Of a DNA stretch of 39,973 nucleotides, positions 1-39,973 are shown piece by piece. The translations under genes were made by a program, and so were the position numbers. Positions within the stretch are counted from its first letter, which is position 1. Every line of letters begins with the position of its first letter. The notes under the pieces were generated by a model. That model ran no database searches and had not been told where the DNA came from. It saw nothing but the letters and a program-made list of their open reading frames with translations. The stretch is from an uncultured Holdemania sp. GTDB lineage: Bacteria > Bacillota_I > Bacilli_A > Erysipelotrichales > Erysipelotrichaceae. The stretch is from positions 1-39,973 of the forward strand of contig CAMQTJ010000014.1 in the NCBI GenBank assembly GCA_947037125.1. The letters are read 5' to 3'.

Positions 1-494
1 CATCGTTATCGGTGATTAAGAAATCTTTTTTTATACTATTATTTTCATATTTTACAATATAAATATGTGTTTTGTAGTTTTGTTTTGTAAGAATAATATT
101 CAACTTAATTAATTAACTTATATTTAAATCAAGCTTAAGAATATAATTTTTCGCTCCTATAACTGCTATAGAGAAGGATTCTTTTGGAAACCGCATAAAC
201 ATACACATACTTATAATTTCAATGTGTGGTCATCTAAAAAAGATAATGACAAGTGAATTGTATAACCAATTTTAGGAAAGTTAAAAAAGTGAAAAAAAGA
301 CAATTACTCATATGAAATATATAGTTTGATCTTATATTTTATGTTCATAATTATTAAATAATCTCACCCCAAAATTAGACCCCAAGATCAGACCTCAAAA
401 CTCCCAGACCCCAAACCAATTTGGATACCCTTTTACATTTTAGAATGGGATTTTTATCATTTTTATATGTTATATGCACAGATTAATATAAAAG
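1..494. other. Gene-free AT-rich stretch
   Basis: I see no supportable gene here. The first 19 bases could be the last codons of a gene entering from the left (one frame reads IVIGD then stop), but this is too short to call. The rest is AT-rich with stops in every frame. The only marked compositional feature is the C-tract cluster at 367-412. Confidence 0.5.
367..412. repeat. Cluster of C-tracts (G-tracts on minus strand)
   Basis: Four runs of three or four C lie at 367-370, 380-383, 403-405 and 409-412, with loosely repeated GACCCCAA-like units between them. In DNA this AT-rich the cluster stands out. On the minus strand the runs are G-tracts that could in principle form a four-stranded structure, although one loop would be 19 bases long. 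ACCCCAAAATTAGAC also resembles IS3-family terminal repeats as I remember them, so it may be an insertion-sequence scar. Confidence 0.4.
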
Positions 495-533
495 TTGAGA
501 TTTGTACATAATAATGTTATTATTATGTACAAA
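495..533 (+). promoter_or_regulatory. TA operon promoter with 14-bp palindromic operator
   Basis: A promoter TTGAGA (495-500), 17-bp spacer, TATTAT (518-523) can be read. A perfect inverted repeat fills the spacer and overlaps the -10: TTTGTACATAATAA (501-514), five bases, then its exact complement (520-533). The repeat ends just before the ribosome binding site of the antitoxin gene. Antitoxins of this family normally bind such palindromes to repress their own operon, so this is very likely the autoregulatory operator. Confidence 0.8.
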
Positions 534-549
534 TGAAGGAGTGAGTATA

Positions 550-819
550 ATGCCGCAAATCAGACCAATAACAGACCTTAGAAACACAACTGAAATATCA
601 GAAATTTGTCACGCAAAAAACGAACCTATTTTTATTACAAAAAATGGTTATGGAGATTTAGTAGTTATGAGTATTGAAGCTTATGAAAGTATGCTTTCAG
701 ATAAAGAAATTGATAAAGACATAGAGTTATCAGAAGCAGATTATGAAAAAAATGGTATTGCACATGATGCTTCAGAAGTTTTTTTATCTTTGAAAAGGAA
801 ATATTTTGGACAAATATAG
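550..819 (+). CDS. YefM/Phd-family antitoxin
   Basis: An 89-residue antitoxin, first gene of a toxin-antitoxin pair. The N-terminal part (IRPITDLRNTTEISEI, then EPIFITKNGYGDLVVMSIEAYE) is the Phd/YefM DNA-binding and dimerisation fold. The acidic C-terminal part would wrap and neutralise the toxin. I chose the ATG at 550 because AAGGAG (536-541) lies eight bases upstream. An in-frame TTG at 502 would start inside the operator palindrome and upstream of the likely transcript start. The toxin gene overlaps the last 14 bases. Family membership is clear; the exact subfamily is not. Confidence 0.88.
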   Translation: MPQIRPITDLRNTTEISEICHAKNEPIFITKNGYGDLVVMSIEAYESMLSDKEIDKDIELSEADYEKNGIAHDASEVFLSLKRKYFGQI

Positions 820-1108
820 CATTAAAATTATGGATATGGCAAATAATAATATTGATGACATTTATAGATATATTTCAAATGAATTATTAGCGAAAAATGC
901 TGCAATAGATATTATTTCAAAGTTGGAAAGTGCTATAATATCTTTGGAAACTATGCCGAAGCGTTTTACTACAAGAAAAACCGGAAATTATGCTCGAAAA
1001 GGTTATCGACAATTATTTGTAGGTAATTTTATTATAGTATATCGAATAGAAGAATTAAAAAAAGAAGTTTTTGTTGTTTCTGTACGATACTCAAAGAATA
1101 ACTTCTAA
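806..1108 (+). CDS. RelE/ParE-superfamily toxin
   Basis: A 100-residue toxin overlapping its antitoxin by 14 bases, which implies translational coupling. The sequence shows the RelE/ParE plan: a helical N-terminal half (NNIDDIYRYISNELLAKNAAIDII), then ARKGYRQLFVGNFIIVYRI and a closing strand VFVVSVRYSKNNF. RelE members cut mRNA on the ribosome and ParE members poison gyrase; the sequence alone does not decide which. The start is TTG at 806 with AAAGGA at 794-799; the next in-frame ATG (830) would remove the first strand. No frameshift is seen, so the pair looks intact. Confidence 0.85.
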   Translation: MDKYSIKIMDMANNNIDDIYRYISNELLAKNAAIDIISKLESAIISLETMPKRFTTRKTGNYARKGYRQLFVGNFIIVYRIEELKKEVFVVSVRYSKNNF

Positions 1109-1119
1109 ATAAATAATTA

Positions 1120-1165
1120 ATAAAACAAACAACTAACTATATTGTTAGTTGTTTGTTTTATTTTG
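1120..1165 (+). terminator. Intrinsic terminator of the TA operon
   Basis: A perfect 18-bp stem (1120-1137 with 1144-1161) and a six-base loop follow the toxin stop by 11 bases. The right arm ends in GTTTGTTTTAT followed by TTT. The stem is T-rich on one side and A-rich on the other, so it could work in both directions. Confidence 0.85.
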
Positions 1166-1569
1166 AAGTATTAGACGTAAACTTGCAAGTTGAATTTTTT
1201 TGAAAACTTCATAAATATTTTATATTTCAATATTTTATCTGTTATTAGTAAAATAGATTACCAACAAATAATATTTCATATATTTAAGACTAAATACAGA
1301 CTATCATCTTAATGACAATATAGAGTATAACAAATTTTATAGTAAGTTATTAAGATATTTCATTTTAATTTAATTAGTAACATAATATCAAATATTATGA
1401 TGCTCATAGATTCCATTAATATATAATTATAAAATCATTTTTAAATAAATTTTATAGAATTAAATTGAACTGTAAAAGGAGTAATTATCTTTCTTTTATT
1501 AACTAAAAGCTACTTCAAAACATAAATATTTTATAAATACTAATCAAAAAGTATTTTAATATAATCGCA
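1166..1569. other. Gene-free AT-rich stretch
   Basis: Very AT-rich with stops in all frames. I recognise no coding remnant, RNA gene or regulatory element. It separates the intact TA operon from the decayed one and may be eroded accessory DNA. Confidence 0.4.
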
Positions 1570-1629
1570 TTGACAACTTAAAATACGTATAATATAAATT
1601 TAGTATTTCAGTTTATATTATACGTATTT
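1570..1629 (+). promoter_or_regulatory. Promoter-like sequence with 18-bp inverted repeat
   Basis: TTGACA (1570-1575), a 17-bp spacer and TATAAA (1593-1598) form a well-spaced promoter reading rightwards. A perfect 18-bp inverted repeat, AAATACGTATAATATAAA (1581-1598) and its complement (1612-1629), overlaps the spacer and -10. The layout resembles the operator-promoter of the TA operon at 495, but no gene follows on this strand. It runs antisense into the truncated toxin remnant, whose family resemblance stops where the repeat begins. It may be the orphan operator of a lost operon or a terminator-like hairpin. Confidence 0.5.
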
Positions 1630-1736
1630 CCTAAAACTTTTTTACATGCTGTTTCGGTATATGATTGTTCTAAAATAAAGTTTTTTATTTCCTGTATGTC
1701 ATCAATAACCAAAGGCGCTATGTTTATGTTAATCAT
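1608..1736 (-). pseudogene. Truncated RelE/ParE-type toxin remnant
   Basis: Reading leftwards from the ATG at 1736 gives 42 codons that begin like a RelE/ParE toxin (MININIAPLVIDDIQEIKNFI, shown in two parts: MININIAPLV and IDDIQEIKNFI) and continue LEQSYTETACKKVL. Resemblance ends at about 1630 where the 18-bp inverted repeat starts, and a stop follows at 1608-1610. A working toxin needs about 90-100 residues, so the catalytic C-terminal half is missing. The start lies one base after the stop of the antitoxin remnant, the normal layout of such an operon. Probably non-functional. Confidence 0.65.
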
Positions 1737-1737
1737 T

Positions 1738-1980
1738 TTATTTTACCATTATATCCTTTAAATCATGTAAAGATTTCCAACCATGATTTATACTACTTGT
1801 TTCACCTTCGTAAAGATTTGACATAAGTTTAACTGTAGCCTGCATTTTTTCATAATCGCTTATAGCAAGACAGCAAATTTAACACGACCATTCTTGGTAA
1901 AAATAATGGTTCTCCTTCACAGATGTACCTAAAACTTCACTATAATTTTTTAAGTCTGATATTGGTTTAATATTTAGTAT
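1738..1980 (-). pseudogene. Frameshifted Phd/YefM-type antitoxin remnant
   Basis: The full 243-base span of an 81-codon antitoxin can still be followed, but in more than one frame. From 1980 it reads ILNIKPISDLKNYSEVL, where the expected ATG has become ATA eight bases after AAGGAG. The frame then shifts so that TKNGRVKFAVL and AISDYEKMQATVKL follow in other registers, and the last part to the TAA at 1738-1740 (EGETSSINHGWKSLHDLK) is open. The damage is a lost start codon plus at least two indels. It is the partner of the truncated toxin downstream of it. Confidence 0.7.
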
Positions 1981-2162
1981 ATTAAACACTCCTTGTGTAT
2001 TTCATCAATACTATAATCTACAATGCTGTAAATACAACATCATATTCAACAACAAACATTTGATTTATGATTTGAATAGGATAATGTTTTATTGTAATGA
2101 AATTGATTTTGACTTAAAACTAAACTTCATGTGAATCTAAGATACACAATGATGTAGTGAAA

Positions 2163-2262
2163 CTAATTAGTGGACAATTAAATATATCTTTATTGAATAT
2201 ATATATCATGACTGATTTTTGTATTGTACAGGAGTTAGTCCTTTTAATATTATATTACTTTA
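2163..2262 (-). mobile_element. Relic of an IS3-family transposase 3' end
   Basis: On the minus strand, codons 2244-2206 read KGLTPVQYKNQS then TGA, the usual C-terminal ending of IS3-family (IS150-type) OrfB transposases, which close with a motif like L-x-G-x-(T/S)-P-V-(Q/E)-Y-R. Upstream of it the sequence NY-stop-SNIIL still recalls the family's NYYNN segment but contains a stop at 2260-2262 and has lost residues. The bases after the stop (TTGTCCACTAATTAG at about 2178-2164) look like an element end. Only a scar is left; no inverted-repeat pair could be matched. Confidence 0.55.
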
Positions 2263-2362
2263 ATAATTAGTCATATTAGATGTTTCATAATTATATATAT
2301 AGGTGTATTACTTAAAGAAAATATTGTTTAATTATCATAAATAAAGCAAAACTCAAAAATTG

Positions 2363-2391
2363 TTGTAATCGCTTACATTATGATATATAAT
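2363..2391 (+). promoter_or_regulatory. Pyruvate phosphate dikinase promoter with cre site
   Basis: TTGTAATCGCTTACAT (2363-2378) fits the catabolite-responsive element consensus WTGNAANCGNWNNCWW at every fixed position. The same bases supply a -35 (TTGTAA, 2363-2368), 17 bp from a perfect TATAAT (2386-2391). A CcpA dimer on this site would cover the -35, predicting repression when sugars are plentiful. That fits a largely gluconeogenic role for the enzyme. Confidence 0.8.
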
Positions 2392-2427
2392 ATAGAAGTT
2401 AAGTATATGCATAGGAGGAAAATATAT

Positions 2428-5058
2428 ATGAATAACAAATTTGTGTACATGTTCTCACAAGGGAATGGATCAATGAGAGATTTACTTGGTGGAAAGGGTG
2501 CTAATCTTGCGGAAATGACAATATTAGGGATGCCTGTACCTCAAGGGTTTACTGTTACTACTAGTGCTTGTAATCAATACTATTCAGATAATGAAAGTAT
2601 TAATGATAGTATTAAAAAAGAAATTTTTGAAAATGTATTGGCATTGGAAAAATTAAGTGGTAAAAAATTAGGGGACAATAATAATCCTTTATTAGTATCT
2701 GTAAGATCTGGTTCTAGAGCATCAATGCCAGGGATGATGGATACCATTTTAAATTTAGGGATAAATGATGAAGTAGTTAAAACAATAGCTTTAAAAACAA
2801 ATAATGAACGTTTTGCTTATGATTCATATCGTCGTTTTATTCAAATGTTTAGTGATGTAGTTATGGGTCTTTCAAAAGCAAAATTTGAAGTTATAATAGA
2901 TGATCTTAAAGAAGAAAAGGGTGTTAAACTTGATTCTGATTTAGATGCAGACGATTTAAAAGAAATGGTTGTACGCTTTAAGAAATTTTATCGTGATAAT
3001 TTAAATGATGATTTTCCAACAGATCCACATGTTCAATTAATCAAAGCTGTGGAAGCTGTGTTTAAATCATGGAATAATAATCGTGCTGTTTATTATCGTC
3101 GTATGAATGATATTCCAAGTTCATGGGGAACGGCTGTTAGTGTTCAAATGATGGTATTTGGTAATATGGGAGATGATTGTGCAACAGGTGTTGCCTTTAC
3201 AAGAAATCCTGCAACTGGCGAAAATAAATTATTTGGAGAATTTTTAGTTAATGCTCAAGGTGAAGATGTTGTAGCAGGTGTTAGAACTCCACAAAATATT
3301 GATCAATTACAAGATATTATGCCTGATGCTTATAATGAATTTGTACAAATATGTAATAGATTAGAAAATCATTATAAAGATATGCAAGATATGGAATTTA
3401 CAATTGAAAATCATAAATTATTTATGTTACAAACACGTAATGGTAAAAGAACAGCTGCAGCTGCTTTAAAAATTGCCTGTGAATTAGTTGATGAAAAATT
3501 AATTACAACTGATGAAGCTTTATTAATGGTTGATCCAAAACAATTAGATACATTATTACATCCTCAATTTGATATAAAAGAATTAAATAGTAGTAAAGTA
3601 ATTGCAACAGGATTACCAGCATCACCAGGTGCTGCTTGTGGTCAAGTAGTATTTAGTGCAGAAGATGCAATTATAGCTCAATCGGTTGGAAGAAAAGTTA
3701 TCTTAGTAAGACTTGAAACATCTCCTGAAGATATTGAAGGAATGGATATTGCTGAAGGTATACTAACCGTAAGAGGTGGAATGACATCACATGCAGCAGT
3801 TGTTGCTCGTGGTATGGGTAGATGTTGTGTTTCTGGATGTGGTGATATCACAATTAATGAACAAGATAAAACATTTAGTGTAAATGGTGAAACATTCGCA
3901 GAATTTGCATATATTTCACTTGATGGTTCTACTGGTAATATTTATGGTTCACTATTAAATACAGTACCTGCATCAATTACAGGTGATTTCGACCGCTTTA
4001 TGAAGTGGGCTGATGATCGTAAGGTTTTAAAGATTAGAACAAATGCTGATACTCCAAAAGATGCACTACAAGCATTATCATTTGGTGCTGAAGGTATTGG
4101 ACTTGTAAGAACAGAACATATGTTTTTTGAATCTTCAAGATTAAAAGTAATGCGTGAAATGATCGTATCAAAAACTGTTGCCCAACGTATTTCAGCACTT
4201 GGTAGATTGTTACCTATTCAAAGAGAAGACTTTGAAGGAATTTATGAAGCGATGCATGGATTACCTGTTACTATTAGATATTTAGATCCACCATTACATG
4301 AATTTTTACCTACTTCATCATATGATATTTCAGCACTTGCACAAGAAATGAATATTGAAGTAAATGAATTAAAAATGATTATTTCATCATTACACGAATT
4401 TAATCCTATGATGGGTCATCGTGGTTGTCGTTTAGCTATTTCATATCCTGAAATTGCACAAATGCAAACAAGAGCAGTTATTGAAGCGGCAATTAATGTA
4501 AATAAAAGACACCCAGAATATAATATAGTACCTGAAATTATGATTCCTTTAGTTGGTGAAGTAAATGAATTAAAATATGTAAAGAAAGTTGTAGTTGAAA
4601 CAGCTGATAGTATCCTCAAAGAAAATAATGTAGAACTTAAATACATGGTTGGTACAATGATAGAAATTCCAAGAGCTGCTTTATTAGCTGATGAAATTGC
4701 ACTAGAAGCTGAATTCTTTAGTTTTGGTACAAATGACTTAACACAAATGACATTTGGATTTAGTCGTGATGATGCAGGTTCATTCTTATCTCATTATTAT
4801 GCAAAAAATATTTATGAACAAGACCCATTCGCAAGACTTGATCAAAATGGTGTTGGTAAACTTGTACAATTAGCATCTGATTTAGGTAGAAAAGCAAGAC
4901 CAAATATCAAACTTGGGATTTGTGGAGAACATGGTGGAGATCCAAGCTCTATAGAATTTTTCCATAAAGTGGGATTATCTTATGTTTCTTGTTCACCTTA
5001 TCGTGTACCTATTGCAAGACTTGCAGCAGCACAAGCTGCAATTAAATTTGATAAATAA
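2428..5058 (+). CDS. ppdK: Pyruvate, phosphate dikinase
   Basis: Interconverts pyruvate + ATP + phosphate and phosphoenolpyruvate + AMP + diphosphate in the cytoplasm, used in anaerobes for gluconeogenesis or PPi-linked glycolysis. The 876-residue length is standard. Visible are the N-terminal ATP-grasp region (GGKGANLAEM, then VSVRSGSRASMPGMMDT), the phosphohistidine domain with TSHAAVVARGMGR and swivelling His455, and the PEP/pyruvate barrel with FGTNDLTQMTFG and the catalytic GICGEHGGDP, Cys832. I placed the start at ATG 2428 (AGGAGG 2413-2418); an upstream in-frame ATG at 2380 lies before the -10. Monocistronic: own promoter and terminator. Confidence 0.97.
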   Translation: MNNKFVYMFSQGNGSMRDLLGGKGANLAEMTILGMPVPQGFTVTTSACNQYYSDNESINDSIKKEIFENVLALEKLSGKKLGDNNNPLLVSVRSGSRASMPGMMDTILNLGINDEVVKTIALKTNNERFAYDSYRRFIQMFSDVVMGLSKAKFEVIIDDLKEEKGVKLDSDLDADDLKEMVVRFKKFYRDNLNDDFPTDPHVQLIKAVEAVFKSWNNNRAVYYRRMNDIPSSWGTAVSVQMMVFGNMGDDCATGVAFTRNPATGENKLFGEFLVNAQGEDVVAGVRTPQNIDQLQDIMPDAYNEFVQICNRLENHYKDMQDMEFTIENHKLFMLQTRNGKRTAAAALKIACELVDEKLITTDEALLMVDPKQLDTLLHPQFDIKELNSSKVIATGLPASPGAACGQVVFSAEDAIIAQSVGRKVILVRLETSPEDIEGMDIAEGILTVRGGMTSHAAVVARGMGRCCVSGCGDITINEQDKTFSVNGETFAEFAYISLDGSTGNIYGSLLNTVPASITGDFDRFMKWADDRKVLKIRTNADTPKDALQALSFGAEGIGLVRTEHMFFESSRLKVMREMIVSKTVAQRISALGRLLPIQREDFEGIYEAMHGLPVTIRYLDPPLHEFLPTSSYDISALAQEMNIEVNELKMIISSLHEFNPMMGHRGCRLAISYPEIAQMQTRAVIEAAINVNKRHPEYNIVPEIMIPLVGEVNELKYVKKVVVETADSILKENNVELKYMVGTMIEIPRAALLADEIALEAEFFSFGTNDLTQMTFGFSRDDAGSFLSHYYAKNIYEQDPFARLDQNGVGKLVQLASDLGRKARPNIKLGICGEHGGDPSSIEFFHKVGLSYVSCSPYRVPIARLAAAQAAIKFDK

Positions 5059-5064
5059 AAAATA

Positions 5065-5110
5065 AATAAAATTCCTGTCATTAATTTGGTGGGAATTTTA
5101 TTATTTTTAG
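5065..5110 (+). terminator. Terminator after ppdK
   Basis: An 11-bp stem AATAAAATTCC (5065-5075) pairs with 5092-5102, followed by ATTTTT. It starts six bases after the ppdK stop codon. Confidence 0.75.
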
Positions 5111-5374
5111 TAATATTATATTCCCAAATTGATATTAATAAAAAAATAATTAGATTACAATTAATTGTCATAAATTGTAATTTAAATGATATTTATATTG
5201 ATTTAGATAACTTATTTATTGTAGTCATATAAATAGAATTATTAATTCTATTATTTTTTTTAAATACAACCAATGCGATTTTAAATTTACATTTAATTGT
5301 AAATTATTGAAATTATTTAAATATATTCACATTTTAGCATTAAAAAAAATAATGAAAATTATGCGATTTTATGC
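5111..5374. other. Intergenic stretch with small inverted and direct repeats
   Basis: No gene is visible. Three structures occur. (1) ATTACAATT (5154-5162) pairs with AATTGTAAT (5173-5181). (2) AATAGAAT (5232-5239) pairs with ATTCTATT (5245-5252) and is followed by ATTTTTTTT, a weak terminator-like hairpin. (3) The 11-mer ATGCGATTTTA occurs at 5273-5283 and again at 5361-5371, the second copy ending four bases before the -35 of the Rrf2 gene, a possible operator. Confidence 0.4.
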
Positions 5375-5403
5375 TTGATTTACGAATAATATGACGTTAT
5401 AAT
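5375..5403 (+). promoter_or_regulatory. Promoter of the Rrf2-family gene
   Basis: TTGATT (5375-5380), 17-bp spacer, TATAAT (5398-5403). The predicted transcript would have a leader of about 80 bases before the GTG start. One copy of the ATGCGATTTTA repeat lies directly upstream of the -35. Confidence 0.65.
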
Positions 5404-5493
5404 AATATCGTATTAATTTACTATTCTATTTATATTGTTTTATTTAATCAATTTATTTTTAGATGAATGAAGTTTAATTATAAGGAGGTTTAA

Positions 5494-5913
5494 GTGATAA
5501 TAAATAAGGAAGAAGATTACGTGTTAAGAATATTAAGAAGTTTATACTTAAATTCGAATTTAAATAATGGTCTAGTATCTGCAAAAACAATCAGTGAACA
5601 CGAAGGTGTTACAAAGAATGAAGTATTAAAAATATTAAGTAAATTAAGGGTTAAAAATATCGTTGAAAGTGTTAAAGGTAATAAGGGCGGCTATAAACTA
5701 ATTATAGATGTTAAAAAGACTACACTTTTGGATTTGTGTAATTTGATGGGAAAAGATTTATATATTAATGATTGTTTAAATCCTTGCAATTTATGTACTA
5801 ATAACAATAATGATGAATGCGGAGTTCGAAAAAAATTACAACGGATGCAAAATATACTTTTTGAGGAACTTGCAAGAGATACACTTTATGAAATAATCAC
5901 GATGATCAATTAA
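5494..5913 (+). CDS. Rrf2-family transcriptional regulator
   Basis: A 139-residue regulator of the Rrf2 family (IscR, NsrR, CymR relatives). The N-terminal winged helix is recognisable: EDYVLRILRSLYL, then SAKTISEHEGVTKNEVLKIL and the wing ESVKGNKGGYKL. The C-terminal part has cysteines at 94, 98, 101 and 109 (DCLNPCNLC, then ECGV), suggesting a metal or Fe-S cluster; the spacing differs from the IscR pattern as I know it, so the ligand is uncertain. The start is GTG 5494 with AAGGAGG at 5482-5488. It has its own promoter. Targets are unknown; candidates are itself and the two following genes. Confidence 0.85.
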   Translation: MIINKEEDYVLRILRSLYLNSNLNNGLVSAKTISEHEGVTKNEVLKILSKLRVKNIVESVKGNKGGYKLIIDVKKTTLLDLCNLMGKDLYINDCLNPCNLCTNNNNDECGVRKKLQRMQNILFEELARDTLYEIITMIN

Positions 5914-6009
5914 AGTGCAAACATATTTATTTAATATTAACTCTATAAGTATAGTTAATAGAATATTATATATTTATTAAAATTAAACGAAAAAATAGGG
6001 GAATACTGA

Positions 6010-6945
6010 ATGAATAAAAAATTTTTTGAAATATTACAAGACAAAAGTTTTATGTTTTTTGGATCATATGCAACAGGAGTAATTGATAATTATGTTATTA
6101 CTATAACACATACACAATACTCGAATTATTCAGTTTTATTTTCAACTGAAATTAACGATAGTGTTGATTTAAAGAAAGTTAAAAGTGACTTTAAGCAACA
6201 GTATGGAAAAAAACTTGAATTAACAAAAGCTAATAATCAATTAGGTGCTTCATATGTATTTTCAAAAAGAAATGATACTGAACACTTTAGTGAATTTGTT
6301 AATGAGATAATTTCTGCATTTAAAAATAATGATGTAAGGCCTTCAACAAATTGTTTTGTTTGTAACCAATCATCTATCGATAGTTTATGTATTGATAATG
6401 ACCGTTTCAAATTTGTTCATGAAGTTTGTGCTAAGCAGCAAATAACTGATAATATTGATGTCATATCAAGTAGAAAAACTAGTTATTTATTAGGTACAGT
6501 TGGTGCATTTTTAGGAATGATTATTGGTATATTACCTTCTGTTTTAACGATTTTATTGGCAGAAACAATATATTCTGTTTTATTTATGATTATACCTGTA
6601 TCTATTATTTATTTTTATAAAATATTTAAAGGAAAACTTGGCTTATATTCATTAATTGTAACAATTATTATGTCATTAGTTAGTGTTGTGTTTATGCAGT
6701 ATTTAGTAATTGTTTTAGTATTTATGGAAATGGGAACAAGTATTAGTGATTCTTTTGCGCTATGTAACATGCTGTATATGAATCTTGAAGGAATTATTGA
6801 AATCATTACTAGCAGTGGTAGTGAGTACACATTCTTAGTGATTGGATTATTCTTCACATGGCAAACCATTTCGGCCTCTCATAAAGGGGAAGTTAATAAT
6901 CAAAAAAATATTTCAAAATCAATAATATCGTGGAAAATTAATTAA
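6010..6945 (+). CDS. Uncharacterised zinc-ribbon-like membrane protein
   Basis: I do not recognise this 311-residue protein. Residues 1-150 are soluble and contain Cys115-x2-Cys118-x8-Cys127-x12-Cys140, with His137 nearby, which resembles a zinc-binding knuckle. From about 158 there are four or five hydrophobic segments (about 158-180, 182-203, 211-240, 268-285), then a short polar tail. It starts at ATG 6010 after AGGGG. An imperfect inverted repeat (ATTAA-CT-CTATA, AG, TATAG-TTAAT; 5936-5959) lies upstream. A lipoprotein gene follows 51 bases later with no terminator between, so they may be one unit acting at the membrane. Confidence 0.7.
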   Translation: MNKKFFEILQDKSFMFFGSYATGVIDNYVITITHTQYSNYSVLFSTEINDSVDLKKVKSDFKQQYGKKLELTKANNQLGASYVFSKRNDTEHFSEFVNEIISAFKNNDVRPSTNCFVCNQSSIDSLCIDNDRFKFVHEVCAKQQITDNIDVISSRKTSYLLGTVGAFLGMIIGILPSVLTILLAETIYSVLFMIIPVSIIYFYKIFKGKLGLYSLIVTIIMSLVSVVFMQYLVIVLVFMEMGTSISDSFALCNMLYMNLEGIIEIITSSGSEYTFLVIGLFFTWQTISASHKGEVNNQKNISKSIISWKIN

Positions 6946-6996
6946 GTAAAGTTAAATAAAGTAAAGTATTAAATATAAAAAATAAGGAGAAATAAG

Positions 6997-7620
6997 ATGA
7001 AAAATAAATTAATAGCATTAATATTAATAGTTATGGTGGCAATTACAGGTTGTAGTTCTAATAAAGGTTTAACTGATAGTGATATCCAAGATTATGTTCA
7101 ATATTCAATTGACGAAGTGTACTTAGGGGTTAATGATCAAAAATATTTTGACTTAGTAGATATTACTCTTGAAGAAAGTCAAGAAATAACATTACAAGGT
7201 ATGACATATGAAGCAGAAGTATTTATTGAATATTTTGATATGTATGAAGTATCTGAGGAACATTTTGACCGTATTATTTCTGCATATCAAACTTTATATA
7301 AATCTTCAAAATATGAAATTAGTGAACCTATTAAAAAAGACTTAGAATATATTTTTGAAGTGACAATCGAACCGATTTTAACTATATCAGAGTTTTTAGA
7401 TGTACTTTTAATAAAATTAGATGAAGAAACAGACATCGTATATAACGACGAAGAATACAATGAAATGGTAATCTCACTATTCGAAGATTATTTAGTTAAT
7501 AATCCAGTTAATTATGGTGAGCCAGTATTAGTTTTTGTGAAAGTAGAATTAGTTGACTCATACTACAATTTTACTGAAAATAGTATTTCTACTGTCGACC
7601 AACATGTAATTTTGTATTAA
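6997..7620 (+). CDS. Putative lipoprotein of unknown function
   Basis: A 207-residue exported protein. The N-terminus has a charged start, a hydrophobic stretch and a lipobox ITGC with Cys19, so it should be lipidated and anchored on the outer face of the membrane. The mature part is acidic and mixed helix and strand, with no motif I can name. A strong site (AAGGAG) precedes the ATG. It probably shares a transcript with the membrane protein before it and ends at the hairpin at 7635. Confidence 0.75.
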   Translation: MKNKLIALILIVMVAITGCSSNKGLTDSDIQDYVQYSIDEVYLGVNDQKYFDLVDITLEESQEITLQGMTYEAEVFIEYFDMYEVSEEHFDRIISAYQTLYKSSKYEISEPIKKDLEYIFEVTIEPILTISEFLDVLLIKLDEETDIVYNDEEYNEMVISLFEDYLVNNPVNYGEPVLVFVKVELVDSYYNFTENSISTVDQHVILY

Positions 7621-7634
7621 TTAAACACAACAAG

Positions 7635-7664
7635 ATAGCACTTATTTTAAGTGCTATTTTTTTA
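7635..7664 (+). terminator. Terminator after the lipoprotein gene
   Basis: ATAGCACTT (7635-7643), five-base loop, AAGTGCTAT (7649-7657), then seven T. A classical intrinsic terminator. Confidence 0.9.
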
Positions 7665-7811
7665 TAAGCATAGTTTATTATATATTGGTGAGTATATTAC
7701 AATTTAACTATCAAATAAAAAAGTAAGTTAAAAGACTATTGTATTTTATTTAAGATTAAAATATACATTTTTGCATAATTGCATTATAATATATAGGAAG
7801 TGAGGTACACA

Positions 7812-8060
7812 ATGAAAAATAAAATAAAATTAGATTTATTAAAGAAAATATCAAAAGGACATGGAGCAATTACAAGTAAACAAAGTTTATTTGCACCAAT
7901 TGAACAATATAAGATTGAATTAGATGAACTATATGATCTTGGTTGTATAAATAATTCAAGTAAGTTAAGTTGTGAATTTGAACCAAAACTTATTTATTTG
8001 AAAAATGTTAAACTAACAGCTAATGGTGAAAGAATGCTTGAAGCATCAATAATTAAATAG
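7812..8060 (+). CDS. Small hypothetical protein, possibly winged-helix
   Basis: An 82-residue protein I cannot name. The pattern KLDLLKKIS, IEQYKIELDELYDLGCI, then KLTANGERMLE resembles short winged-helix proteins that end in 'L-T-x-x-G', but no DNA-binding role can be shown. I chose ATG 7812 with GTGAGGT just upstream over the in-frame GTG at 7800, which overlaps that site. A TATAAT at 7785-7790 is the likely -10. It stands alone between two terminators. Confidence 0.65.
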   Translation: MKNKIKLDLLKKISKGHGAITSKQSLFAPIEQYKIELDELYDLGCINNSSKLSCEFEPKLIYLKNVKLTANGERMLEASIIK

Positions 8061-8068
8061 TTATTATT

Positions 8069-8090
8069 AAAAGACAATTATGTCTTTTTT
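8069..8090 (+). terminator. Terminator after the small hypothetical gene
   Basis: AAAAGACA (8069-8076), loop ATTA, TGTCTTTT (8081-8088), then further T. It isolates the small gene from the arsenic operon promoter. Confidence 0.85.
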
Positions 8091-8117
8091 TATTTATGAA
8101 CAAATTCATAAAAATAT

Positions 8118-8171
8118 TTGACAGGATCAATTAGATATGTTAATATCGACATATCGAAATATATCGATATG
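8118..8171 (+). promoter_or_regulatory. ars promoter and ArsR-type operator
   Basis: Promoter: TTGACA (8118-8123), 17-bp spacer, TAATAT (8141-8146). Downstream of the -10 lies a perfect inverted repeat CATATCGA (8150-8157), six bases, TCGATATG (8164-8171), with an extra ATATCGA half-site at 8144-8150. ArsR/SmtB repressors bind such repeats and release them when metalloid binds. The operator covers the predicted transcription start and touches the arsR ribosome binding site. Confidence 0.85.
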
Positions 8172-8181
8172 AGGTGACTGT

Positions 8182-8499
8182 ATGAAAGAAATGATTGAAG
8201 TATATAAAGCATTGTCAGATGAAACACGTTTAACGATTTTAAATTTACTTAAAAATGGTGAATTATGTAGTTGTGCAATATTAGAAAAACTACAATGTTC
8301 ACAATCAACTTTATCGCACCATATTAAATTATTAAAAAATGCGAATTTAGTAAATTGTCGCAAAGATGGAAAGTGGGTTCATTTAAGTTTGAATCAAAAT
8401 ACCCTAAATATTGCAAGTGATTATTTAAAAGCTATTCAATTTAATGATAATCAAAACGAATGTAATGATGTAGTATGTGGTGCATGTAATGATAAGTAG
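8182..8499 (+). CDS. arsR: ArsR/SmtB-family metalloid-responsive repressor
   Basis: A 105-residue winged-helix repressor. Residues 5-70 carry the ArsR signature: ALSDETRLTILNLLKNGELCSC (given here as ALSDETRLTIL and GELCSC), the recognition helix SQSTLSHHIKLL and the wing CRKDGKWVHLSL. Cys29 and Cys31 at the start of the helix-turn-helix match the ELCVC position that binds As(III) in classical ArsR; the third cysteine of that trio is absent, while Cys94, Cys99 and Cys102 form an extra C-terminal cluster. First gene of the arsenic operon, with its own palindromic operator upstream. Confidence 0.9.
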   Translation: MKEMIEVYKALSDETRLTILNLLKNGELCSCAILEKLQCSQSTLSHHIKLLKNANLVNCRKDGKWVHLSLNQNTLNIASDYLKAIQFNDNQNECNDVVCGACNDK

Positions 8500-9496
8500 T
8501 GTACTAAATTTTGTGCAAGAACAAATATTTGGAATGAAATGGTTATTTGATTCAATTTATTTTATATTAGAGTTAATCGGATTTAATGCAGAGGATCAAA
8601 TGACTACAATTATTCATTTCTTTATTTTTGATACTTTAAAAATTGTCATAATGCTTACAATTTTAATCTTTATTATTTCTTATATTCAATCATATTTTCC
8701 GCCTGTTAGAAGTAAAAAAATATTAGGGAAGTATAAAGGTATTAAAGCAAATATTATTAGTGCATTACTTGGAACAGTAACACCGTTTTGTAGTTGTTCT
8801 TCAATTCCATTGTTTATAGGATTTAGTAGTGCAAAACTTCCACTTGGTGTTACATTTTCGTTTTTAATCTCATCACCACTTGTCGATTTAGGGTCACTTG
8901 TATTATTGACTAGTATCTTTGGATTTAAAGTTGGAGTAATTTATGTCATTTTAGGTTTAATATTAGCTGTTATTGGAGGTACAATAATAGAAAAGATGCA
9001 CATGGATGATCAATTAGAACAAATTGTTGTCGATAGTAAATTTGTTGATATACAACAAGATGATTTAACGAAAAAAGATCGTGTCGATTATGCAATTACA
9101 CAATCAGTACAAACATTAAAAAAAGTAATTATTTATATTTTAATAGGTGTTGGTATTGGTTCACTAATTCATAATGTTATACCACAAGAATTTATTTTAA
9201 ATATCTTAGGTCAAGACAATCCATTTAGTGTACTGATTGCAACATTTGTTGGAATACCAATGTATGCTGATATCTTTGGTGTCTTACCAATTGCCAGTGC
9301 ATTACTTGATACAGGAGTTGGTCTTGGTGTTGTAATGGCGTTTATGATGTCAGTAACAGCATTATCATTACCATCAATAATCATGCTTAAAAAAGCAATT
9401 AAACCTAAGCTCTTAATATTATTTGTAAGTATTGTAACTGTAGGTATAATAATTATTGGTTATATATTTAATATGATTCATTTCATGATAATTTAA
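8489..9496 (+). CDS. arsP: ArsP/YraQ-type permease (organoarsenical or metal efflux)
   Basis: A 335-residue integral membrane protein of the DUF318 permease family, which includes ArsP (export of trivalent organoarsenicals) and the SO_0444 group. The key feature is the cysteine motif TPFCSCSSIP in a membrane segment near residue 95, repeated in form by GIPMYADIFGVLP in the second half; about eight hydrophobic segments and a polar central loop are visible. The start overlaps the end of arsR; ATG 8489 is preferred over GTG 8477, but neither has a clear ribosome binding site, so coupling is likely. No ArsB or Acr3 gene is near, so this is the only candidate efflux pump of the operon. Confidence 0.82.
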   Translation: MISSVLNFVQEQIFGMKWLFDSIYFILELIGFNAEDQMTTIIHFFIFDTLKIVIMLTILIFIISYIQSYFPPVRSKKILGKYKGIKANIISALLGTVTPFCSCSSIPLFIGFSSAKLPLGVTFSFLISSPLVDLGSLVLLTSIFGFKVGVIYVILGLILAVIGGTIIEKMHMDDQLEQIVVDSKFVDIQQDDLTKKDRVDYAITQSVQTLKKVIIYILIGVGIGSLIHNVIPQEFILNILGQDNPFSVLIATFVGIPMYADIFGVLPIASALLDTGVGLGVVMAFMMSVTALSLPSIIMLKKAIKPKLLILFVSIVTVGIIIIGYIFNMIHFMII

Positions 9497-9508
9497 AGGA
9501 GAATAAAA

Positions 9509-9820
9509 ATGAAATTATTTAATTTATTAAAAAAAGATATTAAAGAAGAAACAAAAGTTAGTTATGATGTAAGTAATAGTGATTATATAGTATTGGGTGC
9601 ATGTTGTAAAAAAAGTAGTGATACTTTTAATAATTTAAAACAAGCATTAATCGAATTAAATATTGTAGATACTGCAGTTAATGTTGGTGATACAAGTATT
9701 ATTGCATCATATGGTGTTATGAGTACTCCATCTTTAGTTATCAAACAAAAGGTTGTTACAAGTGGTCGTTATTTAAGTGTTGATGATATTAAAAAACAAA
9801 TAGAAAGTTTTGGTAAATAA
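9509..9820 (+). CDS. Thioredoxin-like protein with CC-x-x-S site
   Basis: A 103-residue thioredoxin-fold protein related to the small thioredoxin/glutaredoxin-like group often found in ars operons. After an N-terminal extension the strand DYIVLGACCKKSSDTFNNLKQAL (read as DYIVLGACCKKS, then DTFNNLKQAL) carries Cys32-Cys33 and Ser36 where the family usually has C-x-x-C. The cis-proline loop is present as MSTPSLVI. It could donate electrons to ArsC or bind metalloid; loss of the resolving cysteine makes a monothiol or Cys-Cys mechanism likely. It has AAAGGAG just upstream and sits between permease and arsC. Confidence 0.75.
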   Translation: MKLFNLLKKDIKEETKVSYDVSNSDYIVLGACCKKSSDTFNNLKQALIELNIVDTAVNVGDTSIIASYGVMSTPSLVIKQKVVTSGRYLSVDDIKKQIESFGK

Positions 9821-9822
9821 AT

Positions 9823-10224
9823 ATGAATAAGCAAAAAGTTGCCTTTGTATGTGTTCATAATTCATGTCGCTCACAAATAGGCGAGGCGTTATGTAAGCTT
9901 TATGGCAGTGATGTATTTGAAGTTTATAGTGCAGGAACACATATTAAAGCACAAATAAATCAAGATGCTGTAAGATTAATGAAAGATATTTATAATATTG
10001 ATATGGAACTAACACAAAAAAATAAATTATTAGCTGATATACCTGAAGTTGATGTTGTTATAACAATGGGCTGTAATGTTGATTGTCCTAATTTAAAAAG
10101 TAGTTATCGTAACGATTTTGGACTTGATGATCCAAGTGGTAAAAATGATGAAGAATTTATTAAAGTTATAAATGAAATAGATAAAAAAGTAAAAGATTTG
10201 ATAACAATTTATCGTAGTAAATAA
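9823..10224 (+). CDS. arsC: Arsenate reductase, low-MW phosphatase type
   Basis: A 133-residue arsenate reductase that converts As(V) to As(III) using thioredoxin. The phosphatase-like P-loop Cys10-VHNSC-Arg16-S binds arsenate, and the redox pair is probably Cys84 and Cys88 (MGCNVDCP), which relay the disulfide away from Cys10. The acid loop LDDPSGK is present at about 101-107. Length matches the family. It begins two bases after the thioredoxin-like gene without a clear ribosome binding site, so translation is probably coupled. Last gene of the operon. Confidence 0.92.
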   Translation: MNKQKVAFVCVHNSCRSQIGEALCKLYGSDVFEVYSAGTHIKAQINQDAVRLMKDIYNIDMELTQKNKLLADIPEVDVVITMGCNVDCPNLKSSYRNDFGLDDPSGKNDEEFIKVINEIDKKVKDLITIYRSK

Positions 10225-10233
10225 TATTTTTTT

Positions 10234-10266
10234 AAAGTTGAGTTATTTATTAAACTCAACTTTTTC
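10234..10266 (+). terminator. Terminator of the ars operon
   Basis: AAAGTTGAGTT (10234-10244), eight-base loop, AACTCAACTTT (10253-10263), followed by more T. Confidence 0.9.
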
Positions 10267-10346
10267 TTTATTTTATTGTTATGGTAATTAAAAAATATTG
10301 TAATAGGATTAAAAGTATATTAAAATATAGCAAGTGAGGTATTAAT

Positions 10347-11870
10347 ATGAACTTAAAAAAATTACAAAATGGATCAGATATTAGAGGTGTTGCAGTAGAT
10401 GGTGTTATAGGTGAATCAGTTACAATTAATGATGAAATAGTTAGTTTGTTAGCTAGAGGTTTTTTAACTTATTTAAGAAAAAAATACAATAAGAATAATA
10501 TTAAAATAGCAATTGGTCATGATTCTAGAATTAGTTGTGATCATTTAAAAAATGCCATAATTAATGGATTAAGTGAAGATGGGGCACATGTTATAGATTG
10601 TGGTTTAGCGTCTACTCCATCAATGTTTATGTCAACTTTATTTGAAGATTTTAAAACTGATGGAGCTATTATGATTACTGCAAGTCATTTGCCTTATAAT
10701 CGTAATGGTATGAAGTTTTTTGATTTAGATGGTGGCTTAAATAAAGGTGATATTAGTGCATTGATTGATTATGCTCAAAATAAACAATTTGAAACATTTG
10801 ATAATGGTGTAATAGAAAAAGCCGATTTAATTGGTGCCTACAGTGACTTCTTAATTAATTTAATTAGAAGTGAAGTAAATCATCCTACAAACTATAAACT
10901 TCCTTTAAAAGGTATGAAAATTGTTGTGGATGCAGGAAATGGTGCCGGTGGCTTTTATGCGACACGTGTATTAGATAAACTTGGAGCAAATACACAAGGA
11001 TCACAGTTTTTAGAGCCTGATGGAATGTTTCCAAACCATATCCCAAATCCTGAAGATAAGGCTGCTATGAAATCAATAAGTGATGCAGTTATTAAAAATG
11101 GTGCTGATTTTGGTTTAATCTTTGATACTGATGTAGATAGAAGTAGTGCCGTTGATAAAAATGGTTGTGAGATTAGTCGTAATGCTATAGTTGCAATGGC
11201 AGCGGCATTAATTTGTGAGAAATATCCAAATACTACAGTTGTAACTGATAGTGTTACAAGTGATGAATTACATGACTTTTTAGAAAATAGTTTAAAAGTA
11301 AAACACTTAAGATTTAAACGTGGTTATAAAAATGTTATCAATGAGTCAATGCGCTTAAATGAAATAGGAATTGATTCACAACTTGCAATAGAAACAAGTG
11401 GACATGCTGCCTTTAAAGAAAATCATTTCTTAGATGATGGAGCATACCTTGCAACTAAAATTGTTATAAAAGCAGCGATGATGTTTTTAGAAAATCGTAA
11501 AATAGATGAATTAATTAGTGATTTAAAACATCCATTACAAAGTAATGAATTACGTTTTAAAATAAACTGTGAAGATTTTAAACAATATGGAGAAAATGTT
11601 TTAACACATTTATTTGATTATGCAAGTAAGCATGATGATTTTAATGTTGCACAAGATAATTTTGAAGGAATCAGAATTTCATTTGATGAAAAAAATGGGA
11701 ATGGTTGGTGTTTATTAAGACAATCATTACATGATCCAATTATGCCATTTAATGTAGAATCTAATGATGAGTTTGGATGTTTAGTAATTGCAAATAAAAT
11801 GTTTGAGTTTTTAAAAGAGTTTGAAAACCTTGAAATTTTATCACTAGTAAATTTTATTGAAAAAAAATAA
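10347..11870 (+). CDS. Phosphomannomutase/phosphoglucomutase family enzyme
   Basis: A 507-residue alpha-D-phosphohexomutase, moving phosphate between C1 and C6 of hexoses to supply sugar nucleotides for wall polymers. The four-domain plan is visible: GSDIRGVA near the N-terminus, the catalytic serine loop TASHLPYNRNG (about 112-122), the metal loop DTDVDR (about 260), the sugar loop ETSGHAAF (about 350) and the phosphate loop GNGWCLLRQSLHDP (about 450). The last loop has 'LSLHDP'-like spacing known from long clostridial members. Mannose or glucose preference cannot be told. Monocistronic, with GTGAGGT before the ATG. Confidence 0.9.
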   Translation: MNLKKLQNGSDIRGVAVDGVIGESVTINDEIVSLLARGFLTYLRKKYNKNNIKIAIGHDSRISCDHLKNAIINGLSEDGAHVIDCGLASTPSMFMSTLFEDFKTDGAIMITASHLPYNRNGMKFFDLDGGLNKGDISALIDYAQNKQFETFDNGVIEKADLIGAYSDFLINLIRSEVNHPTNYKLPLKGMKIVVDAGNGAGGFYATRVLDKLGANTQGSQFLEPDGMFPNHIPNPEDKAAMKSISDAVIKNGADFGLIFDTDVDRSSAVDKNGCEISRNAIVAMAAALICEKYPNTTVVTDSVTSDELHDFLENSLKVKHLRFKRGYKNVINESMRLNEIGIDSQLAIETSGHAAFKENHFLDDGAYLATKIVIKAAMMFLENRKIDELISDLKHPLQSNELRFKINCEDFKQYGENVLTHLFDYASKHDDFNVAQDNFEGIRISFDEKNGNGWCLLRQSLHDPIMPFNVESNDEFGCLVIANKMFEFLKEFENLEILSLVNFIEKK

Positions 11871-11892
11871 TTGTATATAAATATTAGATATG

Positions 11893-11937
11893 AAAAAAGT
11901 AAATTTTTTGGCTAAACACCAAGTATTTGCTTTTTTT
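11893..11937 (+). terminator. Terminator after the phosphohexomutase gene
   Basis: An extended hairpin: AAAAAAGTAAAT (11893-11904) pairs with ATTTGCTTTTTT (from 11925, one T·G), with an inner TTGG/CCAA stem (11908-11911, 11919-11922), ending in a T-run. Confidence 0.75.
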
Positions 11938-12011
11938 ATAGTATAATAAACTAATATTCAATAATATTAGTTTATTAGTAAAAATAATTATAAAATTAGG
12001 AGGTAATTAAA

Positions 12012-12569
12012 ATGAAATTAGTAATTATTATTGGAGATACATCTGTTGGGAAAATGACAGTAGGGCAACAGTTAGTCAAAATAACAAAACTGAACCTATT
12101 TCATAATCACATGTCAATTGAGCCAATACTTGAGATATTTGGACATTTTAATGGAAAAGCTATTAATAGATTTCGAGAAGTAGTTTTTGAAGAATATGCA
12201 AAAACTGATAACTATGGTTTAATATTTACTTATATGTGGGCTTTTGATCAACAATCTGATTGGGATTATATTGCCAAGGTCTGTGAAATATTTAAAAAAC
12301 AGCAAAGTGATGTAGAGATAATATATGTAGAACTTGTCGCACCACAAAATATTAGATTACAAAGAAATACCACATTAAATCGTTTGAATAACAAGCCGTC
12401 AAAAAAAGATATTGATTTTTCTGTTAAAATGTTATTAGATGATGACATTAAATATCGTTGTGTTAGTAACGATAATGAAATACCATTTGAAAATTATATT
12501 AAAATCGATAATTCTAATCTTGATGCAGATAAAGTTGCAACATTAATAAAAGAGCGATTTAATTTATAA
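12012..12569 (+). CDS. P-loop NTPase, small-molecule-kinase-like
   Basis: A 185-residue protein with a Walker A motif at the N-terminus (GDTSVGKMT, residues 8-16). This 'VGKMT' form is common in small AAA/shikimate-kinase-like proteins of unknown substrate. A possible substrate loop FHNHMSIEPIL follows, and IIYVELVAP then RLQRNTTLNRL look like the core strand and the arginine-rich lid of a kinase. Probably phosphorylates a small molecule; which one cannot be told. It stands alone, with AGGAGG upstream and a terminator downstream. Confidence 0.65.
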   Translation: MKLVIIIGDTSVGKMTVGQQLVKITKLNLFHNHMSIEPILEIFGHFNGKAINRFREVVFEEYAKTDNYGLIFTYMWAFDQQSDWDYIAKVCEIFKKQQSDVEIIYVELVAPQNIRLQRNTTLNRLNNKPSKKDIDFSVKMLLDDDIKYRCVSNDNEIPFENYIKIDNSNLDADKVATLIKERFNL

Positions 12570-12586
12570 TCTTTTACTAATAAAAT

Positions 12587-12619
12587 AAAAAAGCATGAAT
12601 AATTAAATCATGCTTTTTT
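12587..12619. terminator. Bidirectional terminator between convergent genes
   Basis: AAAAAAGCATGA (12587-12598) pairs with TCATGCTTTTTT (12608-12619). The A-run and T-run on the two sides allow it to end both the P-loop gene (plus) and the polymerase operon (minus). Confidence 0.85.
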
Positions 12620-12653
12620 ATGTGCGATATAAATATAGTGGTATTCATTTATA

Positions 12654-12884
12654 TTAAATCTTATCAATAAACCAACGATTATTATCATTAAATAAATAAC
12701 GCATTTGATTTTGAATTAAACAGGTATAACGCATTCCAGAACCACCATGTTTTAATGATGCTGCAGGACATTTTTGTAAAATTTTATCTATTTGATATTT
12801 AATGCCATTTTCCCAAATAATATATAAAGGATAAATATCACCATCTTTACTATTAAAACAAATTACATCAATAAATTCATTCAT
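12654..12884 (-). CDS. Small partner protein downstream of the Y-family polymerase
   Basis: A 76-residue protein whose start overlaps the polymerase stop by four bases (ATGA), so the two are made together. Sequence: a central strand YPLYIIWENGIKYQIDKIL, then GSGMRYTCLI and a closing RYLFNDNNRWFIDKI. I do not know a named family with certainty; the pattern 'W-x-G-x-x-Y-x-(I/V)...R-Y...W-(F/L)-I' recalls the small DUF6504-type proteins encoded beside ImuB in actinobacteria. Bacillota polymerases of this class often have a YolD partner, which this does not resemble. Likely an accessory factor in translesion synthesis. Confidence 0.65.
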   Translation of the reverse strand: MNEFIDVICFNSKDGDIYPLYIIWENGIKYQIDKILQKCPAASLKHGGSGMRYTCLIQNQMRYLFNDNNRWFIDKI

Positions 12885-14131
12885 TTACTACCTCCTATAA
12901 AATAACTTGTGGGATAAATTGTATGATCATCCTTTGGTGAAAAATGACCAAGTTCACTATTTACTGATGTTATTGCAAGACCAATTTTATAATGACCAAA
13001 ACGCCTTCTTATTTGATCAATTGCAACATCTAATTTTTTATCCTTATCATTATACTCACTAAATAAACATGTTTGTTGATAGTTATTAGTATTAATAAGT
13101 TTTGAACATTTAACACCAACTGCCCTAATACTTGAGCTAAAATTAGTACTTTGTCTACAAAGTTGCAACGCCACTTTAAATATATCCTTCGATATATCAG
13201 TTGAATAATCAAGTGTTATTTGTTTACTTAATGATTCAAAATTTGAGTTTTTAAGACTAATAGTTATACAATTAGCCATACAATCAATATCTTTTAAACG
13301 TGATGCTACACTTTCGCAAAGGGGCATTAAAATTATTTTTAAATCTTCAAAATTTGTTATATCAATTGTTGCAGTAGTACTGTTTCCAACTGATTTAATA
13401 ATAGTGGTTTCATCTGATTTTTTAACACTAGAACTTTCTAATCCGTTAGCAAAAATCCAAATTAAATCACCATTTTTTCCAAGGTGTTTATTGATGAACT
13501 CACGATTAGTAGTAGCTAAATCTCCAATTGTTCTAATATTAAATAAATCCAATTTCTTTTCTGTACTTTTACCTACGTATAGTAAACTACCTACCGGTAA
13601 CGGAAAAACTTTTGTTTTTAAATCACTTTGATTAATTGTATATATTTCATTTTTATTAGCTATATCAGAACCTAATTTCGCAAATATTTTATTATAACTA
13701 ATTCCTATGGATATAGTTAGACCAAGTTCAAATTTGATTCTTTCTTTTATTTCATAAGCTAGTTCAAATGCGTTGTTGTAATTGCTTAAGCAATCACTGA
13801 CATCTAACCATGCTTCATCAATTCCAAATGATTCAATTTTATCACTGTAATCTTGATATATTGCCTTAACTTTTTTTGAGTAGGTTAAATATAGTTTTAG
13901 ATTTGATTGCTTTAAGATTAGATTTGGACACTTATTTAAAGCTTCATAGACAGTATCTGTTGTTTTTATATTAAACTTTTTCGCAACATCATTTTTAGCT
14001 AAAATAATTCCATGTCTTTTTTCAACATCACCACAAACAGCAACTGGTTGATTTTTAAGTTTTAAATCATATAAAATTTCTACTGAACAGTAAAAAGAAT
14101 TTAAATCACAATGTAGTATAACTCTTTCCAT
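12881..14131 (-). CDS. Y-family translesion DNA polymerase (DinB/UmuC-like)
   Basis: A 416-residue error-prone polymerase that copies damaged DNA. The palm shows the catalytic acids: Asp9 in DLNSFYCSVE, and Asp105-Glu106 in SFGIDEAWLD; the thumb region has TISIGISYNKIFAKLGSD. Near the C-terminus QTCLF is a standard sliding-clamp binding motif, followed by the RRRFGHYKIGLA segment typical of UvrX/UmuC-like Bacillota enzymes. Start at ATG 14131 with AGGTGG upstream; the in-frame GTG at 14140 overlaps that site. It is transcribed away from an XRE-S24 repressor across two matching operators, so it is very likely DNA-damage inducible. Pol IV versus Pol V-type role is not decided. Confidence 0.92.
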   Translation of the reverse strand: MERVILHCDLNSFYCSVEILYDLKLKNQPVAVCGDVEKRHGIILAKNDVAKKFNIKTTDTVYEALNKCPNLILKQSNLKLYLTYSKKVKAIYQDYSDKIESFGIDEAWLDVSDCLSNYNNAFELAYEIKERIKFELGLTISIGISYNKIFAKLGSDIANKNEIYTINQSDLKTKVFPLPVGSLLYVGKSTEKKLDLFNIRTIGDLATTNREFINKHLGKNGDLIWIFANGLESSSVKKSDETTIIKSVGNSTTATIDITNFEDLKIILMPLCESVASRLKDIDCMANCITISLKNSNFESLSKQITLDYSTDISKDIFKVALQLCRQSTNFSSSIRAVGVKCSKLINTNNYQQTCLFSEYNDKDKKLDVAIDQIRRRFGHYKIGLAITSVNSELGHFSPKDDHTIYPTSYFIGGSK

Positions 14132-14148
14132 AAATATCACCCACCTAC

Positions 14149-14176
14149 ATTATACTTGAAAGTTATTCAAGTTCAA
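14149..14176 (-). promoter_or_regulatory. Polymerase promoter with operator O1
   Basis: On the minus strand TTGAAC (14176-14171), 16-bp spacer, TATAAT (14154-14149). The perfect palindrome ACTTGAA-AGTTA-TTCAAGT (14154-14172) fills the spacer exactly, so a bound repressor would exclude RNA polymerase. It shares its architecture with O2 at 14182-14200. Confidence 0.85.
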
Positions 14177-14181
14177 GTATT

Positions 14182-14200
14182 ACTTGAAAATAAATCAAGT
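14182..14200. promoter_or_regulatory. Operator O2 of the XRE-S24 repressor
   Basis: ACTTGAA-AATAA-ATCAAGT, the same 7-5-7 layout as O1 with one mismatch. Its centre is 28 bp from that of O1. It lies upstream of the repressor gene's -35, so it may assist repression of the polymerase or tune the repressor promoter. Another ACTTGAA half-site pairing between the two operators (14172-14178 with 14182-14188) is a by-product of their closeness. Confidence 0.75.
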
Positions 14201-14215
14201 TAATATTTGTAAGTA

Positions 14216-14243
14216 TTGATATCTTGTATTTTTATAGTATAAT
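14216..14243 (+). promoter_or_regulatory. Promoter of the XRE-S24 repressor gene
   Basis: TTGATA (14216-14221), 16-bp spacer, TATAAT (14238-14243). The start codon follows 17 bases later. Confidence 0.7.
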
Positions 14244-14260
14244 GAAAGTGGTGATAGAGT

Positions 14261-14869
14261 ATGTATTTTAAAGAAAATTTAAAGTTTTTAAGAAAACTTA
14301 ATAAAATAACACAAAATGATTTAGCGCTTCATTTAAATTATAAGTCATTTACAACAATTCAAAAATGGGAAGATGGTTCATCGATTCCAAATGTTGCAAT
14401 ACTTAAAAAAATAGCCAATTATTTTAATGTTGATTTAGATATGCTTATAAATTATGATTTAAAACTTAATCATAGTACTTTAAGTAAAGTTGGTGTTATT
14501 GGTACAATTAGTTGTGGACAGCCCATAGACGCATTTGAAAACATCAGTGAATATGAGTATGTCAGTAATCAAGATATTAATGGTATTTATTTTTATTTGA
14601 ATGTTGTGGGTGATTCAATGATTGATGTAAGAATTCATGATGGTGATATTGTTTATTGTAGAAAACAAGATTGTGTTTTAAATGGTGAAATAGGTGTTGT
14701 ATTAATTGATCAACAAGCAACATTAAAAAGAGTTTATTTTGAAAATAATCAATTAATATTAAAGCCAGAAAATCAAAAGTATGATAATATGATATTCAGT
14801 ATTCAAGATATAGAAGAAAGGCAAATAAAAATATTAGGCAAACTATTGCATAATAAGATAAGGTTCTAA
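14261..14869 (+). CDS. XRE-S24 self-cleaving repressor (HdiR/LexA-like)
   Basis: A 202-residue DNA-damage-type repressor. Residues 5-63 are an XRE helix-turn-helix (LRKLNKITQNDLALHL, then KWEDGSSIPNVAILKKIANYF). Residues 75-200 are a LexA/UmuD S24 peptidase domain with catalytic Ser119 in VVGDSM and Lys156 in TLKRV. The scissile bond is probably Cys85-Gly86 (ISCGQP), the Cys-Gly type known from UmuD instead of the LexA Ala-Gly. RecA filaments would trigger self-cleavage and open the divergent polymerase promoter. In Lactococcus the related HdiR controls a umuC-like gene, the same pairing seen here. Confidence 0.9.
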   Translation: MYFKENLKFLRKLNKITQNDLALHLNYKSFTTIQKWEDGSSIPNVAILKKIANYFNVDLDMLINYDLKLNHSTLSKVGVIGTISCGQPIDAFENISEYEYVSNQDINGIYFYLNVVGDSMIDVRIHDGDIVYCRKQDCVLNGEIGVVLIDQQATLKRVYFENNQLILKPENQKYDNMIFSIQDIEERQIKILGKLLHNKIRF

Positions 14870-14870
14870 A

Positions 14871-15086
14871 ATGAAAAATCGATTATTTTTATATTTTCAA
14901 GTTGTATTTATAAGTTATAGTGTACTATTTTTATTAGAATATTTTTCAATTGGTTTTATTATGAAATTAATATTTATCCAACAAACAATGTCAATTTCAG
15001 TTTATTTGCTTTTATTAATATTAGTTAATCCTATCATTACTTATTGGTTAAGTGAGCAAATAATGAAAAAAATTGAAAAAAAATAA
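14871..15086 (+). CDS. Small two-helix membrane protein
   Basis: A 71-residue protein starting two bases after the repressor gene's stop, so probably co-transcribed with it. It consists of two hydrophobic segments (about 5-35 and 40-60) with a lysine-rich C-terminus, inferred to face the cytoplasm. No known motif. Small membrane proteins induced with the SOS response sometimes block division, and the next gene downstream is ftsW, but that link is speculation. Confidence 0.55.
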   Translation: MKNRLFLYFQVVFISYSVLFLLEYFSIGFIMKLIFIQQTMSISVYLLLLILVNPIITYWLSEQIMKKIEKK

Positions 15087-15096
15087 ATTATATTGG

Positions 15097-15135
15097 GTTT
15101 CACTTCATAAATTATAAAGGGAGGTGAAACTTTTT
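15097..15135 (+). promoter_or_regulatory. Hairpin that masks the ftsW ribosome binding site
   Basis: GTTTCACTTC (15097-15106) pairs over ten positions (one G·U) with GAGGTGAAAC (15121-15130), with a 14-base loop. The right arm contains most of the ftsW ribosome binding site (GGAGGTG, 15120-15126) and is followed by TTTTT (15131-15135). It can act as terminator of the upstream unit, as a switch on ftsW translation, or both. Confidence 0.7.
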
Positions 15136-15137
15136 AT

Positions 15138-16217
15138 ATGTTTACTAAAAGATCTTATTTATTAACAATCAAAATATTGGTTTTAGTTATCCTTGGAATT
15201 GTGATGATAACATCAAGTTCTACTGTTTGGGCAGAATTAAAATATGATGATTCAATGTTTTATTTTAAAAGACAAGCAATGTTTTCAGTAGTAGGTTTTA
15301 TAGCTATGGTATTAACGAGTAAAATTGATTTATTGGTAATTGAAAAACACCATAAAAAAATCTTGTTTTTTTGTTATTTATCATTAATTGCAGTTTTAAT
15401 ACCAGGACTTGGTGTAGCTCGTAATGGTTCAAGAAGTTGGTTTGGGGTAGGAAGTTTTTTGTTTCAACCATCAGAATTTTTTAAATTGGGTGCAATTTTA
15501 AGTGTTTCTAGTATTTTAGCAAATGGTAATAAAATTAAAAAATTTAAAGATTTCGCCAAAATATTAATGATTCCTTTGGCAGCTTTTGGTTTAATCTTAT
15601 TACAACCAGATTTTGGTAGTGGAATAGTTATGGTATGTAGTATTGTTATGATTATTTATGCTGCAAATACGCCAATAAAATACTTTGTTTATCTTGTTAT
15701 GACAGGAATTTTAGCTATTTCAGGTTTAATATTGGCGGCTCCTTATCGCTTACAAAGAATATTATCATTTTTAGATCCATGGGCTGATCCTTTAGGAAGC
15801 GGCTTTCAAATTATTCAAAGTTATTATGCAATTGCACCAGGTGGACTTTTAGGGTTAGGGTTTAATAATTCTATCCAAAAGCATTTTTATTTACCTGAAC
15901 CTCAAACTGACTTTATATTTTCAATTTGTGCAGAAGAATTAGGTTTTATTGGTGCATGTTTAATTTTAATGGTTTATTTTATGATTATTTATGATTTAAT
16001 CAAGATTGCGAAAAGTTGCAATAATATGTTTTTATCATATGTTGTAATTGGGATATTATCATTATTTTGTATTCAGGTTTTAATCAATTTAGGGGTTGTT
16101 GTAGGGATATTTCCAGTTACTGGTATTACACTGCCATTTTTATCCTATGGGGGCTCTAGTTTAGTTATGATGATGGCTTCTTTTGGTTTTGTTATTGGTA
16201 TTAATAATCAGCGATAA
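15138..16217 (+). CDS. ftsW: FtsW/SpoVE/RodA-family lipid II polymerase
   Basis: A 359-residue polytopic SEDS protein, the glycosyltransferase that polymerises lipid II together with a class B penicillin-binding protein. About ten membrane segments are visible. Family blocks include GARNGSRSWFGVG (here VARNGSRSWFGVG), FQPSEFFKLG, LLQPDFGSG, the extracytoplasmic EPQTDFIFSICAEELG and the terminal TGITLPFLSYGGSS. Being in the murG-murB-ftsQ cluster favours the divisome enzyme FtsW over RodA or SpoVE. Its ribosome binding site lies in the hairpin at 15097-15130. Confidence 0.93.
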   Translation: MFTKRSYLLTIKILVLVILGIVMITSSSTVWAELKYDDSMFYFKRQAMFSVVGFIAMVLTSKIDLLVIEKHHKKILFFCYLSLIAVLIPGLGVARNGSRSWFGVGSFLFQPSEFFKLGAILSVSSILANGNKIKKFKDFAKILMIPLAAFGLILLQPDFGSGIVMVCSIVMIIYAANTPIKYFVYLVMTGILAISGLILAAPYRLQRILSFLDPWADPLGSGFQIIQSYYAIAPGGLLGLGFNNSIQKHFYLPEPQTDFIFSICAEELGFIGACLILMVYFMIIYDLIKIAKSCNNMFLSYVVIGILSLFCIQVLINLGVVVGIFPVTGITLPFLSYGGSSLVMMMASFGFVIGINNQR

Positions 16218-16250
16218 ATATGTTATAATAATAATGATAGGAGTGATTTT

Positions 16251-17342
16251 ATGCGTATTATTTTAGTTGCAGGTGGAACGGGTGGACATATCTATCCAGC
16301 TTTAGCCTTAGCCGATGAATTATGTAGTCAAATTAAAGATTGCACTATTTTATTTGTGGGTTCAAAAAATCGAATGGAACAAAAAATTATTGGTGAAAGT
16401 AAATATGAATTTTTAGGCTTAGATCTAAATAGTTCATCAGGTAATATCTTAAATAAAATTGGTTTTGTAAATCAATTATTTAAGTCATATATTAAATCAA
16501 CACAAATATTAAATCAATTTAAACCAGATATCGTAATTGGTTTTGGAAATTATATAAGTGTGCCTATGTTAATGGCTGCACACAATAAAAAGATTAAAAC
16601 AATGATTCATGAACAAAATTCATATGCTGGTAAAGCTAATTTGTTTTTAGGTAAATATGTTGATGCAATTGTTGGGTGTTATGATGAAAATTTAACTCAA
16701 TTTAAAAATAATAATATCAAAATACTTGGTAATCCACGTTGCCAAGTTGCTGCTAATTATCAAAGTAATATTAATGAATTAAAACAAATAGGTTTAGATA
16801 GTAAAAGACCTTATATATTAATCATTATGGGTTCACTTGGTTCTAGTAGTGTAAATAGTGTTATGATGCAATGTTTAGAATCATTTAGTCAAAAAAATTA
16901 TCAAGTAGTATTTGTAACAGGTAATCAAGCGTTTAATGATTTTAAAGATTTAGTTGGTAAATATGATAATGTTAAGATTGTTGCATATGTTGATGGTATT
17001 AATTTAATGAAGAATGCTAAACTATGTATTACAAGAGGTGGTGCAACAACAGCTGCTGAAATTAGTGTTTTAAATGTTCCTTCAATCATTATACCAAGTC
17101 CATATGTTCCAAATAATCATCAATATATTAATGCTTTGGCGTTAGTAAATTGTGGTTGTGCAAAAATTGTTGAAGAAAAAGATTTAAGTCAACAATTATT
17201 AATTGATAACATTGATGACTTGATGAATAATCAATTTAAACTTGAACAAATGATTGAAAGTGCTAAAAAAATAGGACATCCTAATTCAACTAATGATATA
17301 ATAAAATGGATATTAGAAATAAAGGAAAATAAGTATGATTGA
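16251..17342 (+). CDS. murG: UDP-GlcNAc:lipid I N-acetylglucosaminyltransferase
   Basis: A 363-residue GT-B enzyme that adds GlcNAc to lipid I to make lipid II on the inner face of the membrane. The N-terminal glycine loop GGTGGHIYPALALA (residues 8-21) and the second HEQNSYAGKAN segment bind acceptor and phosphate. The C-terminal nucleotide-binding domain has GSLGSSSVN and TRGGATTAAE, followed by PSPYVPNNHQ. It is preceded by GGAGTGAT and by TGTTATAAT at 16221-16229, an extended -10 that may give an internal promoter. It overlaps murB by eight bases. Confidence 0.96.
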   Translation: MRIILVAGGTGGHIYPALALADELCSQIKDCTILFVGSKNRMEQKIIGESKYEFLGLDLNSSSGNILNKIGFVNQLFKSYIKSTQILNQFKPDIVIGFGNYISVPMLMAAHNKKIKTMIHEQNSYAGKANLFLGKYVDAIVGCYDENLTQFKNNNIKILGNPRCQVAANYQSNINELKQIGLDSKRPYILIIMGSLGSSSVNSVMMQCLESFSQKNYQVVFVTGNQAFNDFKDLVGKYDNVKIVAYVDGINLMKNAKLCITRGGATTAAEISVLNVPSIIIPSPYVPNNHQYINALALVNCGCAKIVEEKDLSQQLLIDNIDDLMNNQFKLEQMIESAKKIGHPNSTNDIIKWILEIKENKYD

Positions 17343-18231
17343 ATTATATGAAAAACTAAAACAGTACGGAGAGGTATTGTGTGATGTTTCACTAAAAAAG
17401 TGTACAACATTAAAAATAGGTGGGATAGCAAAATTTGTTGTTTATCCTAAATCAATATTGGCTTTAACATGTATGGTTGAAGAAATAAATGAATTTGAAT
17501 TACCTTATAAAGTAATGGGTAAAGGATCAAATATTTTATGTAGTGATAAAAATTATGAAGGTGTAATTATTAAATTAGATAAGACACTTACTGAGGCATA
17601 TTTTGATGGGAATATCTGTTATGCCGAAGCTGGATGTTCAATAATTAAATTAGCTCATGATTGTTGTAAAAAAGGACTTAGTGGTTTAGAATTTGCAAGT
17701 GGAATACCAGCTACCGTTGGTGGAACGACATTTATGAATGCTGGGGCTTATAAAAGTAACATGGCAAACATTATTAGTGAAGTTTTTGTTTTAATTGATA
17801 ATCAGGCTCAATGGATTAGTGATGCACAATGTCAATTTTCATATCGACATTCAATTTTTCATGATAATCCTGATTGGATTATTTTGGCAGTTAGACTTGT
17901 TTTAACACATGATGATAAAGATGTTATAAATGATTTAATGTTATCACGTAAAGAACGTAGAATGAGTACACAACCACTTGATTATCCAAGTGCTGGTAGT
18001 GTATTTAGAAATCCTGTTTCTAATGGTGCTTGGCATTATATTGAAGAAATTGGTTATCGTGATAAGATGGTTGGTGGGGCAAAAGTTTCTCCAAAGCACG
18101 TCAATTTTATTATTAATTATAATAATGCTAGTGCTAAAGATTTTATGGAGTTAGTTAAAGATATTCAAAATAAAGTTAAAATGAAATTTGATGTTGAATT
18201 GGTAATGGAAGTTGAGCTGTTTAACTGGTGA
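17335..18231 (+). CDS. murB: UDP-N-acetylenolpyruvoylglucosamine reductase
   Basis: A 298-residue FAD enzyme reducing UDP-GlcNAc-enolpyruvate to UDP-MurNAc with NADPH. The FAD-binding blocks TTLKIGGIAKF, GKGSNILCSD and GIPATVGGTTFMNAGAY are in order; YRHSIF and the proton-donor serine loop SAGSVFRNP follow, with GGAKVSPKHVNFIIN at about 245-260. Features fit the type II MurB of Bacillota. It overlaps murG by eight bases and ftsQ by four (GTGA), a tightly coupled wall-synthesis unit. Confidence 0.95.
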   Translation: MIELYEKLKQYGEVLCDVSLKKCTTLKIGGIAKFVVYPKSILALTCMVEEINEFELPYKVMGKGSNILCSDKNYEGVIIKLDKTLTEAYFDGNICYAEAGCSIIKLAHDCCKKGLSGLEFASGIPATVGGTTFMNAGAYKSNMANIISEVFVLIDNQAQWISDAQCQFSYRHSIFHDNPDWIILAVRLVLTHDDKDVINDLMLSRKERRMSTQPLDYPSAGSVFRNPVSNGAWHYIEEIGYRDKMVGGAKVSPKHVNFIINYNNASAKDFMELVKDIQNKVKMKFDVELVMEVELFNW

Positions 18232-19127
18232 AAAAACTTAAAAAATCAAAGCAGAATAGTAAAGATGTCAATAAATCATCAATTGATAATGTTTTTGAAA
18301 AACATCGTTTTCAAATAAAATTAAATAAGTATAACAAAAATAAGTTAAAAGTTTTTACTTTAGGAATTGTTTCATCGCTATTTTTTATTGTTTGTATTTA
18401 TTTTTTGTTGCCGATTTCAAATATAAAGGGCTATAGTATTAATGGGAATTACTTCATTGATGAAAATTATATTTTAAAAAAGGCAGGTATTAGTGAAAAT
18501 TCAAAATATTTACTTATCTTTAATTCTTTGATTGAAAATAAAATTAAAGAAATAGAGTTAGTAGATGATGTTACAATAGAAATAACAAATGATAAAATAG
18601 TTAATATAACTATAACTGAAAAGTTAGTGGTAGGTTATCGATTTGATGAAAAATTCCCACAAATAGTAGTTGCTGATGGAAGTTTAATTGAAATACAAGA
18701 TTACTATACAAATATTATTAGTAAGGTACCATTGATAGTTGATTTTAAAGATGATATAGTCCGTTTTGCTCAATCATTTGTAAATGTAGAGCAAAATATG
18801 ATTGAAAGTATATCTGAGATTCAAAGATATGAATATACTTTTGATCCTAACGGGATACAATGTTTTATGAAAGATGGTAATCGCTTGTTTATGTCATATT
18901 ATTCTGCAGATTTATTGAATAAATATAATGGTATAAGCAGTGCAAATGAAACTGAAAATGCGTGTATTTATATAGATGAGTATTCTAAAAATGCTTATAC
19001 ATCTTTATGTCCTGAACAACAAGCTGCTTTAGATAAAGAACTTGAAGATGATTTATTGGATGAAGATGGAGAAAAAAAAGATGAAAATGGAGGTGAAAAA
19101 GACGAAGAAAATGACGAAAAAGAGTAA
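18228..19127 (+). CDS. ftsQ: Cell-division protein FtsQ/DivIB
   Basis: A 299-residue bitopic divisome protein. It has a basic cytoplasmic N-terminus (about 1-40), one membrane segment (about 42-64), then a POTRA domain beginning SNIKGYSINGNYFIDENYILKKAGI (read as ISNIKGYSINGNYF and IDENYILKKAGI) and a beta domain. It scaffolds FtsL and FtsB at the septum. The start is GTG overlapping the murB stop. Odd: the last 35 or so residues are a very acidic Asp/Glu/Lys tail (LEDDLLDEDGEKKDENGG, and on), probably disordered and extracytoplasmic. Position and topology make the call firm although sequence similarity in this family is low. Confidence 0.85.
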   Translation: MKKLKKSKQNSKDVNKSSIDNVFEKHRFQIKLNKYNKNKLKVFTLGIVSSLFFIVCIYFLLPISNIKGYSINGNYFIDENYILKKAGISENSKYLLIFNSLIENKIKEIELVDDVTIEITNDKIVNITITEKLVVGYRFDEKFPQIVVADGSLIEIQDYYTNIISKVPLIVDFKDDIVRFAQSFVNVEQNMIESISEIQRYEYTFDPNGIQCFMKDGNRLFMSYYSADLLNKYNGISSANETENACIYIDEYSKNAYTSLCPEQQAALDKELEDDLLDEDGEKKDENGGEKDEENDEKE

Positions 19128-19163
19128 TTTTATGAAAATTTAGTGATAAAATGAGTTGTTTAT

Positions 19164-19191
19164 TTGTATTTATTTGATAAGTTGCTATAAT
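19164..19191 (+). promoter_or_regulatory. Promoter of the Asp23-like/fakA pair
   Basis: TTGTAT (19164-19169), 16-bp spacer, TATAAT (19186-19191) with an extended -10 TGC directly in front. It lies in the gap after ftsQ and makes the next two genes a separate unit. Confidence 0.7.
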
Positions 19192-19216
19192 ATTAGGAGT
19201 AATTGGAGGAAAAATT

Positions 19217-19576
19217 ATGTCAATTGAAAGAACTACAGGTCTTGGAAACATTAATATATCTCAAGAAGCACTTGCAACTTTAGCAGGTGGTGTTGTTAGT
19301 GAATGCTATGGTGTTGTTGGAATGGCATCACAAAAAATACTAAAAGATGGTTTAGCTGAACTATTACGAAAAGAAAATTATTCAAAAGGTGTTACTGTTA
19401 AGAAAAACGATCAATCTATTGAATTAGATTTATTTATAGTTATTATGTTTGGTGTTAAAATATCAGAAGTTATTAGTGAAGTACAAAAGAAAGTTAAATA
19501 TGTCTTAGAAAAAACATTGGAAATTGAAAATGTAATTGTCAATGTCTATGTTCAAGGCGTTAAAGTCATAGACTAA
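19217..19576 (+). CDS. Asp23/Gls24-family protein (YloU-like)
   Basis: A 119-residue cytoplasmic protein of the Asp23/Gls24 family, linked to envelope stress and, in several species, to membrane lipid homeostasis. The N-terminal INISQEALATLAGGVVSECYGVVGM block and the central LDLFIVIMFGVKISEV segment are typical (parts: INISQEALATLAGG, VVSECYGVVGM). Position directly before fakA is the same as yloU-yloV in Bacillus subtilis, so a role with fatty-acid kinase is likely. GGAGG precedes the ATG. Confidence 0.9.
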   Translation: MSIERTTGLGNINISQEALATLAGGVVSECYGVVGMASQKILKDGLAELLRKENYSKGVTVKKNDQSIELDLFIVIMFGVKISEVISEVQKKVKYVLEKTLEIENVIVNVYVQGVKVID

Positions 19577-19588
19577 TTTGGAGGTTAC

Positions 19589-21208
19589 ATGAAAAGTTTA
19601 AATGGGATAGATTTTAAATTAATGTTACAAAGTGGAGCTAGTAATTTAGCAAACCACCATACAGAAATTGATGCGTTAAATGTTTTTCCAGTACCAGATG
19701 GTGATACTGGAACAAACATGTCAATGACTTTTACATCAGGTGTTAAAGATGCTATAAACTCTTTAAGTGATGATTTATCAGTTATTGCTAAGGCATTATC
19801 TAAAGGTTTACTGATGGGTGCTCGTGGAAATTCTGGAGTTATATTATCACAGATTTTTAGAGGAGTTTACCAATCAGTAGATGGAAAACAAGATTTAAAT
19901 GCAAATGATTTAGCTGATGCTTTTGTTAAAGGTAGTGAAGTTGCTTATAAGGCAGTAATGCGTCCTGTTGAGGGGACAATTTTAACTGTTATTAGAGAGT
20001 CTTCTTATTATGCTAAACAATATGTTATTGCAAATCCTGAAATCGATGTATTACAGTTTTTTGATGTATTAATTGGATATGCAAAAGAATCATTAGACAA
20101 TACCCCTGAATTATTACCAGTTTTAAAAGAAGTTGGTGTAGTTGACTCAGGTGGTGCTGGTCTTTTAGTTATATTTGTTGGATTTAAAGCGGCTCTTAAT
20201 GGTAATCCTATTGAGGCTAAAGCTAATGATAGTCAAACAAGTTCAGCTGCTCTTAATTTAGAAAATGATGAATTTGGATATTGTACAGAATTTATCTTAA
20301 AACTTAGTGAAATAGGTGTTTCAAGCTTTACTGAAGATAAATTAAAAAAGAAATTAGCAAGTTTAGGTGATTCTATTGTTGTTGTTCAAGATGAAGATTT
20401 AGTTAAAGTACACGTACATACATTAACTCCTGGTGATGCATTAAATTTTGCACAACGCTATGGTGAATTTGTTAAATTAAAAATCGAAAATATGCAAGAA
20501 CAACATAATAATTTACCTGAACAAACACAACAGCAAGTTGTTAAGCCAAGACAAAAGTATGCAATTATATCAGTTGCTGCAGGTGATGGATTAGTTGATT
20601 TATTTAAACAATATCGTTGTGATTATGTTATTGAAGGTGGACAAACAATGAATCCTTCTACGGAAGATTTTGTTGCTGCAATTAATAAAGTAAATGCAGA
20701 ACATATTTTAATATTACCAAACAATTCTAATATTATTTTAGCCGCACAACAAGCTGCAGCGGTATTAGAAGATTTAAATATTACTGTTTTACCAACTAAG
20801 TCAATTCCTCAAGGATTAAGTGCTTGTATTATGTTTAATCCAGAAGTTGAAATTAGTGAAAACATTGAAGAAATGACAACTGCCATTAATCATGTGAAAA
20901 CAGCACAAGTTACTTATGCTATTAAAGATACAACTTTTGAAGGTCTAGAAATTCATTCTCAAGATTTCATGGGTATGTATGAAAAGAATATTATTATTGC
21001 AACTCCAATTTTACGTGATGCATTAGTTAAATTAGTTGATGAATTAATTGATGAAGACTCTGAGATTATGACATTAATTGTAGGATGTGATGCATTTGCT
21101 GAGGATGTTGAATTTGTAACAGAATATGTAAATAGTAAATATGATCTTGAAATTGAAGTTCATCAAGGTAACCAGCCTGTTTATTGTTTCATAATGGGTG
21201 TTGAATAA
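19589..21208 (+). CDS. fakA: Fatty acid kinase catalytic subunit FakA (YloV/DAK2)
   Basis: A 539-residue ATP-binding subunit that phosphorylates fatty acids presented by a separate FakB protein, feeding phospholipid synthesis. The N-terminal DhaL/DAK2 domain (about 1-200) has the nucleotide and metal loop NVFPVPDGDTGTNM and the helix GARGNSGVILSQIFRG. A middle domain with HVHTLTPGDAL and a C-terminal DegV-like domain follow, the standard FakA length and order. No fakB is in the window. In many Bacillota recG and fatty-acid genes follow this pair; here an unrelated 11-kb block intervenes. Confidence 0.94.
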   Translation: MKSLNGIDFKLMLQSGASNLANHHTEIDALNVFPVPDGDTGTNMSMTFTSGVKDAINSLSDDLSVIAKALSKGLLMGARGNSGVILSQIFRGVYQSVDGKQDLNANDLADAFVKGSEVAYKAVMRPVEGTILTVIRESSYYAKQYVIANPEIDVLQFFDVLIGYAKESLDNTPELLPVLKEVGVVDSGGAGLLVIFVGFKAALNGNPIEAKANDSQTSSAALNLENDEFGYCTEFILKLSEIGVSSFTEDKLKKKLASLGDSIVVVQDEDLVKVHVHTLTPGDALNFAQRYGEFVKLKIENMQEQHNNLPEQTQQQVVKPRQKYAIISVAAGDGLVDLFKQYRCDYVIEGGQTMNPSTEDFVAAINKVNAEHILILPNNSNIILAAQQAAAVLEDLNITVLPTKSIPQGLSACIMFNPEVEISENIEEMTTAINHVKTAQVTYAIKDTTFEGLEIHSQDFMGMYEKNIIIATPILRDALVKLVDELIDEDSEIMTLIVGCDAFAEDVEFVTEYVNSKYDLEIEVHQGNQPVYCFIMGVE

Positions 21209-21219
21209 AATAATTATAG

Positions 21220-21250
21220 AAAGACAAATGTAACTGTTTGTCTTTTTATT
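21220..21250 (+). terminator. Terminator after fakA
   Basis: AAAGACAAA (21220-21228), eight-base loop, TTTGTCTTT (21237-21245), then TTATTTT. Confidence 0.88.
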
Positions 21251-21368
21251 TTGCATATTTGCAGTAAAATATACAAATGAATAGGCTAATATTAATTAAA
21301 GTTAAAAAATGTTAAAATATATGATAGAATATTTCGGGATGATAAAATTTTAATAAAGGGGATAAGCA

Positions 21369-22871
21369 ATGATAGAAAAATTAAAAGTTATGTTGATTGA
21401 TGATGATTATTTAGTAATTGAAGATTTAAAAAATCTTGTTGATTGGGATAAATTAGATATGGAAATTGTATCAATTGCTGATAATGGGCAACATGCTTTA
21501 GAGAAAATGGATAATATTATGCCTGATATTATCATTACTGATATTGAAATGCCGATAATAAATGGTCTTGATTTTGCAGTTTTAGCGCTTAAGTTGTCTA
21601 AATATATTAAAATCATATTATTAACTGCATTTTCAAGATTCGAATATGCAAAAAAAGCTATTGATTTAGGTGCTTCAAGTTATATATTAAAGCATGAAGT
21701 TAGTAAACTTAGTTTAGAAAATGAATTGTTTAAATTATCTAACGAAATTTTTAAAGAGAGAAAAGAACAAAAAAACGAACAAATAAGGTTAATTGAAAAA
21801 TTAATTGCAAATGATGGAGAAAATAAGTTTGTTGAATTATTAAATTCAAATAATAATTATTCTAGAATGAATTTATTACAGATTGATAGATCATATAACG
21901 AAATAGGTACACCTTTTGAACAAATAAAAAGTCAGTTTGAATTATATCAAATACTTACAAAAGATATTAGTGAAAATATCCTTTTAATTCCTATTAATCA
22001 ATTTCAGGTTTTGTGGTTTTATGAAATACCATTAATAAATTCAAAGTTGTGCGAAGATAAATATAACGAAAGTTTAAATGAAATAAAATCAAATTTAAAG
22101 CAAAAATTAAATAGAACTCTTTCAGTATTTTATATTGATACTAAATTATCAACGTATGAAATAGTAGAAGACTATAATCGTTTGTTTAAAATGAGTGAAT
22201 TAAGTATTATATTAGGTAAAGAAACAATAAATTCGTATAATAATCTAAAATGTAAATTTACGACATACAATAATGAAAAAATATTATGGAAAAATAAAAT
22301 ATTTAATGTTACAAATGATAATATAATTCAAATTAAAGATTCAATTAATTCGATGATTGATCAAGTTACATTAATTCAATATGATTATGAAATTTATTTA
22401 TGGTTATGTAATACGATCGTGGATAAATTAATTGAAATGGACTGTACTCAAAAAATTAAAATAAGTAATTATCTAAATGAATGTTACTCAGCGAATCAAA
22501 TGAAAAAAATTATTAATGATATTATAGTTGATATTTATCATTCTACAATACCACAGTGTAGTTGGAAAATAAAAGAGGTTATAATTTATATTCATAATAA
22601 TTATGATAAACAAATCACGATTGAGATGATCGCTCAAGAATTATCACTAAGTGGCGAATACCTAAATAAATTATTTAAGAAGGAAATAAAAATGACTTTT
22701 ACACAGTATTTAATAGAATATCGTATGAAAATGGCCAAAAAGCTTTTGTTAACAGGTGAATATAAAATATATGAGGTTGCAAAAATGGTAGGTTATACAA
22801 CTAGTCAATATTTTAGTATGGCATTTAGAAAAGTAAACCATATGAATCCATCTGATTGTTTAAAGGTTTAA
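21369..22871 (+). CDS. YesN-type response regulator with AraC output domain
   Basis: A 500-residue two-component regulator. Residues 1-120 form the receiver domain with acidic pocket Asp11-Asp12, phosphoacceptor Asp58 (IIITDIEMP), Thr86 and Lys108. A long middle region (about 130-395) has no clear motif. Residues 400-500 are an AraC/XylS double helix-turn-helix: ITIEMIAQELSLSGEYLNKLFK and YEVAKMVGYTTSQYFSMAFRK, then NPSDC. Such regulators usually activate nearby genes by binding direct repeats. First of five same-strand genes; the kinase gene follows after two bases. Confidence 0.92.
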   Translation: MIEKLKVMLIDDDYLVIEDLKNLVDWDKLDMEIVSIADNGQHALEKMDNIMPDIIITDIEMPIINGLDFAVLALKLSKYIKIILLTAFSRFEYAKKAIDLGASSYILKHEVSKLSLENELFKLSNEIFKERKEQKNEQIRLIEKLIANDGENKFVELLNSNNNYSRMNLLQIDRSYNEIGTPFEQIKSQFELYQILTKDISENILLIPINQFQVLWFYEIPLINSKLCEDKYNESLNEIKSNLKQKLNRTLSVFYIDTKLSTYEIVEDYNRLFKMSELSIILGKETINSYNNLKCKFTTYNNEKILWKNKIFNVTNDNIIQIKDSINSMIDQVTLIQYDYEIYLWLCNTIVDKLIEMDCTQKIKISNYLNECYSANQMKKIINDIIVDIYHSTIPQCSWKIKEVIIYIHNNYDKQITIEMIAQELSLSGEYLNKLFKKEIKMTFTQYLIEYRMKMAKKLLLTGEYKIYEVAKMVGYTTSQYFSMAFRKVNHMNPSDCLKV

Positions 22872-22873
22872 TT

Positions 22874-24592
22874 ATGAAATCAATTACGACCAAAGTTGTA
22901 GTTTCAATAACTACATTTGTTTTGTTGGCGACATTATTTAGTAATATCTATGTATATATATTTTTTAAGGAGATTTTATTAGAAGAAAATTTAGAGAAAG
23001 ATATGTATGTATTATCACAACATGGAATTCAATTAGAATCTTTTTTAAGTGAAGTTCGCTATTTTGGTCAAAGTATTATTTTAGACGAAAAGGTTCAACA
23101 ATTTTGTAAGCAAGAAGAGGAAATACCAATCCAAGAAATGACTAATTATCTTAATGATCGAATAAATAGAAAAATTGAAATACATAGTGCAGCATTAATT
23201 ACTAATGGTAAATCTTACTTGTCTAGTTTTGCTAATGATGAAATATTGAATGAAATGATAAAACAACCATGGTATTCACAAATGATTGAGGATTCTACCT
23301 ATTCAGATTTTAGTAATAAGCATGTTTTGAAATATGGATATCAACAACCAATTGAATTGGTGACATATCGTATGGTTATTTTTGATAGTGATAATCCGAT
23401 GACAAAAATTGGAGAATTATTATTACATATTGATTTACAGTACATAAATAAAATGACTCAACAATGGACTAATAATTATAGTACTTATTCACTAATTGAT
23501 AATAACAGCATACTTGTGAATAATGTAGCTGAAATAAGTGCACTAAAAAATAATAGTAATATTATAGTTTTAAATAATGAAAAAATGTATCAAAAAATTA
23601 AAGATGGTTACTTACTTTATTATCCAGTAGAGGATTCAAATTGGAATATTGTCAGCTTTGTATCAAACAATAGTTTATCAGGTAGAGCTAAGCATTTATT
23701 ATTGTTTTTTATCTTTTTTATACCTTTAACGATGCTTATATTAATGTGGGGTATTTATCTTTTAATATTTCAAATTATATCACCGATAAAAAAATTGTCT
23801 GACGGAATGATTTCTTTTTCTAATGGTAAAATGGATTCTTATGTGGATATACAAACTAATGATGAATTAGAAATTTTAAGTAATAACTTTAATTTTATGA
23901 TTGATCAAATTAATATTTATATTGAAAACTTAGTAGAAAATGAAAGAATACAAAAAAAAGTTGAGTTTGATCTTTTAATATCTAAAATTCAACCACATTT
24001 TATGTATAATACTCTTAATTCTGTTATTTATCTTGCGCGTAAGCAAGATAACCAAGATATTGTTGATATGGTAACATCATTTATTTATATCTTGCAAGAC
24101 AGTATGTCAGTGCATAATAATGTACTTACTGATTCAGTATTACAAGAATTGAGAATGATAAAGGCGTATATAGTTATTCAAAATTACCGATATCAAGATC
24201 GAATTAAATTTGTTTATAGTGGTGTAGATGATGATTATAAAATACCTAAAAACATTTTACAACCAATGGTAGAAAATGCAATATTTCATGGTATTGCCAG
24301 TAAAAATGATAGTGGTAATATAAATATAAATTTCATTGAAATACAAGATAGGTTACAAATTGAAATTGTTGATGATGGGATTGGAATGGATGAACAACGC
24401 AAAAAGCTTGTTGAAATTGGCGGTTTAGTAAGTGGGACTAAAGATAGTGTTCATTCAATTGGTGTAAGAAATGTTTTAGATCGTTTACAACATTTGTATC
24501 CAGATAATTATCAATTTTCTATAATATCGAAAATTAACGAAGGAACTAAAATAATAATTAATATCCCAAAGGAGAAATTAATAAATGAGTAG
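22874..24592 (+). CDS. YesM-type sensor histidine kinase
   Basis: A 572-residue membrane kinase. Segments: N-terminal helix about 10-34, an extracytoplasmic sensor domain (about 35-275), a second membrane helix (about 276-302), a HAMP domain (SPIKKLSDGM to FMIDQI), then the His_kinase block with phosphorylated His375 in QPHFMYNTLNS and the ATP-binding domain with PMVENAIFHG and DDGIGM. The HAMP-linked short kinase is the LytS/YesM class. Start at ATG 22874 with AAAGG upstream; the in-frame TTG 18 bases earlier lies in the regulator gene. The large outside domain suits contact with the binding protein encoded next. Confidence 0.93.
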   Translation: MKSITTKVVVSITTFVLLATLFSNIYVYIFFKEILLEENLEKDMYVLSQHGIQLESFLSEVRYFGQSIILDEKVQQFCKQEEEIPIQEMTNYLNDRINRKIEIHSAALITNGKSYLSSFANDEILNEMIKQPWYSQMIEDSTYSDFSNKHVLKYGYQQPIELVTYRMVIFDSDNPMTKIGELLLHIDLQYINKMTQQWTNNYSTYSLIDNNSILVNNVAEISALKNNSNIIVLNNEKMYQKIKDGYLLYYPVEDSNWNIVSFVSNNSLSGRAKHLLLFFIFFIPLTMLILMWGIYLLIFQIISPIKKLSDGMISFSNGKMDSYVDIQTNDELEILSNNFNFMIDQINIYIENLVENERIQKKVEFDLLISKIQPHFMYNTLNSVIYLARKQDNQDIVDMVTSFIYILQDSMSVHNNVLTDSVLQELRMIKAYIVIQNYRYQDRIKFVYSGVDDDYKIPKNILQPMVENAIFHGIASKNDSGNININFIEIQDRLQIEIVDDGIGMDEQRKKLVEIGGLVSGTKDSVHSIGVRNVLDRLQHLYPDNYQFSIISKINEGTKIIINIPKEKLINE

Positions 24593-25883
24593 ATATCTTA
24601 ATAGTAAGAAAATATTTTGTTGTGCATTGTTAATTTATTTTATGGCAATAACATTATTTTTAAGTTTATTTCAACAAGTTAAACCAATTCAACAACCACA
24701 AAAGCAAATCTTAACAATTTGGGGTTGGGATGAATCAATTGTTGAAGCATTTTATGAATATCAAAAAGCTACTCCTAATGTTGAAATTGATTTTATTTAT
24801 GTAAATGAATATGAATATAAAGATCGAATTAATCTTGCTTTAGCTACAGGACAACCGTTGCCAGATATTTGTGTTTTAAGTAATGGTGATAGTAAAGAAT
24901 TATTGAGTTTAGACATTTGGGAAAATTTAGAACGTGAACCTTACAATCTTAATCGCGAATTATTATTAGATAGTAGTATATCTTTTGCAACAAATAGTAA
25001 TGATGAAGTTGTGGCTATACCGTATGAAGTATCAGTGGCAGGAATTGCTTATCGAAATGAATATGCTAAAAGAGTGTTAAAAACAGATAATCCATCACAA
25101 ATAAGTGTAATGTTTTACAGTTGGGCTGATGTTTTATCAAAGGGTAGTTATATAAAACAAGAACATCCAGATTTTTATATGTTTGCATGTTTGCAAGATG
25201 TAGCTACAATTTTATATGGTCAGGCTAATGCATGTTATATTGAAGATAATACTTTAGTTAAAGCTAGTAGTTTTTACAATTATTTTAAAATTTTAGAAGA
25301 ATTAAAATATAAAGGTTTAGTTGGAGACATCATACAATGGTCACCTGAATGGTATGAGTCTTTTGTAACAGAACAATATTTATTTTATCCTGTCGCCTTA
25401 TGGTTGGCACAGCAAGGTGTTTTTGGTGCAGGAAATGGTGGGGAGTGGAGCATGAGCGTCCCACCTTCTGGTAGTTTTAATTGGGGTGGAACTGTATGGG
25501 CTATCCCTAAAAATAGTAATCAAAAAAAATTAGCTTGGGACTTTACAGAAAGTTTATTATTATCTCAAGCAGGAGCTTGGTATAATAAAAATAAGGATAA
25601 TGGAGTGCTAATTAATTATAAGCCAACATATCAACATGAAGAATATCAAAATATGTATCATCAAGACTTCGGAGAACAAAATATAGGTAGGTTTTATTTT
25701 GAAAATTTATTACCTTCAATTAAGCAATATCCAATAAGTGATTATGATACTATATTAAAAAAAGTTTTTTTTGAAGTAGTTAATCAAATGAATAATGATG
25801 AAAGTATTAATAGTGAACAGGCTTTTGAATTATTTAAGCAAAATATTAAAAAGGAAATACCATCATTAATAATTTTAGAATAG
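24585..25883 (+). CDS. Orphan sugar-type solute-binding protein, membrane anchored
   Basis: A 432-residue extracellular solute-binding protein of the SBP_bac_1 type, overlapping the kinase gene by eight bases. After a hydrophobic N-terminal segment (about 11-30) the fold starts with LTIWGWDESIVEAFYEYQKATPNVEI and continues with LATGQPLPDICVLS and the C-terminal NWGGTVWAIPKNSNQKKLAWDF (read as NWGGTVWAIPKN, KKLAWDF). There is no lipobox cysteine after the hydrophobic stretch, so it is probably held by an uncleaved anchor. No ABC permease or ATPase gene is near, so a role in presenting ligand to the sensor kinase is more likely than import. The ligand is unknown. Confidence 0.85.
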   Translation: MSRYLNSKKIFCCALLIYFMAITLFLSLFQQVKPIQQPQKQILTIWGWDESIVEAFYEYQKATPNVEIDFIYVNEYEYKDRINLALATGQPLPDICVLSNGDSKELLSLDIWENLEREPYNLNRELLLDSSISFATNSNDEVVAIPYEVSVAGIAYRNEYAKRVLKTDNPSQISVMFYSWADVLSKGSYIKQEHPDFYMFACLQDVATILYGQANACYIEDNTLVKASSFYNYFKILEELKYKGLVGDIIQWSPEWYESFVTEQYLFYPVALWLAQQGVFGAGNGGEWSMSVPPSGSFNWGGTVWAIPKNSNQKKLAWDFTESLLLSQAGAWYNKNKDNGVLINYKPTYQHEEYQNMYHQDFGEQNIGRFYFENLLPSIKQYPISDYDTILKKVFFEVVNQMNNDESINSEQAFELFKQNIKKEIPSLIILE

Positions 25884-25892
25884 AGGAAATTC

Positions 25893-27641
25893 ATGTATAA
25901 AATGAAAAATAGGAAATTTATTGCTTTTTTAATTATAGTTATTCTTATTGTTTTAATAATAGGTAATAGTTTATTATCAACCAAAAATGTTTATGAAAAA
26001 GAAGTTGACGGACATAATGGACCAATTAGAGTAGAGGTCAAAATTTTTAATGATATAATTGAAGAAATTAAGATACTTGAACATAATGAAACTATTGAAG
26101 TAGTTGAAAGTACACTAGACTTAATTCCAAAAAATATTATTTCTAGGCAATCAGGAAATATTGATTTAATAACCGGAGCTACAATTACAGGGCAAGCAAT
26201 AATAGATGCTGTTTCACAATGTGCAAAAAAAGCAGGTCTTGATCTGTTTTCTATTAAAGCAAATCAAACAAATGATATAAATTATAATCAAAAAGAGTAT
26301 ATTAATGTTGATGTCGTTGTAATTGGTGCAGGAGGTGCTGGTTTATCGGCAGCAGTATCAGCTTCACAACATGGTGCAAGTGTATTAGTCATCGAGAAAA
26401 TGACTGAAATAGGAGGAAATACTGTTAGGTCAATAGGGATGTATAATGCAGTTAATCCAGAGCTACAAAAACCGTTAGGTATAAATGACAGTGAAGATAT
26501 ATTTTTTCAAGAAACATTTTTAGGCGGTAAAGAATTGGCAGATCCTAAACTTGTTGAAATCTTAACATCACAAGCATATGCTGGTATGTTATGGCTTGAA
26601 GATTTGGGTGTGAAATTTGATACACAAGTCGATAGTTGTTTGGGTGGGGAATATGCTAGAGGTTACTACACCATGTCTCACAATGGATCTGATTATATAA
26701 AAAGTTTAAATAAATATTGTACTAATAATGAAGTTGATATTTTACTAGAAACAAAAGGTACTAGTTTAATTGTTGAAGATAATAAAATAACTGGTATAAT
26801 TGCCAAGCAACATAATAAAGAAATAATCATTACAGCAAATAAAGGAGTAGTAATAGCTACTGGTGGATTTGGCTACAATATTGAAAAAAGAATGGATTAT
26901 GACAATTCTTTAACTGCTGATATGTTATGCTCAAATGCCCCTGGTACAACAGGTGATGGAATTGAGATGGCAAAAGATGTAGGTGCTAATTTAATTAATA
27001 TGGAATATATTGAAACTTATCCCTTAGGTGATGCCTATGATGGTGGTCTTCGTAACAATATACCTGATTCAATTAATAATGGAATCTTAATCAATAGTGA
27101 TGGTAAAAGATTTATAGCTGAGGATGCAAACAGAGATAATTTATCGGAAAGTATTTTAGCTCAAAATGAAGGTTTTGCATATTCAGTTGTTGATAGTGAT
27201 TATTTAAAAGATGAAAAAGATATAGCATATCTTGAAGGATTAGTTTCAACAGGTGTTGTTACTAAGACATTTAATATTGAAGAGCTAGCTTCAAAATTAA
27301 TGGTTGATCAAAATATACTAGAGGATGAAATTAATAAATATAATAAATTTGTTGATAATCAAAATGACAAGGATTTTAATCGTAAAAATCTAATTAATAA
27401 AATTGATGAACCACCATTTTATTATGCGAAAAAAAAGCCAACAATTCATTATACTTTAGGTGGAATCCAAATAAATGAAAACACTAGTGTAATAAACACA
27501 CAAGGTAAAGTGATAAAAAATCTTTTTGCAGCTGGCGAAGTGACAGGTGGTATTCATGGAGCTAATCGTTTAGGTGGTAATTCATTGCCAGATATCATTG
27601 TTTTTGGAAAAATAGCTGGTTATAATGCTGCAATGAATTAA
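25893..27641 (+). CDS. Membrane-anchored FMN_bind/FAD flavoprotein reductase
   Basis: A 582-residue exported reductase of the fumarate/urocanate reductase superfamily. Order: membrane anchor (about 9-27), FMN_bind domain with flavinylation motif DLITGAT (residues 91-97, FMN expected on Thr97 by an ApbE enzyme), then FAD_binding_2 with VVIGAGGAGLSAA (about 142) and EIGGNT. Active-site counterparts of flavocytochrome c: an Arg in EDANRDNLS, the IHYTLGG loop, and GIHGANRLGGNS with the catalytic Arg-type position. Where fumarate reductases have a substrate His, it has Tyr (IETYP), as reported for urocanate reductase. No haem motif. Substrate unknown, probably an unsaturated carboxylate. No apbE in the window. 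Confidence 0.88.
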   Translation: MYKMKNRKFIAFLIIVILIVLIIGNSLLSTKNVYEKEVDGHNGPIRVEVKIFNDIIEEIKILEHNETIEVVESTLDLIPKNIISRQSGNIDLITGATITGQAIIDAVSQCAKKAGLDLFSIKANQTNDINYNQKEYINVDVVVIGAGGAGLSAAVSASQHGASVLVIEKMTEIGGNTVRSIGMYNAVNPELQKPLGINDSEDIFFQETFLGGKELADPKLVEILTSQAYAGMLWLEDLGVKFDTQVDSCLGGEYARGYYTMSHNGSDYIKSLNKYCTNNEVDILLETKGTSLIVEDNKITGIIAKQHNKEIIITANKGVVIATGGFGYNIEKRMDYDNSLTADMLCSNAPGTTGDGIEMAKDVGANLINMEYIETYPLGDAYDGGLRNNIPDSINNGILINSDGKRFIAEDANRDNLSESILAQNEGFAYSVVDSDYLKDEKDIAYLEGLVSTGVVTKTFNIEELASKLMVDQNILEDEINKYNKFVDNQNDKDFNRKNLINKIDEPPFYYAKKKPTIHYTLGGIQINENTSVINTQGKVIKNLFAAGEVTGGIHGANRLGGNSLPDIIVFGKIAGYNAAMN

Positions 27642-27670
27642 AATACCGATAATTTATACAAAATGCCGAT
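27642..27670 (+). promoter_or_regulatory. Direct repeat AATRCCGAT, candidate AraC-type activator site
   Basis: AATACCGAT (27642-27650) and AATGCCGAT (27662-27670) repeat with a 20-bp period, about two helical turns, the usual layout for AraC-family binding. The first copy starts right after the stop of the first reductase. The second ends 32 bases before TATAAT (27703-27708), whose -35 is poor, as expected of an activator-dependent promoter for the second reductase gene. Confidence 0.55.
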
Positions 27671-27780
27671 TTTACTTCATATACTTATTTTTATATTGTC
27701 AGTATAATAACAAAGGTTAGTCAGAATATAGTTAATTATATTTTGTATTTACTTATATATAAAAATAGGAGGAAATGAAA

Positions 27781-29559
27781 ATGAAAAAAGTTTTATTAGT
27801 TTTACTTGTTACTTTGATGTCTATATCACTTTGTGCTTGTAGTGCTTCAAACGACAAAAATGATACATCAGACAATGAATTTTACGATATTGTAATCATT
27901 GGAGGCGGTGGTGCAGGACTTGCTGCTGCTGTTGAGGCTAAACAAAATGGTGCTGAAAATATTTTAGTACTTGAAAAACTATCTTTTTTAGGTGGTAGTA
28001 CAACAATGGCTTTTGGAGGTTTTAACTGTTCAAAATCTCGTTTTATGGATGAACAAGGTAAAGAACAAGAGAATATTGAATTACTTACTAAAGTAGTTGA
28101 TACTAATGGTAAAAATCTTAATGACTTAGTTGCAAGTGCTGTAGCTGTCGAAGGAACTCCTGATGTAATTAAATGGTTTGAATCATTTGGATCAGAATGG
28201 GGACAAATTCGTTACGCTAATTTACATTGTCCAACTGATGGAACAATCCCAGGTGTTGAAATTGTTGAAGTATTAAGTGAACAAGCTGAAAAACTTAATG
28301 TTGAAATTCGCAAAAATACTAGCGGTGAAGAAATCTTAGTTGATGAAGATGGTCGTGTTAATGGTGTTGTTGCATTAAATGAAAAAGGTGAAGAATATAC
28401 AATTGATTGTGGTTCAGTTATTTTAGCAACAGGTGGTTATGGTAATAACCCTGAAATGATTGCGGAATATCATCCAGATCTTGCTAATATTCATTTACCT
28501 GCATCACAAGGTGTTGAAGGTGATGGTATTGTTATGGCATCAGCATTAGGTGCTAAACTTAGAAATATGGATTTAATTCAACTTTCAAGTGCAGTTGTAC
28601 CATTCTCAATTCAAATGCAATTACCTGGACCAATTAAGGAAAAAGGAGCAATTTTTGTAAATAAAGAAGGTGAACGTTTTACTAATGAATTAAGCGCAGC
28701 TAGCTGGGACAGACGTATTTCTGCTGATATCTTAAAGCAAACTGATGGTATGTGTTTTGGTGTATATAACGAAACTATTTACCAAAATTTTATGTCAGTT
28801 GAAGGTAAAGATTTCTTTGATGAATATAGAATGTCAGGTATTGATGGATCAGGTTATGTTTTAAAAGCTGACACATTAGAAGAACTTGCAAAGCTTATGG
28901 AAATACCTGAAGAATCATTTGTTAATACTGTTAATAGTATTAAAGATAGCACGCTTGAAAATAATGTTGTAATCGAAGTTGCTGATACATACAATAGTGG
29001 TCCATACTACGCTGTACCTTTAACTCCTGGAGTTATGGATACATTAGGTGGAATTGAAGTAGACGGTATTGGCCGTGTAATTAATACAGAAGATCAACCA
29101 ATTGCAGGACTTTATGCAGCTGGTGAAGTAATTGGAAACATTCAAGGAGCATATTATTCTATAGGACTTGCTGAAGCTGTTGTTTATGGTAGAGTATCTG
29201 CACGTAATGCAGTTATTTATCTTAACGATCGTGGTGGATTAACTGAATATAAAGAACCTGTTGTTAGTGAAGAAGAACAAGGCGAAACTGTAGTTGGAAC
29301 TTTTGTTGATGGTGTTTACACTGGTTCGGCAAAAGGAATGAAAGGTGATATAAAACTAGAAATTACTGTTGAAAATTGCAGTATTACTAAAATAGAAGTA
29401 TTGGAAAATGAAGAAACATCAAATATTTTCGCTGGTGTTTTAGATGAATATATCCCATCAATTATTAGTACTCAAAATGTAGATGCTGATATGGTAACAG
29501 GTGCTACTATTTCATGTACTGCTGTTAATGAAGCAATTCATTTAGCACTAGGACAATAA
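27781..29559 (+). CDS. Lipoprotein FAD/FMN_bind flavoprotein reductase
   Basis: A 592-residue reductase with the opposite domain order to its neighbour. It has a lipobox LCAC (lipidated Cys20), then FAD_binding_2 (DIVIIGGGGAGLAAA, about 36-50; ATGGYG about 216), and a C-terminal FMN_bind domain from about 505 with flavinylation motif DMVTGAT (570-576). Active-site residues are changed: SWDRRISADIL keeps an Arg, but the His-His loop is VMDTLGG and the usual GANRLGGN is GAYYSIGLAEA, with no Arg. So the substrate or mechanism differs from fumarate reduction. Start ATG 27781 is eight bases after AGGAGG; ATG 27775 is too close. Own promoter region and terminator. Confidence 0.88.
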   Translation: MKKVLLVLLVTLMSISLCACSASNDKNDTSDNEFYDIVIIGGGGAGLAAAVEAKQNGAENILVLEKLSFLGGSTTMAFGGFNCSKSRFMDEQGKEQENIELLTKVVDTNGKNLNDLVASAVAVEGTPDVIKWFESFGSEWGQIRYANLHCPTDGTIPGVEIVEVLSEQAEKLNVEIRKNTSGEEILVDEDGRVNGVVALNEKGEEYTIDCGSVILATGGYGNNPEMIAEYHPDLANIHLPASQGVEGDGIVMASALGAKLRNMDLIQLSSAVVPFSIQMQLPGPIKEKGAIFVNKEGERFTNELSAASWDRRISADILKQTDGMCFGVYNETIYQNFMSVEGKDFFDEYRMSGIDGSGYVLKADTLEELAKLMEIPEESFVNTVNSIKDSTLENNVVIEVADTYNSGPYYAVPLTPGVMDTLGGIEVDGIGRVINTEDQPIAGLYAAGEVIGNIQGAYYSIGLAEAVVYGRVSARNAVIYLNDRGGLTEYKEPVVSEEEQGETVVGTFVDGVYTGSAKGMKGDIKLEITVENCSITKIEVLENEETSNIFAGVLDEYIPSIISTQNVDADMVTGATISCTAVNEAIHLALGQ

Positions 29560-29580
29560 AATAAAATAATTAATTTAAGT

Positions 29581-29618
29581 AAAAAAACTAACATAAGAAA
29601 TTATATGTTAGTTTTTTT
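29581..29618 (+). terminator. Terminator of the reductase block
   Basis: A 15-bp stem, left arm 29581-29595 (ending ACTAACATA), loop of eight, right arm 29604-29618 ending in seven T. Confidence 0.9.
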
Positions 29619-29682
29619 CGATTAATTAAATCGTTGAATAAGATATAAAGTTATAAATATAATAAATTTTTTTAAATCAAAA

Positions 29683-29711
29683 TTGAGAAAAATAATGTAA
29701 AATGATATACT
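29683..29711 (+). promoter_or_regulatory. Promoter upstream of the secreted membrane protein gene
   Basis: TTGAGA (29683-29688), 17-bp spacer, TATACT (29706-29711). The predicted transcript starts near 29717, leaving a leader of about 60 bases that contains a short open frame. Confidence 0.65.
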
Positions 29712-29729
29712 TATATCAAGAAAGGTATA

Positions 29730-29780
29730 GTGATTAGTTTATTATTAGCAACTTTTCATTATATTAGTGTGATATTATGA
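29730..29780 (+). CDS. Possible 16-residue leader peptide
   Basis: A GTG preceded by AAAGG (29721-29725) opens a frame for MISLLLATFHYISVIL, whose TGA overlaps the ATG of the next gene (ATGA at 29777-29780). The next gene has no good ribosome binding site of its own, so this short frame may deliver ribosomes to it. The spacing of AAAGG to the GTG is short, so the call is tentative. The peptide itself is hydrophobic and unlike known attenuator peptides. Confidence 0.35.
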   Translation: MISLLLATFHYISVIL

Positions 29781-30697
29781 TAAAAAATATACTAATAAAG
29801 CAGATGAATGGTATAAGTTTAAAAAAAATTAGTGTAATCTTAGCTTTTGTATTTGCTTTATCAATTTCTTCAACTCATATTGTATGTGCAAATATGGCAG
29901 CTCCTAAAGAAGCTGATGTCGGTTCAACAATTACATTTGAAAAAAATGATACAATATCGGTATTATCAGAAGTACTTGATATAACAGTTGACAAAGAAAA
30001 AGCCTATATTGTTGCGAAATATAATATGAAAAATACAACTGATCAAAGTATTTCTACCCAATCTATGTTTCTTTCACCAAATATTGAATATAGTAATGTT
30101 AATGTAATGGTTAATAATATAGAGGTAGATTATGTATCTGAAAGTTATTCTTTAAATTATGATACAGAAATAGAAATTGTTGATTGGCAATATGTTGTAC
30201 TAACTAATGACAAAATTGCAAGTAATAGTATAGAACAAAAAGTTGATACAATCACTTTTAATATGGATTTTTTACCTAATCAAGAATATGAAGTAATAGT
30301 TTCTTATACATACAAATTAGGTGGATACCCAAATAATGAATATAATGCAAAAGAGGGTATAATTGAGTACTATCTTACACCTACATCAATGTGGAATGAC
30401 TTTAATAATTTAACTATTAATTTATATTTAGATAATCAAATGCCTGTTATAAAAAGTAGTAATATAGAATTTGAAGAATTAGATAAAGGGGTATATCAGT
30501 ATGTTTCTAATTCGCTTTTAAATGAAAATTTAAAGATAGTTATTGATGAAAATTGGTTTCAAAATATAATTAGTACATTAAAAAGTCCATATTTTTTAAT
30601 GGTAATAATGATGTTTTCACCGTTTGTTATAATACCATTATTAGTAATATTACTTGTAATTTTTATAAGGCGTAAAAAAAGAAATAAAGCTAAATAA
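29777..30697 (+). CDS. Secreted single-pass membrane protein of unknown function
   Basis: A 306-residue protein with an N-terminal signal sequence (hydrophobic about 18-37, ending IVCANMAAP), a beta-rich extracytoplasmic domain (about 40-265) and a C-terminal membrane helix (about 273-298) followed by a stop-transfer tail RRKKRNK. The opening of the mature part (ANMAAPKEADVGSTITFEKN, that is a 'MAAP' start followed by 'STITFEKN') gives the impression of a conserved family, but I cannot name it. The ATG at 29777 lacks a clear ribosome binding site; ATG 29804 is an alternative. Confidence 0.65.
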   Translation: MIKNILIKQMNGISLKKISVILAFVFALSISSTHIVCANMAAPKEADVGSTITFEKNDTISVLSEVLDITVDKEKAYIVAKYNMKNTTDQSISTQSMFLSPNIEYSNVNVMVNNIEVDYVSESYSLNYDTEIEIVDWQYVVLTNDKIASNSIEQKVDTITFNMDFLPNQEYEVIVSYTYKLGGYPNNEYNAKEGIIEYYLTPTSMWNDFNNLTINLYLDNQMPVIKSSNIEFEELDKGVYQYVSNSLLNENLKIVIDENWFQNIISTLKSPYFLMVIMMFSPFVIIPLLVILLVIFIRRKKRNKAK

Positions 30698-30714
30698 TCA
30701 TATATTGCAATAAT

Positions 30715-30745
30715 AAAAGACGATCTTAATGATCGTCTTTTATTA
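30715..30745. terminator. Bidirectional terminator between convergent genes
   Basis: AAAAGACGATC (30715-30725), loop TTAAT, GATCGTCTTTT (30731-30741), then ATTAT. It can serve the gene on the left (plus) and the VanZ-like gene on the right (minus). Confidence 0.85.
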
Positions 30746-30795
30746 TGTTTTATAATCTTAAAATAATCTTAAAATAATGTTATCATATATAGTTA

Positions 30796-31434
30796 TTAAT
30801 CTTCTTTGAAATAAAGTTCTAACTTATCTTTTGATACAAAAAATATAAATTTAACTATGTAAAATACAATCATTGCACCTAAAACATTTAAGATAATATC
30901 ATCAACATCAGCACTACCAACATTAAAATAATATTGTAAAAATTCCATAGTTGATACAATTCCTGTAGTGATAAAAATAAAAACAAATGAATTTCTAAAT
31001 ATCTTGTGAATTAATGGTAAAAACAAACCTAACGGTGCAAATAATATTGCGTTACCTACAAGATTAGCAAATGCTCTTAAATCATTTTGGTTTTTCATAT
31101 TATGAAAGAAATTTCTTATTGTAAGAAAAGGTACTTTATTAACATAATATTGATTTTGTCTTGCAAAGAAAAAATCACTAAATAATAGTACAGCAAATAT
31201 GAATAGGGTATAATAAGCAATTAAAAAGGCAAATAATATTTTTGTTATGATAATACGGATGTGGTTGTTTTTTGCGTAAAATATTTCAATAGTAGATGCT
31301 AAGAAATAAATTGATATACTAAAGATAACTATCATAATTTGTTTATATATATCCATTGAACTATGATTAGATAGCCAATAATAATTTACGAAAATAAATA
31401 GTGCAAACAACGGTATACTGATTAATCTTTTCAT
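30796..31434 (-). CDS. VanZ-family membrane protein
   Basis: A 212-residue protein with about six hydrophobic segments. The C-terminal half has the VanZ signature: NLVGNAILFAPLGLFLPL, then MEFLQYYFNVGSADVDDIILNVLGA (parts: EFLQYYFNVG, DVDDIILNVLGA). VanZ proteins are associated with low-level teicoplanin resistance, but most family members in gut bacteria have no proven role. It is a single gene on the minus strand between converging and diverging plus-strand genes. A palindrome lies in its promoter. Confidence 0.85.
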   Translation of the reverse strand: MKRLISIPLFALFIFVNYYWLSNHSSMDIYKQIMIVIFSISIYFLASTIEIFYAKNNHIRIIITKILFAFLIAYYTLFIFAVLLFSDFFFARQNQYYVNKVPFLTIRNFFHNMKNQNDLRAFANLVGNAILFAPLGLFLPLIHKIFRNSFVFIFITTGIVSTMEFLQYYFNVGSADVDDIILNVLGAMIVFYIVKFIFFVSKDKLELYFKED

Positions 31435-31456
31435 TAAATCACCAACTTTCTAATGT

Positions 31457-31488
31457 ATTATAACACATAATAGTATTTTGATTATGTG
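31457..31488 (-). promoter_or_regulatory. Promoter of the VanZ-like gene with inverted repeat
   Basis: On the minus strand an extended -10, TGTTATAAT (TATAAT at 31462-31457), precedes the gene. CACATAAT (31464-31471) and ATTATGTG (31481-31488) form an 8-bp inverted repeat in what would be the spacer, a likely operator. No good -35 is seen. The rest of the 229-bp gap to the next gene holds nothing else I can identify. Confidence 0.5.
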
Positions 31489-31663
31489 ATAAATAAAGTA
31501 AGTTTAAAGTTCATATCATTAATTTATTTATATCAATTGAGGGCAGTTTAAATTAATTTATGATTTATATTAGTTAATAGTAAATTTATTCTAATTTGTT
31601 TATCATTTAATGTCTTTTAGTGTTACAATCATATGGTGCAATTTTAGTATATAGGGGAAAGTT

Positions 31664-32497
31664 ATGTTTAAAAAATATAGTTATATCGTTTTATCGGCAT
31701 TACTTCAAGCTTTTGTTATAAATAATTTAATTACGAGTGCAAATTTAGTTTCATCAGGATTTACAGGAGTATCAATATTAGTTAATGCAATCTTTTTATC
31801 ATTTGATATTAATGTTTCTATTTCATCATTAATATTAATGTTGAATGTTCCAGTTGCCTTAATATGTTTTAAATATATAAGCAAACAATTTATGGTGTTA
31901 TCAATCATTCAATTTATGCTTGTTAGTGTGTTTGTACAGGTCATACCAAATGTTTTAATATTAGATGATATCTTATTAAATATCGTCTTTGGTGGGGTCT
32001 TATATGGCTTTGCAATATCACTTGCTTTAAAAGTCGGTGGATCTACAGGTGGTGTTGATTTTATTACTTTATTTTGTAGTGAAAAATACAATAAATCATT
32101 TTTTAAACATACGTTTATCTTTAATGTTATTATAATATTAATATTTGGTTATTTTAGTGGGATATCTGCCTGCTTATATTCTATTATCTTTCAATATATT
32201 AGTTATGTGAGTATTGAAAAATTTTATAACTATTATAATTTTTATACTTTAGAAATTATAACTAAAATACCTGATGAAGTTGTAAGTGCATATCAAAGTA
32301 ACTTTAAGCATGGTGTTACTATTTTAAATGGTATTGGTGGTTATAATAAACAAGATTTAGCACTACTAAATACAACTATATCGCAAAGTGAATATGATAG
32401 TGTAATAAAAATATTAAAACAAGCAGATGAAAAATGTATTATAACAGTTTTAAAAACAGAAAATTTTGTTGGGGGATTTAAAAGAATTCCAAGATAA
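31664..32497 (+). CDS. YitT-family membrane protein
   Basis: A 277-residue protein with five or six hydrophobic segments in the first 190 residues and a soluble C-terminal DUF2179 domain (about 195-277), the standard YitT layout. Family blocks seen: NLVSSGFTGVSILVN, FGGVLYGFAISLALKVGGSTGGVDF (parts: GGVLYGFAISLALK, GGSTGGVDF) and HGVTILNGIGGYNKQD in the cytoplasmic domain. Function is unknown across the family. GGGGAAAG precedes the ATG. It lies just upstream of recG with a 53-base gap. Confidence 0.88.
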   Translation: MFKKYSYIVLSALLQAFVINNLITSANLVSSGFTGVSILVNAIFLSFDINVSISSLILMLNVPVALICFKYISKQFMVLSIIQFMLVSVFVQVIPNVLILDDILLNIVFGGVLYGFAISLALKVGGSTGGVDFITLFCSEKYNKSFFKHTFIFNVIIILIFGYFSGISACLYSIIFQYISYVSIEKFYNYYNFYTLEIITKIPDEVVSAYQSNFKHGVTILNGIGGYNKQDLALLNTTISQSEYDSVIKILKQADEKCIITVLKTENFVGGFKRIPR

Positions 32498-32550
32498 AAA
32501 TTTAAGTTTAATTGATTATATGTTAATATTATAATAAGAGGTAAAAATTT

Positions 32551-34557
32551 ATGGATATTAATAATTTGAAATTAACAAATGCCCAATTAAAACTATTAGA
32601 AAAATTAGATTTAAAATCAATTGAAGATATCTTAACTTTTTATCCTTTTCGGTATGATGCAATAGAAGATATTCCATTTTGTAATTGGCAAATAAATGAT
32701 AAGGTTTGTTTTGAAGGTTTTATTTGTAGTAATGTACAAACAAGTTTTTATGCTAAGAATAAAAGTTATTGTAAATTTAATGTAGAGAGTAAAGATAATA
32801 CTTTTTCATGTACTGTTTTTAATCGTCCTTGGGCTAAAAGTTTAAAGGTAGGTCAAAAGATATTTATAATGGGAAAATATGAAAATTATAATAATGTTTC
32901 TATTATTCAATATAATTTAAACTCTTTAAGTGAACAAGTAGGAATCAGTGCAATTTATTCCTTGAAAGAGAAAATGAGTCAAAAAATGATTTATAAAATA
33001 ATGGATTCTGTATTTAAACAATATTATGGTTATATAGAGAATATTATACCAAATAGTTTGATGGTTAAATATCAATTGTTAGATCGTAAAGATGCTTTAA
33101 GGTGTATACATTTTCCAAAAAGTCAAACTGAAATTAAATTAGCACTAAGAACTTTAAAGTATGAAGAATTTTTAAAATTTAATATGTCTTTGCAATTAAT
33201 GAAATTAAACAATACAATTAAATTAGGTTGTACTAAAGTTTTTGATGAATTTAAAATAAGACAATTAATTGATAGTCAACCTTTTGATTTAACTAATGAT
33301 CAATTAAATACAATAGATGAAATAGTTAAAGATAGTAAAAGCGAAAAATCAATGTATCGTTTAATTTTAGGCGATGTAGGTTGTGGTAAAACAATAGTTG
33401 CAGCAGTTGGTATGTATTTAAATTTTTTAGCCAATAAACAATCGGCATTAATGGTTCCAACAGAGATTTTAGCAAAGCAACATTTAGAATCACTGTTAGA
33501 GATATTTGATGGTTACGGTATTAAAATTAAATGCTTATATTCAGCTCTTAGTGAAAGTGAAAAAAGAAAAATAAAAGATGAGTTAGCCAATGATGAAATT
33601 GATATTATTGTAGGCACTCATTCACTTATTCAAGATGATGTAACTTTTAGTAATCTTGGAATTGTAGTGGCAGATGAACAACATCGATTTGGAGTTAATC
33701 AACGTAAAAAATTAGTTGAAAAAGGTAAGAACATCGATTTTTTATTAATGAGTGCAACACCTATTCCTCGTACTTTAGCAAATACTATTTATGGTGATAT
33801 GGATGTTTCAATTATTAAGTCGATGCCTAAAAATCGTTTAAGTGTAATAACTAAGTTAATTAAAAAAAATTCACTTATTACAATAGTTGATGATTTAAAA
33901 CAACACTTAATTAATAATGATCAAATATATGTTATTTGTGCATCTATTGAAGATAGTGAAAATTTTAAAGCTCGAAGTGTTATTGAAATAAAACAACAAC
34001 TTGGTCAAGTATTTAATGGCTATAATGTTGAAATGTTGCATGGAAAGATGTCATCAGCTGAAAAAGATTTAATTATGGATGATTTTAGAATGAATAAAAT
34101 TAATGTTTTAGTTAGTACTACAGTAATTGAAGTTGGGGTTAATGTAAAAAATGCGAATGTTATGGTTATTTATGATGCTCATCGTTTTGGAATGTCTCAA
34201 ATACATCAATTGCGTGGTAGAATTATCAGAGGTAATAAACAGGGTATTTGTTATTTACTTACAAGTAGTAGTGATAAAGATACCTTAAATCGCCTATCAA
34301 TTTGTGAAAAATGCAGTGATGGCTTCGAATTATCAATGCAAGATTTGAAATTTAGGGGCGCTGGTGATATACTAGGTACTAGACAAAGTGGTTTACCAAG
34401 TTTTATCTTAGGTGATTTATTTAACGATAGTAAAATTATAGAAATATCTAAACAAGATTGTATGATAATTATGAGTAATTTAGATAATTTAGAAAATATA
34501 CAATTTTTAGATTATATGAGTAATAAAATGAATGAAATTAATAAATATATAGATTAG
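32551..34557 (+). CDS. recG: ATP-dependent DNA helicase RecG
   Basis: A 668-residue helicase that remodels stalled replication forks and branched recombination intermediates. An N-terminal wedge/OB domain (about 45-150) precedes the two motor domains: Walker A GDVGCGKT (about 275), DEQH box ADEQHRFGVNQ, SATPIPRTLA, then STTVIEVGVNVKNA and the QLRGRIIRG motif. The TRG-like C-terminal part GFELSMQDLKFRGAGDILGTRQSG is present (parts: LKFRGAGDILG). Length is typical. A ten-base gap separates it from rnc, so they form one operon. Confidence 0.96.
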   Translation: MDINNLKLTNAQLKLLEKLDLKSIEDILTFYPFRYDAIEDIPFCNWQINDKVCFEGFICSNVQTSFYAKNKSYCKFNVESKDNTFSCTVFNRPWAKSLKVGQKIFIMGKYENYNNVSIIQYNLNSLSEQVGISAIYSLKEKMSQKMIYKIMDSVFKQYYGYIENIIPNSLMVKYQLLDRKDALRCIHFPKSQTEIKLALRTLKYEEFLKFNMSLQLMKLNNTIKLGCTKVFDEFKIRQLIDSQPFDLTNDQLNTIDEIVKDSKSEKSMYRLILGDVGCGKTIVAAVGMYLNFLANKQSALMVPTEILAKQHLESLLEIFDGYGIKIKCLYSALSESEKRKIKDELANDEIDIIVGTHSLIQDDVTFSNLGIVVADEQHRFGVNQRKKLVEKGKNIDFLLMSATPIPRTLANTIYGDMDVSIIKSMPKNRLSVITKLIKKNSLITIVDDLKQHLINNDQIYVICASIEDSENFKARSVIEIKQQLGQVFNGYNVEMLHGKMSSAEKDLIMDDFRMNKINVLVSTTVIEVGVNVKNANVMVIYDAHRFGMSQIHQLRGRIIRGNKQGICYLLTSSSDKDTLNRLSICEKCSDGFELSMQDLKFRGAGDILGTRQSGLPSFILGDLFNDSKIIEISKQDCMIIMSNLDNLENIQFLDYMSNKMNEINKYID

Positions 34558-34566
34558 GGAGATTAT

Positions 34567-35247
34567 ATGAATATTAAAGAATATTTAAAAGAAAAAGGAA
34601 TAGTTTGTAATGATTTTAGATTAATTGATCAAGCCTTTACACACTCATCGTATGTCAATGAACATAAGAAGGTTAACATTGATAATGAGCGACTTGAATT
34701 TATGGGTGATGCTGTATTACAAATTTGGGTTAGTGACCGTTTAATGCGTCTTAAAGAGCCTTTAAGCGAAGGAAAGATGACAACTTTGCGTTCTCAATTA
34801 GTTTGTGAAACATCATTAGCTAAATATGCTCGTGAACTAAAACTTGCACAGTTTTTAAAACTTGGTATTGGTGAAGAAAAAACTGGAGGACGAGATCGTA
34901 ATTCGATTTTAGCCGACATGTTTGAGGCGTTATTAGGTGCAGTTTATCTAACGACATCAATGTCTGAAATAGATAAAATATTGGATGAGGTTATATCACC
35001 ATACCTAGTAAATCCCTTAAATGCAATTATTATCGATTATAAAACAAAACTACAAGAATATGTGCAAGCAGATCTTAGAAAAAGTGTGAACTATGAAGTT
35101 GTTTCGGCAAGTGGACCTTCAAATAAACCTACATTTGAAATGTGTGTGAAAATGGATGAAATAATCTTAGGTATAGGTAGTGGTAGTAGTAAAAAAGCAG
35201 CAGAGCAAATGGCGGCAAAAAATGCTTTTGATAAATTAGCTAAATAA
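34567..35247 (+). CDS. rnc: Ribonuclease III
   Basis: A 226-residue endonuclease that processes rRNA precursors and structured mRNA. The nuclease domain has the signature NERLEFMGDAVLQ and the second metal-binding block DMFEALLGAVY. A C-terminal double-stranded RNA-binding domain (about 155-225) ends in GSGSSKKAAEQMAAKNAF. In most Bacillota rnc follows acpP; here it follows recG directly. GGGAGA precedes the ATG. Confidence 0.96.
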   Translation: MNIKEYLKEKGIVCNDFRLIDQAFTHSSYVNEHKKVNIDNERLEFMGDAVLQIWVSDRLMRLKEPLSEGKMTTLRSQLVCETSLAKYARELKLAQFLKLGIGEEKTGGRDRNSILADMFEALLGAVYLTTSMSEIDKILDEVISPYLVNPLNAIIIDYKTKLQEYVQADLRKSVNYEVVSASGPSNKPTFEMCVKMDEIILGIGSGSSKKAAEQMAAKNAFDKLAK

Positions 35248-35279
35248 ATATATAAAATAAATTGATAATGGAGGTTAAA

Positions 35280-35735
35280 ATGGATAGACAAGAAAAGGTC
35301 ACATTAACAAATTTATGTATGGTATATGATGATTTTGGCAATGTACTAATAGAAAATCGTGTGTCTAAAAGTTATAGTGGAATAACCTTTCCAGGTGGTC
35401 ATGTAAATGTAGGTGAATCATTTGTTGATTCAGTAATTAGAGAAGTATTTGAAGAAACAGGGTTAACAATAAAAAATCCCATATTATGTGGTATAAAGCA
35501 TTGGACAAATGAAGATCAATCACGTTACATTGTTTTTTGTTATAAAACTAAATATTTTAATGGTACAATAACTTCATCACATGAAGGTGAAATTAAATGG
35601 GTAAATATTAATGATTTATCACAAATGAATTTAGTACATGATATGCAAGAAACACTTAAAGTGTTTTTAGATGATAAAGTTCAAGAATATCACGGAGTAT
35701 ATTTAAATGATAAATGGAATATACTTTTAAAATAA
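35280..35735 (+). CDS. Nudix hydrolase (MutT-like)
   Basis: A 151-residue Nudix enzyme that cleaves nucleoside-diphosphate-linked compounds; MutT-like members remove oxidised nucleotides. The Nudix box is complete: G-HVNVG-E-SFVDSVI-REVFEETGL (Gly-x5-Glu-x7-Arg-Glu-U-x-Glu-Glu-x-Gly-U). The entry LTNLCMVYDDFGNVLIENR and EGEIKWVNINDL are also typical. Start ATG 35280 with GGAGGT at 35270-35275; in-frame ATGs upstream overlap that site. Follows rnc by 32 bases and ends at a terminator, so it closes the recG-rnc operon. Substrate unknown. Confidence 0.9.
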   Translation: MDRQEKVTLTNLCMVYDDFGNVLIENRVSKSYSGITFPGGHVNVGESFVDSVIREVFEETGLTIKNPILCGIKHWTNEDQSRYIVFCYKTKYFNGTITSSHEGEIKWVNINDLSQMNLVHDMQETLKVFLDDKVQEYHGVYLNDKWNILLK

Positions 35736-35749
35736 TAATTAATTGATAT

Positions 35750-35777
35750 AAAAAAATACTTTATTGTATTTTTTTTA
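35750..35777 (+). terminator. Terminator after the Nudix gene
   Basis: AAAAAAATAC (35750-35759), six-base loop, GTATTTTTTTT (35766-35776). Confidence 0.8.
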
Positions 35778-35851
35778 TTATTGTAGCTATACAAATTTAT
35801 TTATAATAAAAGAATAAATATTATGATTATAATATTTATTTACTACAAATT

Positions 35852-35867
35852 ATGGTAGCGATTACAA
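35852..35867 (-). promoter_or_regulatory. cre site upstream of the alcohol dehydrogenase gene
   Basis: Read on the minus strand the site is TTGTAATCGCTACCAT, which fits WTGNAANCGNWNNCWW at every fixed position. It matches the ppdK cre at 14 of 16 bases. It lies about 65 bp upstream of the likely start of transcription (TATAAT at 35916-35921), a distance more usual for CcpA activation than for repression. Confidence 0.75.
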
Positions 35868-35927
35868 TATTTTTAATAAAAGGATAAAACTTAGTTGTTT
35901 TTGATTGACTTAATTTATAATAATCAG

Positions 35928-35945
35928 TTATCATATAAATGATAA
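35928..35945. promoter_or_regulatory. Perfect inverted repeat near the dehydrogenase start of transcription
   Basis: TTATCAT (35928-35934), ATAA, ATGATAA (35939-35945). It lies just after TATAAT (35916-35921), between promoter and ribosome binding site, so a bound regulator could block transcription. I cannot assign the regulator; it does not match the Rex consensus. Confidence 0.5.
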
Positions 35946-35971
35946 TGTTACTAAAAGAAAGAGGAAATCAA

Positions 35972-37147
35972 ATGGAAAATTTTAGTTTTTATAGTCCAAC
36001 ATATTTTGTTTTTGGAAAAGATACAGAGTCACAGGCAGGTGCTTATGTAAAAAAGTTTGGCGGAACTAGAGTATTATTGCATTATGGTTCAAATTCAGCT
36101 GAAAAATCAGGGTTATTGGATCGTGTTAAAAAATCTTTAGATTTAGAAAATATTACATATGTACAACTTGGTGGTGCACAACCAAATCCTAGAAGTGGAT
36201 TAGTTTATACAGGAATAAAATTGTGTCGTCAAGAAAAAGTTGATTTTATCTTAGCAATTGGTGGTGGTAGTGCAATTGATTCAGCTAAAGCTATTGCAAT
36301 AGGTGTTCCTTATGAGGGTGATTTTTGGGACTTTTATCAAGGTAAAGAAGTAGTAGAAGGAATTAAAATCGGTACTATACTTACAATTGCAGCAGCTGGT
36401 AGTGAAGGGTCTGGCGGTTCTGTAATTACTAAAGAAGAAGGTATGTTTAAACGTTCAGCAGGTGGCGATTGTATGCGACCATTATTTTCAATCTTAAATC
36501 CTGAATTAACACAAACATTACCACCATATCAAACAGCAAGTGGTTCAGCTGATATAATTGCCCATATTTTAGAAAGATATTTTACAAACACTAAAAATGT
36601 TGAAGTGACTGATAGACTATGCGAAAGTTTATTGTTAACTATGATTAATGAAGTGCCTAAAGTAATGAAAGATCCAAATGATTATGAAGCAAGGGCTAAT
36701 ATTATGTGGGCGGGAATGACTGCTCATAATAATATTGTTGGTGTTGGTCGTCAACAAGATTGGGCATCACATAACATTGAACATGAATTATCAGCAGAAT
36801 ATGATTGTGCTCATGGTGCAGGACTTGCTGTTGTATTTCCAGCATGGATGAAGTATGTTGTAGATCATGATGTTAATCGTTTTGCACAAATTGCAACAAG
36901 AGTTTGGGGATGTCAAATGGACTTTGAAAATCCTAAAAACACAGCACTTAAAGGTATTGAATGTCTTGAAAAATTCTTTGTATCAATTGGTATGCCCACT
37001 AATTTTAAAGAGTTAGGTGCAAAAGAGGAAGATATTACTAAAATGGCAAATGTTGCATGTTTTGGTGATAATGCTGTTGGCTATGTCGGTAATTTTGTAC
37101 GTCTAAATCAAGAGGATATTGAAAATATTTATCGTTTAATGTTATAA
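35972..37147 (+). CDS. Iron-containing alcohol dehydrogenase (butanol dehydrogenase type)
   Basis: A 391-residue NAD(P)H-dependent dehydrogenase that reduces aldehydes to alcohols, consuming reducing power in fermentation. The nucleotide-binding part has FILAIGGGSAIDSAKAIA (about 85-103). The metal site is visible: Asp and His in SADIIAHILERYF, His in SHNIEHELSAEYD and His in CAHGAGLAVVFPAW. It matches the YugJ/BdhA type in length. Start ATG 35972 with AGAGGAAA upstream; the ATG at 35939 lies inside the palindrome. Monocistronic, with a cre and a palindrome in its promoter region. Confidence 0.93.
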   Translation: MENFSFYSPTYFVFGKDTESQAGAYVKKFGGTRVLLHYGSNSAEKSGLLDRVKKSLDLENITYVQLGGAQPNPRSGLVYTGIKLCRQEKVDFILAIGGGSAIDSAKAIAIGVPYEGDFWDFYQGKEVVEGIKIGTILTIAAAGSEGSGGSVITKEEGMFKRSAGGDCMRPLFSILNPELTQTLPPYQTASGSADIIAHILERYFTNTKNVEVTDRLCESLLLTMINEVPKVMKDPNDYEARANIMWAGMTAHNNIVGVGRQQDWASHNIEHELSAEYDCAHGAGLAVVFPAWMKYVVDHDVNRFAQIATRVWGCQMDFENPKNTALKGIECLEKFFVSIGMPTNFKELGAKEEDITKMANVACFGDNAVGYVGNFVRLNQEDIENIYRLML

Positions 37148-37165
37148 ATGATAAAATGTTAAATT

Positions 37166-37193
37166 AAAAGAAAACTTATGTTTTCTTTTTTTT
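37166..37193 (+). terminator. Terminator after the dehydrogenase gene
   Basis: AAAAGAAAAC (37166-37175), loop TTAT, GTTTTCTTTT (37180-37189), then TTTT. Confidence 0.85.
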
Positions 37194-37269
37194 AGGTTTA
37201 TAGTGTTTATTTTTAATATATTATTGTATAAGTTGCAATATAAATCATATATTGAATTGAGGTGATTTG

Positions 37270-37731
37270 ATGATTAATGAAAAAGGATTTAAGTATCTTA
37301 CAATTTGTTTAGCTATTATTTATTCTGCTACATTTATTTTGTTTTTTACTTTTAATGGTGGTGTTAACACAACAAAAAAACCGTCTAATGATTTTACACG
37401 ATCTAATGAAAGTGTTACAAGTATTAATGAAGAAAAAGTTTTTAATTGGGTTCAACTTGGTATATTTAAAGAGCAATCTTCAATGGATTTATTAATTAGT
37501 GAATTAAAAACATTAGGTGTTGATAGTTATTCAGTAACTAAAAATGGACTGAATTATTTAGTAGCTGGGATTAGTAATGATGCAAATTCAACAAATAATA
37601 TCATTAAAATTTGTGATGAAAACAATATTGAATACATGCTTAAGAATAAAAAAATTAATGATCAAGCAACAATTGACTTATATAATAATCAAAAGTTTCA
37701 AGAATTTATGGAGGTAGTATTATTGGATTAA
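37270..37731 (+). CDS. SPOR-domain-like membrane protein
   Basis: A 153-residue protein with one N-terminal membrane segment (about 8-27), a Ser/Asn-rich linker, then a domain starting VFNWVQLGIFKEQSSMDLLISEL (parts: NWVQLGIFKEQ, LLISELKTLGV) that resembles the SPOR peptidoglycan-binding repeat ('VQLGxFxxxxxAxxLxxxL'). Such proteins bind denuded glycan at the septum or act in spore formation. I start it at ATG 37270, seven bases after GAGG. Its 3' end overlaps radC by ten bases and contains the radC ribosome binding site. Confidence 0.75.
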   Translation: MINEKGFKYLTICLAIIYSATFILFFTFNGGVNTTKKPSNDFTRSNESVTSINEEKVFNWVQLGIFKEQSSMDLLISELKTLGVDSYSVTKNGLNYLVAGISNDANSTNNIIKICDENNIEYMLKNKKINDQATIDLYNNQKFQEFMEVVLLD

Positions 37732-38402
37732 TTAAAGAAATACCAAATGATGAAAGACCAAGAGAAAAGGCAATTAAGTATGGTGTTAGTGTATTGTCTA
37801 ATCGCGAATTGCTTGCAGTAGTAATACGTAATGGTACAGCATCATGTTCTAGTTTGGAAATAGCTGATCAAATAATTATTAAGTGTGGTGGTATGAATTT
37901 TTTACCGTCACTAACGATTTTTCAACTGTGTGAAATAAAAGGAATTCAAAAAATTAAGGCTATTGAAATATTAAGTTGTATTGAACTAAGTAAACGTGTT
38001 TTAAAAGAAAATATCTTTGAAAAGAATATTGTAACCTCACCAAAGGCTTTAATTGATTGGCTAAATATGGAAATAGGTAATATTAATCAGGAGTTATTTT
38101 TAGTTATTTATTTAAATGTTAAAAACCATATAATAAGTTATAAAATTCTTTTTAAGGGCACAGTTAATGCTTCTTTAGTTGATCCAAAAGAAATTTTTAA
38201 GGAAGCTTTTATGTTATCAGCATGCAAAATAATGATTGCTCATAATCATCCTTCAAATGATTTAACTCCTAGTAATGCAGATATTAATATAACTAAACAA
38301 ATCATTAAAATAGCTCAATTAGTTGATATTGAATTCTTAGATCATTTAATTATTTCGTGTAATAATTACTTTAGTTTTAAACAAGAAGGATTAATTAATT
38401 GA
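37722..38402 (+). CDS. radC: RadC-family JAMM-domain protein, probable ATT start
   Basis: A RadC protein (cytoplasmic, JAB/JAMM metalloprotease fold, once thought a repair factor, role unproven). The JAMM motif is complete: His174-Asn-His176-Pro-Ser, then TPSNADI. The conserved RadC N-terminus (IKEIPNDERPREKAIKYG, then LSNRELLA) is encoded upstream of the first usual start codon (TTG 37794). In that frame there is no ATG, GTG or TTG between the stop at 37686-37688 and 37794. GGAGGT (37710-37715) lies six bases before ATT 37722, which gives 226 residues, the normal RadC length. An AUU start is therefore the best reading; a sequence error is possible. Confidence 0.85.
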   Translation: MGLIKEIPNDERPREKAIKYGVSVLSNRELLAVVIRNGTASCSSLEIADQIIIKCGGMNFLPSLTIFQLCEIKGIQKIKAIEILSCIELSKRVLKENIFEKNIVTSPKALIDWLNMEIGNINQELFLVIYLNVKNHIISYKILFKGTVNASLVDPKEIFKEAFMLSACKIMIAHNHPSNDLTPSNADINITKQIIKIAQLVDIEFLDHLIISCNNYFSFKQEGLIN

Positions 38403-38426
38403 AATTGTGCAATAATATTGTATAAT
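38399..38426 (+). promoter_or_regulatory. Promoter of mreC
   Basis: TTGAAA (38399-38404), 16-bp spacer, TATAAT (38421-38426). It overlaps the radC stop codon. Confidence 0.65.
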
Positions 38427-38441
38427 ACATATGGTGATTAT

Positions 38442-39287
38442 ATGAAAAAGGAATTTATTAAGAAAATATTAATGTTAGTTATGGGGATAATTTTAAGTGC
38501 ATCAATGATTTTAGGAACAGTTAATTTAGCTTATCACAATGAAGTTAAATTGAACTCTTTTTATAATATATATAGTACATTAAAATATTCATTTATTGAT
38601 TATCCCTTTGAGTTTATAAAAGATATAGGTAGTAATTTAGTTTTGATGTGGGATGCAGTTGATGAAAATAAACAATTAAAAGAGCAACTAGCTAAAAATG
38701 ATTTATTGAGTAATGAAGTTGATATTTTAAGGCGTGAAAATGCTGATCTTTTAGACATGCTTAATTTAGATAAATCTATAAGTGCATATAATTTAATCTC
38801 AACAGCTTTAATCAATCGCAATGTCGAAACATATAACAACACAATTTTAATTAATGTGGGTGAAGATGATGGTGTTGTAAAGGATTTTGCTGTGATTAAT
38901 AGTGAAGGATTAATTGGAAAAGTTGTCTCAACTACTAAAAATACAAGTATAGTGAAACTTTTGACTACGACAGATAATAGTAATCAAGTTTCAATAAGTA
39001 TTAAAATTGATGAATCGACTTATGTGGATGCTATAATGGAACGCTATGATTATGAAACAGGTTGCTATATTGCGAAATTATTAGTGTCTAATAATTCAAT
39101 TACCAAAGACATGAGCGTAATTAGTAGTGGAATGGGACAAGTATTTCCTAAAGGTTTACTTGTAGGTAATGTTAAGAGTATTGAAAATATTGAAGATGGT
39201 ATCGGAATGAAACTTTACATAGAGCCAATTGTGAATTTTTCTAATCTTGATTATTTATATGTTGTAAGTAGGGAAGTTTATGAGTAA
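38442..39287 (+). CDS. mreC: Rod-shape protein MreC
   Basis: A 281-residue bitopic protein that links MreB filaments to wall synthases outside the membrane. One N-terminal membrane segment (about 7-28), a coiled coil (about 62-95, VDENKQLKEQLAKNDLLSNEVDILRREN; heptads clear), then the beta-rich domain with NNTILINVGEDDGVVKDFAVI, GLIGKVV and VFPKGLLVGNV. Start at ATG 38442 with GGTGAT upstream. It overlaps mreD by eight bases. No mreB is in the window. Confidence 0.94.
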   Translation: MKKEFIKKILMLVMGIILSASMILGTVNLAYHNEVKLNSFYNIYSTLKYSFIDYPFEFIKDIGSNLVLMWDAVDENKQLKEQLAKNDLLSNEVDILRRENADLLDMLNLDKSISAYNLISTALINRNVETYNNTILINVGEDDGVVKDFAVINSEGLIGKVVSTTKNTSIVKLLTTTDNSNQVSISIKIDESTYVDAIMERYDYETGCYIAKLLVSNNSITKDMSVISSGMGQVFPKGLLVGNVKSIENIEDGIGMKLYIEPIVNFSNLDYLYVVSREVYE

Positions 39288-39828
39288 TATAATTTATATT
39301 ATCATAGCTTTTTTACTAGATAATTTTATTAATTTAATTTCATTTAGTAATTTTAGTTATCAAAATTTTGTCTTTGTGCCATCGTTTGTTTTTGTTGCAT
39401 CATTGATTTTATTTAGTGAAGATGACTTTTATTATGGATTATTTAAAATATTTATAATTGGTATTATTAGTGATGTAATATTTTTTAATCCTATTTTTGC
39501 ATATACAATTAGTTATATAATTGCATATGTTTTATTGAAATTATGGCAAAAGAATTTAGGTAGGTCAATGTTAGAAACAATTATATTGTTTACTATACTT
39601 GTTTTTATCAAAGAAATTAGTATTTTTACATTGTATACCATTACTAATTATATTAGTATGCCTTTTGAGATTTTTATGATTAATCGTTGTATTATTACTG
39701 TAATATTGAATGTTTTTTCAATTATTATTTTGTTTTTTTTACTAGAAGTAAAAATTAATCATGATAATCGAAAGGCAATAATTCGTAAGTCTAATGAATC
39801 TTTATTTTTAAAACGCTTTAAAATTTAA
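39280..39828 (+). CDS. mreD: Rod-shape protein MreD
   Basis: A 182-residue polytopic protein with five or six membrane segments and a basic C-terminal tail. Sequence conservation in MreD is weak, so the call rests on topology, length and the eight-base overlap with mreC. It has the family's DFYYGLFKIFIIGIISDVIF block, in which a small acidic turn follows the second helix. It works with MreC and RodA in side-wall elongation. Confidence 0.85.
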   Translation: MSNIIYIIIAFLLDNFINLISFSNFSYQNFVFVPSFVFVASLILFSEDDFYYGLFKIFIIGIISDVIFFNPIFAYTISYIIAYVLLKLWQKNLGRSMLETIILFTILVFIKEISIFTLYTITNYISMPFEIFMINRCIITVILNVFSIIILFFLLEVKINHDNRKAIIRKSNESLFLKRFKI

Positions 39829-39911
39829 AATAATTTACTTTTATACTCTAATTCGACAAATTTCTAGCATTTGACTAGTTATACTTTAAATATGTTGAAA
39901 GGGGTAAGAAA

Positions 39912-39973
39912 ATGTCAAGATGTATTATGATTAGTAGTGGTAAAGGTGGAGTGGGGAAAAGCACAGTTTGTGC
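39912..39973 (+). CDS. minD: MinD septum-site ATPase (N-terminal part only)
   Basis: The window ends 20 codons into this gene. The visible part contains the deviant Walker A motif ISSGKGGVGKST of the MinD/ParA family, with the signature lysine. Position after mreC-mreD strongly favours MinD. AAAGGGG precedes the ATG. The usual minC between mreD and minD is absent: only 83 bases separate the two genes. Confidence 0.85.
   Translation, partial: MSRCIMISSGKGGVGKSTVC

Follow-up and report, generated by a model that had tools for sequence, protein, structure and literature searches.

Very few bacterial genes are known to use non-NUG start codons, and such starts fare poorly with gene-calling programs limited to ATG, GTG or TTG. 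Starts of this kind have already been described in infC, pcnB, cvfC1, ccpN and sigR, and radC in a stretch of 39,973 nucleotides from an uncultured Holdemania sp. (the whole stretch is hereafter called the window) adds another. The gene for IF3, infC, resembles radC in that its AUH codon (AUU, AUC or AUA), which is ATT in this genome (L031), lies 6–7 bases past a Shine-Dalgarno sequence; it differs, however, in being autoregulated through IF3 itself and in the wide occurrence of its AUH start, whereas radC is not known to be linked to IF3 and AUH starts of radC are confined, in the loci examined, to part of one family. Two Staphylococcus aureus genes, cvfC1 (AUU) and ccpN (AUA), share with radC a conserved AUH codon joined to an extended Shine-Dalgarno sequence, and initiation at both was found to be reduced; cvfC1 heads its operon, whereas radC overlaps the gene upstream of it (PMC13009471). 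The non-canonical start of Streptomyces sigR is, like that of radC, conserved within a clade, and the canonical alternative is misplaced in the Shine-Dalgarno sequence, which may be compared with an ATG in three radC loci described below (PMC5472188). The sigR codon is GTC, however, and the repression of its translation by IF3 was established experimentally (PMC5472188), whereas for radC it would rest on analogy. Escherichia coli pcnB, as far as it is cited in PMC13009471, likewise has an AUU start outside infC, one that limits its expression; it is a different gene, and the clade-level comparison below concerns radC rather than pcnB. In the literature searched, which covered few subscription papers, we found neither a published description of an AUH start of radC nor a paper joining radC, start codon and ATT.

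The radC start site in the window

The locus comprises the following features:

37270 to 37731, forward strand: upstream gene with a predicted N-terminal transmembrane helix and a SPOR-like domain (open reading frame; homologue profiles)
37710 to 37715, forward strand: Shine-Dalgarno sequence GGAGGT, 6 bases 5' of ATT 37722 (sequence; homologues compared)
37722 to 37724, forward strand: putative ATT start codon of radC (sequence reading; relatives have AUH at this position)
37722 to 38402, forward strand: radC (UPF0758 / RadC JAB-domain protein), 226 codons encoding 226 amino acids (frame and domain matches)
37731 to 37964, forward strand: UPF0758 N-terminal domain, beginning 5' of the first NUG codon (Pfam match)
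37794 to 37796, forward strand: TTG, the first in-frame ATG, GTG or TTG of radC; conserved residues lie upstream, so the conserved protein does not begin here
38034 to 38393, forward strand: RadC JAB domain with the HNHPS...S..D motif intact (Pfam match; alignment)

Positions 37700–37735 of the window read aagaatttatGGAGGTagtattATTggattaatt. The last stop codon in the radC frame 5' of the ATT is TAA at 37686–37688, and no ATG, GTG or TTG occurs at or 5' of the conserved RadC N-terminus. The Shine-Dalgarno sequence GGAGGT, located within the final codons of the SPOR-domain gene, precedes ATT 37722 at a functional spacing of 6 bases and an adjacent ATT at 37719 by 3 bases. Read from ATT 37722, the protein matched Pfam UPF0758_N at residues 4–81 (E = 5 × 10−23) and Pfam RadC at residues 105–224 (E = 9 × 10−42), scored over the cut-offs of the NCBIfam RadC models and carried the HxHP...S..D motif, which places it in the RadC / UPF0758 family; the observation in an earlier note on this DNA that ATT 37722 would give a 226-residue protein is confirmed, with both RadC domains matched. 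RadC is a widespread protein that, to our knowledge, has no settled function. A second, shorter RadC-like JAB open reading frame of ~158 amino acids with 38% identity was observed in the same genome (G000:C53:10614-10967).

Translation of a truncated protein from TTG 37794, the first standard in-frame start, appears very improbable: it would cost 24 residues, among them E11, R12, P13, R14 and E15, which are invariant or nearly so in an alignment of 11 family members, and the only Shine-Dalgarno match upstream of this codon is GGTG, which is not a strong one. That the conserved N-terminus is encoded 5' of the first standard start, as the earlier note had stated, is borne out by the residues ERPREK preceding TTG 37794. 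The note's choice of ATT 37722 as the initiator, six bases past GGAGGT, is backed by homology, by the spacing and by AUH starts in relatives, and on this reading of the sequence ATT 37722 is a well-supported candidate for the initiator of radC.

Comparison with other genes shows how unusual this arrangement is within the genome. All other open reading frames of at least 90 amino acids in the window have a standard start no more than 13 codons past the upstream stop, compared to 35 codons for radC. A further screen covered 360 kb, made up of the window and 16 stretches of 20 kb each from the same genome; it took in 281 open reading frames of at least 120 amino acids and asked for at least 14 codons free of NUG, no NUG with good support, and a strong Shine-Dalgarno sequence ahead of an AUH codon; radC was the only one to combine all of these, in a screen that is blind to genes with an in-frame NUG further upstream, such as infC. 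The infC gene of this genome starts with ATT after GAGGTG, with the same kind of spacing, so that the analogy to infC drawn in the earlier note is apt.

AUH start codons of radC across Erysipelotrichaceae

We read radC start codons in ~150 loci of Erysipelotrichaceae and a sister family, of which 122 loci of the family were counted (one further locus, L086, could not be resolved). At the position where relatives have ATG, 21 of the 122 loci have an AUH codon, nearly always preceded by a 4–6 base Shine-Dalgarno match, with at least one such locus in 11 of the 40 genera. What the earlier note had treated as a single oddity therefore recurs at the level of a clade; the comparison with relatives that it called for supports the AUH start in part of the family, though not in three relatives of the same genus (G001–G003), which have ATG. 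An AUG start was also found in another clade (G066, G067, G241 and G017). The AUH codons include ATA (L003), ATT (L005, L081, L097 and L126) and ATC (L011, L025, L032, L043, L044, L056 and L085). Four of the 21 loci are ambiguous. In three of these, L039–L041 of genus g64, an ATG lies one base past the GGAGG core and two codons 5' of an ATC in line with the ATC start of L032; this ATG, which recalls the misplaced GTG of sigR, is the codon that gene-calling software would probably choose. The fourth, L133, has an AUH codon without a Shine-Dalgarno sequence.

The AUH starts were first called by eye and then checked with an objective filter, which retained loci without NUG at codons −14 to −8 and counted the position of AUH from the RPRE motif. 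AUH was found at codon −10 or −11 in 17 of the 19 filtered loci, compared to a frequency of ~7% AUH per codon over the following 40 codons; the other two loci have ATG at −15.

Agreement among independent genomes also decides against a sequencing or assembly error that put ATT in place of ATG, or an indel that masks the start. With 135 contigs, this genome is a draft, and such faults do happen, as in an apparent homopolymer indel in recG of G026; however, AUH was read at the homologous position in G264 (9 contigs, 99% complete) and in G147 (~10 contigs, 100% complete), and we reject this explanation, to which we assign only a minimal probability, because independent genomes concur on AUH.

We compared the radC starts to those of other genes from the same genomes and to radC beyond the family. 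The rnc start was ATG in all 27 cases, and the infC start was AUH in all 25, including this genome. No AUH start was found among 27 recG loci, with two caveats: G065 was matched only internally, and in G026 (L310) an apparent one-base homopolymer deletion close to the ATG, which may be an assembly error or a frameshift, puts the recG start out of frame. Beyond the family, radC starts with NUG in 77 of the 78 readable genes (a few of which are themselves named Erysipelotrichaceae, with NUG starts), the remaining one being unclear, with an ATG further upstream; in two further genes the RPRE motif was not found. In four infC loci, ATT is replaced by ATC (L135, L154 and L156, from three genomes in genus g20) or by ATA (L152, one genome of g23), so that infC undergoes third-base turnover just as radC does.

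Overlap with the SPOR-domain gene and history of the start codon

The upstream protein is short and carries an N-terminal hydrophobic, predicted membrane segment. Its SPOR domain is recognized at the level of the family: 7 of 11 family homologues matched Pfam SPOR (best E = 4 × 10−9) and the family profile matched the SPOR domain of PDB 1x60 (E = 2 × 10−11), whereas the window copy remained under the Pfam cut-off (E = 0.018). A single-sequence AlphaFold model of this protein was poor (pLDDT 50) and was not used, and no Rfam match was found in the window. The last 10 bases of the SPOR gene (37722–37731) are shared with radC, so that radC begins before the SPOR gene has ended, as in coupled gene pairs; the earlier note had made no mention of this overlap.

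Overlap of radC with the end of the upstream gene was found in 17 of the 21 AUH loci (the exceptions include L005, L109 and L123) vs. 12 of the 101 family loci with NUG starts (Fisher p = 8 × 10−10; p = 0.003 by genus), although a tree-aware pair test yielded only 2 independent supported pairs. Because the overlap is itself inherited and only two independent pairs are supported, the association, which is confounded by shared ancestry, is suggestive rather than causal. Among loci with overlap, the difference in Shine-Dalgarno length between AUH and NUG starts was not significant (p = 0.066). The predicted unpaired fraction from the Shine-Dalgarno sequence to the start was ~0.33–0.51 in AUH loci vs. 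0.47–0.69 in NUG loci with overlap, in a small, related sample of 18 loci; pairing in this region thus seems to be higher in AUH loci, which could be a weak hint at coupling.

The overlap raises the question of whether the two genes are joined by ribosomal frameshifting into a SPOR-RadC fusion that makes a start codon superfluous, the more so as 11 codons free of stops precede the ATT in the radC frame. We rejected this explanation, which has hardly any likelihood left, because the frame of radC relative to the SPOR gene differs among lineages (the overlap lengths fall in both residue classes modulo 3) and some AUH radC genes (L005, L109 and L123) do not overlap an upstream gene at all. In addition, visual inspection revealed no slippery motif in common, whereas a Shine-Dalgarno sequence does stand at a suitable distance.

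Mapped onto a tree of 128 RadC proteins, the start switched between AUH and NUG 8 times, compared to ~20 times with shuffled labels, indicating that the AUH trait has been inherited over long times. On a tree of RNase III and RecG from 25 genomes, a selection biased towards AUH cases, AUH occurs across deep branches, with two clades that have AUG and a single GUG. The first two bases of the AUH codon are constant, while the third can be U, C or A. This is the pattern expected of a working start whose third base is mismatched when read, and taken alone it is no sign of selection against AUG; the presence of AUG in close relatives and in another clade implies that the weak codon is not strictly needed, and the third-base changes are compatible with near-neutrality. 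As far as sequence comparison can tell, the AUH start of radC is a real, clade-level, conserved non-AUG start.

The main rival to a regulatory interpretation accepts this start as real and denies it a regulatory meaning: the strong Shine-Dalgarno sequence and coupling to the SPOR gene would relax the demand for G at the third base, and the codon would drift among AUU, AUC, AUA and AUG. The 7 changes of codon identity within AUH rows on the RadC tree and the AUG starts in two clades amid AUH relatives fit such drift, as does the terminating ribosome that is at hand because most AUH cases overlap the upstream gene. GUG and UUG are usually far better starts than AUH. A relaxed start should accordingly yield them at least as often, whereas family loci overlapping the SPOR gene include one GUG and no UUG; this objection is weakened, however, by the fact that AUU to GUG takes two changes. 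We consider drift a serious contender, with a chance somewhat short of even.

Probable initiation at AUU and its possible meaning for RadC

We consider it quite likely that radC is translated from AUU 37722, placed by the Shine-Dalgarno sequence and read by the initiator fMet-tRNA with a mismatch; the weakness of the start, coupling and restraint by IF3 are what we infer beyond this. The strong GGAGGU in the final codons of the overlapping SPOR gene would position the ribosome, and the initiator fMet-tRNA would read AUU with its third base mismatched. As a weak start, AUU would keep RadC scarce, in line with the AUU and AUA starts of S. aureus, which, with an extended Shine-Dalgarno sequence, strongly cut output to a fraction of that from AUG (PMC13009471). 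Ribosomes ending the SPOR gene would feed radC by translational coupling, and the arrangement of the two genes suggests that the radC start is probably coupled to the SPOR gene. By analogy, the AUU start is probably also sensitive to IF3, which would restrain initiation there as it does at infC. An excess of IF3 suppresses de novo starts at non-canonical codons; re-initiation is reduced as well, though less strongly if there is a Shine-Dalgarno sequence (PMC2268962).

Taken together, the AUH start of radC is best read as an old, weak and genuine start. A further reading, which is tentative and rather doubtful, is that it forms an ancient, selected, IF3-sensitive valve in Erysipelotrichaceae, in which case RadC would join IF3 in a small set of genes that track initiation fidelity and its output would be tied to a membrane SPOR protein by the overlap. 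The N-termini of RadC would need correction wherever a gene caller picks the first NUG. Within one clade, radC occurs naturally in AUG, GUG and AUH versions, which lend themselves to comparing selection and drift as explanations of weak starts, and the AUH start offers a handle on RadC.
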